NCBI GenBank assembly: GCA_040388375.1
Contig: JAZKBU010000002.1
Location: forward strand, 124,001 to 188,000
DNA from: Bacteroidota bacterium
Lineage (GTDB): Bacteria > Bacteroidota > Bacteroidia > UKL13-3
Length of the DNA stretch: 64,000 bases
Direction: 5' to 3'
Shown: positions 1 to 64,000 of the stretch, one piece after another
Layout of the letters: every line of letters starts with the position of its first letter
Position numbering within the stretch: the stretch's first letter is position 1
Position numbers and translations under genes: made by a program
The notes under the pieces: model-generated
Told to the model about the DNA's origin: nothing
Seen by the model: the letters and a program-made list of their open reading frames with translations, nothing else
The model's database searches: none

Positions 1-696
1 GTAAGAATCGTACTCATGGGTGTTTTCAAAAAACATGGCCATATCAAAATCGCGGGGAATGTATAATTTACTCACATTGCGGCACCCTAAACCAAAGTAG
101 GTAAATATATCTTTGGCTAACAGCTTCATGTCCTCGTCTGTTTCATGCCCTGTTAAAACGGCTATGCTGTTTCGGTTACGTCTTAATATATTGGGCAGTT
201 TGCTAAAATAGTATTCAAAATACCTATTGCTGTTATTACTACCTGTTGCTATTACTGCATCGTAGTTACCTCCCAGTTTTTCATCATTGAGTACCGTTAT
301 TTTATCGGCAAAAGCAGGTTCTATTTGTATTAAGGCAGCTACAATAAATTTAGGTAAAATATTGTCATCGCTACTTAGCTTAATAATGGCTTTATGGCCG
401 GCTAACAATACGCACACTAAATCGTGTAAACCAACCAAGGGTATATTACCTGCCATAATAATGGCTACTGACTTGTTGGACGACTCGTCAGTAAACTGAT
501 ATTTACTGACCCAAGTATTTATTTTTTGCTCCGTTAAAGTATCGGCCCAGGCTTGCAAAGCCAAGCGTTGGCTTTCTTCTGTAAACCAGTTATTATATAA
601 GTAGGCCTCAACTATAGCCTTATGTGCGTTAGTAGCAGCATTTTGTAAAAAACTGCCTAGTTGAATAAAAGCTTGTACACGGTGTTGAAAAGTCAT
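1..696 (-). CDS. Acyl-CoA reductase, LuxC family (partial, C-terminus beyond window)
   Basis: The reading frame is open from an ATG at 696 (minus strand) to the window edge, giving the first 232 residues. The translation begins MTFQHRVQAFIQLGSFLQ and carries blocks typical of the LuxC/acyl-CoA reductase family (aldehyde-dehydrogenase superfamily): AGNIPLVGLHDL near residue 73 and ATGSNNSNRYFEYYF near residue 150. LuxC proteins reduce acyl groups or acyl-CoA to aldehyde with NADPH; the substrate here is unknown. No lux genes are visible. The catalytic cysteine region lies mostly outside the window. The gene diverges from a ferredoxin gene with only 100 bp between the two starts, so they may share a control region. 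The family call is firm, the physiological role is not. Confidence 0.88.
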   Translation of the reverse strand, partial: MTFQHRVQAFIQLGSFLQNAATNAHKAIVEAYLYNNWFTEESQRLALQAWADTLTEQKINTWVSKYQFTDESSNKSVAIIMAGNIPLVGLHDLVCVLLAGHKAIIKLSSDDNILPKFIVAALIQIEPAFADKITVLNDEKLGGNYDAVIATGSNNSNRYFEYYFSKLPNILRRNRNSIAVLTGHETDEDMKLLAKDIFTYFGLGCRNVSKLYIPRDFDMAMFFENTHEYDSY

Positions 697-796
697 GTTA
701 TTTAGAACGATTCTATTTTTTGATTTGAGTGAACAAAACTAATCTTGCAGTAGTTAATAACAATAGAAAAAAACAAAAATTAATATATAACATATT

Positions 797-1141
797 ATGG
801 CAATAATGATAACTGACGAATGCATTAATTGTGGTGCATGCGAACCTGAATGTCCAAACAATGCAATTTACGAATCAGGTGCTGAGTGGGCTTGGAAAGA
901 TGGAAATAATTTAACCGGTGCTATTGATATTGATGGCGATACAACTGATGTATCAAAACGTTTTGAACCTAAGTCGGCTGATACTTATTATATTGTTACC
1001 GGTAAATGTACAGAGTGCGTTGGCTTTCACGAAGAGCCTCAGTGTGCTGCTGTTTGCCCGGTAGATTGCTGTATTGCTGACCCTGAAAATGTAGAAACAC
1101 AAGAGCGTTTATTGGAAAAGAAACAAAGAATGCATTTGTAA
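797..1141 (+). CDS. 4Fe-4S dicluster ferredoxin
   Basis: A 114-residue small cytosolic electron carrier. The first cluster motif is CxxCxxCxxxCP (Cys 9, 12, 15, 19). The second half has C71-x2-C74, then C83-x3-C87-P and an additional CC at 91-92, the layout of the YfhL/Alvin-type 2[4Fe-4S] ferredoxins, with an insertion between the second and third cysteines of the second cluster. The C-terminal tail is charged, which is usual in this subfamily. It starts at ATG 797 behind an A-rich leader without a clear Shine-Dalgarno site and ends just before a strong hairpin terminator, so it is probably monocistronic. It diverges from the acyl-CoA reductase gene. Whether the two proteins exchange electrons is inference only. 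Confidence 0.93.
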
Positions 1142-1161
1142 TTGCTACTCTATTTATAACG

Positions 1162-1197
1162 AAAAGCTGCCTCAAAATAATTTTGAGGCAGCTTTTT
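1162..1197 (+). terminator. Rho-independent terminator after the ferredoxin gene
   Basis: A perfect 16-bp stem (1162-1177 with 1181-1196) with a TAA loop. The stem starts with an A run and ends in a T run, so it can work in both directions. It begins 20 bp after the ferredoxin stop codon. Confidence 0.9.
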
Positions 1198-1246
1198 ATT
1201 TTCAGTTAACTGTACTTATTTTTAAAAACCGTTTGCTGATTTACAT

Positions 1247-1283
1247 AAAAAGGGCCGTTTGTATAAACAAACAGCCCTTTTTT
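1247..1283 (-). terminator. Rho-independent terminator of the giant T9SS gene
   Basis: An inverted repeat with arms AAAAAGGGC/GCCCTTTTT and GTTTGT/ACAAAC, one mismatch between them and a 4-nt loop. It lies 33 bp downstream of the minus-strand stop at 1317 and has a T run on the minus strand. Confidence 0.85.
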
Positions 1284-1316
1284 AAAACAATTATTATTTT
1301 GTATTAAATAGTTTAA

Positions 1317-4300
1317 TTATTTAATACTATTGGTTTTGGTTGCTTTAATTACTTTTACATCAATACCCTGTTTTACTTTTATAAAGTACATTCCTTCGGC
1401 TAACTGATCTAAGTTATGCAATACATAGTTCGAGTTTCCTTGTAAGAAATTCAATTTTTCTGAGTATACAACCAAACCTTTGATGTCAATTATTTCTATT
1501 TGTGCTGGTGCTTCATTATTTGTTAAAACATTTAATTGCACTAAACCATCAAACGGATTAGGAGAAATAGTAGCATTGAATACTATAAACTCATCATCAA
1601 ATAATATGCTGATTGATTTTGAATAATTAATACTGCCATCAAAATCAACCTGACGTAAACGATAATAAACCGTTGAACTATTATTAGCTAAAGCATAATT
1701 CATAGCATCTGCATCAACACTTTCATACTGATTAACATTATTGCTATTGCCCTGGCCTTTTATTTTTTGTCCGATTGGCTCGAATACTTTATTGTCTAAA
1801 CTGCGTTCTACTATAAAATAATCGTTGTTTATTTCACTGGCTGTAGTCCATCTTAAGTATGCTTTTTCCGATTTTCTTGTACCGGCAAATACTACTAACT
1901 CAACCGGTAAAGTTCCTCCGCTACCCACACTAAATGGAGAAAATGAAGTAATACCTGAACGGGTTTGTGTGTATGGATTTGAACCTGTTGCAGTTGCTGA
2001 AGTAGTACTCATCCAAACGGTTCCATTGTAACGGGCTACATAACATAATGCACGGTTAAAGCCTGATAATTCATCAGCTGTATTCCATTGTAATGTTACT
2101 GTTGCATTGCTTCCACCTGCAGTTCCTTCGTTTATAATCCAAGTGCGGTTTAATGCGTTACTGGTTAACTTAGCACCTGTTGCTACCGAACCTGTATAGT
2201 TTGTTGTTACACTATCAAATAAACGTACTGTATAGTTATCGGTTGTTCCTGTATTCACTAATATAGCCGGGTTGTAAGTGGCATTTCCTACCGGTATTCT
2301 TACACTACCTGTTTTACCTGTACTACCGACTCCGTTTACTATAATTGAACCTGTTCCATTGGTTCTTATAAAACTGGTTGCACTTCCTGCACTGGCATAA
2401 GAACTGGCACCTAATGTTAAATTGTTAGCATCTAATGTAAGTATACCATTGCTCAACAATAATGAATCGCTTAAAACTACTGCTCCACCTAATATAACTC
2501 CTGTAGCATTGTTTATTTGCAATTTAGTGTAATTACCTGCCGGTACTGTTTGTTGTGTACTTCCACTAAACACTGTTTTACCTGTGCTGCTATTGGTAAA
2601 TGTTCCATTATTGGTAAATGCACCATATAAATTTAATTGTGCAGTTGCACCTATTAAAGTTAAGGTTGCTCCGCTATTTATAGTTAAATTATTACATTGT
2701 TGTACATCTGTAATAGTTGGCATATTAGTAGCACCACTGCTAATAGTAACATTGGTAGTTGATGTTGGTATTTGAGGACAAGTCCAGTTAGCCGTATTAT
2801 TCCATGCAGCACTCACAGTACCACCCCAGATACCCGGAGTATTTACAGTAATTGTTACCGCAGTAGAAGTATCGCTTGCAGCACCCGATACCACGTAACG
2901 TCTGTACCATGTAGTTTGCGTTAATGAACCCGGGCTATAGTTTTGTGTATTGCTACTGGCTATGACACTAAAGCCTGCAGTTGCACTAGTAGTTGAACTT
3001 AACCAAGTATAAGTATAAGTTCCTGTTGCTCCGGTTGGTAATGCACCAGTTAAACCTGTTGGCGTTGAACCTGAGCAAATAGTACTTGTACCACTTATAG
3101 TATTATTAGCTATGGCACTTGTTACACTAATAGCTACAGCGCTTGAGGTATCAGAGCATGAACCTGAAACTACTAATCTTCTATACCATGTATTTGCAGT
3201 TAAAGCACCCGGACTGTAGTTTTGGGTATTGCTGCTACCTATAGCACTAAAGCCTGTTGTTGCACTGGTAGTTGATATCAACCATGTATAAGTATAAGTG
3301 CTGTTTCCACCTGTTGGCAATGCACCAGTTAATCCGGTTGGCGTTGCTCCACTTAAAATAGATTGGCTGCTGGCTATGGTATTGTCTGCTATTACAGCAT
3401 TTACTGTTACGGCTACTGCTGCTGTAGTATCTGCTGCACATGATCCTGATGTTACTCTTCTTCTATACCATGTACTGGCTGTTAAAGCACCCGGAGTATA
3501 GTTTTGGGTATTGTTAGTTCCACTTGCTGCTGCAAAACCTGCAGTGGCACTTGTAGTTGAACTCAACCATGAGTAAGTATAAGTAGTTCCGTCACCACCG
3601 GTTGGAGTTGATGCTGTTAATGATGCAGGGGTTGAACCCGAACAAATGGTTTGTGGCGATGAAGTAATTGTATTATTATAAACGGAATCGCTTATGTTAA
3701 CTACAATTTGTGTTCTTGGAGAAACACAACCCAATATTTGGTTGCTATCTGCTACGTAAAAATTAATGCTACCTGGCGTTGTAGTTGTAGGAATTGGTGC
3801 TGTTAAATTACCTACCCCACCAACTGCATTGGTGTACCATATTAATGTATTAACTCCTGTAGCTGATAAACTAGTAGTAGAGCTATTTTTACAATAGTTT
3901 ATTGGACTAGTAGCGGTTGGAGCTGTAATTGGTGCCGGTGTAAACTCAAAAGCTCCAATATCAGGGTTTGAACTCCTGGCTGTTCCATTGATATCATTGG
4001 TTACATCTGACAAAGCTATACCGCTATTATTTACAATACAAGACAATGGTGTTAAATTACTATTTGCATCAGTATAATTTGGATTCACGGTAGATGAATT
4101 AGCATGTGAACTTGTAATTGCTTGTAATGCTGGTAAAGAGGCATAGTCTGTAGTACCAACCAATGACAAAACTGCATTCGGACCTGTAGTATATAAAACA
4201 TTATTACTTGCGTTAGTTACAGTTCCTGATGATAAATACAGTGCATAAGCTTTTGAACCCGTAAAACCAGTTTGGGCGTTTCTTAAAATATTGTTTACAA

Positions 4301-7300
4301 TTTCAACGCCAGTAGCTCCAAAATTTGCAATACAAGCTGTATATTGAGCAGAGGTTGTATTTAAAGAAGCACTATCAATTGAGATGCTATTGTTATATAT
4401 TTTCACCCCCGATGCCACAGCCAATCTTATACCATATGTATTATCGGTTGTCGTTGTTAAATTATAAGACGCTGAATTAATATTATAAATAGCATTGTTC
4501 TTTATGGTAATATTTGTACCTGCTAATACACTTATACCATAAGTGCCATAAAGCCCTGTATTTGTAGATCTATTTCCAAACATTCTATTTTGCTCTACCA
4601 CAACATTTGAACAACCTGTATTTACTAAAATAGAACTATTGTTTATTGCTAAATTAGTTACTAAATTTTTAAATATATTATTTTTAACAAACGAATTAGA
4701 GGTATAGAATAATTGAATTCCAGAAAAGGTTAAATATTTAGTTGCTAAATCTTCTCCAAAAATATTATTGGTAAAAAATAAGCTATCATAGTTAATAGTA
4801 ACCGTTCCTGCACCAACAACAGCACCATTATAAGCCTTTTTAAACTCGCAACTATCCACAAAAATTTTCCTATGCCCGTTGTTTTGGATATGTATATTAT
4901 TAACCAATGTACCTCCTGATAAATTGGTACTTCCACTTTCAAACAAGGTATTTCTTATATTTATATTTTGACATCCATTACTAGTATTTGTTATATTAGA
5001 AAGTAGCAATGCAATTGAAGTAGTAGATGTATTGTTATTTTGTAATAACAAATACTTACCACTACCACCACTTCTCCCATCAATTGTTACATTATCAGCA
5101 CCCAAAAAGCCAAACAAAACGGCTGATGTAGTAGAAACAGTGCGCAACACAGCAGCATCTGGAACTATTGACAATTGATAGGCTGTATTAAATTCTAACA
5201 ATCCAATTGAACCTAATTCAGTACTAATATCGCTTATTACTTGTGCTGTAATATTGCCATTTACATATTTATTATTAATATCATCAAACAAACCGCCTGC
5301 ATTGGTAAATGATGAATAAGTCCCCCCAACACCAACTGTTACAACTCCGGAAAGATTACCTACTATTCTATAATAACTAGTTAAACCTGTAATTGGAAAA
5401 TTAGCTGATCCCAATATCGTGCTAGTGGTGGTTAATGCCAAAGTTCCGTTACTAACAACAATATTATTATTTGGAGAACTATCCATAGCAACAATAAAAT
5501 ACTGAATTGTATCGTTTGCAGCCACAGCACCACCATTCAATATTGAATAATCAATATTGAAAGTAAACAACGAACCAACATTAGTTGCACTTACATATTT
5601 CCAACCATTATCAGCACTAGTATTACCGATTAAAGTATTATTATCAGTAGTCTTTTTGTAATATAATTTAGGTCCATCAGTACTAATTCTAACGCCATTA
5701 GCATCAGTAATAGTAGCAGAAACTGTTCTATTTAAAGTTACTGGACTATTACCTAATGATGCAAGAGAAACACTAGGCGGATTTAAATCAAGTTGAACGC
5801 CATTAAATTCGTCCGCACCTAAATCAGGGGCGAAACCAGACCCAGTATAACCAACAGAACCTTGACGTACATCGTTATCAAAATCATTATTAATACCAGA
5901 AACAGCCGCTCCTCCTGACTCAATTTGAGTAGGTGTAGTACCCATATTTAAATGCAAATCTCCAGAAGCTGAATTAACAAAACTTGTTGTAATATTAGAA
6001 ATACTATTTGCATCACTAGCAGAAGCAGTTTTCCAACCAGAAAAAGTTTGTACACTTGTCCAATGACCAACTGTAGATACATTGGCATTTAACACATTAT
6101 AATTTGATACACCAGCAGCCCAACCTGTAGCACTTACCGTTGTACTATTAAATCCATTACTTATAGCGAAATGCTGTCCTGTGCCACCATTGCGATTATT
6201 TTGAAATATATTATACTTAACATCTACAGTAATTGTATTAGCTGTTGTAGAAACATATTGAGCTCTTAAAAAAGCAAAACTTGGTAATGCTCCTGAGGTC
6301 GCAGTTCCTTCTATATTTACAGTATTGTAATAGATATTTGCAGTGGGATTTGGAGTTGAACCATTATTACACCAAATTCCAATAAAAGAAGTATTGGTTG
6401 TTTGTCCATTACCCAATGATATCATATTGTTATTAATAGCAGCAATATTGTTACCCGATCTAACAGCTATCCCGGCTACAATAGGAGGTGCAGTTGCTGT
6501 AGTTCCAATAGAAGCATTGCTCAAGCCCCAAATTTTATTTCTACTAATAACAGTTCCTAAACTTGTAGTTACTGCAGCATTGGCCGATACAATACCGGCT
6601 ACAAGTATATTTGTGGTTGCAGTTGTATTAGTATTCGAGATATTACTAATACTGTTTTGTGAAATAACAGAACCTTGAGAAGACAAATGATGAATTCCAC
6701 TTGCTGAGCACAAACCACTACTAATACCAGTTAAGGTTGAATTAGTAGTAAGATTATTAATAGTATTATTAGATATAGACCAATTAACAGCGGTAGCGAG
6801 CGATGCTGTTGTTGTTTGTACTCCTCTAACATATGAAGAAGTGCTAGCCCCTACTGATATTAGATTTTGAATTGTATTGTTATTTATTAAAGCTGTTGTA
6901 GGAGTTGAAGGTAAGTTAACACCACTAACCAACGAACCACCCGTAGTTAAACCAACTGTTCCACCTCTCATATTGTTAGCAGTTGAATTACCAATAGTAT
7001 TACCTGAAATGGTTATTAAGGCCGCTGCCCCAGAAACATTAACCCCAGTTATACTACCTGCTATTGTAGCAGTTGTGCCTGAACATGACAACGCGCCAAT
7101 AACATTGTTTTGAATATCAATAGTTCCAGTTGAACTAGAGTTTATTCCCACTACTAAACCGCCTGTAGTGGTAGGTGTAGCAACAATGCTATTAACACCA
7201 GCATTGGAACCAATCACATTTCCGGTATTAGTCCCTACATTTACATTTCCGCTTGTAATATTAATACCACAAATAACGCCATTAGCTGTTGTAGCGCCAC

Positions 7301-8276
7301 TTGATGTTGCTAAACTAATTGCTGCAATTGTATTACCTTGAACAGAAGTAGATGGTGATGTTCCTACACTTAAATTTATTCCTATAAACCTGGTGGCAAT
7401 AGTTCCTGCCAAAGTATAAACTCCTGTAGCGTTTGCCGCTGCATAGCCAATAGTATTGTTTGTTATAGCATAACCATTTCCCGAAGTAATAATAATAATA
7501 TTGTGTGTATTTCCTGTAGTGTAAGTTCTGGTGGCTGTTTGATATAATTTGTTATTACTAATGATCCAATTTGAATTGCCAGAATTAACATTGATACCAC
7601 TAGTTACAGCGGTAGCACTAAAAAAATCGAAAATATTATTGCTTGATATTGTATTGTTATTATTTTCAATGGTTGAACTCGTACCTAAGGAGTAAACTCC
7701 ATTTACAGGGTAATTACTTCCTGCAACACCAATATTGTTATTGCTTATGGTATTACTATCATTACCATTAGTATTGCCGGTAGAAAAAAAGATGTTACCA
7801 AATGACGTTGTTGAACCTGTAATTGTACAGTTTGTAACGGTATTCAAAGACGCATCTGCAATAAAGCGAATACAACTAGAAGCACCAGTTGCTGTATTGC
7901 TAATTGTTAGTGCGTTACCAGCAGAATTCAATCCATTAATGGTAACATTTCTTGCACCATTTAAGTCAATTAAATGACCTGTAATAGCACCTGTAATGGT
8001 TCTTGAAGCACCACCAGTTGGCGATATTGAAATACTGGTATAAGACGCAGAACTGCTACCGCTTGCAATTAGTGTAGCAGAAACAGTTTCAGTAGTATTG
8101 GCCGAAATGCCAATAGATATAATACCTGTATGCAAACCACTATCCACAGCTGCAAAAGCAGTAGCTAGCGTTGTATAAGCTGCTGTGGGAGTCCCCCCCG
8201 ATGATGTTACATTCACCTGAGCAAAGGCAAAACTGGTTGCAATGAGAGCAACTAATAATAGTAAATTTTTTTTCAT
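1317..8276 (-). CDS. Giant beta-helix/Ig-like surface protein with T9SS type A sorting domain
   Basis: This 2319-residue exported protein starts with a clear signal peptide (MKKNLLLLVALIATSFAFAQ). Residues ~40-790 and ~960-1425 are rich in N/T/S with repeated xxNNTI and NISxN turns, which suggests right-handed parallel beta-helices. Residues ~1528-1812 hold three tandem Ig-like repeats of about 95 residues with the shared core TWYRRxVxSG. A low-complexity beta-strand region follows (~1830-2000). A module with VYYRLRQVDFDGS precedes the C-terminal ~80 residues (NPFDG, then GMYFIKV), a T9SS type A sorting signal. In this family the signal is removed as the protein is secreted across the outer membrane. 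The gene stands alone between a terminator and an AT-rich region. An adhesin or matrix role is inference; no catalytic domain is visible. Confidence 0.9.
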   Translation of the reverse strand: MKKNLLLLVALIATSFAFAQVNVTSSGGTPTAAYTTLATAFAAVDSGLHTGIISIGISANTTETVSATLIASGSSSASYTSISISPTGGASRTITGAITGHLIDLNGARNVTINGLNSAGNALTISNTATGASSCIRFIADASLNTVTNCTITGSTTSFGNIFFSTGNTNGNDSNTISNNNIGVAGSNYPVNGVYSLGTSSTIENNNNTISSNNIFDFFSATAVTSGINVNSGNSNWIISNNKLYQTATRTYTTGNTHNIIIITSGNGYAITNNTIGYAAANATGVYTLAGTIATRFIGINLSVGTSPSTSVQGNTIAAISLATSSGATTANGVICGINITSGNVNVGTNTGNVIGSNAGVNSIVATPTTTGGLVVGINSSSTGTIDIQNNVIGALSCSGTTATIAGSITGVNVSGAAALITISGNTIGNSTANNMRGGTVGLTTGGSLVSGVNLPSTPTTALINNNTIQNLISVGASTSSYVRGVQTTTASLATAVNWSISNNTINNLTTNSTLTGISSGLCSASGIHHLSSQGSVISQNSISNISNTNTTATTNILVAGIVSANAAVTTSLGTVISRNKIWGLSNASIGTTATAPPIVAGIAVRSGNNIAAINNNMISLGNGQTTNTSFIGIWCNNGSTPNPTANIYYNTVNIEGTATSGALPSFAFLRAQYVSTTANTITVDVKYNIFQNNRNGGTGQHFAISNGFNSTTVSATGWAAGVSNYNVLNANVSTVGHWTSVQTFSGWKTASASDANSISNITTSFVNSASGDLHLNMGTTPTQIESGGAAVSGINNDFDNDVRQGSVGYTGSGFAPDLGADEFNGVQLDLNPPSVSLASLGNSPVTLNRTVSATITDANGVRISTDGPKLYYKKTTDNNTLIGNTSADNGWKYVSATNVGSLFTFNIDYSILNGGAVAANDTIQYFIVAMDSSPNNNIVVSNGTLALTTTSTILGSANFPITGLTSYYRIVGNLSGVVTVGVGGTYSSFTNAGGLFDDINNKYVNGNITAQVISDISTELGSIGLLEFNTAYQLSIVPDAAVLRTVSTTSAVLFGFLGADNVTIDGRSGGSGKYLLLQNNNTSTTSIALLLSNITNTSNGCQNINIRNTLFESGSTNLSGGTLVNNIHIQNNGHRKIFVDSCEFKKAYNGAVVGAGTVTINYDSLFFTNNIFGEDLATKYLTFSGIQLFYTSNSFVKNNIFKNLVTNLAINNSSILVNTGCSNVVVEQNRMFGNRSTNTGLYGTYGISVLAGTNITIKNNAIYNINSASYNLTTTTDNTYGIRLAVASGVKIYNNSISIDSASLNTTSAQYTACIANFGATGVEIVNNILRNAQTGFTGSKAYALYLSSGTVTNASNNVLYTTGPNAVLSLVGTTDYASLPALQAITSSHANSSTVNPNYTDANSNLTPLSCIVNNSGIALSDVTNDINGTARSSNPDIGAFEFTPAPITAPTATSPINYCKNSSTTSLSATGVNTLIWYTNAVGGVGNLTAPIPTTTTPGSINFYVADSNQILGCVSPRTQIVVNISDSVYNNTITSSPQTICSGSTPASLTASTPTGGDGTTYTYSWLSSTTSATAGFAAASGTNNTQNYTPGALTASTWYRRRVTSGSCAADTTAAVAVTVNAVIADNTIASSQSILSGATPTGLTGALPTGGNSTYTYTWLISTTSATTGFSAIGSSNTQNYSPGALTANTWYRRLVVSGSCSDTSSAVAISVTSAIANNTISGTSTICSGSTPTGLTGALPTGATGTYTYTWLSSTTSATAGFSVIASSNTQNYSPGSLTQTTWYRRYVVSGAASDTSTAVTITVNTPGIWGGTVSAAWNNTANWTCPQIPTSTTNVTISSGATNMPTITDVQQCNNLTINSGATLTLIGATAQLNLYGAFTNNGTFTNSSTGKTVFSGSTQQTVPAGNYTKLQINNATGVILGGAVVLSDSLLLSNGILTLDANNLTLGASSYASAGSATSFIRTNGTGSIIVNGVGSTGKTGSVRIPVGNATYNPAILVNTGTTDNYTVRLFDSVTTNYTGSVATGAKLTSNALNRTWIINEGTAGGSNATVTLQWNTADELSGFNRALCYVARYNGTVWMSTTSATATGSNPYTQTRSGITSFSPFSVGSGGTLPVELVVFAGTRKSEKAYLRWTTASEINNDYFIVERSLDNKVFEPIGQKIKGQGNSNNVNQYESVDADAMNYALANNSSTVYYRLRQVDFDGSINYSKSISILFDDEFIVFNATISPNPFDGLVQLNVLTNNEAPAQIEIIDIKGLVVYSEKLNFLQGNSNYVLHNLDQLAEGMYFIKVKQGIDVKVIKATKTNSIK
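2842..3690. repeat. Three tandem ~285-bp repeats inside the T9SS gene
   Basis: Three successive units encode about 95 residues each. They share STPxGLTGALPTGG, TYTYTWL, STTSAT, SNTQNYSPGALT and TWYRR, and the DNA keeps recognisable identity with a period near 285 bp (equivalent points near 3110, 3395 and 3680). They read on the minus strand. Edges are approximate. Confidence 0.8.
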
Positions 8277-8482
8277 TTTGTTATTTGTTAAGTAGTTTGA
8301 AGAACGCTAGTTGGAATCTCATTTTATTCATTACCAGCCAAGTTTGGCAATACAATAAAAAGTCATTACTAAATAATGAGTATTATTTAGCTATTGATTT
8401 CAAAGCAGTTCAATTAAATTGATTATTATTTTGAACAGAAATTTGTTCTTTTTTGAATGAGCGGTTAAAACAATAAGCTATA

Positions 8483-8872
8483 TTACCAAGGTGGCCGTAA
8501 TAAATCATTTTTGAATGGTTTACTCAACTTTTCGTTCAACTTAATAGCAAATACTCCACTAATACCAATAGCATATAATTTTAGCCGATACAACAAAAAT
8601 GAAGAGTTATATATATGAAATACTCCATTCATTAAGTTCGAAGTATTATTATTGGTATCAGGAGGCAGATTATTAGGTAAAATTCTTTTTGAGTATTTAA
8701 TTTCTGTACTTAAATTAATAGAATCGGTGATTGTCAGTCCTAAAATTGCATAAAATACATGTTGTAAATATGGCTGATCCGCTATTCTTGAACCAATACG
8801 ATTGAATAATGCCCCATTAAGCAAACTACCTACTATTATAAAGAGAATTAGATTATGTAGCTGTTTTTTCAA
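8483..8872 (-). CDS. Doubtful small ORF, hydrophobic N-terminus, function unknown
   Basis: I do not recognise this 129-residue ORF. Its only available start is TTG at 8872, with an in-frame stop four codons upstream. The N-terminus (KKQLHNLILFIIVGSLLNGA) could be a membrane segment or a poor signal peptide. The remainder has alternating polar and hydrophobic stretches that resemble beta-strands of an outer-membrane barrel, and it ends LRPPW. It sits alone between the upstream region of the giant T9SS gene and a 400-bp non-coding gap. It could be a genuine small protein, a remnant of a longer barrel protein, or chance open frame. I saw no frameshifted extension upstream on the minus strand. 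Confidence 0.35.
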   Translation of the reverse strand: MKKQLHNLILFIIVGSLLNGALFNRIGSRIADQPYLQHVFYAILGLTITDSINLSTEIKYSKRILPNNLPPDTNNNTSNLMNGVFHIYNSSFLLYRLKLYAIGISGVFAIKLNEKLSKPFKNDLLRPPW

Positions 8873-9278
8873 GTTTGGTAACTATTTGATAACAGCCAAT
8901 TTCTAACTTATTCCTTCAACAAAAAAAAGTTTCCAACAAAAACAACCTAAATTTACTCATGTTGACTAAAATGACAGACAAACGGGCGTTAATAATACAC
9001 GAACAGCTATTATTGACATCTAAAGCGCATATTTATCTATATTAATAGCGAATTAATGTCAATGTAAAATTTTTAAACCCAAAAAATGATAGTCATTCAT
9101 TGTACCATAAAAGTATTTTTTAGAAAAAATACTTAAAATTATTCACATAATACACTGACTGATAACATTTAAACTCTGTACTAAATAAATTATGCAACAA
9201 GATTTCTTACGAACAAAAAAGCCAATACATTAAAAATGAGGCTAAATAATTTAACAAATTCAAAAATAAAAGGACTAT
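8873..9278. other. AT-rich intergenic region, no gene recognised
   Basis: About 400 bp of strongly AT-rich sequence between a doubtful small ORF and the two-gene GSCFA unit, both on the minus strand. I see no ORF with coding character, no tRNA-like fold and no strong hairpin. It may hold the promoter of the ORF at 8483-8872, or untranslated sequence and a weak terminator for the GSCFA unit. Confidence 0.5.
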
Positions 9279-9683
9279 TTACATTAATAAAACGCCTTGT
9301 TTATCAATTAAGTTAATATGGGCTAATTTGCTTTTTGAAATATTATGGGCTGTAAAAATGAATTTTCGGTCGTACATTTTACCATCTAAAAAGAAACTTA
9401 CCCAGTACTCATTGTTCAATACAAATACTTCTTCCTGTATAGGTTCAATTTTGGCATAATCAAGTGCCTCTATGGTATCTAAAAAGTGGCGTAACTCGCT
9501 GGTTTTTATTTCTTCGTTATTAATTATGCCATAACCTTTACTACTCACCAATACTCCATCAATCAATGCATTATTGAAATTAATCAAATATACATTCCAT
9601 ACTTTCTCTCCCTCGTCATTGGTTTCATATACTACCGCTACTCCTACTCCATCAAATGCTGGTTCTTCTATATCTTTTAACAT
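9279..9683 (-). CDS. Conserved-looking hypothetical protein paired with GSCFA gene
   Basis: A 134-residue soluble protein of unknown function, without signal peptide or membrane segment. It opens with an acidic MLKDIEEPAFDGVGVAVVYE and has a regular alternation of short beta-strand-like segments (KVWNVYLINFN, EYWVSFFLDG), ending in LIDKQGVLLM. It starts at ATG 9683, only 6 bp after the stop codon of the GSCFA gene at 9690, so the two are very probably co-transcribed and may act together. The composition matches its neighbours and I see no sign of truncation. I cannot assign a family with confidence. Confidence 0.8.
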   Translation of the reverse strand: MLKDIEEPAFDGVGVAVVYETNDEGEKVWNVYLINFNNALIDGVLVSSKGYGIINNEEIKTSELRHFLDTIEALDYAKIEPIQEEVFVLNNEYWVSFFLDGKMYDRKFIFTAHNISKSKLAHINLIDKQGVLLM

Positions 9684-9689
9684 AACTTA

Positions 9690-10640
9690 TTAGTCAATAT
9701 TTTTTGTGTATTTATTATTTATGTAATCGCGCAAATGAGCACATTGCTCTTTATATTTTTGATAGCTTACACTATCGGTATGTAATGGTTTATGGTTTAT
9801 TAACATATTGTACTTTTGAAAATCATTTAAGTAATCAATACTGTTTTTATCAAAACAAGTAGCTGTAAATTTTTGCCAAACGTAATTTATTGCCAACTCA
9901 TTGGGGTGTACCAAATCTTCTTTATAAAATCTGTAGTCACGTAGTTCATCTATTACAATTTCGTAAGCAGGAAAATAAAAACAATTAGTAGGATTAGTAT
10001 TTACAATTTGATGAACCAACAGATGTAATATTGATTTACTAATGTTGTTCTCATATAAGCCATCACGTACATACCTAACGGGACTAACGCTCCAAAGCAT
10101 TTTTATAGTTGGGTTTATTTGTTTTATACTTTGCCAAACGGTTTCAAACTGATTATATAGCTCATCAATAGACAGCAATTTTTTATTAAATAAATCAGCA
10201 GATAGCTTATGGTTATTGGTTACTTTTTTTTGTGTAGGTAAGTACTCATAAACCCAGGCAGAACCTAAGGTAATAAACAACCAATCAGCTTGTTTTAATT
10301 GATTATGTGCTTGTGCTATCTGGGTATTTACATTGGCTATTAACTTTGCTTTATCAGCACTTGAAAACGAACCATGGTGTTGCATACTATGCCATAGACC
10401 ATCATGTAAAACAAGTTCTTCTTCTGTTAAATTTTTGTTACCAACGTAATCTTGCAAATGGCTGAATATACTATGCGGATTAAACACAATGCCATTAGGA
10501 TTCAGCATGATGTTAAAACCATTTTCTTGCATTTTAGCAGCCATGTTTTCGGCAAAGCATGAACCAACAGCCAGCATTGAATCATTCATATTCAATGTAT
10601 TTGCAAGTGGCTTTATGTTATAATCAATACTAAATTTCAT
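9690..10640 (-). CDS. GSCFA-domain (SGNH-like hydrolase) protein
   Basis: A 316-residue protein named for the motif GSCFAENMA near residue 27. In SGNH-like enzymes the serine of this first block is the nucleophile. Further family blocks are visible: FNPHSIF near residue 53, LGSAWVYE near residue 127, SVSPVRYVRDG near residue 185, and DLVHPNELAINYVW near residue 240, whose D-x-x-H fits the catalytic Asp-His of the SGNH fold. There is no signal peptide, so it is probably cytoplasmic. Substrates of GSCFA proteins are not well defined; an esterase or acyl-transfer reaction is likely by fold. It is the first gene of a two-gene unit and diverges from phoH with a 194-bp gap. Confidence 0.9.
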   Translation of the reverse strand: MKFSIDYNIKPLANTLNMNDSMLAVGSCFAENMAAKMQENGFNIMLNPNGIVFNPHSIFSHLQDYVGNKNLTEEELVLHDGLWHSMQHHGSFSSADKAKLIANVNTQIAQAHNQLKQADWLFITLGSAWVYEYLPTQKKVTNNHKLSADLFNKKLLSIDELYNQFETVWQSIKQINPTIKMLWSVSPVRYVRDGLYENNISKSILHLLVHQIVNTNPTNCFYFPAYEIVIDELRDYRFYKEDLVHPNELAINYVWQKFTATCFDKNSIDYLNDFQKYNMLINHKPLHTDSVSYQKYKEQCAHLRDYINNKYTKNID

Positions 10641-10834
10641 TCAAAAAATTAATCTCTTACGTTCTTTTTAAATTTATAGCTGGTTCACTTCGTCCATAAA
10701 AACAGCAGTATCAGTGAAGCGTTCAAATTTACTCAATTCACATGTGTTTAAAAGTTTATTATAAAATTTAAATGGTTTAAATACATTTTTGATAAAACAC
10801 AAGTGTTTATTACTATTAATTACTAACTAACAAT

Positions 10835-12235
10835 ATGGCTAAGAAAATTGTCGCGAAGAAGAAAGTAACCAAAGTAGCTGCAAAAAAAACTACTGCGGTA
10901 AAAAAAGAAACTGCTCAAAAGAAAATATTTGTATTGGATACATCTGTTATTTTATTTGACCATAATGCCATTAAAAATTTCCAGGAACATAATGTAGCTA
11001 TACCTATTACGGTGTTAGAGGAACTTGATAACTTTAAAAAGGGCAACGATACCATCAACTTTGAAGCCCGCGAATTCATCAGGTACTTAGACAAACTTTC
11101 GGGTGAATATACTATACAAAACTGGATGCCTATTAACGGGCCCAAACGGGGTATGTTTAAGGTTATAATGAATGAAAAGCCAAAAGGTATTGATGCACAA
11201 ATAGTATTTGGCGAACGCAAGGCTGACCATAAAATTATTAATGCTGCTACTGTAATGAAGGAAGAAAATCCTGAATGTAAAGTAGTATTAATTACCAAGG
11301 ATGTAAACCTTAGGCTTAAAGCCAAATCATTAAACTTACATGCGGAAGATTATGAAACGGGTAAGATAAAAAATCTGGAAGGTTTATACAGTGGCAATTC
11401 AATTATAGAAAAAGTAAAACCAAGTGTTATTGAAGAAATATACGCCAAAGGTTTTGTGCATTACGAATTTGCTATTAAACAACGCCCTAAAGCCAATCAT
11501 TATTTTATTTTAAAAAACGATAAAACCTCCGTGCTTTGTTTTTACGAAGCAGATACAGAATGCTTAAAAAGAGTAGATAAACAAACTGGCCACGGTATTA
11601 AACCACGTAATGCGGAACAAGCTTTTGCTTTACATGCGGTACTAAACCCAAAGGTAAGTTTGGTTACTATACAAGGTATGGCTGGTACTGGTAAAACCCT
11701 TTTGGCTTTAGCCGGGGCTTTACAGCAACGTTCTGATTTCAGACAGATTTATTTGGCAAGGCCTATTATTCCTTTAAACAACCGCGATATTGGTTTTTTA
11801 CCGGGCGATATTAAATCAAAAATTAACCCATACATGGAACCGCTGTGGGATAATTTAAAAATGATTCAGAACCAATGGAAAGAAAGCGATAAAGAATACC
11901 AGAAATTAACTGAAATGGTTAACAACGAAAAAATAATGATTTCGCCACTGGCTTATATCAGGGGTAGAAGTTTATCGAACATTATTTTTATAATAGATGA
12001 AGCACAAAACTTAACACCACTGGAGGTAAGAACCATTATTACCCGTGCGGGCGAAGGAACCAAAATAATTTTTACAGGCGATATTCACCAGATAGATACA
12101 CCTTACCTTGATTCGCAATCAAACGGATTATCGTATTTAATGGATAGGATAAAAGACAACGAAATGTATGCGCATATAACCTTAGAAAAAGGAGAACGAA
12201 GTGAACTGGCTAATTTAGCTAACCAGTTATTATAA
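10835..12235 (+). CDS. PhoH family protein: PIN domain plus PhoH-like ATPase
   Basis: A 466-residue fusion of an N-terminal PIN domain (residues ~31-170, beginning FVLDTSVILFD with the first acidic metal-binding position) and a PhoH ATPase domain (~260-460). The ATPase has Walker A GMAGTGKT near residue 281 and Walker B IIDEAQN near residue 386. PIN-PhoH proteins are linked to RNA unwinding and cleavage. Before the PIN domain lies a ~30-residue tail made almost entirely of K, A, V and T, which looks like a nucleic-acid-binding extension. ATG 10835 keeps this tail; no second start directly follows it. The gene is followed by a long bidirectional terminator. Confidence 0.95.
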   Translation: MAKKIVAKKKVTKVAAKKTTAVKKETAQKKIFVLDTSVILFDHNAIKNFQEHNVAIPITVLEELDNFKKGNDTINFEAREFIRYLDKLSGEYTIQNWMPINGPKRGMFKVIMNEKPKGIDAQIVFGERKADHKIINAATVMKEENPECKVVLITKDVNLRLKAKSLNLHAEDYETGKIKNLEGLYSGNSIIEKVKPSVIEEIYAKGFVHYEFAIKQRPKANHYFILKNDKTSVLCFYEADTECLKRVDKQTGHGIKPRNAEQAFALHAVLNPKVSLVTIQGMAGTGKTLLALAGALQQRSDFRQIYLARPIIPLNNRDIGFLPGDIKSKINPYMEPLWDNLKMIQNQWKESDKEYQKLTEMVNNEKIMISPLAYIRGRSLSNIIFIIDEAQNLTPLEVRTIITRAGEGTKIIFTGDIHQIDTPYLDSQSNGLSYLMDRIKDNEMYAHITLEKGERSELANLANQLL

Positions 12236-12248
12236 AACTATAAACCAT

Positions 12249-12286
12249 AAAAAAGGGTGCTTTAAATATTTAAAGCACCCTTTTTT
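12249..12286. terminator. Bidirectional terminator between phoH and the DUF3857 gene
   Basis: A perfect 18-bp inverted repeat (12249-12266 and 12269-12286) with a TA centre. A6 on one side and T6 on the other serve both converging genes, whose stops are at 12235 and 12304. Confidence 0.92.
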
Positions 12287-12303
12287 GTTTTTTAAACTAT
12301 GGT

Positions 12304-15300
12304 TTATTTAAAACCAATTTGTAATGAATCGTTCTCCGAAATTTTGTTAAAGAACTCTTTAAACTCTGCATAATCTTTTGGTGTAATAATTACATCTTTA
12401 CATTTTAACTCACGTACTGCCACTAATTTATTGGGTAATACTTTATACGTAATTGAATAGTCTATTCCTTTACAGTTTAACTTCACATTTTTAGGAACAT
12501 CAGCCAATAGTTTACCTTTAGGGTACTCAATGGTTATTTGCTCTTTCACTGTTTCAGCATCGGTTAACTCCCACATATTAAATGCATAGTTTCTTGTATC
12601 GGTCGATACAAAATCAACGGCACGGTAAGCATCCGTCCAAGGCATTCTAAAAATTTTTAAACCTGCTACATCGGTAAATACATTTTTAGTATTGAACACA
12701 TAGTTGTACGATACGGTATCGTTCAATGTTTTTAAATCGCTAAAGCTTAAGCTGGTTAAAGTAACCGTATTGGTAAAGTCACTGCTTAATGATTCAAGCA
12801 TTTCTTTCTCTTGCTTTTCTTTACCTATATCAGCATAAGTGGAGCGTGTTCCTTCTGCAAATACACCTGAGCGATAACTGGTACGTTTGGCATTTAAAAC
12901 ATTGTTATCAAAAGTTAAATTGGTTTCACGCCATATTGCATTTAAAGCACGTTTCGAATCTTTAATTGGCAATAATGTAGAAGTAGTTTTGGTATTTTTT
13001 GGAATAAACAACGACTTAGCATGTAACAAGTTATTACCTAAAGTACCAAACGATAATTTTTGTGAAGTTAACTCAATATAATACGGTTGTTTATCAAGTA
13101 CGGCATAAGCTATACAATGGTTAAAGTTAATGCTTGGCAATACCATATCAGAGTCACCATTGTTACGGGTATTTACCAATATTAAATTGGCTTCTATACC
13201 TACTTCTTTTGCCATTGATACAAACAAGGTTGATAAATCTTTACAATCGCCCAGCTTAGTATTTAAAGTACTTGCCGCTTTTTTAGGCACGTGCGAACTT
13301 TGTAAGAATGCAATACTGCTATAGCTAATATTACTTTCAATATAGTTGTAAATTATTTTGGCTTTTTCTAATTGGCTTAAACCTGTTTTGTTTTTAAACA
13401 AATTGGCTACTGTTTCTTTTACCTCATAGTTAGCTTCCGATTTTGATTCTGATAAATCAGCATACCAATTAGCTATATAGTTCCAATCCTCAATTGACGA
13501 TATTTCTAAAGCAATACCAATATCGGCCAGAGGTGGTGCATACGACTCCTGTTTTAAAGCCGGTTTATTGTTTTGCTCCCACACATACATTTTAAAATCA
13601 TCAAACTCGCTTTCCTCCGGTTTGTTGTCAGCGTTAATCATTTGGTATTTAAATTTTTTATCCTTTGGTAGTATTAAACTATAACGTGTTAAACCTGCCG
13701 GAAAGAAATAGTTAAAGGTAAATTTATCCCAAAAATGTTCTGATAGTTTACCTGAATAATAGCTTTCAATTTTATATAACATATGTATAGCATCACCTGG
13801 CTCCAAAGCGGTAAACACAAAATAATTATCGCGTGTTTCAGCTTGTACTTTGCTACCATCAGCCTTAAATACTTCTGCTTTATCAACTATTAAACGTTGT
13901 GAGTAGCCATTGTATGATACCGAGTATTCTTTCCATGTATCAATACCTGCCTGGTTAAATACTTTTATAACCAATTCCGATTTTTCTTCGGTAGCACCTT
14001 CCGGATATACAATGCGTTCCATTTCATTCAATAAAATAATGCTATTGTCTTCAGGGAAATCTTCTGCTTTAGGCGATTTTTTAAATATTTCAACCGCATT
14101 CACTTTTTTAAATTTCTCAAACAATTCTTTTTTACCTTCTAATTTACGCAATTGTTTACGTGCATCATAATCAGTCGGGTCAAAGTAAATAGCTTTGTTA
14201 TACGCATTTTTAGCTTCTACTTCTTTGCCTTCCATACTCATGTAAATATTACCCAAAGTATTCCACGATGAACCATGTGTTGGGGCTATTTCAGTTACTT
14301 GTAATTGCCATTTCACCGCATTTTCATAATCTTGTTTACCTAAATACAAATCGCTTAAATCGTTGTAATATTGGGTAGCATAAGGGTAATCAGTAACACG
14401 TTTGGTGTAAATTTTAAAACCTTCGGCTGAGTTACCTAACTTAATACTGTTATCGGCTAATTGGGTTAATGATCTATCGCGGTAATTGTTTTTAAGGTAT
14501 TTTTTCAATACGGCATTCCCTGCTCCAATATCTTTACTTCCATTTGACTCTACTGCATATTTTAACGAAACAAAATCGTACACATCAGGGTATTTCACAT
14601 AAGCATTATTGATAACCTGAATAAGCTTATCATATTGTTTACGCTGACTTAATAAGTTAATATTTACTAACTCGGTATAAACTGTTTTACCATAATTATC
14701 TTCTAATTTATGTAATAAGGTTTCTACTTCATCGTAATCTTCTTTGTTATACGCTTCGTCTATCAGCAACTTAATAGCATACATTGATTCCGGGTCGTCT
14801 AACTTAATACGGCCTTGCTCTTTAGTTAAGTCCGTATTGTTATCATCCTTATCATAAGCATCAATTAACAGTTGACCAATAATGGTGCTTTTTGGATTGG
14901 CATCTTTTAGTTTTTGTAAAATTTTACGGGCATCATATACTTTATCATTACGCATGTATATTTCAGCAAGCATCATTAAATCAATAAAATTATCAGGTGA
15001 TTTTGCTAATTTTTTCACGAAATAATCTTCCGCAAAAAAGGCTATGCTATTGGTATCAGTTGTATTGTCTTTTTTATACGCTTGGTATGACGACATATAG
15101 GTTAAACCATTTATTGGCATTGCATTTTCATCGGTAATACGCAACATAAAGTTAGCGCGGTTAACCTCGCTTTTACCCACCTGAACTAGTATTCTGTTAT
15201 AACCTTGTGTTAACTTCACTTTGGTAGCATAGTTATCAAGGTCGTTATTACGTTCTTCTTTTTCAGCTATTACTACTTTATCGTTTAACCAAACTTTAAG

Positions 15301-16047
15301 TGAACCACTCACTCCTGCTCTTAAATAAACAGTTTGGTCTGTTGGGCTGTTTACATACGTTTGCGCATAAATAATAGAGCTGTTTAAGCTAAACTGAAAA
15401 GAAAAATCAACCCAATTATCCTCACGAATAACGGGTATGGTTTGCCAACCTACTTTTGCATTTACTTTGTTTTTAAATACCGCATCTGCTTGTGGTTTTT
15501 CAACTGCTCCAAAGTTTTTATTAAATCCACTGGCCGATGTATTATCAAAAGTGCCTAAAAATTGCCATTGGGTAATAGCCATTTGTTTTTTATGCTCTTC
15601 AACAGCTTTCTTTAATTGGTTTGCATTTTCATAATGGTAGCCCAACATTTGATTTGCCATGGCTTTCATGGTTCCATTGGCTTTTGGGTCAGCAATTACT
15701 TTTTGTAAAAAAGCCAATTGTTCATCCGTCTTTTTTCCATAATTAATATTTAAACAACCTGTTGACCACAATGCAAAAGCATAGGCATAAGGTTCATCCG
15801 TATTTTCAAAAAAGGTTTTAAAATACTTAAAAGCTTCAGTAGGTTTTGATTCAAACCTATTCATAATTGATAATGCTAAGGCTGCCTCGGCTTTTGTAGC
15901 AGGTTCGTTAACAGCTTTTTCAAAAAATTCTTTGGCTTCTTTGCGGTTGTTTTGATTCAATAAATCCCAACCTTTTTGAAGCTTTTGAGCAAAAATAATA
16001 TTTGCAAACAGGAGTAATAAGCTACAGCTTATCAAAAGTTTTTTCAT
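12304..16047 (-). CDS. TPR / DUF3857 / transglutaminase-like exported protein
   Basis: 1247 residues with a signal peptide ending at IIFAQ. Residues ~25-150 are TPR-like helices. Residues ~165-300 form a beta-sandwich-like module (LKVWLNDKVV, YNRILVQVGK). Residues ~345-660 are further TPRs, including ATQYYNDLSDLYLGKQDYEN and GSSWNTLGNIY. Residues ~690-840 match DUF3857 (YSVSYNGYSQRL, LEPGDAIHMLYKIE). A transglutaminase-like domain follows at ~915-1000, with Cys in LGDCKD (~934), His in NFNHCIAYA (~977) and an acidic residue in YYIELTS (~990), consistent with a catalytic triad. The protein is probably periplasmic. DUF3857-transglutaminase proteins are common in Bacteroidota but poorly characterised, so substrate and reaction are unknown. 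It converges on phoH with a shared terminator. Confidence 0.93.
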   Translation of the reverse strand: MKKLLISCSLLLLFANIIFAQKLQKGWDLLNQNNRKEAKEFFEKAVNEPATKAEAALALSIMNRFESKPTEAFKYFKTFFENTDEPYAYAFALWSTGCLNINYGKKTDEQLAFLQKVIADPKANGTMKAMANQMLGYHYENANQLKKAVEEHKKQMAITQWQFLGTFDNTSASGFNKNFGAVEKPQADAVFKNKVNAKVGWQTIPVIREDNWVDFSFQFSLNSSIIYAQTYVNSPTDQTVYLRAGVSGSLKVWLNDKVVIAEKEERNNDLDNYATKVKLTQGYNRILVQVGKSEVNRANFMLRITDENAMPINGLTYMSSYQAYKKDNTTDTNSIAFFAEDYFVKKLAKSPDNFIDLMMLAEIYMRNDKVYDARKILQKLKDANPKSTIIGQLLIDAYDKDDNNTDLTKEQGRIKLDDPESMYAIKLLIDEAYNKEDYDEVETLLHKLEDNYGKTVYTELVNINLLSQRKQYDKLIQVINNAYVKYPDVYDFVSLKYAVESNGSKDIGAGNAVLKKYLKNNYRDRSLTQLADNSIKLGNSAEGFKIYTKRVTDYPYATQYYNDLSDLYLGKQDYENAVKWQLQVTEIAPTHGSSWNTLGNIYMSMEGKEVEAKNAYNKAIYFDPTDYDARKQLRKLEGKKELFEKFKKVNAVEIFKKSPKAEDFPEDNSIILLNEMERIVYPEGATEEKSELVIKVFNQAGIDTWKEYSVSYNGYSQRLIVDKAEVFKADGSKVQAETRDNYFVFTALEPGDAIHMLYKIESYYSGKLSEHFWDKFTFNYFFPAGLTRYSLILPKDKKFKYQMINADNKPEESEFDDFKMYVWEQNNKPALKQESYAPPLADIGIALEISSIEDWNYIANWYADLSESKSEANYEVKETVANLFKNKTGLSQLEKAKIIYNYIESNISYSSIAFLQSSHVPKKAASTLNTKLGDCKDLSTLFVSMAKEVGIEANLILVNTRNNGDSDMVLPSINFNHCIAYAVLDKQPYYIELTSQKLSFGTLGNNLLHAKSLFIPKNTKTTSTLLPIKDSKRALNAIWRETNLTFDNNVLNAKRTSYRSGVFAEGTRSTYADIGKEKQEKEMLESLSSDFTNTVTLTSLSFSDLKTLNDTVSYNYVFNTKNVFTDVAGLKIFRMPWTDAYRAVDFVSTDTRNYAFNMWELTDAETVKEQITIEYPKGKLLADVPKNVKLNCKGIDYSITYKVLPNKLVAVRELKCKDVIITPKDYAEFKEFFNKISENDSLQIGFK

Positions 16048-16131
16048 GCGCTTTTTAGTATTGATAAAGTGCTAAGAAACTACTTTTATTGAAAAGTTAA
16101 AAATAAATTTAAATAATTAAAAAATAATTTA

Positions 16132-16800
16132 TTACGCGTAAGAAGGGATGGCTTCATTTTCTATAATAATAACTCCTTTTGCATTTTTTTGAGCCACTTT
16201 ATACATAGCCTTAGCTATTACCGATGCTTCTATTGGTTTGTATTTTTTAAGACCACCCAACATAAATAACGAAAATGGTTTCATAACAACTTGCGCTAGT
16301 TTTTCACCCAACCTAAACTCCCTCCTATCACCTAACAATAAAGAAGGCCTGAACACATAAAAACTATTAAATGCTATATGTTTAATGGCTTCTTCTGTTT
16401 CACCTTTCACCCTGTTATAAAAAATAGTAGAAAGCGGATTGGCACCCAAAGCCGATACCAAATAAAAATTTTGCGAGCCTTGCTTATATGTTTCTTTGGC
16501 TAACTGATAACAATATTTGTAATCTACTTTTCTAAACTCAGCCTGGCTGCCTGCTTTTTTAATGGTAGTACCAAGGCAACAAAAAACATCATTGGCTTTC
16601 AATAAGTGCTGTACCATTGTTAAATCATCAAAATCAGTAATTACCTGTTTCAGCTTGGGCGAAGCAATGGATAATTCTTTTCTTACCAAAGCTATTACCG
16701 TTTCGTACTCACCTGCTTCTATTAAGTTATACAAAAGTTGTTTGCCTATTAGCCCACTGGCACCTGCAATAATTGCCGTTTTCATTTGTATTTTTTCCAT
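16132..16800 (-). CDS. NAD(P)-binding atypical SDR, TIP30/HTATIP2-like
   Basis: A 222-residue Rossmann-fold protein. The nucleotide-binding loop GASGLIGKQ lies near residue 13 and FRPSLLLGDRRE near residue 150, a pattern of the extended/atypical SDR family related to TIP30 and oligoketide-cyclase-associated proteins. LVSALGA fits the SDR serine region and YNRVKGE fits the YxxxK position. The encoded start may be ATG 16800 or the internal ATG fifteen bases later (MKTAIIAGASG); the latter gives the more typical N-terminus. The gene lies 84 bp upstream of the DUF3857 gene in the same direction and has no recognisable terminator between them. The substrate is unknown. Confidence 0.87.
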   Translation of the reverse strand: MEKIQMKTAIIAGASGLIGKQLLYNLIEAGEYETVIALVRKELSIASPKLKQVITDFDDLTMVQHLLKANDVFCCLGTTIKKAGSQAEFRKVDYKYCYQLAKETYKQGSQNFYLVSALGANPLSTIFYNRVKGETEEAIKHIAFNSFYVFRPSLLLGDRREFRLGEKLAQVVMKPFSLFMLGGLKKYKPIEASVIAKAMYKVAQKNAKGVIIIENEAIPSYA

Positions 16801-16906
16801 TTATAATTATTTACAAATAAAAGTAATAAACCTTAAGCACCAATCATTAAAAATTAGGTGCAGAGTTGTTATAATTGCATAGCAAAAAATCAAACAAATT
16901 TAAATT

Positions 16907-17698
16907 ATGTCAAATAACCACGAAATTGATTACCGCATTTTTGGAAGCGAAATGCAATGTGTAGAAATAGAACTTGATCCAAACGAAACTGTAATGGCAG
17001 AGCCGGGCAGTTTTATGATGATGAATGATGGTATACAAATGCAAACCCTTTTTGGCGATGGCAGCCAGCAAAACGCAGGTATACTCGGTAAGTTATTTAG
17101 TGCGGGCAAACGCTTGCTTACTGGCGAAAGTTTATTTATGACTGCTTATACCAATATAGGTCACGGAAAAAAACAAGTAACCTTTGCTGCGCCATATCCG
17201 GGTAAAATTATTGCACTTGATTTATTGCGTTTGGGTAATAGAGTAATTTGCCAAAAAGATTCGTTTTTATGTGCAGCCAAAGGCGTAGCAGTTGGTATTG
17301 AGTTTCAACGTAAGTTAGGTACCGGCTTATTTGGTGGCGAAGGTTTTATTATGCAAAAACTGGAAGGCGATGGTTTGTGTTTTGTACATGCTGGTGGTCA
17401 CGTAGAAGAGCGCGAATTGCAACCGGGCGAAATGCTTAAGATAGATACAGGTTGTATAGTAGCTTTTACAAAAGATATTGAGTACGATATTCAATTTGTT
17501 GGCGGTATTAAAAATACTTTATTTGGTGGCGAAGGAGTGTTTTTTGCAACCTTACGCGGACCCGGAAAAGTTTGGATACAAACATTACCTATTAGCCGTT
17601 TAGCTGGACGTATATTACAATACGGAACACGTGGCGGTAAAGAGCAAGGAAGTATTTTAGGCGGACTTGGTAATATTTTGGATGGTGATGGTTTTTAA
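16907..17698 (+). CDS. AIM24 / TIGR00266 family protein
   Basis: 263 residues matching the AIM24-like (TIGR00266) family, a conserved beta-rich fold found in bacteria and mitochondria. Visible hallmarks are the early VMAEPGSFMMMNDGIQM near residue 29, the glycine-rich centre GTGLFGGEGFIMQKLEGDG near residue 145, and GGIKNTLFGGEGVFFATLRG near residue 195. There is no signal peptide. The biochemical role of bacterial members is not established; the yeast protein affects mitochondrial inner-membrane organisation. It is a single gene with its own terminator, divergent from the TIP30-like gene. Confidence 0.93.
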   Translation: MSNNHEIDYRIFGSEMQCVEIELDPNETVMAEPGSFMMMNDGIQMQTLFGDGSQQNAGILGKLFSAGKRLLTGESLFMTAYTNIGHGKKQVTFAAPYPGKIIALDLLRLGNRVICQKDSFLCAAKGVAVGIEFQRKLGTGLFGGEGFIMQKLEGDGLCFVHAGGHVEERELQPGEMLKIDTGCIVAFTKDIEYDIQFVGGIKNTLFGGEGVFFATLRGPGKVWIQTLPISRLAGRILQYGTRGGKEQGSILGGLGNILDGDGF

Positions 17699-17718
17699 TT
17701 AAACCGGTTATTATAATT

Positions 17719-17750
17719 AAAAAAGGCTGGTGGAAACACTGGCTTTTTTT
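17719..17750 (+). terminator. Terminator after the AIM24-like gene
   Basis: A hairpin with arms AAAAAGGCTGGTG and CACTGGCTTTTTT around a GAAA loop, with three G-T wobble pairs, followed by a T run. Confidence 0.75.
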
Positions 17751-17787
17751 ATACAAATAATTTTCTCATTAAGAAATTAAAATGTGA

Positions 17788-18594
17788 TTATTTAAAAGGG
17801 CTATCTTTTTCTTTTGCAATGGTGTTATAAACCAATTTATCTAATATGCGTGGTACAAATTTTTGTAATAAGTAACTCAATTTACCTTGCATAGTTAAAA
17901 CCTGATGAGCCCTTCTATGGGTAATCATTTTGAGTATGTAATCGGCTACTGTTTCAGCAGGCATTAGTTTCTTTTCATCAAAAGGACTTTCGGCCTGACT
18001 TCTGGCATCTTTGTTTAAAGCAGCATTGCGTATGTTAGAAGCTGTATAACCCGGACATATAACACCTACGTGTAAACCTTTTTTTAAGTTTTCAATGCGT
18101 AGTGATTCTAAAAAACCTTCCATTGCAAATTTACTGGCACTGTAACCCGTACGGCCCGGCAATCCTTTAAAGCCTGCTACTGAGCTAACTCCTATTACAC
18201 TGCCTTTTTCTTTTAACAAATAAGGCATGGCATATTTGGTACAATATACTGTTCCCCAAAAATTGGTATCCATTACTTGCTTTATTACCGTTAAATCTAA
18301 CTCCGCAAATAAAGCACGCATGCTTATACCAGCGTTGTTAATTAAAACATGTATGGTATGGTACTCATGAATGGTATGTGCTATTAAATCTCTACAATCA
18401 TTCTCATCACTTACATCGCATTTCACCAATAAACAAGAAGCACCTAATACTTCACAATTGTTTTTTACATGTGTCAGTTTATCAGTATTACGCGCAGCCA
18501 ATACCAACTTTGCTCCTTGTTTGGCAAAAGCATAAGCACAAGCCTCGCCAATGCCTGATGATGCTCCGGTAATGATGATTACTTTATTTTTCAA
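17788..18594 (-). CDS. Short-chain dehydrogenase/reductase (classical SDR)
   Basis: A 268-residue SDR with all classical motifs: the cofactor loop TGASSGIGEA (residues 9-18), LINNAGISM near residue 86, the catalytic Ser in GVSSVAG and Tyr/Lys in GYSASKFAMEG near residue 153. ARNTDKL after the second strand points to NADP preference. The extended C-terminus (LLQKFVPRILDKLVYNTIAK) is amphipathic and may associate with membranes. The substrate is not evident. It is 72 bp downstream of the thioredoxin-fold gene on the same strand, and converges on the AIM24-like gene. Confidence 0.92.
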   Translation of the reverse strand: MKNKVIIITGASSGIGEACAYAFAKQGAKLVLAARNTDKLTHVKNNCEVLGASCLLVKCDVSDENDCRDLIAHTIHEYHTIHVLINNAGISMRALFAELDLTVIKQVMDTNFWGTVYCTKYAMPYLLKEKGSVIGVSSVAGFKGLPGRTGYSASKFAMEGFLESLRIENLKKGLHVGVICPGYTASNIRNAALNKDARSQAESPFDEKKLMPAETVADYILKMITHRRAHQVLTMQGKLSYLLQKFVPRILDKLVYNTIAKEKDSPFK

Positions 18595-18666
18595 ATGGGG
18601 TGTATTGTATTTTGCATGTTGGTTTTAAAGTTAATTTAAAAACCAACCTATAGCGATTATAATTGA

Positions 18667-19203
18667 CTATTTCCAAACAATAGGAGTTCCCACTGCCGGC
18701 ACTTCCGGAAAATCAGGTTCAATACCATCTAAAGCTTCTTCTATTGCATCTTCTAAATAGGCTTGGGTTACCATGTGTTCATTTTCCCAACTATCGTCAA
18801 TAGCACCTTTATATACTAACTCACGTTTCCCATTAAATAAAAATACTTCAGGATTGGTTTGTGCGCCAAATTTTTTAGCTACTTCTTGTGTTTCATCTTT
18901 CAAATACAAAAAGTTCAATTTATCCAGACCAAATTTATAAGCCGCCTTGGTCATGTGTTCTAAACTATCTTCTGGTGATTTAACTACATCGTTGCTGTTA
19001 ATACCAACTATACCTAAATTATCGTCTTCATATCGTTCAAACAAATCAATAATACGTTTGCTATATGATTGTGATATAGCTGAGCTATCGCAGGTAAAAA
19101 CAACGACTAAAGCATATTTATCAGCATACTCAAAACTTGAGTGCATTTTATTGTCAAAACCTATTAGGTTAAATTCAGGTAACTTATCTCCTATTTGTAA
19201 CAT
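18667..19203 (-). CDS. Thioredoxin-fold AhpC/TSA-like protein with degenerate active site
   Basis: A 178-residue cytosolic protein of the thioredoxin-like redoxin family. Family landmarks are kept: IGDKLPEFNL at the start, VVVFTC (residues 33-38), GINSNDVVKSPEDSLEHM, YLKDETQEVAKKFGA, VYKGAIDDSW and a C-terminal IVWK. Proteins of this family usually carry CNHCP at the active site plus further cysteines before the cis-proline and near the end. Here the active site reads CDSSA, the pre-proline region reads GAQTNPEVF, and the end reads VGTPIVWK. Cys38 is therefore the only cysteine in the whole protein. It may be a one-cysteine peroxidase-like enzyme or a non-redox relative. It lies upstream of the SDR gene on the same strand. 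Confidence 0.87.
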   Translation of the reverse strand: MLQIGDKLPEFNLIGFDNKMHSSFEYADKYALVVVFTCDSSAISQSYSKRIIDLFERYEDDNLGIVGINSNDVVKSPEDSLEHMTKAAYKFGLDKLNFLYLKDETQEVAKKFGAQTNPEVFLFNGKRELVYKGAIDDSWENEHMVTQAYLEDAIEEALDGIEPDFPEVPAVGTPIVWK

Positions 19204-19270
19204 ATTTATAGTTTTAATACGTGTATAAAAAAGTATTGGTTAAATATTTGGTCAATAATAGTAAAATAAC

Positions 19271-21496
19271 TTACAATTTCTCCAACCAAAAGTTAAACAT
19301 TTTATTATACAAATGATAACGTGTTTTCCCCCCGCTAATTCCGTGGTTTTTATTAGGATAAAATTCGGAATCGAACCTTATATTTTTCTTAATCATGGCA
19401 TCCAACATTTCTACTGTGTTTTGAAAATGTACGTTATCATCAGCAGTACCATGAATAATTAAGTAATTGCCTTTAATTTTATCTACATGGTTAATGGGTG
19501 AATTATCATCATAATTTTTGCCATTTTTCTGTGGTGTACGCATGTAACGTTCGGTATAAATATTATCGTAATAACGCCAGTTGGTTACCGGAGCCACAGC
19601 TATAGCTGCTTTAAATACATCGGCTCCTTTGCTAATGGCTAAACTAGCCATATAACCGCCAAAACTCCAACCCCAAAAACCTATTCTATTGGCATCTACA
19701 TAAGCTAATTTACCTAACTGTTTGGCTAAATCTATCTGGTCTTCAATTTCATACTTACCTAGGTTCAGGTAAGTACATTTTTTAAATTCCTCTCCTTTAA
19801 AACCAGTTCCTCGTGCATCTGCACAAAATATAATATATCCTTTATTTGCTAGTGCCTGGTAATAATAGTAATTCATACCCATCCACCTGTCAACCGCTAA
19901 CTGATGACCAGGACCATTGTAAGCATACATTAATACAGGGTATTTTTTAGTAGCATCAAAATTTTGTGGCTTAATAACAAATGCGTTTAAGCTGGTACCC
20001 TGCGCGTTCCTTATAGCCATAAACTCAGCTTTGGCAATATCAAACTCATTTAAAACATTCGTTAATTTTGAGTTGTTTTCTAACATTCTTACTTCTTTAC
20101 CGCTTGCATTGTTTATGGTATAAACGGGTGGTGTATTTATATTACTCCAAGTATTTAAAAAATAGGAAAGTGACTGGTTAAAAATGGCTCCATTCCAACC
20201 GTGTTTAGGTGTCAGCAATTTTTTGTTTTTACCATTTAAACCTATACTGTATACAAATCTTTCGGCTGAAAGGTTAGTGCTTGTTTTACCTGTTATATAT
20301 TCCGGGCTTGAATAAAACAATGTTTTTGTTTTTTCATCTATACCATAAAAAGCATCTACATCAAAATTACCTGCTGTTATTTGTTTTACTAATTTGCCAT
20401 TTAAATCGTACTGATAAAAATGGTTAAAGCCACTTTTTTCGCTAGTTAAAATAAATGTTTTGTTGTCTTTTAAAAACACCAATCTATCAATTATATCTAA
20501 ATAATATTTGTTTTCTTCTGTATAAATTACATTCGATTTTCCTGTAGTAGTATTGGCCAATAGTATTTCTAGTTTGTTTTGTAAACGGTTTAAACGTTGA
20601 ATAGCCAATATATTGTTATTATTAGTAAATTGTATACGCGGAATATATATATCGGTTTCTTTACCTATTTCCATTTCTGCATTTAGCTGGCTTCTTAAAT
20701 CATGTACTAAAACAGTAATAAAAGAGTTTGACTCTCCTGCTTTCGGGTATTTAAATTTGGTTTGGGTAGGATATAATTTACCATACATAGCCATTTCAAA
20801 CTCTTTCACATTGCTTTCATCAAAACGGTAAAAGGCTATTTTATCACTATTAGGGCTCCATTCAAAACCTTTCCAAATAGCAAACTCTTCTTCGTACACC
20901 CAATCGGTAGCACCATTTATAATGGCATTTATTTTTCCGTCATTGGTAACGGCCTCTTCTTTTCTAATGGTTAAATCGTAGTAGTATAAATTATTGGCTC
21001 GTACATAAGCTATTTTATTACCATCAGGCGAAAAGGTACTATTCATTACCTTATGCGTAAATGGCTGAAACAATTGTTTCTTTATTAAATCATATACATA
21101 CACATTTGACTGGCTGGAATGGCGGTAAATACTTTCGGCATTCGTAGTAAACAATATTTTAGTTTCATCAGTACTGAATTCAAAACTACTATAGGCTAAT
21201 GGCTTGTTATCAACCAATACGTTGGCACTGGTAATAATGGTATCAACCAAGTTACCGGTAGCAAACTCATAACGTAAAATATTATTGTCTTTATCTGTTT
21301 CACAATAGTAACGTGCATCGTTTAATGAGGTAAAGCCACTCACGCCTGCTCCTGCAAAACTGCCTTTAACAAATATATCTTCCAGTGTAACCGGCTTTTT
21401 ATTTTGAGCAAACAGGCTTGTAACAAGGCTGAAGCAAATAATGGCACAACTGGTTATTTTTTTTAAGTTTAAGAGAGTAAAGTAGTTAAATTTCAT
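19271..21496 (-). CDS. Dipeptidyl peptidase IV-like serine peptidase (S9 family)
   Basis: 741 residues with an N-terminal signal or anchor segment (TSCAIICFSLVTSLFAQ). The N-terminal half is a beta-propeller (DPP-IV N-terminal domain) and includes the WVYEEEFAI loop near residue 203, whose Glu pair binds the free N-terminus of substrates. The C-terminal alpha/beta-hydrolase domain has the nucleophile in GWSFGGYMA (~612), Asp in GTADDNVHFQN (~683) and His in NKNHGISGG (~717). It should release X-Pro dipeptides from peptides in the periplasm. DPP-IV is a common Bacteroidota peptidase. It is transcribed alone or together with the redoxin and SDR genes downstream. Confidence 0.95.
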   Translation of the reverse strand: MKFNYFTLLNLKKITSCAIICFSLVTSLFAQNKKPVTLEDIFVKGSFAGAGVSGFTSLNDARYYCETDKDNNILRYEFATGNLVDTIITSANVLVDNKPLAYSSFEFSTDETKILFTTNAESIYRHSSQSNVYVYDLIKKQLFQPFTHKVMNSTFSPDGNKIAYVRANNLYYYDLTIRKEEAVTNDGKINAIINGATDWVYEEEFAIWKGFEWSPNSDKIAFYRFDESNVKEFEMAMYGKLYPTQTKFKYPKAGESNSFITVLVHDLRSQLNAEMEIGKETDIYIPRIQFTNNNNILAIQRLNRLQNKLEILLANTTTGKSNVIYTEENKYYLDIIDRLVFLKDNKTFILTSEKSGFNHFYQYDLNGKLVKQITAGNFDVDAFYGIDEKTKTLFYSSPEYITGKTSTNLSAERFVYSIGLNGKNKKLLTPKHGWNGAIFNQSLSYFLNTWSNINTPPVYTINNASGKEVRMLENNSKLTNVLNEFDIAKAEFMAIRNAQGTSLNAFVIKPQNFDATKKYPVLMYAYNGPGHQLAVDRWMGMNYYYYQALANKGYIIFCADARGTGFKGEEFKKCTYLNLGKYEIEDQIDLAKQLGKLAYVDANRIGFWGWSFGGYMASLAISKGADVFKAAIAVAPVTNWRYYDNIYTERYMRTPQKNGKNYDDNSPINHVDKIKGNYLIIHGTADDNVHFQNTVEMLDAMIKKNIRFDSEFYPNKNHGISGGKTRYHLYNKMFNFWLEKL

Positions 21497-21623
21497 ATAT
21501 TGTAATTATGCTTTTGTAATACCAAAACGGCATGGTTTATGCAAATGCGAATAAACATAAACATTTTATAAAAACTAAAACCATTGGTGTAATTATAAAA
21601 AATCAACTTAAACTTTAAAAATC

Positions 21624-22337
21624 ATGAAAAAAATTGCATTTATCCTGTTGTCGTTATTGGCTGTAAACAGCTTTGCACAAAACGCTACGCAAACCCCACC
21701 CCATAAGACCATTGCCGTTACCGGAACTGCTGAAATGGAAATTGTACCTGACGAAATTTATGTTTCCATTACTTTACAAGAGTATAAAGATGGTGGCAAC
21801 AAAGTAATTATGGAAACGCTTGAAAAATCGTTACGCGAAGTTATTAGCACTATGAAAATTGATGTAAAGAATTTAAGTATTGAAGGTAGTTACGGTTATA
21901 GAAATTATATACCTAAAAAACATAAACAAAAAGATTTCTTTTTAAGTAAAACCTATCAATTAAAAATGAGTGACTTAACCAAGTACAATGAATTGATTGA
22001 CAGACTTGACGATGAAGGCATAAGCCAGGTATTTATTAGCAAAACTAGCCATAGCAAAATAGAAGAGTATAAAAAGCAAATGAAAATAAATGCCATTAAA
22101 GCAGCTAAGGAAAAAGCAGCTTATTTATTGGTAGCTATTAATGAGCAATTGGGCGAAGCATTGGAAATAAACGAGCAAGCCAACAATGAATTTTTCCCGG
22201 TATATCAATCAAACAGGATGTATAAAATGCAGGGTGCTTTTGCTTCGGGTGACACCAATGGAGCTGATGAAAATAATATTGACATGAAACAAATAAAAAT
22301 TACCAGCCAGATAAGTGTGGTTTTTGCTATTAAGTAA
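21624..22337 (+). CDS. SIMPL-domain (DUF541) exported protein
   Basis: A 237-residue protein with a signal peptide (MKKIAFILLSLLAVNSFAQ). Residues ~28-236 form a SIMPL/DUF541 domain with the characteristic start KTIAVTGTAEMEIVPDEIYV and a long basic helix region rich in lysine (YKKQMKINAIKAAKEKAAYL). Related proteins are periplasmic or outer-membrane associated and linked to oxidative stress (YggE), but their biochemistry is not known. The gene diverges from DPP-IV and is closed by a strong terminator, so it is monocistronic. Confidence 0.93.
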   Translation: MKKIAFILLSLLAVNSFAQNATQTPPHKTIAVTGTAEMEIVPDEIYVSITLQEYKDGGNKVIMETLEKSLREVISTMKIDVKNLSIEGSYGYRNYIPKKHKQKDFFLSKTYQLKMSDLTKYNELIDRLDDEGISQVFISKTSHSKIEEYKKQMKINAIKAAKEKAAYLLVAINEQLGEALEINEQANNEFFPVYQSNRMYKMQGAFASGDTNGADENNIDMKQIKITSQISVVFAIK

Positions 22338-22363
22338 TAATTAAGCATAAATTTATATCCTAC

Positions 22364-22400
22364 AAAAAGCGCCTTATGCAAATGCATAAGGCGCTTTTTT
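22364..22400 (+). terminator. Terminator after the SIMPL gene
   Basis: A perfect 17-bp stem (22364-22380 with 22383-22399) around an AA centre, ending in a run of six T. Confidence 0.92.
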
Positions 22401-22527
22401 GCTTTAAGAGAGTCTTTTATAATACTGATTATCTGTGAATAGAATTTGTTTATCGCAAAATTTAAGTTGCCTGATACTTAATTAAGTTAACAGATTTTGT
22501 AAAATTTTTAATTTGTTATTAATATTA

Positions 22528-22558
22528 CTTTGTAATTATACATAACAACCTTACTTTG
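22528..22558 (+). promoter_or_regulatory. Possible Bacteroidota-type promoter for the first tandem T9SS gene
   Basis: TTTG at 22528-22531 is followed 19 bp later by TTACTTTG (22551-22558), close to the -33 TTTG / -7 TAnnTTTG pattern of Bacteroidota, with one mismatch in the -7 element. The predicted transcript would start just before the ATG at 22580, which supports that start over the TTG at 22556. Confidence 0.35.
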
Positions 22559-22579
22559 CATACAATAAACATTAAATAT

Positions 22580-25500
22580 ATGAAAAAAATCTACACCTTA
22601 CTTTTAGTATTAACCTGCTTGTTAATGACAAGTAACACAAACGCACAAACAACGGTAAACGTTATGGTGCCAAGTGCGGCAAACGGAACCTCCGGAAACG
22701 GTAGAGGCCCCGTAACACAGTTCTTATTCCATAGAAGTTGCGCTATTTATAGTGCCGCTGAGTTTACAGGTTTAGTAGCCAATGGAGACAGTATTCAAAG
22801 AATCGGATGGAGCATTTTAACTGCAGGCTCTTCTGTTTCAGGAACCATGAAAATTTACTTAGTAAACACAACTGATGCTACCTTTACAAGAAGTTCAACA
22901 TGGGCTACTTTACTTACTACCCCTACAGCATTGACATTGGTTTATAATGGACCTATGACTATTCCAGCTGCCGCAACAACTTATAGCGTAGTGCTTCCAA
23001 CCCCATTTAAATATACCGGTTCGGGATTATACCTGGCTTACGAATGGACACCAACTATTGCCGGTACTGGAGCTGTATACAATTGTAATACAGGCATTAC
23101 TAACGGACAATGGAATGCAAACAACAGTACTTCACTTCCAACAACGTTAGCTGCTTCAAACTTCAGAGCTCAAATTTTAGTAGGTGTTAAACCTGCCAAA
23201 CTTGATGCAAAAATCAATGAAATTTACACTTTAGGTAAAATGCCTATTCCATACACTGCTCCTCACGCTGTTAGCGCCAATTTATCAAATATTGGTATTG
23301 ATACTTTAATCAATTACCCGGTTATATTGAAAATAACGGGAGCAAATGCTTTTGTTGATACTTTCTGGATGGATACTTTAAAGCCCGGTGTAACAAGACA
23401 AGTTTCGTTTGCTGGTTTCAACCCGACTGTATTAGGCAATAACTTGGTAACGGTTAGTGTGCCTGCGGATAGTAATAACGGTAACAATTCAAAAACATTT
23501 AACCAGGTTGTTACAGCCACCACTTATACTTATGCTGAACCAACTTTACCTGCCATTGGTGGAGTAGGATTTACAGGAGGAACAGGTGATTTTGTGGCTA
23601 AATTCGCCTATTCAGGTGTAGCTAATGCAATTAACCAAGTCGGTGTTAATTTTTTTGGCGGAGGTATCTCTCTTGCCGTTGGTATATGGTCAAGAAATGC
23701 CATAACCGGGCAGCCGGGTACATTACTTTGGCAGTCATCAACCTTTACAAGTGTTACCGGGTTAAATACTATACCTGTTTCACCTGCTGTTACTATTACA
23801 GATACTTTCTTTGTGGGTGTAATTCAATCATCGACCGTTAACGCGAATTTTGCTTTCCAAAATGAAAACCCTATTCGCTCACAAACCTTCTATTACAGAT
23901 CACCAACAGCTTCCGGAATATGGACAGATTTTGCACCGGCCAACTCTTTTAGATTTATGATTGAGCCAAGGTTACAGGCAGCGGATGATATTGGATTTAC
24001 AGCAGTAAATTTCCCTTGTAAAATATTACCACAAGGTCAAACAGCTTTCAATCCTATTGGTACAGTTATTAATTACGGAACCAATCCACAAAGTAGTTTC
24101 CAAGTAAAATGCCGTATAACAAATGCATCAAATGCTCAGGTTTATTATGACTCAACTATTGTTTCTTTTTTAAATATAAATGAATCATTACCGGTAACTT
24201 TCACTACTTTATTTAACCCTACTGTTGCTGGAACTTATACCATTAAAACATGGAGTGACTTAACAGGAGATGCCAGCAGCTCAAACGATACAGCTTCGGC
24301 AACTTTTGTAATTAATAATATTCCGGTATTAACCCAGGAAAACAGACTTCAGTTCAATGGATCAAACAGCTATGTGGAAATTGCTAATAAATCATCAGTA
24401 AAACCAACTACTTCGTTTACCCTTGAAACTTGGGTATTAGGAAACAATGCATTACTAAATCCTGGTTGTATTTTCTCTGCTGATTCAAGTAATTCAGATA
24501 CAAGTATTACTATTGAAACAGTAGGAAGAAAAGTTTTTGTAACACTTAAAACCACTAGTGGTGTATTCTTTTTAACCAGTAATGATACTATACCAACTAA
24601 TAACTGGGCTCACGTTGCTGCTACTTATGACGGAGCTACTTTAGCTTTGTATATTAACGGTGATACAGCAGGTTCAATGGGTGCAACAGGTCTTATAAAT
24701 TATAAAACCAACCCTATATACCTAGGTAAAAGAGCAGGACCTAAATCAACCAATGGAGTATCTGCTCTAAATGGTGGTTTAGATGAATTCAGAATGTGGA
24801 ATATTGCACGTACACAGCATGATATTATTCAAAACATGCATAACAAAATTGCTAATTTCTCTGATCCTAATTTAGTTATTTACTATAGAATGAATGAAGG
24901 TTTAGGCAACGCCTCTATATCTGATGCTTCTGGAAACTGTAATAGTGGTGATTTAATAAATATGGATGCTAACATAACCGGACTTGGACAAGTTTGGTTT
25001 GGTGGTTCTGTTATGCTTGATACTATTCCAGCAAGTATTTTTAATATTTTTAACAATTCAATACAATCAAGTACTTCAAATAAAATAGCAGTGAAAGTAG
25101 AAAACCCTATTGGAAACGGTTCATTTGCCGTAACAGGATCTACTCAAGCCTTAATAGGTACAACTCCAACCGGATTTGCTAATAACAGTACAACTTCATG
25201 GGTTGTTTACAAATACGGAGATATGACTTTTGACAGTGCAAGATTCGAGTTTACAGTTCCAAATGGTAGTATATTATCATCATCAACCAATGCTGATTTA
25301 ACTTTAAATGGACGTTTAATGGGCTTTGGAGCTTGGAATACAGTAAGAAGCACTGCTAATACTTTTGAAAGAGTAACCAATAACTTTAAAGCTAACTATT
25401 TACTTTTAAATACTGATACTTTCAACAGACAATTTGTTGTTTCATCAAATACCAACTCACTTCCTGTTAGTTTCATTTCTTTCAATGGAAGTAAAATGGA

Positions 25501-26017
25501 TAGCCGTGTAATGCTAAACTGGATTACCGGATTTGAAACAAACAATAAAGGATTTGAAGTAGAACGTAGTATTGATGGAAAAGAATTCAGCAATATTGGA
25601 TTTGTTAAAGGACAAGGTAATAGCAATAAAGTTAACACTTATAGCTTCTTAGATGAAAAAACAGGTAATGAAAACACTATTTTCTATCGTTTAAAACAAG
25701 TTGATTTTGATGGAAAATATACTTATTCATCGGTAATCAGAATTGCTAATCAAATCAATAATGCATTTGATGTAGTTGAAGTCTTACCAAATCCTTTTGA
25801 TAATGATTTAACTATTAAATTAAACAATGCTTCTGATAAAGACATTCAAATTTCTATCTATAACTCGAATGGTATTTTAGTTAACAATAAAACTATAAAT
25901 ATTCCTTTTGGTTTAAATAGTATTAATATGGATGAAGTACAATATTTATCAAAAGGCTTTTATGTTTTAAAAGTGAACCAAGGCGGAAACATTAAAACAT
26001 TTAAACTGATAAAATAA
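22580..26017 (+). CDS. Secreted LamG-domain protein with T9SS type A sorting domain
   Basis: 1145 residues from ATG 22580, which gives a clean signal peptide (KKIYTLLLVLTCLLMTSNTNAQ); an in-frame TTG at 22556 is less likely. Residues ~200-315 form a CARDB/Ig-like module (LDAKINEIYTLGKM). Residues ~587-770 are a LamG/concanavalin-type fold with NNWAHVAATYDGATLALYIN and GGLDEFRMWN, a carbohydrate- or protein-binding fold. A fibronectin-like module containing FYRLKQVDFDGKYTYSS precedes the T9SS type A sorting domain (NPFDNDL, KGFYVLKVNQGG). The protein is probably secreted or cell-surface attached. It shares modules with the next gene, which starts 138 bp after its stop with a terminator between. 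Confidence 0.9.
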   Translation: MKKIYTLLLVLTCLLMTSNTNAQTTVNVMVPSAANGTSGNGRGPVTQFLFHRSCAIYSAAEFTGLVANGDSIQRIGWSILTAGSSVSGTMKIYLVNTTDATFTRSSTWATLLTTPTALTLVYNGPMTIPAAATTYSVVLPTPFKYTGSGLYLAYEWTPTIAGTGAVYNCNTGITNGQWNANNSTSLPTTLAASNFRAQILVGVKPAKLDAKINEIYTLGKMPIPYTAPHAVSANLSNIGIDTLINYPVILKITGANAFVDTFWMDTLKPGVTRQVSFAGFNPTVLGNNLVTVSVPADSNNGNNSKTFNQVVTATTYTYAEPTLPAIGGVGFTGGTGDFVAKFAYSGVANAINQVGVNFFGGGISLAVGIWSRNAITGQPGTLLWQSSTFTSVTGLNTIPVSPAVTITDTFFVGVIQSSTVNANFAFQNENPIRSQTFYYRSPTASGIWTDFAPANSFRFMIEPRLQAADDIGFTAVNFPCKILPQGQTAFNPIGTVINYGTNPQSSFQVKCRITNASNAQVYYDSTIVSFLNINESLPVTFTTLFNPTVAGTYTIKTWSDLTGDASSSNDTASATFVINNIPVLTQENRLQFNGSNSYVEIANKSSVKPTTSFTLETWVLGNNALLNPGCIFSADSSNSDTSITIETVGRKVFVTLKTTSGVFFLTSNDTIPTNNWAHVAATYDGATLALYINGDTAGSMGATGLINYKTNPIYLGKRAGPKSTNGVSALNGGLDEFRMWNIARTQHDIIQNMHNKIANFSDPNLVIYYRMNEGLGNASISDASGNCNSGDLINMDANITGLGQVWFGGSVMLDTIPASIFNIFNNSIQSSTSNKIAVKVENPIGNGSFAVTGSTQALIGTTPTGFANNSTTSWVVYKYGDMTFDSARFEFTVPNGSILSSSTNADLTLNGRLMGFGAWNTVRSTANTFERVTNNFKANYLLLNTDTFNRQFVVSSNTNSLPVSFISFNGSKMDSRVMLNWITGFETNNKGFEVERSIDGKEFSNIGFVKGQGNSNKVNTYSFLDEKTGNENTIFYRLKQVDFDGKYTYSSVIRIANQINNAFDVVEVLPNPFDNDLTIKLNNASDKDIQISIYNSNGILVNNKTINIPFGLNSINMDEVQYLSKGFYVLKVNQGGNIKTFKLIK

Positions 26018-26044
26018 ACACATTAAAATAACCAGTAAAAAAAG

Positions 26045-26079
26045 AAACCTCTTGATATTAACTATCAAGAGGTTTTTTT
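26045..26079 (+). terminator. Terminator between the tandem T9SS genes
   Basis: A perfect 13-bp stem (26045-26057 with 26063-26075), TTAAC loop and seven T. It makes co-transcription of the two tandem T9SS genes unlikely. Confidence 0.9.
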
Positions 26080-26155
26080 ATGTCATTAAAAAAATATGAC
26101 TTGCTAATTTCATTTTAATCTCGTACTTCGAAAAACATTTAAAAATAAAAACCAT

Positions 26156-29100
26156 ATGAAGAGAACAACTACACTAAAAATTTTTCTTGCCTTTTTGTTT
26201 GTAAACTTTGTTTACTATTCAAATGCCCAGCTTAATTATTTACCCGGAGGGTTTACCATTGCCGCTAATAGTTATGTTGATTTAGGTACGAATGGCAATG
26301 TCATTCCTGTGGCAAACAACGATGATGCTTTTTCTGCTCCTCAGCCAATTGGCTTTACTTTTAACTTTAACGGAGCTGCATATGACTCATTTGTATTTAG
26401 TACTAATGGATTTATTAAATTAGGTAGAGACAGCGCTTCTCGTCATTTCTTATTTACAACTTTTGCTCAACCACCATCTAATGGGGTTTTCACATCTGCA
26501 ACTTTACCTACACCTTTTGCCAGCGACAGTTCTATGTTATTTGCAATGGGGCAAGATTTATTTGGCGGCTCATCAACTCCTGAATTCAGGGTTTTTACAG
26601 ATGGTTTTTCTGGCGCACAGGTTTGTACTATTCAATGGAAAAACGTGAAAGATAAAACACAAGCTTCCACAGCCGGTTTATATGATACCATTAATTTTCA
26701 AATAAAACTGTATGAATCAACCAATGTGGTAGAATATGTATATGGTAACTGGACAACCACTATTAATCAACCTCTTGTTCGTTTTGCCGCTGTTGGTATA
26801 GTTGGTAGCAGTGTAATCAATGCTGCTCAAAACTTACATTTGGTAAAAGGTTCTACTATTGGCTGGACCAATACTGTAGCTAACCAAGGCTTTTATTTAA
26901 ATAATGCTGTAAACTATAGAAATCCTATTAGTACTCCTGCAGGTCCTGCACCTGTTTCTGGTACTACTTTCAGGTTTACACCAATAACTGCTAACGATGC
27001 TTCGGTAAAAGCTATTTACACACAAGGAAAAACAACCTTAAACTATTCTATCTCAGATTCTATCAGAGCAAATATTTCAAACAATGGAGTAAGTACATTA
27101 ACAAGTGTTGTTGTTACACTAGATATTACTGGTGCGCACTCTTACACTACCACTGCTACTATTCCATCATTAGGTCCTGGTTTAAGCACCAATGTTAGTT
27201 TTGCTCCTTTTATACCTACAAATACAGGTGCTTCGGTTATTACGGTATCGGTTCCTACTGATGATAATAATGCCAACAATACTTTAAGCAATAGCTATTT
27301 CGTAAATAATTATGAAATGAGTTATAGAGATACTTTATTAGCTCACTCAGGTAGTAATGGTATTACTATTCCTAATTTTTGGGGTGCTAAATTTTTTGTT
27401 AGTGGCGATGCATTGTTAACTACTGTTAGATCTTTTTTAGTTTCAAATGCTGATGCGGTAGGTGATACTGTTTGTGGAATGATACTGGATACATTAGGAA
27501 ATGTTATAGCCAGATCGGCAAACAGAATAGTACAAGCTTCTGACCAAGGAACTACTATGAATTTTAATATTCAAGTACCAATATATGTAACCAATAAATC
27601 AGTTATTGCCGGAATAGCCGGAAGTACTGCTGTTAATGGATTAAACTATTTCTTAGGAACTTCTCAAACAGAAAATCCATTCAGAACAAATAATCCTTTT
27701 TACTTTCTTACAACAGGAACAGCTCTTAGTAATTCAACAGTTGGTACATTTTATGCCCTTCCGGGTGCAACGGGTAATCAAACTACAAGGTTAATGATGG
27801 AATGCCATGTTCGCCCGATACCACAAATAGAAGTAGGTGTTACGGCAAGCTCTATCTCAACTAAATACAGTGTTCCAACAGGAGTAAGTATTCCTTTCAG
27901 AGCTATTGTTAAAAACTATGGTATGCAAAACCGTCCGGCAGGAATAGCTGTTCGTTACAGCGTTAACAATGGCCCGGTAATTGGACCTATTAATACTACA
28001 ACGGCTATTGCTCATAACGATACTACCAGTGTTTTATTTACCGGTGCCAATGCTATTACTTTTGCAAGTGCAGGTACTTATACTGTTAAAATATTCACTA
28101 GCTTAGTAAATGATTCGCTTGTTGCTAACGATACTTTAATAATCAATTACACTGCTTCTCCGCGCAATACTGTACCTTTCAGAACGTCAGGAGCTACTTT
28201 AACAAGCAATTGGACTATTGACAATGCAAGCAATGTAACTACTATATGGAAAACAACTTCTTGCGTTATGCCTAATGGTGCTACTAATACTTCTTTCTAT
28301 GCTGATAACTTTAACTATGTTAGCAACGGACGTATTGTATCTACTTCGGCTTTTAACTTTACAGGTGTAACCAATCCTACTTTATATTACTCATTGGCAC
28401 ATGCGCCAAAAATATTAAGTGGCGATGATACATTGGATGTTGAAGTATCAACAGATGGTGGTAGTACTTTTACAGTAGTACAAACTTTAACCAGCCAAAC
28501 CAGCAACCCTAGTTTAGGTACTGCTGCTGCTCAAAGTTCATTCTTCTTACCAAGTTCAGCTTCACAATGGCGTAATGCTACTGTTGATTTATCAGCTTAT
28601 GCGAATAATGGTTTTGTAATGATAGCTTTTAGAAGCAGATCAGGTTTAGGTAATAGTATTTTCCTTAATAACATAAATGTATTAAACCCTCCTTCAACAA
28701 ACTACCAATCAGTACCTTCTCCTACTATTTATTCAAGTGGAATTGTAACAGTTAATTACAATACCTCAGTAGGTGCCAGCAATGGTGTTTTAGCTATTTC
28801 AGCCTTTAATGGTTCACCTGTGTTTAGTGCTGCAAGTCCGGTATTTGCAACTAACACAACTGCTACTACAAACAATACTGCTATATTCACGCCTGACGTA
28901 ATTAGTCCTTCTGCGTGGTTTACTATTAACTACTCAGGTATTGGAACCGGTAACTTACCAAGCACTGCTCCATTTGACTTAAGTATTAGTACTACTACTA
29001 TTGGTGGTATTCAAAGTATTGATAGTTTATATATTGTTAGACGTTCTGAATCAAACGGAAGCTGGATAGCATTAAATACATCAAGAACTTCTACTTTATT

Positions 29101-29719
29101 AACAGTATACAATATTACTGATTATGGTGATTTTGGTATTGCAAGTAGTGTTGTTGCAAATACTTTACCTGTTTCTTGGTTAAGCTTTAAAGCCAATAAA
29201 TTAGATAAAAACACTGCACAATTAGCTTGGTCAACAGCGCAAGAAATGAATAACAAAGGGTTTGAAATAGAAAGCAGTGTTGATGGCAGAAACTTTAACC
29301 GTATTGGTTTTGTTAAAGGTGCCGGTGTAAGTACTAAAGTAAACAACTATAGCTTTACTGATGCAGCTGTTAATAGCAACGTAGTATTTTACAGATTAAA
29401 ACAATTGGATTATGACGGTAAATTTAACTACTCAAATACTATTCAATTAGCTGATGCAATCAATGCTATTGATATGGCTGAAGTATCACCTAATCCATTT
29501 GACAATGAGTTAACGGTTAAATTAAATGCTACTTCAACCAAACCTGTTCAGGTGGATATTTACAATGCCGATGGTAAATTGGTTAATCAAAGAACTATGG
29601 ATGCCGTAATAGGTGCAAATAATTTCGCCATTGAAGGTGCAAATAATTTACCTAAAGGATTCTATATTTTAAAAGTAAACCAAAACGGAAATACCAAAAC
29701 ATTTAAATTAGTTAAATAA
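26156..29719 (+). CDS. Secreted multi-domain protein with T9SS type A sorting domain
   Basis: 1187 residues with a signal peptide ending in VYYSNAQ. The N-terminal ~250 residues are a beta-rich region (FSTNGFIKLGRD, VEYVYGNWTT). Residues ~278-385 are a CARDB/Ig-like module that resembles the one in the preceding gene (DASVKAIYTQGKTTLNYS). A second CARDB-like stretch occurs near 560-665. Residues ~668-845 resemble a MAM/jelly-roll adhesin domain (LDVEVSTDGGSTF, FVMIAFRSRSG). It ends with the same fibronectin-like module (FYRLKQLDYDGKFNYS) and type A sorting domain (NPFDNELTVKL, KGFYILKVNQNG) as its neighbour. It is probably secreted by the T9SS, with a binding or structural role inferred only from domain type. 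Confidence 0.9.
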   Translation: MKRTTTLKIFLAFLFVNFVYYSNAQLNYLPGGFTIAANSYVDLGTNGNVIPVANNDDAFSAPQPIGFTFNFNGAAYDSFVFSTNGFIKLGRDSASRHFLFTTFAQPPSNGVFTSATLPTPFASDSSMLFAMGQDLFGGSSTPEFRVFTDGFSGAQVCTIQWKNVKDKTQASTAGLYDTINFQIKLYESTNVVEYVYGNWTTTINQPLVRFAAVGIVGSSVINAAQNLHLVKGSTIGWTNTVANQGFYLNNAVNYRNPISTPAGPAPVSGTTFRFTPITANDASVKAIYTQGKTTLNYSISDSIRANISNNGVSTLTSVVVTLDITGAHSYTTTATIPSLGPGLSTNVSFAPFIPTNTGASVITVSVPTDDNNANNTLSNSYFVNNYEMSYRDTLLAHSGSNGITIPNFWGAKFFVSGDALLTTVRSFLVSNADAVGDTVCGMILDTLGNVIARSANRIVQASDQGTTMNFNIQVPIYVTNKSVIAGIAGSTAVNGLNYFLGTSQTENPFRTNNPFYFLTTGTALSNSTVGTFYALPGATGNQTTRLMMECHVRPIPQIEVGVTASSISTKYSVPTGVSIPFRAIVKNYGMQNRPAGIAVRYSVNNGPVIGPINTTTAIAHNDTTSVLFTGANAITFASAGTYTVKIFTSLVNDSLVANDTLIINYTASPRNTVPFRTSGATLTSNWTIDNASNVTTIWKTTSCVMPNGATNTSFYADNFNYVSNGRIVSTSAFNFTGVTNPTLYYSLAHAPKILSGDDTLDVEVSTDGGSTFTVVQTLTSQTSNPSLGTAAAQSSFFLPSSASQWRNATVDLSAYANNGFVMIAFRSRSGLGNSIFLNNINVLNPPSTNYQSVPSPTIYSSGIVTVNYNTSVGASNGVLAISAFNGSPVFSAASPVFATNTTATTNNTAIFTPDVISPSAWFTINYSGIGTGNLPSTAPFDLSISTTTIGGIQSIDSLYIVRRSESNGSWIALNTSRTSTLLTVYNITDYGDFGIASSVVANTLPVSWLSFKANKLDKNTAQLAWSTAQEMNNKGFEIESSVDGRNFNRIGFVKGAGVSTKVNNYSFTDAAVNSNVVFYRLKQLDYDGKFNYSNTIQLADAINAIDMAEVSPNPFDNELTVKLNATSTKPVQVDIYNADGKLVNQRTMDAVIGANNFAIEGANNLPKGFYILKVNQNGNTKTFKLVK

Positions 29720-29735
29720 TTTAAGTGAATAAAAG

Positions 29736-29771
29736 AAAAGGCCGCTTTGAAATTTCAAAGCGGCCTTTTTT
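29736..29771 (+). terminator. Terminator after the second tandem T9SS gene
   Basis: A perfect palindrome: 17-bp arms 29736-29752 and 29753-29769, followed by T. GC-rich core GGCCGC. Confidence 0.9.
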
Positions 29772-29809
29772 ATGTTTCATTATTTAACTGTAAAAGCATT
29801 TCGTTATAA

Positions 29810-29852
29810 AATAACAAAGGCTGTTTGAATGATTCAAACAGCCTTTGTTATT
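29810..29852 (-). terminator. Terminator after the YceI gene
   Basis: A perfect 20-bp stem (29810-29829 with 29833-29852) around a TGA loop, 17 bp past the YceI stop codon on the minus strand. The long stem could also act on transcripts coming from the plus side. Confidence 0.88.
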
Positions 29853-29868
29853 TTAATATTTCTCGGTT

Positions 29869-30402
29869 TTATGCTTGTTTTACCAATTGTATTTCAGCAT
29901 GTAATTTTACTTCGTTACTTACTAAAACACCTCCTGTTTCTAATGCAGCATTCCATGTTAAACCAAAATCTTCACGGTTAATTTTTCCACTTAACGAAAA
30001 ACCTGCTTTGTTGTTACCCCAAGGATCTTTTGATACGCCTCCGTACTCTACCTGTAAAGCTACTTTTTTAGTTACATCTTTAATGGTTAAGTCACCTTCT
30101 AATTTAAATGTATCTTCATCTTGTTTTACAAAATTGGTCGATTTAAATGTAATAGCAGGATACTTGTCTTTGTCAAAAAAGTCAGGCGATTGTAAGTGCT
30201 GGTCTCTTTGTTCGTTGTTGGTGTTAATAGATTTTGTTGCTGCTGAAAAATTAATTTTAGCTGTGGTAAAGTCTTCGCCCTCTGTTTCTGCATCTGCTGT
30301 AAACTCATTGAAAGAACCTGAAACATTGGTTAACATCATATGACGAACTTTAAATCCGATTTCGCTGTGTGTAGGGTCTAAGCCCCATTTTGTTGTGCTC
30401 AT
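29869..30402 (-). CDS. YceI family lipid-binding-like protein
   Basis: A 177-residue lipocalin-like YceI protein. Landmarks are STTKWGLDPTHSEIGFKVRH at the N-terminus, DQHLQSPDFFDKDKYPAITF near residue 65 and INREDFGLTWN near residue 147. YceI folds bind long polyisoprenoid or fatty chains. Unlike E. coli YceI, there is no signal peptide from this start and no in-frame upstream extension was evident, so this member may be cytoplasmic, which is common for Bacteroidota YceI paralogues. It lies 68 bp downstream of the hybrid kinase start, on the same strand as the DUF421 and kinase genes, with its own terminator. Confidence 0.93.
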   Translation of the reverse strand: MSTTKWGLDPTHSEIGFKVRHMMLTNVSGSFNEFTADAETEGEDFTTAKINFSAATKSINTNNEQRDQHLQSPDFFDKDKYPAITFKSTNFVKQDEDTFKLEGDLTIKDVTKKVALQVEYGGVSKDPWGNNKAGFSLSGKINREDFGLTWNAALETGGVLVSNEVKLHAEIQLVKQA

Positions 30403-30471
30403 AATTTTTTTAATTTTGATTCAAATTAAGGTTGTTTATTTTTATAAAAACATTGATGTAGTTCAATAAAT

Positions 30472-33400
30472 TTATATCGTTTCTAAAAGCAATTTCACTT
30501 CTTCATCTATCTGAACAAGCAGTTGTTCCAACTCCTGGTAGTTAAATTCTGTTTCGTGTTCTATTTTAACAACCAACTTACTTAACAAGGTAAATGAAGC
30601 GGATAACGCAATACCATTGTACTTATGAGCAGCTTTGGTTAAGGCATCCCAATTCCTGTTGTTTAAATGTCCTTTCAACTCCTTTACCAAACCAGATAAA
30701 CTTAGTTTTACCAGCTCCATAAACCCATTGTAAACTTCCTGATCGTTACCTAAACGCTGCATTAAATCTTTTTTGTAAAAATGTACGGTATTACTTAACT
30801 CCTGCTGGGTTACTTTTGATCTGTTGAGTAACCATTTATCAATCATTACCTCAACCGTTTCTTTAATTACAGGTTTACTGATATAATCGTCCATTCCTGC
30901 TTCAATACATTTTTCCTTCTCTCCTTTTACGGTACCCGCTGTTAATGCTATAATCGGAATACGTTTTTTTACTTCCAACAGGCGTATGGCTTTTGTTGCT
31001 TCGTACCCGTTCATATCGGGCATTTGCACATCCATAAAAACTATATCGGGCATTTCATTGGTATATATTTCAATGGCTTCGTTTCCATTTTTAGCTTCAA
31101 ATATTTGTGACTGTGGCAGCACATTATTGATTATTATTTTAGCTAAAAACATATTCACGGTATTATCATCGGCCACTAAAATTTTTAAATTAGGATATGC
31201 TTTTACTTCAACCTCTAAGGTTTTACTTTCAGATGTGGCTAATAGCTTATTGGTGTTTTTAGGACTCAACTTAGAAAGGGTATCGAACAACTGTTGTATT
31301 TTAATAGGTTTAACTATGCGTTGTGCAACGTTTAACTCTTTACAGGCTATATTAATCGTTTCATCATCGGACGAGCTGTAGAGCAAAATAATAGGCTGCT
31401 GCCCACCTTCTACATTTTTACTGTTTCTAATATTTCTGATTGTTTCTATACCATCCATTTCGGGCATATTAAAGTCCATCAGAATAGCATCGTATATTTT
31501 ACCTGAATCTATAAGCGCTACGGCTTGTTTACCACTCTCTGCCAAATCGGTTCCAATTTGTTTCATGGCTAACATATCCTGTAAAATTAAACGGTTATTG
31601 GTATTGTCATCTACCACCAGAATATTTTCAAAATAATCGAGGTTTTCCCATACTATAGGCTCTCCCCTCATGGCTTTAAACGTTACATCAAAGTAAAAAA
31701 CACTTCCTACACCAACTTCACTTTTCAACTGTAATTTACTATCCATTAAGGCCAGTAATTTGTTTGATATGGTTAAACCTAAACCTGTACCACCAAACCT
31801 GCGTGTAGTAGAGGCATCTTCCTGTGCAAATGCTTCAAATATTTTTTGTTGGTTAGCAGGTAAAATACCAATACCGGTATCTCTTACCGAAAACCTGAAT
31901 ACAATATCTCCATCTATTACTTTTGATAATGTTTCAACCTTTAATTCTATTTCGCCTTTCTGTGTAAATTTAATGGCATTGCCCAATAAGTTTACCAGTA
32001 CTTGCCTTAACCTTATTCCATCAGCCCAAATAAAACGAGGTACTTCGGGCGATATATTTAAAAGCATTTCCAGCTTTTTTTGATGGGCTTGAAAAGTAAC
32101 CACATCAGCCACTTGGTCGGCAATTTCCAGCAAATCTATTTTACTTAATTCTAACTCCAGCTTGCCTGCTTCTATCTTTGAAAAATCTAAAATATCGTTG
32201 ATAATATCGAGTAAAGAATTGGCGGACTGAAACACGGCCGACATGTATTGGTACTGCGTTACATCTAAATTTGTTTTCATTAACAAATCGGTAAAACCAA
32301 TTACACCATTTAAAGGTGTACGTATTTCGTGACTCATATTGGCCAAAAACTCTGACTTGGCTTTGCTCGCTTCTTCGGCCTGTTGTTTTGCTTTTATTAA
32401 CTCTTGTTGTTGGCCTTTTCGCTGGGTAATATCTCTGACTATAGCCTGAATTACTTTTTCTCCATCTAACTCTAGAGCTATTAAAAGCACTTCGGTTGGA
32501 AATTCCTCTCCTGTATCTAATCGTTTATGGCGCCATTCAAAACTGCATATATCTTTGGCTAAGGCCAGTTTCATATATCTGTTGGAAAGTTCTTTTGAAG
32601 GGCGGTCGTTTGCTTGAAACAATGGAGAAACATCATCCAGTGTCAGCTTGCAAAACTCTTCTACCGAAGGGCAGCCAAACATTTTTAAGGTAGTTATATT
32701 ACAATCAAAAAAACCTTTGCTATTGATTAACGCAACGGAATCGCTGGTTGAATTATACAAGGTTTTAAATTTAGATTCTGAACGCAATAAATCCTGCTCA
32801 GCCATTTTCAAATCAGTAATATCAACAGCTATTCCCAAAAAGCCAATAATATCACCATTGGTATTTTTTCGGGCTGTTATTACCAATTGAACAGGGAATG
32901 AAGAACCATCTTTTCTAAAATAAGTCCACTCCCTGGTTTCGTTCTGTCCTTGTTTGGCGTATTCATGAAATACATCAATGCCTTCTATAGGATAACCAAA
33001 TATTTGGGTTAACTCTTTACCTCGTGCTATTACTTCTTCTTCTTTGTGAATAATGGATGGTGTTGTTTTGCCAATTACTTCTTCGGCCTTATAACCCAAA
33101 AGGTTTTCAGCACCTGCATTAAAATGAGTTATGTATCCGTTTAAATCTGTACCAATAATGGAAACCTCTGTAGTTGCGGCCATTAAGGTATTCATTTGAA
33201 TATACATTTCGTCTGCCGCAATCCTACTTTCTTTTTCTCTCTGTATGTCTTGAAAAGTTCCAAATATTCTTACACAAATACCATCAACCATTTCCGGATT
33301 ACCAATGGCTTTTACCCATCTGTCGTTTCCTTTTGCTGTTACTATTTGTACTTCCTGTTCAAAGGCCTCCCCTTTTTCAATAGCATTTTTTACTAGCTGT

Positions 33401-34443
33401 GTTATTAGGTCTCGGCTTTTACCTTGCTTATAAAAATTAATTCCTTGTGCCAGCGTTGGTTCAAAGTCCGGGTCGGCTTCATGAATTTCTTTGGTAACCG
33501 GTGACCATGATATAGTTTGCTTTAACAAATCGGCTTCCCAACCCCCTACTCGTGCTACTCTGCTTGCTGTTTCAAGCATTTCTCGGATTTTCACCAATTC
33601 TTTTTCTGTTTCTATCTGTGGGGTAATATCCCTTGCTATGGCAAATAAATTTCCTGTTGAAGTATCAGGCGTAGCTACCCATTGAAAAAATTTAAATAAA
33701 CCTGATTTTGTTTTAAACCTGTTTACAAAATTGATTGTTTTAACTCCTTGTGATAAAGTTTCTATTTCGCGCAAGGTTGCTGCTATATCATCAGTATGTA
33801 TAAAGCTTAAAAATGAATTGGCCAGTAACTCTTCTTCGCTCCACTCTAGGGTTTTAACAAAAGCCGGGTTTATTTTTTTAAAATACCCGTCAAGGCCTGC
33901 CACACAAATCATATCTGTAGACAAGTTGAATAAACGTTCTAAATTATGTAATTCTATTTTTTCCTTACGCGATATAATTTGAGCTGTTACTTCTTTGGAT
34001 AAAATATCAAGTGCTTCTATCTGGTTTGGGGTTAATTTATTAGGCACTCTATCTATTACACATAGGGTTCCTAAAGCATAACCATCATTATCAATTAAAG
34101 GGTAACCGGCATAAAATCTTATATTAGGATCGCCTGTAACAAACGGATTATTAACAAAGCGTTTATCCTTTGTAGCATCTTCAACCTCCATTAAATCTTT
34201 ATCCATAATGGCATACTGGCAAAAGGATGTATTCCTGTCGGTAGACACAACATCTAAACCTATTTTCGATTTAATCCATTGGCGGTTTTCTTCAATTAAA
34301 GTTACCAATGAAATGGGTACGCCACATATTAATGAGGCCAATTTGGTCAATCTGTCAAACTCAATTTCGCTACCGGTATCTAATATATTATAACTCTTTA
34401 AAGCTTTGATTCGCTCCGTTTCGTTATGTGGAATAGGTTCCAT
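30472..34443 (-). CDS. Hybrid sensor histidine kinase: GAF, four PAS, HisKA, HATPase, two receivers, HPt
   Basis: 1323 residues without membrane segments, so a cytosolic sensor. Domains in order: GAF (~1-165, FDRLTKLASLICGVPISLVT), PAS domains (~165-275, ~285-400, ~405-555, ~555-680), HisKA with phospho-His in SHEIRTPLNG (~706), HATPase with N box LGNAIKF (~819), RDTGIGI and GGTGLGLTIS (~881), receiver 1 with Asp in LMDFNMPEMDG (~986), receiver 2 with Asp in FMDVQMPDMNG (~1137) and KP at its end, and a C-terminal HPt with His in AAHKYNG (~1271). All parts of a phosphorelay are on one chain; the output regulator is not next to it. The second PAS resembles one in the kinase at 53989-56811. Its signal is unknown. 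Confidence 0.94.
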   Translation of the reverse strand: MEPIPHNETERIKALKSYNILDTGSEIEFDRLTKLASLICGVPISLVTLIEENRQWIKSKIGLDVVSTDRNTSFCQYAIMDKDLMEVEDATKDKRFVNNPFVTGDPNIRFYAGYPLIDNDGYALGTLCVIDRVPNKLTPNQIEALDILSKEVTAQIISRKEKIELHNLERLFNLSTDMICVAGLDGYFKKINPAFVKTLEWSEEELLANSFLSFIHTDDIAATLREIETLSQGVKTINFVNRFKTKSGLFKFFQWVATPDTSTGNLFAIARDITPQIETEKELVKIREMLETASRVARVGGWEADLLKQTISWSPVTKEIHEADPDFEPTLAQGINFYKQGKSRDLITQLVKNAIEKGEAFEQEVQIVTAKGNDRWVKAIGNPEMVDGICVRIFGTFQDIQREKESRIAADEMYIQMNTLMAATTEVSIIGTDLNGYITHFNAGAENLLGYKAEEVIGKTTPSIIHKEEEVIARGKELTQIFGYPIEGIDVFHEYAKQGQNETREWTYFRKDGSSFPVQLVITARKNTNGDIIGFLGIAVDITDLKMAEQDLLRSESKFKTLYNSTSDSVALINSKGFFDCNITTLKMFGCPSVEEFCKLTLDDVSPLFQANDRPSKELSNRYMKLALAKDICSFEWRHKRLDTGEEFPTEVLLIALELDGEKVIQAIVRDITQRKGQQQELIKAKQQAEEASKAKSEFLANMSHEIRTPLNGVIGFTDLLMKTNLDVTQYQYMSAVFQSANSLLDIINDILDFSKIEAGKLELELSKIDLLEIADQVADVVTFQAHQKKLEMLLNISPEVPRFIWADGIRLRQVLVNLLGNAIKFTQKGEIELKVETLSKVIDGDIVFRFSVRDTGIGILPANQQKIFEAFAQEDASTTRRFGGTGLGLTISNKLLALMDSKLQLKSEVGVGSVFYFDVTFKAMRGEPIVWENLDYFENILVVDDNTNNRLILQDMLAMKQIGTDLAESGKQAVALIDSGKIYDAILMDFNMPEMDGIETIRNIRNSKNVEGGQQPIILLYSSSDDETINIACKELNVAQRIVKPIKIQQLFDTLSKLSPKNTNKLLATSESKTLEVEVKAYPNLKILVADDNTVNMFLAKIIINNVLPQSQIFEAKNGNEAIEIYTNEMPDIVFMDVQMPDMNGYEATKAIRLLEVKKRIPIIALTAGTVKGEKEKCIEAGMDDYISKPVIKETVEVMIDKWLLNRSKVTQQELSNTVHFYKKDLMQRLGNDQEVYNGFMELVKLSLSGLVKELKGHLNNRNWDALTKAAHKYNGIALSASFTLLSKLVVKIEHETEFNYQELEQLLVQIDEEVKLLLETI

Positions 34444-34718
34444 AAATTTTAAAATAATAAATGCAAATTATAGATTTAAAAACTGATTTAAGGGTTTATT
34501 CCACCAACTACTTAAACAAAATAACAACCGCTTAAACACTTTTTTAGCAATAATAGATAAAATTCAGTACTTATAAGCTAATAAATTTACTCTTTTCTAA
34601 AGGTATTGGGCTTGCGTAAACTGCCTATCAATTTTTTGTTAAGTAATGCAACATAAATGAATTAAGAAAACAGCAAATAATAAATAAAGCCACAAAACGG
34701 CCAATACAATATTGCTGC

Positions 34719-35234
34719 TTAATTCATGTTTCTATCGCCATATTTTTTAACGCGCTTGCGTTTATGTATTGTTTGGTTTTTTAACTCTTTTGATATAACG
34801 CTTATGCTTCCATCTTTTTCAAGCATAACCAACTCGGCCTGTTCTACCTTTTCTAAACCATGCTCACGTACCACTGCTTCTAACTCTTCCATGGTTAATT
34901 TCTGCGCCCTTAAATGGTCGGCATTTATAAAGCCTTTATACACCAACATAACGGGTTGGCCTTCTAAGATGTTACTAAACAACTTACTCCTGAACGAAAT
35001 AATTTTTATGAGGTAGTTTAATAAAAACAAAGTAAGGGCTGCCAATAAACCTCCCTGAAGTGAGGTATCTTCGCCTACCATAGCATTTTGCACGGCATTG
35101 CTTATTAATAAAATCAACACTAAATCGGTAATGCTTAACTGCGAAAGTTCTTTCTTGCCAAACAAGCGAATGGCTAAAATAATAAATACGTAAACTGCTA
35201 ATGAACGTAACACAATTTCAAGAAATGGATTCAT
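34719..35234 (-). CDS. DUF421 (YetF-like) membrane protein
   Basis: 171 residues. Three hydrophobic segments in the first ~85 residues (IVLRSLAVYVFIILAIRLFG, TDLVLILLISNAVQNAMVG, LLAALTLFLLNYLIKII) are followed by a soluble C-terminal domain with the DUF421/YetF pattern (LEGQPVMLVYKGFI, LRAQKLTMEELEAVVREHG). It sits in the cytoplasmic membrane. Function is undefined for most members; some Bacillus relatives are linked to spore germination or membrane homeostasis. It is separated by 275 bp from the kinase gene downstream, and diverges from an SDR. Confidence 0.92.
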   Translation of the reverse strand: MNPFLEIVLRSLAVYVFIILAIRLFGKKELSQLSITDLVLILLISNAVQNAMVGEDTSLQGGLLAALTLFLLNYLIKIISFRSKLFSNILEGQPVMLVYKGFINADHLRAQKLTMEELEAVVREHGLEKVEQAELVMLEKDGSISVISKELKNQTIHKRKRVKKYGDRNMN

Positions 35235-35335
35235 ATTAATTTATATTTTTAGGTATGGTACTTTTCAAAATGACATTTTTCAAATAGGATTATTACCATT
35301 TCTTACACTTATTTTGCAGCCCAAACATACATAAA

Positions 35336-36097
35336 ATGACAAATAAAATAGCATTTATAACCGGTGCTTCGGCAGGTATAGGAGAAGCAGTTGCACGCAA
35401 GCTTGCAGCGCAAGGATATAACTTAATTTTAAACGCCCGCAGAAAAGAAAAAATTGAAAATTTAGCTACTGAATTAACAGGTAGCTATGGAATAAAAACA
35501 TTGCCTTTGGTATTTGATGTAAGAAAGCATGATGAGGTAAAAACAGCTATTGAATCCCTACCCAACGATTGGAAAAATATTGATGTTTTAATAAACAATG
35601 CCGGTTTGGCAAGTGGCTTGGCTCCCATTTTTGAAGGCGATTTAACTGATTGGGAAGCCATGATTGACACTAACTTTAAAGGTTTACTGTACGTATCAAG
35701 ATATATTTTACCCATTATGAAAAACAATGCCAGTGGACACGTTATCAATATTGGTTCTATAGCCGCAAAAGAGGTTTATGCCAATGGCAATGTATACTGT
35801 GCTACCAAACACGCTGTAGACGCATTGAATAAAGCTATGCGTATTGAATTAGCTCCGTTCGGTGTTAAAGTTACAGCCATACATCCTGGTGCTGTTGAAA
35901 CTGAATTTTCTATTGTTCGTTTTCATGGTGATGAAGAAAAGGCAAAAAAAGTATACGAAGGTTTTGAAAACCTGATAGCTACTGATATAGCGGAAGCTAT
36001 TGAGTTTTGTATAAACCGTCCGTTTAGAGTAAACATTAATGAGCTGATAATTATGCCAACGGCACAACCAATAGCCTCTATTATAAACAGAAAATAA
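35336..36097 (+). CDS. SDR family oxidoreductase, YdfG-like
   Basis: A 253-residue classical SDR: TGASAGIGEA (residues 9-18), NARRKEK at the cofactor-specificity loop (favouring NADPH), NNAGLASG near residue 87, Ser in NIGSIAA and Tyr/Lys in VYCATKHAVDALN near residue 155. The C-terminal part (RVNINELIIMPTAQ) matches the YdfG/serine-3-dehydrogenase type that oxidises 3-hydroxy acids. It lies 89 bp upstream of an ABC permease, too far to prove co-transcription. Confidence 0.93.
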   Translation: MTNKIAFITGASAGIGEAVARKLAAQGYNLILNARRKEKIENLATELTGSYGIKTLPLVFDVRKHDEVKTAIESLPNDWKNIDVLINNAGLASGLAPIFEGDLTDWEAMIDTNFKGLLYVSRYILPIMKNNASGHVINIGSIAAKEVYANGNVYCATKHAVDALNKAMRIELAPFGVKVTAIHPGAVETEFSIVRFHGDEEKAKKVYEGFENLIATDIAEAIEFCINRPFRVNINELIIMPTAQPIASIINRK

Positions 36098-36157
36098 TAC
36101 GATAATTACTTTTTTATAAACGGCAAAATTTAGTGCTGTTTTTGTTGGGCATGTTGC

Positions 36158-36165
36158 TATGTTTG
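36158..36165 (+). promoter_or_regulatory. Possible -7 promoter element for the ABC permease gene
   Basis: TATGTTTG matches the Bacteroidota -7 consensus TAnnTTTG exactly and sits 21 bp before the ATG at 36187. A clear -33 TTTG at the right spacing was not found, so this is tentative. Confidence 0.3.
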
Positions 36166-36186
36166 CAACGCTAAAATGACTTATGA

Positions 36187-37512
36187 ATGAATAAAATTTT
36201 TTTAATTATAAAGCGTGAATTTCTGACACGCGTAAAAAAGAAATCATTTTTAGTAATGACTATTTTATCGCCATTACTTATCGTTTTGTTTTATGGCGTA
36301 ACTATTTACTTTAGTATTCATGGCCCCGGAGATGAAAATGTAAAAAACATTTTTGTAAACAGCAAAAACAGTTTAATCAAAAACAAACTTACTAGCAGCA
36401 AAATTTACAATTTTGAATATGGAAGTATTGAAACCAACACGGTTAACGATTTTCTTAAAACCAATAATACTTATTATGCAGTTTTAAGCATTCCTGATTC
36501 GTTTGGTATTGATTACCTTGACGACATTAAACTTACGGCCATTGACCAGCCCAGCATATCGCAGATAAATTACATTGAAAATGAATTAGAAAAGTATATT
36601 AAAAATGAACAACTCGCCAATTACAAAATTGACGAGAGCATTATTAATAAAATAAACGAAACTAAAATAAATGTAAACACCATTAAACTAAGTGCTGAAA
36701 GTGGTGTGGAGGAAAACAGCAACTCAAGTGCTGCTACTGCTTTGGGTATTGGTGGAGCTTTACTCATTTACCTGTTTATATTTTTATATGGTGTGATGGT
36801 TATGAAAGGCATCATTGAAGAAAAGACCAACCGTATTGTCGAAATTATTATATCGTCAGTAAGGCCTTTTCAATTAATGATGGGTAAAATTTTAGGAATA
36901 GCCAGTGTTGGCTTACTACAGTTCATTATTTGGGTAACACTTATTTTGCTAGCTACCCCTTTGGTAAGCTCATTATTAATGGGCAATAAAGCCCAAGAAT
37001 TGGCTACAGCAGCGGCAAGTATGCCTAATTCAATGCCTGCAAAAGCCATTAGTGGCAATGCCTTTTTAGACGGTTTACTTTCTTTTAATTACCCCTATTT
37101 AATTGCGGTGTTTATTTTTTATTTTTTGGCCGGCTATTTATTTTATGGTGCTTTATTTGCCGCTATTGGCAGCGCTGTAGACAACGAAACCGATACTCAA
37201 CAATTTATGTTACCTGTTACTATGCCTTTGTTATTTTCTATAGCATTGGCACAAGGTTTAGTATTAAATGCACCTAATGGTACAGCCGCATTCTGGCTTT
37301 CTATTATTCCATTTACTTCACCTATTGTTATGATGATTAGATTACCTTTTGGTGTACCTACCTGGGAACTGCTATTGTCAATGGGATTAATGATAGTTGG
37401 CTTTATGTTTACCGTATGGCTGGCCTCACGCATTTATAGAATTGGTATATTAACTTTTGGAAAAAAACCCACTTATAAAGAAATATGGAAGTGGATAAGA
37501 ATGAATAATTAA
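36187..37512 (+). CDS. ABC-2 type transporter permease (NatB-like)
   Basis: 441 residues. One N-terminal membrane helix follows the basic start IIKREFLTRVKKKSFLVM, then a ~150-residue extracytoplasmic domain, then five or six helices after residue ~180 (ALGIGGALLIYLFIFLYGVM, ILGIASVGLLQFIIWVTLIL, LLSMGLMIVGFMFTVWLASR). This is the layout of the NatB/YhaP ABC-2 exporters (Na+, drug or other export). Exporters of this kind need a separate ATPase; none is adjacent, so the ATPase must be encoded elsewhere. The stop codon directly abuts the ATG of the MFS gene, so the two are co-transcribed. Confidence 0.9.
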   Translation: MNKIFLIIKREFLTRVKKKSFLVMTILSPLLIVLFYGVTIYFSIHGPGDENVKNIFVNSKNSLIKNKLTSSKIYNFEYGSIETNTVNDFLKTNNTYYAVLSIPDSFGIDYLDDIKLTAIDQPSISQINYIENELEKYIKNEQLANYKIDESIINKINETKINVNTIKLSAESGVEENSNSSAATALGIGGALLIYLFIFLYGVMVMKGIIEEKTNRIVEIIISSVRPFQLMMGKILGIASVGLLQFIIWVTLILLATPLVSSLLMGNKAQELATAAASMPNSMPAKAISGNAFLDGLLSFNYPYLIAVFIFYFLAGYLFYGALFAAIGSAVDNETDTQQFMLPVTMPLLFSIALAQGLVLNAPNGTAAFWLSIIPFTSPIVMMIRLPFGVPTWELLLSMGLMIVGFMFTVWLASRIYRIGILTFGKKPTYKEIWKWIRMNN

Positions 37513-38736
37513 ATGGCAATAGAACATCCGTTACGCGTAAGTGGTTATAGAAATTTTATATTAACCAGATTTTGTTTAACCGTAGCGCTGCAAATACTTG
37601 CGGTAATAATTGGCTGGCATATTTACAAACTAACTAAAGATGTTTATGCACTTGGATTAATAGGCTTAGCCGAAGCCATACCTGCTATAAGTGTTGCCCT
37701 ATTTGCCGGGCATTTTGCTGACAAGCATAACCGCAAAAAAATAATGCAGGTAAGCTTATTTACGATGCTTATAAGTGCTTTGGCATTATTATACATTACA
37801 CAGGAAAAATTTGAATCAACTCACCAAATAAACAGCATTTATTTACTCATTATGCTTACCGGTTTAGCCCGTGGATTTTATGCACCCGCTGCACAGGCTA
37901 TACTTACACAATTGGTTAACAAAGAGCAACTGGTTAAAGGCAGTACCATTTATAGTACTACCTGGCAAATGGCTTCTATTTTAGGACCTGCAAGCGCGGG
38001 TTTTTTGTACAATTACGGAGGAATAACCAATAGTTTTATGGTAATATGTACTATTATTTTTATTGCTTTTATTTTTTTAAGTTCTATAAAAGTAAAAAAA
38101 CATACGGTTCAATTAAACCATACTTCTATCTGGCTTAATTTAGCTGATGGCATAAAATATGTATTTAACCACAAAATTATTTTAGGTGCTTTATCGCTCG
38201 ATTTATTTTCCGTTTTATTTGGTGGTGCAGTAGCTTTATTACCTGCCTTTGCCGATGAAATTTTAAATGTAGGCCCACAAGGTTTAGGTTATTTGCGTGC
38301 AGCCCCATCGTTGGGTGCCAGTATAACCATGATTGTATTTTCGTTCTACAACAACTTTAAAAACCCTGGGCAAACACTGATAGCTGTAGTAGCTTGCTTT
38401 GGCATTTGTATGATAGGATTTGGCTTAAGTACCAACTTTTATTTAAGTATTGTATTGTTATTATTCAGTGGTGCTTTTGATAGCATTAGCGTAATTATCA
38501 GGGGTGCTATTATGCAAATTTATGTACCTGATAATATGCGTGGTCGTGTATCGTCTATCAATACCATTTTTATTGGAAGCTCTAATGAAATTGGTGCTTT
38601 TGAAAGTGGGTTTGCGGCCAAATACTTAGGTTTAGCTCCTTCGGTTATTTTTGGCGGTTGTGTTACTTTATTGGTGGTAAGTGTTACGCAATGGAAAGCT
38701 AAATCGTTGAAGAAAATGGAATTTAGCAACGGCTAA
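37513..38736 (+). CDS. MFS transporter (EntS-like)
   Basis: 407 residues with about 12 hydrophobic segments. It has the MFS signature between helices 2 and 3, GHFADKHNRKK near residue 70, and the second-half variant YVPDNMRGRVSSINT near residue 337. The pattern resembles the EntS/MFS_3 group (siderophore or drug exporters); the substrate is unknown. The start ATG at 37513 immediately follows the permease stop codon. The 3' end overlaps the convergent small gene by 4 bp. Confidence 0.93.
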   Translation: MAIEHPLRVSGYRNFILTRFCLTVALQILAVIIGWHIYKLTKDVYALGLIGLAEAIPAISVALFAGHFADKHNRKKIMQVSLFTMLISALALLYITQEKFESTHQINSIYLLIMLTGLARGFYAPAAQAILTQLVNKEQLVKGSTIYSTTWQMASILGPASAGFLYNYGGITNSFMVICTIIFIAFIFLSSIKVKKHTVQLNHTSIWLNLADGIKYVFNHKIILGALSLDLFSVLFGGAVALLPAFADEILNVGPQGLGYLRAAPSLGASITMIVFSFYNNFKNPGQTLIAVVACFGICMIGFGLSTNFYLSIVLLLFSGAFDSISVIIRGAIMQIYVPDNMRGRVSSINTIFIGSSNEIGAFESGFAAKYLGLAPSVIFGGCVTLLVVSVTQWKAKSLKKMEFSNG

Positions 38737-39230
38737 TCAACTGTAAGGTAATAAGAGGTGCCTTCTTTATCTTTACAATTCACAAAAAAATCGTTGGGTA
38801 AGCCATTCTTTAAATCAACAATGGTAATCAATTTGGTATCGCATTCTTTTTTGTTTTTATTGTTAAAAACAAGTGCTGAATCGCTTAATTGTGTAGGTAA
38901 ATCAATAGGTAAATTGAATTGGTAGTTTCCTACATATTGGTTCTTTTCGTTGTAAACCAAAACCTTGGTTGTTGACCTATGTGATATACCCCAATACCAA
39001 ACCCAATTTACAATTTTATATATTTTTCCATCTGTGGTTTTCACATCACCCAAGTATTTCATGTGCGTTTCATTACCGCCTGAGGTATTCCATTTACCAA
39101 TAACTATTAAAGTATCTTTTACGTTTTTATCCAATAGCTTTTCGCTAATTTCTTCATGGTTTGTCTGCGATTTAACATTGTTAGCAAGCACAAAAAAAAC
39201 ACTTAGCAAAAGTCCTAAATAAAATTTCAT
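38733..39230 (-). CDS. Small exported protein of unknown function
   Basis: A 165-residue protein with a signal peptide (FYLGLLLSVFFVLANNVKSQ) and a mature part dominated by short beta-strands (YKIVNWVWYWGI, KVLVYNEKNQYVGNYQF). Family not recognised. Its last 4 bp overlap the end of the MFS gene on the other strand. Two cysteines late in the protein (KKECDTK and VNCKDK) could form a disulfide in the periplasm. Confidence 0.85.
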   Translation of the reverse strand: MKFYLGLLLSVFFVLANNVKSQTNHEEISEKLLDKNVKDTLIVIGKWNTSGGNETHMKYLGDVKTTDGKIYKIVNWVWYWGISHRSTTKVLVYNEKNQYVGNYQFNLPIDLPTQLSDSALVFNNKNKKECDTKLITIVDLKNGLPNDFFVNCKDKEGTSYYLTVD

Positions 39231-39443
39231 GTTAATTTAAATTACAACTTCAATAGCTTTTAAACTTATTGCTAATATAATCATTATACCTATATGTTTA
39301 AGCAAATTTTATAATCCAATAAAAGCTCCTGAAATAACAAAATTAAATCTATCACCCGTTCTTTTTGTATCATTTTTTTTAATGAGGCCTGTCATATTTT
39401 ATTGGGGAAATAGCGCTAAACTTGCATTCGTAATTTTATTATA

Positions 39444-40214
39444 ATGATACTATTTGATTTTATTGAAGCCAACAAAGAAAAATACCGCGAACAGTTTTTA
39501 ACGGCCAAGCCTTTTCCTCATATAGCTGTAGATGGCATTTGTGATGAGGCTAAGTTAAATACTTTGTATAATAACATACCTGATATTGAAGTAGCGAGCG
39601 CTGATTATGTTTTTGCCAAAAACAAATTTGAGAAGTCAAAATTTAAAGACTTGGGTGGCCTTTTTGAAGAACTGTATAATGATTTAATCAGTGAAAGGTT
39701 TAAAAACTGGGTTGCTTACATTACCAATGAAGATATTTTTATTGATACTACTTTTTATGGCGGAGGCATACACCAGGGTAAACAAGGAAGCTTTTTAGAT
39801 ATGCATGCTGATTTCAACTACCACCCTTTGGTTGAAAACTGGTATCGAAATTTAAACTTATTGCTATATATTAATAAAGACTGGCAAGAAGGCCATGGCG
39901 GGCACTTGCAGTTAGAGGACGGCAGAACGGGCGAAAAAACAGCGGTAGCAATTCCTTTTAACCGATTAGCTATTATGCATTGTCGTGCTTATACATTGCA
40001 TGGTTATAACCCTATTAGTTTTCCTGAAGGTAAATATAGAACATCTATAGCCGCTTATGCTTATACTGTTCATGAAAATCACTTAGAAGCATCGCGAACA
40101 ACTGTATGGCATGTAAAAAAAGATAATCCTATTAAATATGCTTTATCAAAAATATGGGTACCTGCTGTTAAACTTAAAAGTTTGTTTTCAAAAAGTAATA
40201 CGGCTAAACACTAA
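39444..40214 (+). CDS. 2-oxoglutarate/Fe(II)-dependent oxygenase
   Basis: 256 residues with a prolyl-4-hydroxylase-like fold. The iron ligands are visible as H-x-D in FLDMHADFN (~120-122) and the distal His in YTLHGYNP (~186); the 2-oxoglutarate-binding Arg is probably in KYRTSIAAYAY (~197). LLLYINKDWQEGHGGHLQL is the usual strand before the core. Such enzymes hydroxylate proteins or small molecules, or act in sugar and polysaccharide modification pathways. No neighbour indicates the substrate. It ends 28 bp before a terminator. Confidence 0.92.
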   Translation: MILFDFIEANKEKYREQFLTAKPFPHIAVDGICDEAKLNTLYNNIPDIEVASADYVFAKNKFEKSKFKDLGGLFEELYNDLISERFKNWVAYITNEDIFIDTTFYGGGIHQGKQGSFLDMHADFNYHPLVENWYRNLNLLLYINKDWQEGHGGHLQLEDGRTGEKTAVAIPFNRLAIMHCRAYTLHGYNPISFPEGKYRTSIAAYAYTVHENHLEASRTTVWHVKKDNPIKYALSKIWVPAVKLKSLFSKSNTAKH

Positions 40215-40242
40215 CCCACACTAACGACATATATTTTATTTA

Positions 40243-40277
40243 AAAACGCCAAAACTAAGTATTAGTTTTGGCGTTTT
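40243..40277 (+). terminator. Terminator after the oxygenase, touching the next gene's start region
   Basis: A perfect 16-bp stem (40243-40258 with 40262-40277), GTA loop, T run at the end. The next start codon is only 6 bp beyond the stem. Confidence 0.85.
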
Positions 40278-40283
40278 ATATTT

Positions 40284-40619
40284 ATGAACTGGAATCAATT
40301 AACGCAAGTAGCGGAACTAAATACAATTAACGAAGAATCGAATTCGCAAAAAATATTAGTGTTTAAACACAGTACACGCTGTAATATCAGTTCGAGTGCT
40401 TTAAACAGGTTGGAACGCAATTGGAACGATACAACTGACAGTGAAAAATTAAAACCTTATTACTTAGATTTAATTGCTCACCGCGATATATCGGCTGAAA
40501 TTGCCAGTAAATGGAATATTGAACATGAATCGCCACAGGTATTGGTTATTGAAAATGGTAAATGTATTTACAACAACTCTCATTTGGGTATTGACTACGA
40601 AGAGCTAATGGCTCTTTAA
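40284..40619 (+). CDS. ytxJ: Bacilliredoxin YtxJ-like protein (DUF2847)
   Basis: 111 residues with a thioredoxin fold. The single active cysteine is Cys33 in KHSTRCNISSSALNR, the monothiol pattern of YtxJ/bacilliredoxin proteins, and ESPQVLVIENG supplies the cis-proline strand. YtxJ-type proteins remove bacillithiol from mixed disulfides, so the organism may make bacillithiol, as several Bacteroidota do. It lies directly after a terminator and converges with the antiporter gene 7 bp away. Confidence 0.9.
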   Translation: MNWNQLTQVAELNTINEESNSQKILVFKHSTRCNISSSALNRLERNWNDTTDSEKLKPYYLDLIAHRDISAEIASKWNIEHESPQVLVIENGKCIYNNSHLGIDYEELMAL

Positions 40620-40626
40620 AGCTCGT

Positions 40627-41943
40627 TTAGCAATAAAACAACAACCAAACCAATACTAAAACGGGCAACAAATAAGGAATACTGTATTTAAAAATATAAG
40701 TACCAAAACTTGGCATTTTAACACCCGCCTGATCGGCAATTGATTTGACCATAAAATTGGGCCCATTCCCTATATAAGTCATCGCACCAAAAAAAACCGC
40801 TCCTGTGGATAATGCTGATAGGTAATTGATATGTTCTGTCTTTAAAAAAGCCCTAACGCTCTCCACGCTTTCTATACTAAAGCCAAACTTAGCCAATACA
40901 ACTGCAAATACATTTAAGTAGGTTGGAGCATTATCTAAAACACTTGAAAATACACCACTAAACCAATAGGCCACACTAGCTGATATTTTATTACTGATAG
41001 CAGGGTCTTGAGCCAAATGTTCTAACCATTGCAAAGCTGGAATCATGGTTAAAAAAATACCTATAAATAACCAGGCTACTTCTTTAATGGGTTCAAATGA
41101 AAAATCGTTGCTTAACAAGGCCTTTTTATCTGATAATCTGAAGCAAAAGAATGCGGCACTTAACTGTATAATTTCTCTTATAAACGATATTTTTTTACCT
41201 GCTATATCTATATGAGGCAATATATCAATTAAATTAGGATCAATAAAAATACTGGCAATCCCTATTAAAAGCCATATAAAATTGCGTTTCCCGTTAATCA
41301 ATACTTTGTTGGTGTAATGTATATTTGAATCTACTTCATCCAATTTGGTGTTTTTTCTATCTACCAAAAAGAACACCAATAAAATACCTGCTATGGCTAC
41401 TATCCATTTAGGAAATAAATGAATGATAGTATATTCAAAAGGGACCCCTTTTAAATAACCCATAAACAAAGGAGGGTCGCCAATGGGTGTTAACAAACCC
41501 CCTAAATTGGAAACAATAAAAATAAAAAATACAATATGGTAAGGTTGTAAGCGATAACGATTGATACGCATAAAAGGCCTTATCAATAAAACGGAAGCAC
41601 CTGTTGTGCCTACCAAATTGGTTAAAATAGCTGCTATAAATAAAAATATTATATTGGTAAGTGGTTTACTCTCTACATCTATAAAAACATAAATACCGCC
41701 ACTGGCCACAAATAATATAACCAGCAAGCTGATGAAAGAAATATACTCTGCTATGGTTTCTAACGGATGCAAAAAATTATCCATCACAAAACCATAATAC
41801 AAAAATACAATTAGACCTAAACCCACACTAATTTTAGGATAATGGTGGTGCCATAGTTTTTGAAAAAAAATGGGCCCCGTTGCTATCATTAATAATAAAC
41901 CGATGAAGGGAAATACTAGTATTAAAGGGGGAATAGTATGCAT
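40627..41943 (-). CDS. Na+/H+ antiporter-like permease (NhaD/ArsB superfamily)
   Basis: 438 residues from ATG 41943; an in-frame TTG upstream at 41964 would add seven residues (MHLKLYN) and is less likely. About 11-12 hydrophobic helices. The ion-transporter superfamily blocks are TTGASVLLIRPFMRINRYR (~135) and NLGGLLTPIGDPPLFMGYLK (~155), and near the end a second inverted-repeat half with SSVLDNAPTYLNVFA (~330) and GAMTYIGNGPNFMVKSIAD (~395). This layout fits the sodium:proton antiporter subgroup seen in Bacteroidota. Ion specificity is inferred from the family. Confidence 0.9.
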   Translation of the reverse strand: MHTIPPLILVFPFIGLLLMIATGPIFFQKLWHHHYPKISVGLGLIVFLYYGFVMDNFLHPLETIAEYISFISLLVILFVASGGIYVFIDVESKPLTNIIFLFIAAILTNLVGTTGASVLLIRPFMRINRYRLQPYHIVFFIFIVSNLGGLLTPIGDPPLFMGYLKGVPFEYTIIHLFPKWIVAIAGILLVFFLVDRKNTKLDEVDSNIHYTNKVLINGKRNFIWLLIGIASIFIDPNLIDILPHIDIAGKKISFIREIIQLSAAFFCFRLSDKKALLSNDFSFEPIKEVAWLFIGIFLTMIPALQWLEHLAQDPAISNKISASVAYWFSGVFSSVLDNAPTYLNVFAVVLAKFGFSIESVESVRAFLKTEHINYLSALSTGAVFFGAMTYIGNGPNFMVKSIADQAGVKMPSFGTYIFKYSIPYLLPVLVLVWLLFYC

Positions 41944-42062
41944 ATTGTATAATTTTAGGTGCAATTAACACTTTTAAACTATTTTTTAGTTTATTGCATA
42001 TTAATTTTTAGTCTAGTTAGTTATTAAACAATTATTTAGTTACTAAAACTCAACCCCCAATT

Positions 42063-42449
42063 ATGAAAAAAATATTGTTGTTATCCGCTCTTTTATATGT
42101 AGGTAAAGTAAATGCCAGCATTGGTTTTGCTGCACCTTTCATTTATTTACAAATTATTTCTGAAGAGCAAAAAATAGAAAAATTGATAGCTTACCTTGAA
42201 AAAAGCGATGCGGTTTTTATAAGAAACGGAAAGGAATACCCGGGTAAAGAAGCGGCTGAGCACTTGCGTATGAAACGTAAAAAAGCAGGTAGTAAAGTAA
42301 AAACTGCCAAAGATTTCATTGACTATATAGCCAGTAAATCATCCATGAGTGGAGATGCTTATAAAATGAAATTTAAAAATGGTTCTATATTTAATACTCG
42401 CGATGTATTATACAATGAGCTAAGAAAATTAGAAAAAGAAAAGAGCTAA
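42063..42449 (+). CDS. DUF5329-like exported protein
   Basis: 128 residues with a signal peptide (KKILLLSALLYVGKVNASI). The mature part matches the DUF5329 pattern: EQKIEKLIAYLEKSDAVFIR, NGKEYPGKEAAEHLRMKRKK, VKTAKDFIDYIASKSSMSG. The family is small and periplasmic, and its function is not known. It diverges from the antiporter gene with a 119-bp gap and has its own terminator. Confidence 0.88.
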   Translation: MKKILLLSALLYVGKVNASIGFAAPFIYLQIISEEQKIEKLIAYLEKSDAVFIRNGKEYPGKEAAEHLRMKRKKAGSKVKTAKDFIDYIASKSSMSGDAYKMKFKNGSIFNTRDVLYNELRKLEKEKS

Positions 42450-42453
42450 AAAG

Positions 42454-42488
42454 AAAAGCCGTTAACTTCATTTGTTAACGGCTTTTTT
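42454..42488. terminator. Terminator between the DUF5329 and TlpA-like genes
   Basis: A 13-bp perfect stem (42454-42466 with 42474-42486), 7-nt loop, eight T. The A run on the other arm lets it serve the converging gene as well. Confidence 0.9.
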
Positions 42489-42507
42489 TTGAATACTTGG
42501 ATTGGGA

Positions 42508-44007
42508 TTAATTAGTTAATTTATCTTTCTCCATGTTGTCAATAAACTCTTTTATTTGGTCAGCAGGAATGCGCTTGGCTACAATCTTTTTATTCTTATC
42601 AATAATATAAATTACCGGTGTGCTAAACACATCGTATAACACTCTGAAATTGGTTTCATTTAATGGATCGTACAAATGTAGTTTCCATGGTAATTTTTGC
42701 TCGTTTAAGTATTTTTTCCACTCAGTAGGATCTTCGGTTAAGCTCACTGAAAATACATCAAACTTTAATTTGGCTTTTGGAGCAATTCCGTTGTTTAGCT
42801 CTTTGTATGCTTTCACTATTTTAGGCATTTCTTCTTTACAATGTCCGCAGGTGGCATTCCAGAAAAACACCAATGTATAATCAGCATCCATGTTGTATAA
42901 GCTATGGTATTTACCGCTTGTATCCTGCATGCTCAAGTTTCTGGCTTTTACCCCTAACAGGTTATTGCGTAATTTATCACATTTGTCTTTCATACGCCAA
43001 ATCAATAAACTATCAACCCAATAAGCTTTGCCTTTTGCATAGTAATTATCAATTAAATGTACAAAAACAGCATCCATACCCATAAACTGCGAAGCTTCGT
43101 AATGATTGGTTGTCCAGAACAAACAAAACTTAAAGTTTTCGCTTCCTTTTTCTGCTAACTTTAATACCTGATCAGCAGCTTTTATAATGCTATCAGGAAT
43201 TTGCGGAGTCACTTTTAAAATAAAGGTTTCAAACTTTGGAAAGAAAATAGGTGTACGTGAAATTCTATTGTCGCTAAAATCAAAATTATCGAAGTAATGG
43301 TTTTTATAATACTCGTACTGAAAGTTTGAATCTATAATTTGGCCTTTGCTATCTTTTGGTGCATCGGGTACATCTACTTCTTTCATCATGCTGAATATTT
43401 TACTGATAAGCATATTGGGGTTTTCGGTAGCTATTCTTTTACGTTCCTCATTTAGCTGGGTCATCATTTGTTTGTACTGAGCTAATAATTTATCTTCTTC
43501 TTCTTTATTCTTTTGCTCTTTGGCTTCTTTAATTTTGGGTTCCAACTGGCTGGCTTCTCTTCCCATTTTCGAAGCAAATTTGGTATACGCAAAAAACACT
43601 TCATTTTCCGGTGTATTGGTGGTTTTCATGTTGTCAATTAATGACGAACTATCTGTTTCTAACGTGAACTTTTGTTCGGTTACCACAAAATCAAATAACA
43701 ATGCTTTATCGGCAGTAGCTATTAAATAAACACCGCCTTCTAATACATCGGTTCCTTTAAAAACCATTTTACCTTTGGTGTCAGTAACAGCACTATCACG
43801 CAGGTATTGTTTATCGCCAAAATAGTATCCTAAGTAAAATAATTTATTGGCATAGCCTTTAATAGTTATATTCAGTTCATGCCCCGGCTTATCGTTTTTC
43901 GACTTATTATTTTCAGTATTTGCTTTTTGAGGAGCTTTTTTTTGAGCCACACTTAACAGTGTAACCACACTAAAAAAAACGGATAATGATATTTTTAAAA
44001 TACGCAT
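42508..44007 (-). CDS. TlpA-like thiol:disulfide oxidoreductase with DUF4369/DUF5106-type N-terminus
   Basis: 499 residues from ATG 44007, which gives a proper signal peptide (MRILKISLSVFFSVVTLLSV); an in-frame extension to 44094 would put a leader of 29 unusual residues in front and is rejected. Residues ~40-140 form a beta-domain (INITIKGYANKLFYLGYYFG type, DUF4369). A helical region with KEQKNKEEEDKLLAQYKQMM follows. The C-terminal thioredoxin domain has Cys-Gly-His-Cys in FFWNATCGHCKEEMPK near residue 386 and the cis-proline in FSTPVIYIID. It probably works in the periplasm in disulfide reduction or cytochrome c maturation, as in other Bacteroidota TlpA proteins. Confidence 0.92.
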   Translation of the reverse strand: MRILKISLSVFFSVVTLLSVAQKKAPQKANTENNKSKNDKPGHELNITIKGYANKLFYLGYYFGDKQYLRDSAVTDTKGKMVFKGTDVLEGGVYLIATADKALLFDFVVTEQKFTLETDSSSLIDNMKTTNTPENEVFFAYTKFASKMGREASQLEPKIKEAKEQKNKEEEDKLLAQYKQMMTQLNEERKRIATENPNMLISKIFSMMKEVDVPDAPKDSKGQIIDSNFQYEYYKNHYFDNFDFSDNRISRTPIFFPKFETFILKVTPQIPDSIIKAADQVLKLAEKGSENFKFCLFWTTNHYEASQFMGMDAVFVHLIDNYYAKGKAYWVDSLLIWRMKDKCDKLRNNLLGVKARNLSMQDTSGKYHSLYNMDADYTLVFFWNATCGHCKEEMPKIVKAYKELNNGIAPKAKLKFDVFSVSLTEDPTEWKKYLNEQKLPWKLHLYDPLNETNFRVLYDVFSTPVIYIIDKNKKIVAKRIPADQIKEFIDNMEKDKLTN

Positions 44008-44153
44008 AAATGTTGATTTATTTTGGGGTGAAATTAAGAAAAAACTATACCACAAAACATCAAATTTTAACTTTAATAATTTTTTAAGTAGCACAAACCC
44101 ATAAAAATCACTTTTTCAAGTATCAACAATTACCAAACAATCTATTTTTTGGC

Positions 44154-44183
44154 TTGCTAAAGTGCAAGGGTTTAATACTTTTG
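44154..44183 (+). promoter_or_regulatory. Bacteroidota-type promoter of the 3-hydroxybutyryl-CoA dehydrogenase gene
   Basis: TTG at 44154-44156, a 19-bp spacer and TACTTTTG at 44176-44183, an exact match to TAnnTTTG. A transcript from here starts near 44190, about 26 nt before the ATG at 44216. This excludes the GTG at 44162 as the start codon. Confidence 0.55.
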
Positions 44184-44215
44184 CCGCACTTATTTTAAAC
44201 AATATAAAAAACGAA

Positions 44216-45112
44216 ATGAAAAACATAACTGTAATTGGCTCGGGTACTATGGGCAATGGTATTGCTCACACATTCGCTCAGTATGGCTACCAGGTTAATT
44301 TAATTGATGTAAATGAAACTGCTTTACAAAAAGCATTAGCTACTATTGCTAAAAATTTAGATAGACAAGTAAGCAAAGGCAGCATTACTGAAGCTGATAA
44401 AATAGCTACTTTAGGAAACATTACTACGTTTACCAGCTTAAAAGATGCAGCAGCCAATGCAGACTTAGTGGTAGAAGCAGCCAGTGAAAACATGGCTATT
44501 AAATTAGATATTTTTAAGCAGTTGGATGAAATATGTCCTGCACATACTATTTTGGCTTCTAATACTTCATCTATATCTATAACTAAAATAGCAAGTGTTA
44601 CTAAACGTGCTGATAAGGTTATTGGTATGCACTTTATGAACCCGGTACCTGTTATGAAACTGGTAGAGGTTATTAATGGTTTTAAAACAAGCAAAGAAGT
44701 TACTGATACTATTATTACTTTATCAAAAGCAGTGGGTAAAATACCTGCTTTGGCTAACGACTATGCAGGCTTTATAGCTAACCGTATTTTAATGCCTATG
44801 ATTAACGAAGCTATTTTCTGTTTACAACAAGGTGTTGGTTCGGTTGAATCAATTGATACGGTAATGAAATTAGGTATGGCTCATCCAATGGGTCCATTGC
44901 AATTAGCCGATTTTATTGGTTTAGATGTTTGCTTAGCTATTATGAATGTATTACACGAAGGTTTAGGCGACCACCGTTATGCTCCATCTCCTTTATTGGT
45001 TAACATGGTTACTGCCGGTAACTTAGGTGTTAAATCTGGCGAAGGTTTTTATGTATACACAGCGGGTAGCAAAGACTTAGTAGTAAGTGACCGTTTTGCT
45101 AACTTTGGATAA
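44216..45112 (+). CDS. 3-hydroxybutyryl-CoA (3-hydroxyacyl-CoA) dehydrogenase
   Basis: 298 residues from ATG 44216. The Rossmann NAD loop VIGSGTMGNGIAHTFAQ begins at residue 5, and ANADLVVEAASENMA near residue 78 is typical. The catalytic His is in GMHFMNPVPVMKLVEV (~141), and ANDYAGFIANRILMPMINEA (~180) is the family's dimer-side block with the conserved Asn. It oxidises (S)-3-hydroxyacyl-CoA to 3-ketoacyl-CoA with NAD+, in fatty acid or phenylacetate degradation or in butanoate metabolism. It is a single-domain enzyme without enoyl-CoA hydratase fusion. Its own promoter and terminator suggest a monocistronic unit. Confidence 0.96.
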   Translation: MKNITVIGSGTMGNGIAHTFAQYGYQVNLIDVNETALQKALATIAKNLDRQVSKGSITEADKIATLGNITTFTSLKDAAANADLVVEAASENMAIKLDIFKQLDEICPAHTILASNTSSISITKIASVTKRADKVIGMHFMNPVPVMKLVEVINGFKTSKEVTDTIITLSKAVGKIPALANDYAGFIANRILMPMINEAIFCLQQGVGSVESIDTVMKLGMAHPMGPLQLADFIGLDVCLAIMNVLHEGLGDHRYAPSPLLVNMVTAGNLGVKSGEGFYVYTAGSKDLVVSDRFANFG

Positions 45113-45138
45113 TTATTACTTTTAAATTGATATACCAG

Positions 45139-45170
45139 TCCTTGCAGCCCAAAGCTGCAAGGATTTTTTT
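45139..45170 (+). terminator. Terminator after the dehydrogenase, abutting the next gene's start
   Basis: A 10-bp perfect stem (45139-45148 with 45154-45163), CCAAA loop and seven T. The ATG of the next gene follows 4 bp after the T run. Confidence 0.85.
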
Positions 45171-45173
45171 ATT

Positions 45174-45710
45174 ATGACTAAAAAATTAATTTTTGCTTCC
45201 TTATTGCTGGTACTTGGCAAAGTCGGTTACTCGCAGGCTTATTACCCGGGTGTTAAACTAATTAGTGCTCGTGTAGGTCTGTTATCAACTTTAGCAAGAG
45301 GTGCTGAAAAATCGACTGTATTACCTTATATGGTCAATTTAGAATATGGAGTAAGTGAAGAAGTAAGTGTTGGCTTATTTGGCGGATACACACAAACAAG
45401 CAGCGAAAGGGATGGACTTAAGTATATTTATGACTATACCTTTTTTGGTGCCAATGCAGCTTATCATTTTGAGACTATAGAAAAACTGGATGTTTATGCC
45501 GGTTTAAATTTTGGTTATAACATAGGTAAAGGCCGTGTTGAAGTACCTGTCAGTTATATGGGTGGACCTGTTACTGCTAATAAACAAGGTGGCATTTTAT
45601 TAGGTGGCTTTGCAGGAGCACGATACTACCCTATTGAAAATTTAGGGATTGGTTTAGAAGTTGGCTCCAGTATAGCATATTTGCAAACCGGACTTACTGT
45701 AAAATTCTAA
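45174..45710 (+). CDS. Outer-membrane beta-barrel protein
   Basis: 178 residues with a signal peptide (TKKLIFASLLLVLGKVGYSQ). The mature part alternates polar and hydrophobic residues in eight or so strands (YGVSEEVSVGLFGGYT, LDVYAGLNFGYNIGKG, GILLGGFAGARYY, IGLEVGSSIAYLQTGLTVKF) and ends in an aromatic residue, as barrel proteins do. It resembles the small 8-stranded OmpA/OmpX-type barrels. The specific function is unknown. Its start lies directly behind a terminator, and its end is 8 bp from the end of the convergent PKD gene. Confidence 0.88.
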   Translation: MTKKLIFASLLLVLGKVGYSQAYYPGVKLISARVGLLSTLARGAEKSTVLPYMVNLEYGVSEEVSVGLFGGYTQTSSERDGLKYIYDYTFFGANAAYHFETIEKLDVYAGLNFGYNIGKGRVEVPVSYMGGPVTANKQGGILLGGFAGARYYPIENLGIGLEVGSSIAYLQTGLTVKF

Positions 45711-45718
45711 TTCTGCAA

Positions 45719-48700
45719 TTACCTCAACAAAGTAAACTGTCCGTTTTTACTAAACTGTTTACCTCCAATATACCGGCCTTCTACTACCCAAACATAGGTA
45801 TCAATAGTGGCTTCGCCTCCTCGTATGGTTCCGTCCCAGCCTTCTTTTAAATTGGCTGTTTCAAATACTCTTTGTCCCCATCTGTCATATATTCTAAATG
45901 AGTAATCGCCATAAAGCACGCCTGTTGTTAAAGGAATAAACACATCGTTTTTGCTATCGGCATTGGGCGTAAATGCAGTTGGCACTACAATGCTTCCGCC
46001 TTCACCTACTTTTATAGCATTTAGTTTTGTCAAACTATCTAAACAGCCAAAGGCATTCATTACAACCAGTTTTACGGAGAAGCTGGCCGCACTGTTAAAC
46101 AAGTATTCTGAATTTAAATTGGTATCGGTAAATAATACTGCGTTATTTTCATCAAAAATAGTCCATTTACTTTTTACCACATCAAACGAAGTATTGAGTA
46201 AACTAAGCAATGCATCAGGTAAATAAAGCGTTAATGGCGAAGCATTAAAATTGGCTTTTGGCGCAGGATGTACGGTTATAATACTGGCCATAATGGTATC
46301 ATCTACCCCACCCTCGCCAATAGCGCGTAAAAACACGCTGTAAACACCCGGGAAAGTATAAGTATGTTGCGGGTTGGCACTGGTATCGCTAAAAGCATCG
46401 CCAAAACTCCATTGGTACGAACGTGCGTAAGTGCTTTTATTGGTAAACTGAACGGTTAAAGGTGAACAACCTTGTGCTAAATCAAAAGTAAAATCAGCAG
46501 CCGGAATATGTGGACTTATCCTAATGATGTTTTCAATTGTGTCAATACAGTTTTGATCGCTTGTAGCGATCAATTGTACGGTATAGTTACCGGAATCAGC
46601 ATAGGTATGTAAAGGGTCTTTTAAAGCGGATGTATTATCGCCTGAACCTATATGCCCAAAATTCCACCTGTAAGTTAATGTACCTGTTGATAGGAATGAA
46701 ATATTGGAGAAGTTGACCGTGGTATTGGGTAGATTAATAGGTTGTGGTGAGGCTAGAAAGTTAGCCGTTGGCATTTCGTACACATTGATATAATTTGATT
46801 TTTCAACGGTATCGCTACAGCCATAAGCATCGTAACTGATTAATGAAACTTTGTACGTACCCGGATTTGTATATACGTGTGTAGGGTTGCGCAACTGGCT
46901 TCCTGCCCCATCGCCAAATGTCCAAAACCAATTAACATCGTTTCGGGAGGTATTAGCCATTTGCACATTTAAGTTTGAACAACTTGAGGTAGTAGCTGTG
47001 GTAAAGCTTGCAATAACCAATGGTTTAATAAGCACATTCCTAACAGCGGTATCGAAACAGGTATTGATACTTTGTGCAATTAAGGTTACATCGTAATTGG
47101 TATCAATAGTGGTTCGAGTTGGGAAAATATGGCTTGGGTTGAACAAACCTGATTCAAGCACTCCATCACCATAATTCCATCTGTAATTACTGGTGGCTCC
47201 TAATGTGCTGTTCAATACTTTAAATTCTGCAGTATCACATCTGTTGGTTTTACTAATAGAGAAATTAGCTACCGGTTTTGGAAACACGGTTACTGTTTGC
47301 TTAGCGGTATCGGTACAACCACTTGCTGAATATACTTTTAAAACAACGGGGAACGAACGGTTAATTAATGGCGTTGTGTTTTCAAATAGTTTTGAACTGC
47401 TCATCACCGTGTCGTTGGTTCCATCGCCAAAATCCCATTCGTATTTTACAGCTCTTAGTGAAGTAATGCCGTTAAAGTTGGCTTTAATAGGTGTGCAACC
47501 ATTTGAAATAGGTAAAAAATGAGCATCCGGTAAAGGGTTTACTTTAATTGTTCTCTCCACAGAATCTTTACATGCATAAGGTGTAGTAACCACTAGTTTT
47601 ATGGTGTAGCTTGTATCTTTTATTGGTAATCCTGTATAGTTTTTAACCGGGTTATAAGCAGTACTTGTTGTACCATTACCAAATGTCCAGTTATTACCAA
47701 CCCCTCCGCTTGACAGGTTAAAAAAGGCTATCGTTCCACTTCCACAAAGGGAGTCGACTGAAGTAGTGAAATCAGCTATGGGATTATAACGTGCAATAAT
47801 GCTTCGGCTTGGTGTATCGCTTTTACAACCGTATAACGATTCGGTATTTAAAGTTACATCGTATATGGAATCAAATAAATCGTATGACTGATAGGTATGT
47901 GCAACTGATGTTGCTGACGAGGAATCGCCATCACCAAAAATCCACCTGTGTTTGGTGCTTATTTGGCTTGTATTGGTAAAATTAACCTGTAGTGGTCCGC
48001 AGCCTTGTGTTTTATTTACCGTAAACGAAGCTATTGGTTTTGGATGTACACGAACTGTTTTAACTGAAGTGTCTTTACAGGCATGCTCGCTAACGGCAAT
48101 TAACTGAACACGGTAAACGGTATCAATTAATGGGGCTGCAAAATATTGTGCACTTGGATTTTTAGATATGCTGATAAAACCATTGCCTATATCCCACCTG
48201 AAAGTCATGTCGTTTATACTTCCTGTATCGTAGGGCAATGAAGCATTGCTAAACAATACACTTAAAGGACCACAACCTGCCGTGTCGGAAACGCTAAATG
48301 ATGACAATGGTTTAGGATATATTCTTACATCCTGATAAGCGGTATCTCTGCAACCATGTTCACTATAGGCTATCAGCCTTGTATTATATATGGTATCTTT
48401 GGTTGGGTTGGCTATAAAGGTACTTGACGGGTTTAAAACTGTGCTTGTTAAACCATTGGCAAAACTCCAGTTAAAATTCATAATGGAAATAGAACCGGTA
48501 TCGTTAGGATAGGATTGATTTAAGAAATTAACCGCCAAAGGCGCACAACCATTATTGGTGGTTACAGCAAATTTTGATTTTGGGTTTGGATATACCCGAA
48601 TGTTTTTGGCAGCTGTATCTTTACAACCATATTTAGTAGTAGCTATTAGTTTTACCAAGTAATTGGTATCTATAATACCTGATGCGGTAAATGTTTGGTT

Positions 48701-51700
48701 CGGATCTTTTTGAGCAGATTGCTGCCCGTTGTTAAAATTCCAATCAAAGCTAAAATCATTAATAGTACCTCCGAATTTATGAACGGATGTATTGGTAAAA
48801 TTAACTGCTAAAGGACCACAATTGGCACTATCGCTTACTGTAAAATTACTAATGGGTTTAGGATAAACTTTAATTGGTTTTACAATGGAATCTTTACAAC
48901 CGGGTCCGTTAAAGGCAATCAGTTTAGCATAATAAGTAGTATCGTTTGTGGCTGAGGCTACAAAGGTTGAAAAGGTATTGCTGTCTGTATTTGTCAGCCC
49001 GTTACTTATGTTCCACATATAACTGGTTGAGTTAGCTGACACATTGCTAAATACTACGTTTAGCGGTGCACAACCGGAATCGGCTGAAAGTAAAAAGTCG
49101 GGTAATGGATTAGCTAAAGTTTTCAATGTTCTGGTAACTGTATCCTGCCTGCAGCCATATATGTTTTTAGCTATTAACTTTATTTCTACTGTTTGGTTGG
49201 GTAATGAAACCTGCGTATCGGGCTTATTGGTTAAAATAGAGTTACTCAAACCATTTACCATCCAAGTATAATTATCAGCCAACTGGGATTGATTGGTAAA
49301 TGTAAATACTTTTGGTGCACAGGAAATGGTATCGTTTACAGTAAACCTAGCTATAGGGAAAGGCCTTGAGTTTATATTTAAGGTAGCTGAATCTTTACAA
49401 CCATTGGTGCTGATGGCGGTCATTTTTACTACGTAAAGCCCAGTATCAGCATAGGCTTTCTTAAAGCCTGTTGTACTATCGGTTAACAAATCGGCTGAGC
49501 CATCGCCAAACTTCCATATATAATGAATAGCTCCTATACTGGTATTTGTTAAGGTTAATGAATCGCGTTTGCATAAGCTATTACTACTGGCTGCTATTTG
49601 CACCGTTGGAATAGCATTTACATTTACCAATACGGAATCGGTATTGTAACAATTATTATTGGTACCAACGGTGAGTTTAACTTTAAAATTATTAGCCGAG
49701 TTAAAAACAAACGTAGGGTTTTGTGTGGTACTGTCTGTTATACCATCGTTGTTAAAATCCCATGCCCATTGGGTAATAGTATTGGCATTGGTTACGGTTG
49801 AACTATCAATAAAACGTGTTTTTTGCCCCTGGCAAGCATTTACTGCTAAAAAGCGTGAGTCTGGTATTGGGTTAACAACCACATTTTGCCTATACGTAAA
49901 AAAACAACCGGTGCTGTTATAAGCTGTAAAGGTAGCATTGTAAGTGCCGGCACTTGGGTATAAATAGGCTGTATCTTCTACTTTTGCCGAGTCGAGAATG
50001 GTACTTCCAAATGTCCAGTAATAGCCGGTAATAACACCATCTGCAGTAGTGGCAGTTCCGTTAAAATTAACTACTGTACCTAAACAAACACTGGCAGGTG
50101 TACTCACAAACGATACGTTGGGCGAAGCCTTCACAATAACGGACATAGTATCAAAATCAACGCAGCTTTTATCGCTGGTAATTTTTAAAACAACTTGAAA
50201 AGTATCGGCTGTAGCATACAAATGTTTGGGTGAGGCTAAGCTTGAGCTATCGCCATCGCCAAAATACCAACGGTATGAAGTTACAATATCGCCAAGGGCT
50301 AATGTAGATGTACTGGTAAAAACAGAAGAATCGCCCCTGCAAACGGTTGGCGCAGTGAAACTGGCAATGGGTTTGGTACTTACATTTATAACCGTGCTTG
50401 TTGAGTCGGTTCCGCAGGTATCAGTTACAATTAATTTAACGGTATAAGCTCCCGGAGTATTAAAGTTTAAAACCGGGGGTGTTCGTAAAGTTGATGTATC
50501 GCCATTAGCAAAACGCCATAAAAACTTAGCTTGTGGCGAAATATTGACGGTATTGTTTTGCAATTGCACCGTATGTGGCACACAACCGGGCAAAGCATTA
50601 GCTATACTGACGACTGGTTTTGCATATACCCGGACAGTATCCCGGACGGTAACATTGGTAGCGCATACATTACTCACCCTGAGGGTAGCCACAAAAGTTC
50701 CGGGATTATTAAAAGTCCTAGTAAAACTGGCCGCTGTGGAAGTAGTTGGTGTGGTTCCTACTAATGTCCAGTTGCGCGTAAGACCTGCACCTGATGATGT
50801 ATCGACAAAGGAAACCAACAGTGGCGCACAGCCAAATTTAGGGGTCATGTTAAAACCAGCAATGGGTGGTTTGTTAATAGTTATGGTTGCATAATCGGTA
50901 TCGCTGCCGCAACCATTGCTATCAATTAACATAATAGTGTAAGTACCAATAGTTGGAAAAGTGTGTGTTTGGGCTCCTTTACTGGTAATCCAACCTGTAT
51001 TGATTCCATCGCCAAAATCCCAATAGTAATAACGTTGACCTGTTATACAATTATTGGCTGAGGTATTATTTAAAGTATAGGTTAAATTGGGATTACACAA
51101 ATTGGTTGGGGTACCAATGTCTGCAATATCTTTATCAAAAATTAAAATGGGTGAAATGGAATAGGTAGATGAATTACCTGTATTACAATTGGGATTGAAC
51201 GTAGATAAAGAAACGGTAAATACGCAATTACCATTTCCAACACTCGGATAGGTATGCGATATCGGAGTATTGGCTTGTGTCCAGTTCCGGGTAATAATGG
51301 TACCATCGCCAAAGTTCCATGTAATAACGGTTCCGGGAAAAGCATACACGGTTGAATCGGTAAAGGTTATGCTATGGGGAGCACACCCTGCTAACTGACC
51401 CGGAGAAAGCGGCCTGATAGAAGAACTTACCGGCCTTAAATTAAAAACGGTACCCAAAAGTGTATCAGTACAACCGTTGTTTACTGTTACTATTTTAATA
51501 GGAATATTGCCTAATGTGGTATAGGTGTGCGTTTCTATATTACCGGGTAATAATTGTGCACCTGAACTATTGGGCCCGCCATCACCCCAAATAATGGTAT
51601 AGGTATTCAGTGTATCGGGAGAACTTAAATTAAGGGTAAATGAATTAGGTGCTACGGGATTGATAATACAATTATTCCAAACAGGTGTAAAGGTGGCTAC

Positions 51701-52084
51701 GTTAAAGCCATTAAAAACTCTTTTGGCAAATGAGGTTACTATTACGCTGGCTGTAAATGATGAATCCCAGCATCCGCCCGGTGTTCTGGCCAGCACTTTA
51801 AATACATAGGTACCAGGTGTTAATGCGGTAAATCCAGTTGGCGTACTATTACCAAAAGTACTGTCGAAACGGGTATTGTTTACTTTCCAAATATAACTGG
51901 TAGTGGCTGCTAATGAGCCTGTACTTAAGTTAGTTATACTTATTGCTTTGGGAATACCACACCCTGTTGATGAGGTAGAAAAACTGACAGTCAGGTTTGT
52001 ACATGCCTGTGCCTGTTTACCGAAAAACACACAAACAAGCACAAATAAGAATAAAGAAAATATTTTTTTAAAACCGTTAACCAT
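45719..52084 (-). CDS. Giant multi-PKD surface protein with T9SS type B (gliding-motility) C-terminal domain
   Basis: 2121 residues from ATG 52084, which gives the signal peptide (KIFSLFLFVLVCVFFGKQAQ); a TTG at 52102 would add six residues. The mature chain is a string of more than twenty PKD domains of ~85-95 residues, marked by repeated W-x-F-G-D-G/W-x-F-x-N-G cores (for example VITWNFGDGT, YYWDFGDGI, YIWKFGDGS, WFWTFGDGAG) and by GCAPL or GCGPL at domain starts. The last ~90 residues (PTAFTPNADSKNDVF, IYDRWGQRVFE, GWDGT) are the gliding-motility-associated CHU_C/T9SS type B sorting domain. The protein is probably an elongated surface adhesin. It stands between the outer-membrane barrel gene and paaN. 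Confidence 0.93.
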   Translation of the reverse strand: MVNGFKKIFSLFLFVLVCVFFGKQAQACTNLTVSFSTSSTGCGIPKAISITNLSTGSLAATTSYIWKVNNTRFDSTFGNSTPTGFTALTPGTYVFKVLARTPGGCWDSSFTASVIVTSFAKRVFNGFNVATFTPVWNNCIINPVAPNSFTLNLSSPDTLNTYTIIWGDGGPNSSGAQLLPGNIETHTYTTLGNIPIKIVTVNNGCTDTLLGTVFNLRPVSSSIRPLSPGQLAGCAPHSITFTDSTVYAFPGTVITWNFGDGTIITRNWTQANTPISHTYPSVGNGNCVFTVSLSTFNPNCNTGNSSTYSISPILIFDKDIADIGTPTNLCNPNLTYTLNNTSANNCITGQRYYYWDFGDGINTGWITSKGAQTHTFPTIGTYTIMLIDSNGCGSDTDYATITINKPPIAGFNMTPKFGCAPLLVSFVDTSSGAGLTRNWTLVGTTPTTSTAASFTRTFNNPGTFVATLRVSNVCATNVTVRDTVRVYAKPVVSIANALPGCVPHTVQLQNNTVNISPQAKFLWRFANGDTSTLRTPPVLNFNTPGAYTVKLIVTDTCGTDSTSTVINVSTKPIASFTAPTVCRGDSSVFTSTSTLALGDIVTSYRWYFGDGDSSSLASPKHLYATADTFQVVLKITSDKSCVDFDTMSVIVKASPNVSFVSTPASVCLGTVVNFNGTATTADGVITGYYWTFGSTILDSAKVEDTAYLYPSAGTYNATFTAYNSTGCFFTYRQNVVVNPIPDSRFLAVNACQGQKTRFIDSSTVTNANTITQWAWDFNNDGITDSTTQNPTFVFNSANNFKVKLTVGTNNNCYNTDSVLVNVNAIPTVQIAASSNSLCKRDSLTLTNTSIGAIHYIWKFGDGSADLLTDSTTGFKKAYADTGLYVVKMTAISTNGCKDSATLNINSRPFPIARFTVNDTISCAPKVFTFTNQSQLADNYTWMVNGLSNSILTNKPDTQVSLPNQTVEIKLIAKNIYGCRQDTVTRTLKTLANPLPDFLLSADSGCAPLNVVFSNVSANSTSYMWNISNGLTNTDSNTFSTFVASATNDTTYYAKLIAFNGPGCKDSIVKPIKVYPKPISNFTVSDSANCGPLAVNFTNTSVHKFGGTINDFSFDWNFNNGQQSAQKDPNQTFTASGIIDTNYLVKLIATTKYGCKDTAAKNIRVYPNPKSKFAVTTNNGCAPLAVNFLNQSYPNDTGSISIMNFNWSFANGLTSTVLNPSSTFIANPTKDTIYNTRLIAYSEHGCRDTAYQDVRIYPKPLSSFSVSDTAGCGPLSVLFSNASLPYDTGSINDMTFRWDIGNGFISISKNPSAQYFAAPLIDTVYRVQLIAVSEHACKDTSVKTVRVHPKPIASFTVNKTQGCGPLQVNFTNTSQISTKHRWIFGDGDSSSATSVAHTYQSYDLFDSIYDVTLNTESLYGCKSDTPSRSIIARYNPIADFTTSVDSLCGSGTIAFFNLSSGGVGNNWTFGNGTTSTAYNPVKNYTGLPIKDTSYTIKLVVTTPYACKDSVERTIKVNPLPDAHFLPISNGCTPIKANFNGITSLRAVKYEWDFGDGTNDTVMSSSKLFENTTPLINRSFPVVLKVYSASGCTDTAKQTVTVFPKPVANFSISKTNRCDTAEFKVLNSTLGATSNYRWNYGDGVLESGLFNPSHIFPTRTTIDTNYDVTLIAQSINTCFDTAVRNVLIKPLVIASFTTATTSSCSNLNVQMANTSRNDVNWFWTFGDGAGSQLRNPTHVYTNPGTYKVSLISYDAYGCSDTVEKSNYINVYEMPTANFLASPQPINLPNTTVNFSNISFLSTGTLTYRWNFGHIGSGDNTSALKDPLHTYADSGNYTVQLIATSDQNCIDTIENIIRISPHIPAADFTFDLAQGCSPLTVQFTNKSTYARSYQWSFGDAFSDTSANPQHTYTFPGVYSVFLRAIGEGGVDDTIMASIITVHPAPKANFNASPLTLYLPDALLSLLNTSFDVVKSKWTIFDENNAVLFTDTNLNSEYLFNSAASFSVKLVVMNAFGCLDSLTKLNAIKVGEGGSIVVPTAFTPNADSKNDVFIPLTTGVLYGDYSFRIYDRWGQRVFETANLKEGWDGTIRGGEATIDTYVWVVEGRYIGGKQFSKNGQFTLLR
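47990..49130. repeat. Block of closely similar PKD repeats
   Basis: Four or five successive ~285-bp units inside the PKD gene encode the strongly similar pattern CKDT...VYPKPxSxFxVS...GCGPLxVxFxNxS...DTGSI. They are more alike than the rest of the domains, which points to recent internal duplication. Boundaries are approximate. Confidence 0.6.
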
Positions 52085-52196
52085 TAAAATACCGCCATTC
52101 AAATAAGGAGCAAAATAAGTAATAAATATCGAAAGTTGTTACACTACCCCAAACAAATAGTGTCATTTCTCGCATAATATTTTTATCAAAAACACT

Positions 52197-52230
52197 AAAA
52201 AGTCTTCAAAACTAAATAGTATTGAAGACT
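52197..52230 (-). terminator. Terminator after paaN
   Basis: Read on the minus strand, arms AGTCTTCAA and TTGAAGACT flank an inner ACT/AGT pair and a short loop, then a T run. It lies 37 bp downstream of the paaN stop codon. Confidence 0.8.
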
Positions 52231-52266
52231 CCTTGTAGTTTATATTATTTTACTTTTAACTAATTA

Positions 52267-53931
52267 TTACATCCATCTGTTACCAACCCAAACAAAACGT
52301 TTGCTTACAAACTCGGCATTGGTAAAGCTTGCATTTCCTGCTGCGTTTCCACCTGTTAAATGAAAATCGCTGAAAGCTGCGTGTGAGTTTATAAAACCTG
52401 CACCTGAAAAGTTAAATGTTACGGGAACAAAAACTTCATTCATTTCATCGGCAATGGTTTGTTTGGTTTCTTCGTTTGTAGTGTAAGCGCCACAAGTTAA
52501 GGCTCCTTTTTCTTCGGCCAATTGTTTGCAGAGGGCTAATGAATTAGCTAATCCATCGGTTTTAACCACAAATAATATGGGTCCAAAACACTCTTCACTA
52601 AAAATATTTTTTTGCTCTTTACTCACTTCCATAATAACCGGAGTGGCTATTCGTGCATCGACAAATTCTTCATTTTTAATTGCTTTGGTATCTAAAATAA
52701 GTTTACCTCCGTTATTTTTAGCTTCTTTGGTTCTTTTAAAAGTAGCTTCGGTTTGAATGGCTCCTAAAGTGCCGGGGCCTGCTTTCGGGTTATCAACCAA
52801 ATTGGTAATAGCTGCACTTAAACCAGCTACCACATCATCGTAACTTACTACTCCATTGGCTGTTTGTACACCATCTTTGCTAATAAATATATTTTGCGGA
52901 GCGGTACACATTTGGCCACTGTATAAACTGGCTGAAAATGCTATATTGGCTAAAACGGGTTGTAAATCGTTTACAGAATCAAGTATTAAGCTGTTTACGC
53001 CTGCTTTTTCGGTAAAGGTTAATTTAGGTAACGACTCTACGTAATTACCAAATTGTGAGCTACCTGTAAAGTCAATCATTTTAACAGCAGCATGTTCTAC
53101 TAATTGTTTGGTAATCGGGTTTTCGCTTGAATCGGCCGCTAATTGAACGGTATTGGTATCAATACCATTTTCAGCTAAAACATTTTGTATTTCTTCAATA
53201 ACAATGGCTATTGCTAAAATAGCTTTAGGATGTGGCTTAACGATACAGGCATTTCCTGTTATTAAGGTTGCAAACAAACCCGGCACAGTATTCCAAACAG
53301 GAAAAGTAGAGCAACCTATTACTAAACCTACCCCTTTGGCAAAAGGCTTAAAGTTTTTATTTACTTTTAAATCAAACTTACCAAAGTTTTTTACCCATTC
53401 TACATTTTCAGGAAAACGTGTTAACTCTTGGTATCCCATAGCTATTGCTTCTAAAGCACGGTCATTGGCATGAGGCCCACTTGCCTGGAAACTCATCATA
53501 AATGCTTGGCCGGTAGTGTGCATGGTAGCATAAGCTATATCGAAAAAACGAGCCGAAACTCTTTCTAATGCTTCTATTAAAATAGCTGCACGTGTATTTA
53601 CATCGGTTTTGCTCCATGTTTTTTGTGCATTGGTAGCATTCCCTATTAATGTTTCAACAGCAAAAATTGGATATTGTACACCTATACCAACTTGTAAAAA
53701 AGGAGATATTTCTTCTCCATGCCAAGTTGATGCTCCACTTTGCTTTAACGATTTAAAGTCATTGTTCATGGCCGCACTTATCCAAGCCTTTGCTTTCGCA
53801 TCAGCATCTTCAGCGTAGGCCTTAGGATTTTCAGGATATGGAGTATAATAAGTACGGTCGCTTAAAGCTTTTATTGCAGTATTTAAAACTGCCTGATGTT
53901 TTTCAAAAAGATTCAATATCTGAGTTGTCAT
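52267..53931 (-). CDS. paaN: PaaN-like aldehyde dehydrogenase, phenylacetate degradation
   Basis: 554 residues, a long aldehyde-dehydrogenase fold of the type annotated as phenylacetic acid degradation protein PaaN. Landmarks: LNTAIKALSDRTYYTPYPEN at the N-terminus, PKLTFTEKAGVNSLILDSVN (general-base Glu region) near residue 305, catalytic Cys in SGQMCTAPQNIF near residue 342, ECFGPILFVVKTDGL near residue 450. It would oxidise the ring-opened semialdehyde to its acid with NAD(P)+. It has no C-terminal hydratase domain and no paa operon around it; only a 3-hydroxyacyl-CoA dehydrogenase lies nearby. A consensus promoter sits immediately upstream. Confidence 0.93.
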   Translation of the reverse strand: MTTQILNLFEKHQAVLNTAIKALSDRTYYTPYPENPKAYAEDADAKAKAWISAAMNNDFKSLKQSGASTWHGEEISPFLQVGIGVQYPIFAVETLIGNATNAQKTWSKTDVNTRAAILIEALERVSARFFDIAYATMHTTGQAFMMSFQASGPHANDRALEAIAMGYQELTRFPENVEWVKNFGKFDLKVNKNFKPFAKGVGLVIGCSTFPVWNTVPGLFATLITGNACIVKPHPKAILAIAIVIEEIQNVLAENGIDTNTVQLAADSSENPITKQLVEHAAVKMIDFTGSSQFGNYVESLPKLTFTEKAGVNSLILDSVNDLQPVLANIAFSASLYSGQMCTAPQNIFISKDGVQTANGVVSYDDVVAGLSAAITNLVDNPKAGPGTLGAIQTEATFKRTKEAKNNGGKLILDTKAIKNEEFVDARIATPVIMEVSKEQKNIFSEECFGPILFVVKTDGLANSLALCKQLAEEKGALTCGAYTTNEETKQTIADEMNEVFVPVTFNFSGAGFINSHAAFSDFHLTGGNAAGNASFTNAEFVSKRFVWVGNRWM

Positions 53932-53938
53932 AATTAGG

Positions 53939-53968
53939 CAAAAATAGGCTTGAAACTGAAATAGACAA
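53939..53968 (-). promoter_or_regulatory. Consensus promoter of paaN, very close to the start codon
   Basis: On the minus strand TTG (53968-53966), a 19-bp spacer and TATTTTTG (53946-53939), an exact TAnnTTTG. The -7 element ends 7 bp before the ATG at 53931, so the transcript would begin at or next to the start codon. Confidence 0.55.
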
Positions 53969-53988
53969 GCAAAGCGTATTTAATATTT

Positions 53989-56811
53989 TTAAGTTTTACC
54001 ATTATTCACGGGAAAATAAATTTTAAAAGTGGTACCTACATTTACTTCACTCTCTACTTCTATTTTTCCATTCATGGCTTCTATTTGGTTTTTGGTAATA
54101 AACAAGCCTATTCCTCTTGCATTTGCATTGTTATGAAATGTTTTATACATACCAAATAGTTTATGTTTCAACCTGTTTAAGTCCATTCCCAAGCCATTAT
54201 CGTTTACCAGTAATACAATGTAGTTTTCGTCTTGTTCACTGCTTATAGTAACCACAGGCTCTCTTTCGGATGCCCTGTACTTAATGGCATTTGTCAATAG
54301 ATTCAATAAAATACTATCTAAATAAGCAGGCACTACTTCTACCATGGTATCTTCGGTTAAATTATTAATCAGGGTAACTTTCGATTCTAAAATAGTATCG
54401 CTTATCACGGCAAAGGTTTTTTCCATTTCCCTTTTTAAATTCAATACTGTTTTTGATTGGTTTAAATTGTTTTGAATGGTAATAATTTCATTTAAATTTT
54501 GAATGGTTTCTTCCAGCTTATGGGTACTTGTTTTAAGCATACCAAATAAGGTTTCTGCCTCTTCCTTGTTGTCGTTGTTTTCAATTAAATTAACTAAGCC
54601 TGTTAGGTTGGCTGAGTGCGAACGAATATTATGGGAAACAATATAAGCAAAATTAAGCAGACGTTTGTTTTGGTCAGTAGTCACATCAGTTAATGCTTTT
54701 AACTGTTGTTGTTTTTCCATGCGCTCGGTTACATCTTTCTTTACATCAATAAAATTGGTGCAAACACCTTTTTCATCAAATACGGGGGTAATGGATACAT
54801 CAAACCAAATGGGTTGTCCATTTTTGTTATAATTTAAAATGGTTTCTTTTATAGGTTTATGGTTAGCACCTGCATTAAGTATATTTTTAATAGTTTCTTG
54901 TGAAGTATTGGGACCTAACAACAATTCTCTTTGTTTTTTACCAATTACTTCGTCAAGGGTATAACCGGTCATGTGTTCAAAGGCATTGTTAACCCAACTT
55001 ATATTTGAATTGGCATCGGTTATAATAACGGCATCGGTCGTTTTGGAAGCCACTAAGGCTAATTCCTTTATTTTTAAATCTTTTTGTTTTTGTAAGGTAA
55101 TGTCTTGTAAAGTGCCATAAACTTTTACACACACTTTGTTTTGCATCAATGGTTTTCCTATGGCTCTAACCCATTTGTAATTGCCCTTTGCAGTAATCAA
55201 TTCTAATTCTTCGTCATACTCTTTACCTGTTAACAATACGTTTTTAAAAAAGTCAATTATTACATTTCTGCTGTGTCCTTTTTTAAAAGGCGATAATGTG
55301 GAGAAAATATCTGGCTTAAACTCTTTCTCATTCAATTCATATATCTCGTAAATTAAATCTGTCCAGATCACTTCTTTAGTTAACATATTTACTTCCCAGC
55401 CACCCACTTTTGCTATAGAACTAGTCTGTTCTAACATACTTTTTACTTGCTCAAACTCAATTCTGTTTTTTTTCTGCTCTGTAATATCTCTGGCTACAAC
55501 TATATCTTTTACATTTTTTCCATTTTCATCATAAAACAAATTAACGGTATCTTCTCGCCACACATAATAACCCTCTTTGTGTAAATAGCGGTATTCCACT
55601 ACTAAATTTTTCTCTTGTTTAGCTACTGCATTTTCAACGTTTTTCAACAAATCCTCCTTGTCATCAGGATGAATTAAACTCAATATTTTTTCTTCTGTTT
55701 TGTCTATTTGGTCTTCTTGTGAATAACCAAACATTTTCATGTATGATTTAGAGCTATAAGTAATAGAACCCTCTTCTAATACTACAATACCATCAGAAGT
55801 ATTTTCACTTATAAACCTAAGCTTGCTTTCACTAGCCAGTGTCTTTTCTTCTTCCTTTTTACTTTCTGTTATATCCTGACTGTAGCCATACCAAACTACA
55901 GTACCATCCGATAATTTTTCGGGTTTTGCCTGTGCGAAAATTCGTTTTGTCTTTCCACTTGGTGTTATTATTTTATGTTCATTTTTAAAATCTGTCAAAT
56001 GATTAAACGAAAAATTAACCTCCTTTATAAACAAAGACAACTCTTCTTTTGAAATCATTTTAAAGAGTACAAAATGTTTTTTATAAACTTGTTCCGGACT
56101 TATTTCATAAATTTCTTCTACCGCTCCGCTTATATAGTTAAATGTTGTTTTCCCATTTACATCCATAGCAAACTGAAAACTAACACCCGGTATATTTTCG
56201 GCCAGTTTGCTAAAGAAAATCTGGCTGTCTGACAACATTTTTTTGCTTGTTTCCAGTTCTACATTTTTCAGTTCTACCAAATTGCGTTCATGGCTGTAGC
56301 TGGCTTTTATTATGTCTATCAATATTTTAACCATAAAAATGATTAAAACTGCTATCACAACAATATCTATAAACCTATCGGCAATAGAATGATATGGCTG
56401 AAAAATTAGGTTTGGAAAATAATACTCAATCCCGTACAGCATCAGAATTAAACAAATGGACAGCCCAATAAAAAAAGGGTGTTTCTTTTCAGAAATAGTT
56501 ACAAAGGAGGTAAAGAATAAAACGGTAAACAATAAAATAGCATTTCCGTTTGAACCTGCATTGCAAAACCAAATAGCCGTGAAGTAAATATAAAAAGTAA
56601 TGATAACTAACTCATTACTTAAAAATGTTTTTTTAGCTGAACGAAGTGTTCTGTAAATAAAAAAATAAACCAGAGCTCCTGCAAAAGAAACTATTGCCGG
56701 AACATACAAATGAATAAATATATTGGTAAAGGTAGCAATCGCAGACAATATTGAAGCATACATGGTTACCTTCAATAAAATTCTGTTTTCAAGCTTATAA
56801 TGACTGTTCAT
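53989..56811 (-). CDS. Membrane-bound PAS sensor histidine kinase
   Basis: 940 residues. Five or six membrane helices occupy the first ~170 residues (NIFIHLYVPAIVSFAGALVY, VDIVVIAVLIIFMVKIL). Four PAS domains follow (~190-305, ~310-430, ~430-545, ~550-675). The kinase part has the phospho-His in IVSHNIRSHSANLTGLV near residue 729, N box LLTNAIKYRA (~842), DNGLGMDL and ARGIGLFITKNQIEAMNG (~895). It lacks receiver and HPt domains, so it needs a separate response regulator, not encoded nearby. The third PAS is closely similar to one in the hybrid kinase 20 kb away. It is transcribed divergently from the nuo genes. Confidence 0.93.
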   Translation of the reverse strand: MNSHYKLENRILLKVTMYASILSAIATFTNIFIHLYVPAIVSFAGALVYFFIYRTLRSAKKTFLSNELVIITFYIYFTAIWFCNAGSNGNAILLFTVLFFTSFVTISEKKHPFFIGLSICLILMLYGIEYYFPNLIFQPYHSIADRFIDIVVIAVLIIFMVKILIDIIKASYSHERNLVELKNVELETSKKMLSDSQIFFSKLAENIPGVSFQFAMDVNGKTTFNYISGAVEEIYEISPEQVYKKHFVLFKMISKEELSLFIKEVNFSFNHLTDFKNEHKIITPSGKTKRIFAQAKPEKLSDGTVVWYGYSQDITESKKEEEKTLASESKLRFISENTSDGIVVLEEGSITYSSKSYMKMFGYSQEDQIDKTEEKILSLIHPDDKEDLLKNVENAVAKQEKNLVVEYRYLHKEGYYVWREDTVNLFYDENGKNVKDIVVARDITEQKKNRIEFEQVKSMLEQTSSIAKVGGWEVNMLTKEVIWTDLIYEIYELNEKEFKPDIFSTLSPFKKGHSRNVIIDFFKNVLLTGKEYDEELELITAKGNYKWVRAIGKPLMQNKVCVKVYGTLQDITLQKQKDLKIKELALVASKTTDAVIITDANSNISWVNNAFEHMTGYTLDEVIGKKQRELLLGPNTSQETIKNILNAGANHKPIKETILNYNKNGQPIWFDVSITPVFDEKGVCTNFIDVKKDVTERMEKQQQLKALTDVTTDQNKRLLNFAYIVSHNIRSHSANLTGLVNLIENNDNKEEAETLFGMLKTSTHKLEETIQNLNEIITIQNNLNQSKTVLNLKREMEKTFAVISDTILESKVTLINNLTEDTMVEVVPAYLDSILLNLLTNAIKYRASEREPVVTISSEQDENYIVLLVNDNGLGMDLNRLKHKLFGMYKTFHNNANARGIGLFITKNQIEAMNGKIEVESEVNVGTTFKIYFPVNNGKT

Positions 56812-57098
56812 AGGTAAAATATAAAAAATTATGTTTACACCTGTTTTTCAACTTTTGTGTAATTATCTATTTAAAATAATTAAAATATTCTAACTAAACA
56901 ATCATTTAATAAATTACCCATTCAAAAACTTTGTTTTCATGAATAGCAACCACAGAATTAATGGATTAAAATGAAATTCCCCTGTATAAATTCAAATGGC
57001 CTAAAATCTTTCCACAAAAACTAAACCTTTGGCAAAGTATTTAGAAAATTTGGTTGTAATTACTATTATTGCGTGCTTTTAAAAAACCAAATTTACCA

Positions 57099-57602
57099 GT
57101 GACAAGTCAAATAATATTTTACATTTTATCTGCATTTACATTGCTAAGCGCTTTGTTTGTGGTATTTAGCAAAAATCCAATCTATAGCGTTCTATGGCTT
57201 ATTGTTTGTTTTTTTACTATTGCAGGCCATTTTGTTATGCTTAATGCGCAGTTTTTAGCGGTAGTACATATTATAGTTTATTCGGGTGCCATTATGGTTT
57301 TATTCCTGTTTACTGTTATGTTGTTAAACCTCAATAAAGAAACTGAACCTCACAAACCTTTGCTGTTAAAATTTGCTGCTGTTATTTCGGGTGGTGCCTT
57401 ATTTTTATTGTTAATGGCAGCTATGAAAAGCAATATCAATTCAGCTTACGTAGCTCCTCAATTATCTGAAATAGGCTACGTTAAAAATATTGGTTTAAAA
57501 TTATACAACGAGTACACCTTACCTTTTGAAGTTGCTTCTATCCTCTTTTTATCGGCAATGATTGGTTCTGTGGTTTTAGCAAAAAAAGAACGTTTTAATT
57601 AA
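57099..57602 (+). CDS. nuoJ: NADH-quinone oxidoreductase subunit J
   Basis: About 167 residues from GTG 57099; the frame extends to TTG 57069, which would add ten basic residues (RAFKKPNLPV). The GTG start gives the usual short N-terminus before the first helix. Five hydrophobic segments match NuoJ, including YSVLWLIVCFFTIAGHFVML, the conserved YSGAIMVLFLFTVMLLNL (TM3 pi-bulge region) and a final FEVASILFLSAMIGSVVL. It is a membrane-arm subunit of complex I, in the cytoplasmic membrane. It is the first gene of the nuoJKLMN cluster here, with a 2-bp gap to nuoK; no nuoA-I precede it. Confidence 0.93.
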   Translation: MTSQIIFYILSAFTLLSALFVVFSKNPIYSVLWLIVCFFTIAGHFVMLNAQFLAVVHIIVYSGAIMVLFLFTVMLLNLNKETEPHKPLLLKFAAVISGGALFLLLMAAMKSNINSAYVAPQLSEIGYVKNIGLKLYNEYTLPFEVASILFLSAMIGSVVLAKKERFN

Positions 57603-57604
57603 TT

Positions 57605-57925
57605 ATGGAAAACACAATACAAGCGGTTCCTCAAAATTGGTATTTATTACTAAGTACTTTTATGTTTTGCATTGGTGTAATGGGCGTATTACTTCGCAGA
57701 AATGCCATTATTATATTAATGTGCATAGAGTTAATGCTTAACTCAGTAAACCTTTTATTGGTAAGCTACAGCAGTTATGCCGGCAATGCTGACGGACAGG
57801 TATTTGTATTCTTTATTATGGTGGTAGCTGCCGCAGAAGTGGCCGTAGGATTGGCATTGCTTGTTAGTATTTACCGCAATATAGCTTCTACCGATATTGA
57901 TATGTTAAGTAGAATGAAGTGGTAA
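57605..57925 (+). CDS. nuoK: NADH-quinone oxidoreductase subunit K
   Basis: 106 residues, three membrane helices. The conserved membrane Glu residues are in IIILMCIELMLNSVNLLLVS and in MVVAAAEVAVGLALLVSIYR. NuoK is an antiporter-like (MnhC-type) subunit of the membrane arm and takes part in proton movement. It starts 2 bp after nuoJ, so the two are translationally close. Length is normal for the family. Confidence 0.96.
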   Translation: MENTIQAVPQNWYLLLSTFMFCIGVMGVLLRRNAIIILMCIELMLNSVNLLLVSYSSYAGNADGQVFVFFIMVVAAAEVAVGLALLVSIYRNIASTDIDMLSRMKW

Positions 57926-57978
57926 ACTATTACAGTAACCGAAAACTATAAATATTAAAAATAAAAAATAAGTACTTC

Positions 57979-58002
57979 GAACTTAAAACTAAGAACTTAA
58001 AA
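57979..58002. repeat. Direct repeat GAACTTAAAA directly before nuoL
   Basis: GAACTTAAAA occurs at 57979-57988 and again at 57993-58002 (period 14), the second copy ending at the base before the nuoL ATG. It sits in the only long gap (77 bp) in this cluster. Confidence 0.5.
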
Positions 58003-59940
58003 ATGACCGACACAATTATACAAGAAATTAACCTTCAATTACCGGCAATCCTTATTCCATTACTGCCTTTAATAGGTTTCTTTTTAAATGCATTATTTGG
58101 TAAAAAAATAGGCCATGCATCAGGCTGGATAGCAACCCTTGCTATAACAGGCTCTTTCATTTGCTCGCTTTACTTATTCTTTAATTTACCGGCTGGAGCA
58201 AGCCAAACCATTACACTGACCAATTGGTTCCATTTTAAAAATATCATTATTCCTTTTGCTTTCTTAATTGATCCGTTAACCATTACCATGTTATTGGTTA
58301 TTACAGGTATAGGAAGTTTAATACATTTGTACTCTATTGGTTACATGCACCACGATGAAGGTTTCTCCAGATTCTTTTCTTACTTAAACCTGTTCGTATT
58401 TTTTATGCTTTTATTGGTAATGGGTAATAATTACCTGATTATGTTTATTGGCTGGGAAGGTGTTGGTTTATGCAGTTATTTATTAATTGGATTTTGGTTT
58501 AAAAACCAAGCTTATAATGATGCCGCTAAAAAAGCTTTCATTATGAACAGGATTGGTGATTTAGGGTTTTTAATCGGCATGTTTATGATGCTGTTTTACT
58601 TTAACTCTCTTACCTATACCGAAGTAATGAGCAAAGCAAGGACCTTAAGCATTGGCAATCCAATGATTGTTTTCATTACCTTATTCCTGTTTGTAGGCGC
58701 TATGGGTAAATCAGCTCAATTACCTTTATACACCTGGTTACCGGATGCCATGGCAGGACCTACTCCAGTTTCAGCTTTAATACATGCTGCAACCATGGTT
58801 ACTGCAGGTATTTACATGATTGCCCGTTCTAATGTTTTATATGCTTTAGCACCTTTTACACTTGATATAGTATTGATTGTTGGAGTGGTTACTTCGTTGT
58901 TTGCAGCTATTATTGGTTTATTACAAACCGATATTAAAAAAGTATTGGCCTACTCTACTGTTTCGCAACTGGGTTTAATGTTTGCAGCCATGGGTATGGG
59001 TGCTTTTGAAAGCGGTATGTTCCATGTGGTAACACATGCTGTTTTTAAAGCTCTATTATTTTTAGGTGCAGGTTCAGTTATTCACGCTTTAAGCAATGAG
59101 CAGGATATGCGTAACATGGGAGGCTTAAATAAATTTATTAAAGTTACCTACCTTACCTTTTTAATTGGCACTATTGCCATTTCAGGTATTCCTCCTTTTG
59201 CAGGTTTCTTTAGTAAGGACGAAATTTTAGCAACTGCTTTTGAGCACAATAAAATTATATGGGGGCTTTTATCATTCAGTTCCATGTTAACTGCCTTTTA
59301 TATGTTTAGGTTAGTATATGTAACCTTCTTTAATAACTACAGAGGAACAGATGAAGTTAAAAGCCATATACACGAAAGTCCGGCAGTAATGACCATTCCA
59401 CTTATTATTTTAGCAGCCTGCTCAGTAGTAATAGGTTTTATTGGTTTACCTCCAGTTATCAGTCATACCCACTCATTTAAAAATTACTTATCATCTGTAT
59501 TTACACAGTCAAAACAAATATTACCTAGCGGGCACGAAATGAGCCATGCTACAGAATGGATTTTAATAGCTACAGCAGTAGTATTAGCCATTGTGAGTAT
59601 TGCATTTGCTTACACCAAATACGTAATGCAAAAACAAACTCCGGTAGCTGATAGTGAATTAAAAGGCGTTAGCAAATTAGTAGCCAATAAATTTTATGTA
59701 GATGAAATTTACGATACCGTATTTGTTAAACCAATTATGTTATTGAGCGACTTGTTTTTGGTTTTAATTGATAAACTGATTATTGATTTATTTGTACATG
59801 CCGTAGCATTTGTTACCACACAAGTAGGTCGTTTGTTAAGACTAATACAAACCGGTCATGTAGGATTTTATATGTTTGCTATGGTAGTAAGCATGATTAT
59901 TTTATTAGCTGTTCAAATTTATAGTGTAGTTAAATTTTAA
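58003..59940 (+). CDS. nuoL: NADH-quinone oxidoreductase subunit L
   Basis: 645 residues, at least 14 membrane helices plus the long C-terminal lateral helix expected of NuoL. Family blocks: SIGYMHHDEGFSRFFSYLNL (~110), GWEGVGLCSYLLIGFWF (~150), LYTWLPDAMAGPTPVSALIH (~245), KKVLAYSTVSQLGLMFAAMG (~310) and IPPFAGFFSKDEILA (~395). The conserved lysines and glutamates of the proton channel are within these blocks. It is one of the three antiporter-like proton-pumping subunits. The 77-bp gap after nuoK is longer than elsewhere in the cluster. Confidence 0.97.
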   Translation: MTDTIIQEINLQLPAILIPLLPLIGFFLNALFGKKIGHASGWIATLAITGSFICSLYLFFNLPAGASQTITLTNWFHFKNIIIPFAFLIDPLTITMLLVITGIGSLIHLYSIGYMHHDEGFSRFFSYLNLFVFFMLLLVMGNNYLIMFIGWEGVGLCSYLLIGFWFKNQAYNDAAKKAFIMNRIGDLGFLIGMFMMLFYFNSLTYTEVMSKARTLSIGNPMIVFITLFLFVGAMGKSAQLPLYTWLPDAMAGPTPVSALIHAATMVTAGIYMIARSNVLYALAPFTLDIVLIVGVVTSLFAAIIGLLQTDIKKVLAYSTVSQLGLMFAAMGMGAFESGMFHVVTHAVFKALLFLGAGSVIHALSNEQDMRNMGGLNKFIKVTYLTFLIGTIAISGIPPFAGFFSKDEILATAFEHNKIIWGLLSFSSMLTAFYMFRLVYVTFFNNYRGTDEVKSHIHESPAVMTIPLIILAACSVVIGFIGLPPVISHTHSFKNYLSSVFTQSKQILPSGHEMSHATEWILIATAVVLAIVSIAFAYTKYVMQKQTPVADSELKGVSKLVANKFYVDEIYDTVFVKPIMLLSDLFLVLIDKLIIDLFVHAVAFVTTQVGRLLRLIQTGHVGFYMFAMVVSMIILLAVQIYSVVKF

Positions 59941-59951
59941 ATTTATAATTA

Positions 59952-61415
59952 ATGTTAACCCTTATATTATTACTTATACCACTCGTTGCCAGCTTTGTTA
60001 CACTCTTTTTAAAAGGAGAGTCGGCAAAATGGTTTAGCTTAGTTGTTACTTGTATACAATTGGTATTTACTATTTACGTGTACCAAATATTTATTGGTAT
60101 TGATATGAGTTCCGATGCACGTTCACTGGTAAACATAAACCAAGCCTGGATAAAAAGCCCGCAAATAAATTTCCAAATTGGTTTAGATGGTATCAGCATG
60201 CTGATGGTTTTTTTAACCAATCTGTTGTTACCATTGATAGTACTTGCCGGTTTTAACCGCACACAGGACAGAACCCATATATTTTATTCATTAGTATTGT
60301 TAATGCAATTTGCCTTGATTGGTGTTTTTGTGGCCTTTGATGGTATTTTGTATTACTTGTTCTGGGAGCTAGCCTTATTACCTATTTACTTCATTTCATT
60401 AAACTGGGGTGGTGCCAACAGAGGACAAATAACTTTAAAATTCTTTATTTACACCTTAGCAGGTAGCTTATTAATGTTGTTTGGATTTATTTACCTGTAT
60501 TGGAATACACCTTCGCACACCTTTAACTGGTTAGATTTAACCCAAAACCCTATTTGTACCTGTAAACAAGGCATGGTATTCTGGTTATTTTTTGCAGCAT
60601 ACGCTATTAAAATTCCTATTATACCATTTCATACCTGGCAGCCAGATACCTACCAAACAGCACCTACACAAGGTACTATGTTACTTTCAGGTATTATGTT
60701 AAAAATGGGCCTTTACAGTTTAGTACGTTGGTTATTACCAGTTGTACCTAGTGGCGTAGAGGAATATACCTATTTAGCCATGGGCTTATGTATTGTAGGA
60801 ATTGTATATGCCTCGGTTATTGCTATTATGCAAACCGACTTAAAGAAATTATTTGCTTACTCATCTATTGCGCACGTTGGCCTTATTGCAGCAGGTATAT
60901 TTGCCGCTAACTTACAAGGTATAGAAGGCGGTATGGCACAAATGCTTGCTCACGGTATTAATGTAGTTGGCTTATTTTATTGTGCCGATATTATTATGAA
61001 CCGTACTGGAAGCAATAACATCAATAACTTAGGTGGTATTCGCTTATTGGCACCTCGCTTTGCAACCTACTTTATGATTATAGTATTAGGTTCAGTAGCC
61101 TTGCCATTAACCAATGGTTTTATAGGCGAATTCTTATTACTATACGGTTTATTTGAATACAATAGCTGGGCCGCTTTAGTAGGTGGTTTAACCATTATTT
61201 TAGGTGCTGTATATATGTTACGCATGTACCAGAAAGTAATGCTTGGCAATACCAACGAAAATGTAAATACATTTGAAGATGTAAAATGGAATGAAGAAGT
61301 AGTATTAATTGCTATTGTTTTATTAATTTTTGCATTTGGCTTGTTTCCTAAACCAATGCTCGAGCTTGTAGAGCCGGCATCTAATCAAATAGTAAAATTA
61401 AGTACCATCAAATAA
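59952..61415 (+). CDS. nuoM: NADH-quinone oxidoreductase subunit M
   Basis: 487 residues, about 14 helices. NuoM blocks: FQIGLDGISMLMVFLTNLLL (~75), LYYLFWELALLPIYFISLNW (~135, conserved Glu), IPFHTWQPDTYQTAPTQGT (~222), LKKLFAYSSIAHVGLIAAG (~297), TNGFIGEFLLLYGLFEYN (~385). It is an antiporter-like proton-pumping subunit. It begins 11 bp after nuoL and is followed 29 bp later by nuoN, consistent with one operon. Confidence 0.97.
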   Translation: MLTLILLLIPLVASFVTLFLKGESAKWFSLVVTCIQLVFTIYVYQIFIGIDMSSDARSLVNINQAWIKSPQINFQIGLDGISMLMVFLTNLLLPLIVLAGFNRTQDRTHIFYSLVLLMQFALIGVFVAFDGILYYLFWELALLPIYFISLNWGGANRGQITLKFFIYTLAGSLLMLFGFIYLYWNTPSHTFNWLDLTQNPICTCKQGMVFWLFFAAYAIKIPIIPFHTWQPDTYQTAPTQGTMLLSGIMLKMGLYSLVRWLLPVVPSGVEEYTYLAMGLCIVGIVYASVIAIMQTDLKKLFAYSSIAHVGLIAAGIFAANLQGIEGGMAQMLAHGINVVGLFYCADIIMNRTGSNNINNLGGIRLLAPRFATYFMIIVLGSVALPLTNGFIGEFLLLYGLFEYNSWAALVGGLTIILGAVYMLRMYQKVMLGNTNENVNTFEDVKWNEEVVLIAIVLLIFAFGLFPKPMLELVEPASNQIVKLSTIK

Positions 61416-61444
61416 TTTCAAACTTTTAATTATATCATTCATTA

Positions 61445-62827
61445 ATGAATACATTAATATATACAGCATGTTTAGGATTATTTGGCTTAGTAGCCGAAAT
61501 ATTTAACCTGCGTAAGTATTTAATTCCAATTTTGGTAATAGGCTTAGCAGTCATATTCAGTCTTAACCTGCAAACCTGGAATCATCCGGCTACACATTTC
61601 AATGGCATGTTAAGCGATACTAATTTCTCTACCGCTTTCAGTGGTTTAGCTCTTTTTATTATGCTTATTATTTTAATTATGGCTGGCGAATTTTATAGCA
61701 GTAGCGATGATGAAAAACATATAAGTGATTACATGGCTATACTCCTGTTTACCCTATGTGGTGCTTTAATGATGTTTAGCTATTCAAACATGGCTATGTT
61801 ATTCTTGGGTATTGAAACTTTATCTATTTCATTGTATGTAATGGCTGGTAGCCGCAGGTTCGAAGTAAAATCAAACGAAGCGGGTTTCAAATACTTTTTA
61901 ATGGGTTCATTTGCCAGTGCCTTTTTACTGTTTGGTATAGCATTAATATTTGGTGTTACAGGTACTTTCTCTATTGATGGAATTGGTAGTTATATGCAAC
62001 ACCATGCAGATAAATTAGATCCTTTATTTATAGTTGGTATGTTACTAATGATATTTGCGATGTTGTTTAAAGTATCAGCAGCCCCTTTCCATTTTTGGTC
62101 GCCCGATGTATATGAAGGAGCCCCTACCCTTATTACTGCTTTAATGAGTACTTTGGTTAAAATAGCTGCATTTGCTGCATTTTATAAATTGCTATCAACT
62201 TGTTTTGTATTTGCTATGGGTAAAGCAGAAATTATATTAACTATTTCTTGTGCTGCTACTTTATTAATAGGAAACTTAGTAGCCCTGGTACAAGATAATT
62301 TTAAACGCCTTTTAGCTTATTCAGGTATCAGCCATGCCGGCTATATGTTATTAGCTATTATCAGCTTGCAAGGTAGTACAGATAGTGCACTATTTTTATA
62401 TTCAGTAGGTTATGCAGTAGCCAGTTTAGCTGCTTTTGCTATAGCCATTACTGTTTTTAAAGCTACCGAAACTGAAAGTATTAGTGGTTTTAATGGTTTA
62501 GCCAAAAAGAATCCATTCTTAGCAGCTTGTTTAACCATGGCTATGTTAAGTTTAGCAGGCATACCACCATTTGCAGGTTTCTTTGGTAAGTATTTTATTT
62601 TTAGTGAAGCTATTCGCAATGGCTATCAGGATTTAGCTTTACTAGGTATAGTAAGTTCTATTATTGGTGTATTTTATTACATGAAAGTGATAGTAGCTAT
62701 GTATAACAAACCCGCTAATGAGTTTACCATTACTGCAAGTTTTACCTACCAATTAGTAATAGCCCTTTGTTTGGTTTTAAGTATTGCCTTAGGCATTTAT
62801 CCGGGTATATTTACCAAGCTATTATAA
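61445..62827 (+). CDS. nuoN: NADH-quinone oxidoreductase subunit N
   Basis: 460 residues, about 13-14 helices. NuoN blocks: LFLGIETLSISLYVMAGS (~123), SAAPFHFWSPDVYEGAPTL (~210), FKRLLAYSGISHAGYMLLA (~287), LSLAGIPPFAGFFGKYFIF (~370). It is the third antiporter-like subunit, at the quinone-module side of the membrane arm. It is the last gene of the cluster and ends just before a strong terminator, so nuoJKLMN is a closed unit. Confidence 0.97.
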   Translation: MNTLIYTACLGLFGLVAEIFNLRKYLIPILVIGLAVIFSLNLQTWNHPATHFNGMLSDTNFSTAFSGLALFIMLIILIMAGEFYSSSDDEKHISDYMAILLFTLCGALMMFSYSNMAMLFLGIETLSISLYVMAGSRRFEVKSNEAGFKYFLMGSFASAFLLFGIALIFGVTGTFSIDGIGSYMQHHADKLDPLFIVGMLLMIFAMLFKVSAAPFHFWSPDVYEGAPTLITALMSTLVKIAAFAAFYKLLSTCFVFAMGKAEIILTISCAATLLIGNLVALVQDNFKRLLAYSGISHAGYMLLAIISLQGSTDSALFLYSVGYAVASLAAFAIAITVFKATETESISGFNGLAKKNPFLAACLTMAMLSLAGIPPFAGFFGKYFIFSEAIRNGYQDLALLGIVSSIIGVFYYMKVIVAMYNKPANEFTITASFTYQLVIALCLVLSIALGIYPGIFTKLL

Positions 62828-62850
62828 TTAAGCCTTGCACATCCTATTTA

Positions 62851-62886
62851 AATAAAGGTTGGTGCTTTCACCAACCTTTATTTTTT
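62851..62886 (+). terminator. Terminator of the nuoJKLMN cluster
   Basis: A perfect 14-bp stem (62851-62864 with 62869-62882), CTTT loop and a long T run, 24 bp after the nuoN stop. Confidence 0.92.
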
Positions 62887-62925
62887 TATAATATTGAATA
62901 ATACAAATAGCCGTTACTCCATTTT

Positions 62926-63189
62926 ATGACCGACACTAAAAAACCACAAGCTAATAACCCATTACATGGTATTACGTTAGAAGCTATACTAACCGATTTA
63001 GTAGCCTATGTAGGTTGGGAGAAAATGGCAGCTAAAATTCCGATAAAATGTTTTATGCATGAACCTAGCATTAAATCAAGCTTGGCTTTTTTAAGAAAAA
63101 CACCTTGGGCCAGAACAAAAGTAGAAGTCATGTACGAATACAATTTAAAAAGAATTCAAAAAGGCAAAGCGGAGAATACCGCCATTTAA
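62926..63189 (+). CDS. VF530 family (DUF2132) small DNA-binding-like protein
   Basis: 87 residues matching the VF530/DUF2132 family: [20 protein letters not shown], then [37 protein letters not shown] near the middle and a C-terminal [11 protein letters not shown]. The family is small and helical and was described as a possible DNA-binding protein from a Vibrio structure; the function is unproven. It starts 40 bp after the nuo terminator and lies 17 bp before the exonuclease gene, so these two may be co-transcribed. Confidence 0.92.
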
Positions 63190-63206
63190 TTGCTTAGTAA
63201 ACCTAT

Positions 63207-64000
63207 ATGTATGCTATAGTAGATATTGAGACAACGGGCGGGCATGCTAGCAGCAACGGTATTACCGAAATATGTATTTTTTTGCACGATGGCGAAAAAG
63301 TAACCGGGCAATACCAGACACTTATAAACCCGGGTATGGAAATACCTCGGTATATTGAATCGTTTACAGGTATTACCAACGAAATGGTAGCAAAAGCACC
63401 CGCTTTTAGTCAGGTAGCTGAAACTATTTTCAACTATCTAAACGGACCCATTTTTATAGCCCATAATGTAAATTTTGATTACTCATTTATTAAATACGCT
63501 TTAGGTATTTGTGGTTATGAATTAAACAGCAAAAAACTATGCACTGTAAGGTTAAGCCGTAAAATAATTCCGGGTTACAGTTCATACAGCTTAGGTAATT
63601 TATGCGGTTATTTAAAAATACCCATAAGCGACAGGCACAGGGCGCAAGGCGATGCAGAGGCTACCGTAAAACTATTTGAATTATTGCTTAAACGTGATAA
63701 CGAAGAGCATATAAACCAAATGCTCAAACGCAATTCAAAAGAGCAGGTACTCCCTCCTAATTTACCCAAAGAGCAGTTTGATAGTTTACCGGACAAACCG
63801 GGTATTTATTACTTCCATAATCAGGCAGGAAAAATAATTTATATAGGCAAAGCCAAATCAATTAAATCAAGGGTAAGCAGCCACTTTTCAAACAACTCCC
63901 CTAACCGACAAAAACAAAATTTTATGCGCGATATTTATACCATATCGTTTGAAGAAACAGCTACCGAATTAATGGCATTGTTATTAGAATCGCATGAAAT
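63207..64000 (+). CDS. DnaQ-like 3'-5' exonuclease fused to a GIY-YIG (UvrC-like) domain (partial)
   Basis: The frame opens at ATG 63207 and runs off the window after 264 codons. Residues ~1-165 are a DEDDh exonuclease: DIETTGG (Asp/Glu pair), FIAHNVNFDYSF (Asp), and HRAQGDAEAT (His, Asp). A GIY-YIG nuclease domain starts near residue 195 (KPGIYYFHNQAGKIIYIGKA, then KSIKSRVSSHF). This architecture combines the proofreading-type exonuclease of Pol III epsilon with the N-terminal nuclease of UvrC/Cho and suggests DNA repair. The UvrC-like C-terminal part, if present, lies beyond the window. It is probably co-transcribed with the VF530 gene. Confidence 0.92.
   Translation, partial: MYAIVDIETTGGHASSNGITEICIFLHDGEKVTGQYQTLINPGMEIPRYIESFTGITNEMVAKAPAFSQVAETIFNYLNGPIFIAHNVNFDYSFIKYALGICGYELNSKKLCTVRLSRKIIPGYSSYSLGNLCGYLKIPISDRHRAQGDAEATVKLFELLLKRDNEEHINQMLKRNSKEQVLPPNLPKEQFDSLPDKPGIYYFHNQAGKIIYIGKAKSIKSRVSSHFSNNSPNRQKQNFMRDIYTISFEETATELMALLLESHE

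Follow-up and report, generated by a model that had tools for sequence, protein, structure and literature searches.

The window analysed here, a 64,000-nucleotide stretch of DNA from a Bacteroidota bacterium, carries at 18667..19203 (minus strand) a Cys-poor redoxin of the CNHC family, whose 178 residues include a single cysteine. This raises the question of whether such a protein still works as a peroxidase or another thiol enzyme, is decaying, or has a function apart from thiol chemistry.

A CNHC-type redoxin with one cysteine left

The ORF runs from 19203 to 18667 and comprises 178 codons plus the stop, with the sole cysteine (residue 38) lying within VVVFTCDSSAISQSY. The first-pass annotation had read the usual CNHCP active site as CDSSA, with Cys38 alone, and the later family cysteines as replaced; both readings were confirmed. 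According to the sequence and the orthologue tables, the former active site (residues 38-42) maps to 19078..19092 (minus strand), with codon TGC at position 38. Position 41 (19081-19083, minus strand), located by the orthologue alignment, is a TCA codon for Ser, and the protein reads CDSS where a CXXC active site would be expected. The C-terminal tail is GTPIVWK where the family has GC[ST]IKW, and alignment with relatives identified Thr173 (18685..18687, minus strand) as the replacement of the C-terminal family cysteine. The AACTPD cysteine of the solved relatives 2ywi and 3u5r, absent from 2cvb, corresponds to Thr116.

The alignment also revealed that GAIDD (residues 133-137; 18793..18807, minus strand) and the invariant Trp139 that follows were kept while the cysteines were lost. 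Pro118 (18850..18852, minus strand), which we take to be the cis-Pro of the thioredoxin fold, was invariant in the 61-sequence alignment. The protein matched the Pfam models PF00578 (AhpC-TSA) at 7.6e-13 and PF08534 (Redoxin) at 1.1e-9.

Fold and solved relatives

With two broken-off sequences among the 63 family orthologues omitted, the remaining 61 served to compute an AlphaFold2 model of the protein, which had a mean pLDDT of 94.6. The best Foldseek matches were 2ywo (a Thermus CNHC protein) and 2cvb, with a TM score of 0.92, and related structures scored 0.91-0.92, in agreement with the good preservation of the fold stated earlier. When the PDB sequences were searched with a profile (E 1e-6), the only matches were the three closest sequences, 2cvb (Thermus), 2ywi (Geobacillus) and 3u5r (Sinorhizobium). 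The first two read CNHC and carry the C-terminal GC[ST]IKW, and 3u5r reads SNRC and GCNIKW, being devoid of Cys38 with the other two cysteines kept.

The window protein thus has a thioredoxin fold closest to 2cvb, 2ywo, 2ywi and 3u5r, with which it shares the fold (TM 0.91-0.92), the length, the GxxDD and Pro118 regions and the C-terminal G-x-x-I-x-W tail. It differs from all four by the lack of Cys41 and Cys173, and from 2cvb also at the positions of His40, Thr117 and Lys176. We take the 2cvb-type CNHC family to be PRX_like1 of CDD. According to one report (PMC3514251), cyanobacterial PRX_like1 proteins carry an AACTPDF cysteine motif, which is missing from the window lineage. Our literature search found no assigned function for CNHC-type redoxins, and among the titles and abstract beginnings screened we recognised no report of cysteine loss in this family.

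A single-copy gene kept across the family

One orthologue was found in 63 of the 64 genomes of the family, which is the sole family of its order in the genome collection. The orthologues covered 14 of 14 genera, were 55-100% identical and had no internal stops. The only genome of the 64 where no orthologue was found is G083, which is 99% complete. A search of the genome that contains the window detected no second copy at E values up to 1, the only other match being a peroxiredoxin (E 0.012). The first-pass annotation had named a decayed paralogue, with close orthologues keeping CNHCP, as the outcome that would overturn its reading; since this is the only copy in the genome and the close orthologues are Cys-poor too, that objection falls.

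A wider scan of GTDB retained 80 of 192 relatives. Bacteroidota metagenome assemblies accounted for 77 of these (five titled as pond). The remaining three came from two species of Solitalea and from Bacteroidetes bacterium UKL13-3, whose complete chromosome (CP012155.1) encodes an orthologue of the CNSS form. The wider sample comprised 101 rows; as L223 clustered in the tree with CNHCP paralogues, 100 were counted as orthologues. Orthology to the CNHC-bearing proteins was supported by the trees and by shared neighbours: a downstream SDR gene and a divergent upstream gene (cluster 2) were also found at two CNHC members (L165 and L166).

Cysteines are lost in a graded series

The orthologues displayed a motif series going from CNHC through CN[ST]C and CNSS/CDSS to SNSS/SDTS. 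Among the 63 family orthologues, position 38 was Cys in 53 and Ser in 10, and position 41 was Cys in 12, Ser in 49 and Gly in 2. Position 173 was Cys in 12, Thr in 43, Ser in 5 and Ile in 1, with two sequences having no alignable residue. Exactly one cysteine was present in 27 of the 63, and the CDSS form occurred in all 10 genomes of the window's genus; these two observations exclude a sequencing error. Genera g13 and g14 keep CNHC (with one CNSC member), g5 and g4 have CNSC and CNTC, and most other genera have CNSS. Ser38 was found in g2 (7 of 8 genomes), g6 (1 of 1) and g3 (2 of 19).

When the 100 orthologues were considered, 42 had all three cysteines, 40 only Cys38, 10 none of the three, 5 only Cys41 and Cys173, and one, the very divergent G136, only Cys41; two more had Cys38 with an unalignable tail. 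The whole protein was Cys-free in two of the 100 (G014 and G023), the G014 orthologue being 79% identical to the window protein. The orthologues of two cultured species, Solitalea agri and S. longa (L190 and L192), read NNSC, with Cys38 replaced by Asn and both Cys41 and Cys173 kept. Another row, L221 (genome G188), contains one in-frame TAG and its frame stops after GCQL, near the C terminus; its position 38 is Ser.

We have also considered Cys138 (IDDCW), which occurs in several genera, as a replacement partner of Cys38. This candidate was rejected, as position 138 changed eight times in the tree and the residue is absent from the window's genus.

Timing of the losses

In a 103-row tree built without the trait columns, all Cys41-less rows except G020 were separated from the rest by a single branch (51 rows, support 95), and the same branch had a support of 94 in a 114-row tree. 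One of the 51 rows, G139, comes from a different family within the class. As to whether the Cys-poor form is a fixed clade, these 51 rows form one, with G020 (genus g12) placed apart from them in the tree. The tree favours a separate loss of Cys41 and Cys173 in G020, with a single clade of all Cys41-less rows not being rejected (p-AU 0.07).

Position 41 changed twice on both trees, position 173 three times on the 114-row and twice on the 103-row tree, and position 38 ten and nine times, respectively. These parsimony counts are blind to loss versus gain, the direction of loss being deduced from an outgroup in which all three cysteines are present. Grouping the ten Ser38 rows in a single clade was rejected (p-AU 0.0002).

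Selection and conserved residues

Within genera, dN/dS ranged from 0.01 to 0.15 among the pairs listed (dS between 0.02 and 3), these ratios being approximate, as many dS values were large and near saturation. In g2, where Ser38 is found in 7 of 8 genomes, dN/dS was 0.02-0.09. The values of the window's genus (0.03-0.15) were higher than those of five pairs keeping all three cysteines (0.020-0.026).

Along the 51-row Cys-poor clade, position 38 changed about 5 times, and 110 of the 178 positions changed less often. Fifty of the 178 positions never changed, including Phe36, Thr37, Tyr47, Arg50, Pro118, Glu119, Asp136, Asp137, Trp139 and Gly172. We have then compared the 52 rows without Cys41 with the 47 that have both Cys41 and Cys173. 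Besides the two cysteines, the most strongly differing positions included 40 (His replaced by Ser in the Cys41-less rows), 117 (Thr by Asn), 174 (Ser by Pro) and 176 (Lys by Ile or Val), together with others off the motifs (e.g., 16, 48 and 156). As judged from these alignments, the old active-site region would have been refitted rather than abandoned.

These data bear on the idea of slow decay, by which the protein would be a useless redoxin on its way to loss. The failure to find an orthologue in the nearly complete G083 and the raised dN/dS in the window's genus would fit such a course, but retention in 63 genomes and 14 genera with intact frames, dN/dS values that do not exceed 0.15 among the pairs listed, 50 invariant positions across 51 rows and a high-confidence predicted fold all speak against it, and we find slow decay barely credible. 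The purifying selection acting on Cys-poor and Cys-free orthologues alike supported instead the alternative, already raised in the first-pass annotation, of a function apart from thiol chemistry.

Cys41 and Cys173 behave as a pair

Among the 98 orthologues that could be scored, 47 had both Cys41 and Cys173, 50 had neither and a single one was discordant. All 35 more distant homologues fetched (L037-L071, part of the weaker matches) had both residues, together with Cys38. At the sequence level, Cys38 is loosely held within the orthologous lineage, and Cys41 and Cys173 act as a unit; the two residues may touch in the structure. An independent-pairs test of their co-loss yielded only 2 pairs and had no statistical power.

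This pattern could mean that the protein was never chiefly devoted to thiol redox, with Cys41-Cys173 being an accessory disulfide, stabilising or regulatory, that some cells can dispense with. Besides the near-perfect co-occurrence and the presence of the pair in all the distant homologues, this explanation draws on the cases where Cys38 was lost while Cys41 and Cys173 stayed (L190, L192, L168, L170, L221 and PDB 3u5r). Still, the same 35 distant homologues keep Cys38 too, and the co-loss amounts to one or two events, given the p-AU of 0.07 for a single clade. We regard this account as decidedly improbable.

A related proposal concerns the natural series going, with purifying selection steady throughout, from three-cysteine through CNSC and CNSS to Cys-free forms. 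It may show that the core function is not thiol redox and that Cys41-Cys173, rather than Cys38-Cys41, are linked, serving as a redox switch or staple that a binding protein can do without. We put this forward tentatively, as a possibility that falls short of probable.

A peroxidase role is disfavoured

Counting the window protein, the AhpC-TSA model matched 10 loci of the genome, and three of these (L231, L232 and L233) are ordinary peroxiredoxins by their familiar motifs. The peroxidatic motif of peroxiredoxins is PxxxTxxC. It was found in these three other proteins of the genome, whereas the sole cysteine of the window protein, in VVVFTCDSSAIS, is not accompanied by Pro or Thr at the distances that the motif demands. 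The protein shares the Pfam AhpC-TSA match with the BCP/AhpC peroxiredoxins and lacks their site.

The peroxidatic cysteine presumably corresponds to the second CXXC position, which is Ser41 in the window protein. We have compared the three-cysteine and Cys-poor profiles with the three peroxiredoxins of the genome using hhalign. The six comparisons disagreed: one placed the peroxidatic cysteine on Cys41 (probability 35%) and one, that of the Cys-poor profile with the genome's AhpC, on Cys38 (14%), the rest placing it on neither. In all 12 cases from four MAFFT alignments that included the ResA-like protein of the genome, the peroxidatic cysteine fell on the second CXXC cysteine of that protein. 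That column lies three past Cys41, the first ResA cysteine being set on Cys41 owing to a shorter loop. In none of the four alignments did the peroxidatic cysteine of any of the three peroxiredoxins fall on Cys38.

The first-pass annotation had suggested a one-cysteine peroxidase using another thiol; in such an enzyme, Cys38 would reduce the peroxide and the resulting sulfenate would be resolved by the second thiol. The matches to the AhpC/TSA and Redoxin models, the one remaining cysteine and the single profile alignment on Cys38 are compatible with it. The four multiple alignments and the profile alignment on Cys41 oppose it, as do the three ordinary peroxiredoxins of the genome and the repeated replacement of Cys38 (Ser in 10 of 63 family orthologues, these ten not forming one clade). 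It is mainly because Cys38 was replaced so often that we hold a peroxidase of this kind to be very unlikely.

Cys38 as a possible monothiol and the bacillithiol link

The main rival is a CxxS monothiol oxidoreductase, which is possible where Cys38 persists. Cys38 would attack mixed disulfides (e.g., protein-bacillithiol) and be regenerated by a free thiol, the Ser38 lineages having lost this activity secondarily. Monothiol bacilliredoxins and CxxS glutaredoxins provide the analogy. Among the 52 Cys41-less orthologues, 42 keep Cys38 and the other 10 have only Ser, which favours a monothiol and also counts against a protein that has dispensed with redox; a thiol or hydroxyl role at position 38 is possible. 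Moreover, Cys38 is the first cysteine of the CXXC, and the CnoX paper describes this residue as absolutely indispensable to oxidoreductase activity (PMC6282202).

The window also encodes YtxJ, a bacillithiol-system protein (40284-40619, plus strand), assigned by its match to TIGR04019 and by its sequence. Its CNIS site has the same CxxS layout as the CDSS of the redoxin, but YtxJ belongs to another family model, and the redoxin cysteine was replaced repeatedly. BshC was found in 59 of the 62 family genomes searched, making bacillithiol in the cell plausible. The suggested link to this cofactor gained from BshC and YtxJ as far as its presence is concerned; it was not sustained for Cys38 itself, as none of the ten Ser38 genomes lacks BshC, which therefore does not track Cys38. 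For the same reason, a loss of bacillithiol does not explain the loss of Cys38. The layout is CxxS, yet its first position is not invariant. Within the Cys-poor clade, this position changed roughly five times, more often than 110 of the 178 positions, which further weakens the case. Overall, we consider a monothiol oxidoreductase unlikely.

A proposed binding protein that has dispensed with redox

The reading towards which we lean, with somewhat more confidence than doubt, is that of a CNHC-type thioredoxin-fold protein that has dispensed with redox and binds a partner protein or small ligand through conserved residues of the old active site. As the tree and the alignments support, Cys41 and the C-terminal cysteine were lost together in an ancestor of most of this Bacteroidota family, and Cys38 was later exchanged for Ser on several occasions, with strong purifying selection acting on the remainder of this single-copy gene. 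The protein would work without thiol chemistry, by binding its partner or ligand. Thr37, Tyr47, Arg50, Pro118-Glu119, GAIDD-x-Trp and Gly172 would provide the binding residues and, as far as the predicted fold indicates, may form one face, with Cys38 being a tolerated small side chain rather than a catalyst. The same conserved residues could equally constitute an active site for non-thiol chemistry.

The putative binding role is modelled on other thioredoxin-fold proteins, which act as subunits or holdases. E. coli CnoX (YbbN) has an SXXC thioredoxin domain, no oxidoreductase activity and a holdase function (PMC6282202). It resembles the redoxin in being a thioredoxin-fold protein that has lost an active-site cysteine, but it has a TPR domain and uses its second cysteine, whereas two of the redoxin orthologues are Cys-free. 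No fusion to TPR repeats was seen in the window protein, which is a single domain of 178 residues matched by 2ywo along its length. In a study on plant TRX z, a subunit of the plastid RNA polymerase, the redox-inactive C106S form restored function and plastid transcription (PMC4036507). TRX z is likewise a thioredoxin-fold subunit whose redox-inactive form still works; it differs in keeping its cysteines and in its family and partner.

Thioredoxin-fold proteins that outlive their redox site are already known from CnoX and TRX z, and the CNHC-type series adds a variant. An orthologous series that sheds its cysteines with much else frozen is a natural mutagenesis experiment, which tells the residues needed for the core function apart from the thiols, singles out Cys41-Cys173 as a testable pair and makes the function of the CNHC-type family testable. 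It also cautions against equating an AhpC/TSA or redoxin annotation with antioxidant activity.

Neighbourhood and other genes of the window

The next gene downstream on the same strand, after a 72-base gap, encodes an SDR-family oxidoreductase (17788..18594, minus strand; NF004825 above cut-off). Of the 80 loci, 13 were set aside, as ORF calling gave no redoxin ORF at the start position expected, and 67 could be anchored. In 42 of these, the SDR gene came immediately after the redoxin gene in the same orientation, with gaps of -13 to 214 bases for first-start ORFs. This arrangement was seen in 33 of 45 loci without Cys41 and in 9 of 22 with Cys41. Among the 18 genomes searched, six of the eight g2 members carried the SDR gene at another place and a further one, G082, yielded none, and no SDR copy above 40% identity was detected in G065, G067, G013, G022 or G020. 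Where the SDR gene was placed did not cleanly follow the state of position 38. As a frequent downstream neighbour, the SDR is a candidate binding partner; deducing the function of the redoxin from its neighbourhood was discarded, as the SDR gene had moved or was not found in several genomes.

A cluster 4 gene, which we take to encode arginyl-tRNA synthetase, was often near the redoxin gene. The upstream gene encodes a DPP IV-type peptidase in the window's genus and is elsewhere often a divergent gene (cluster 2). A second redoxin-fold protein is encoded in the window at 42508-44094 (minus strand), with a weak C-terminal ResA/TlpA-like match below the cut-offs of the models. The window also contains, at 16907-17698 (plus strand), a gene for an AIM24-family protein (PF01987, E 4.5e-74).
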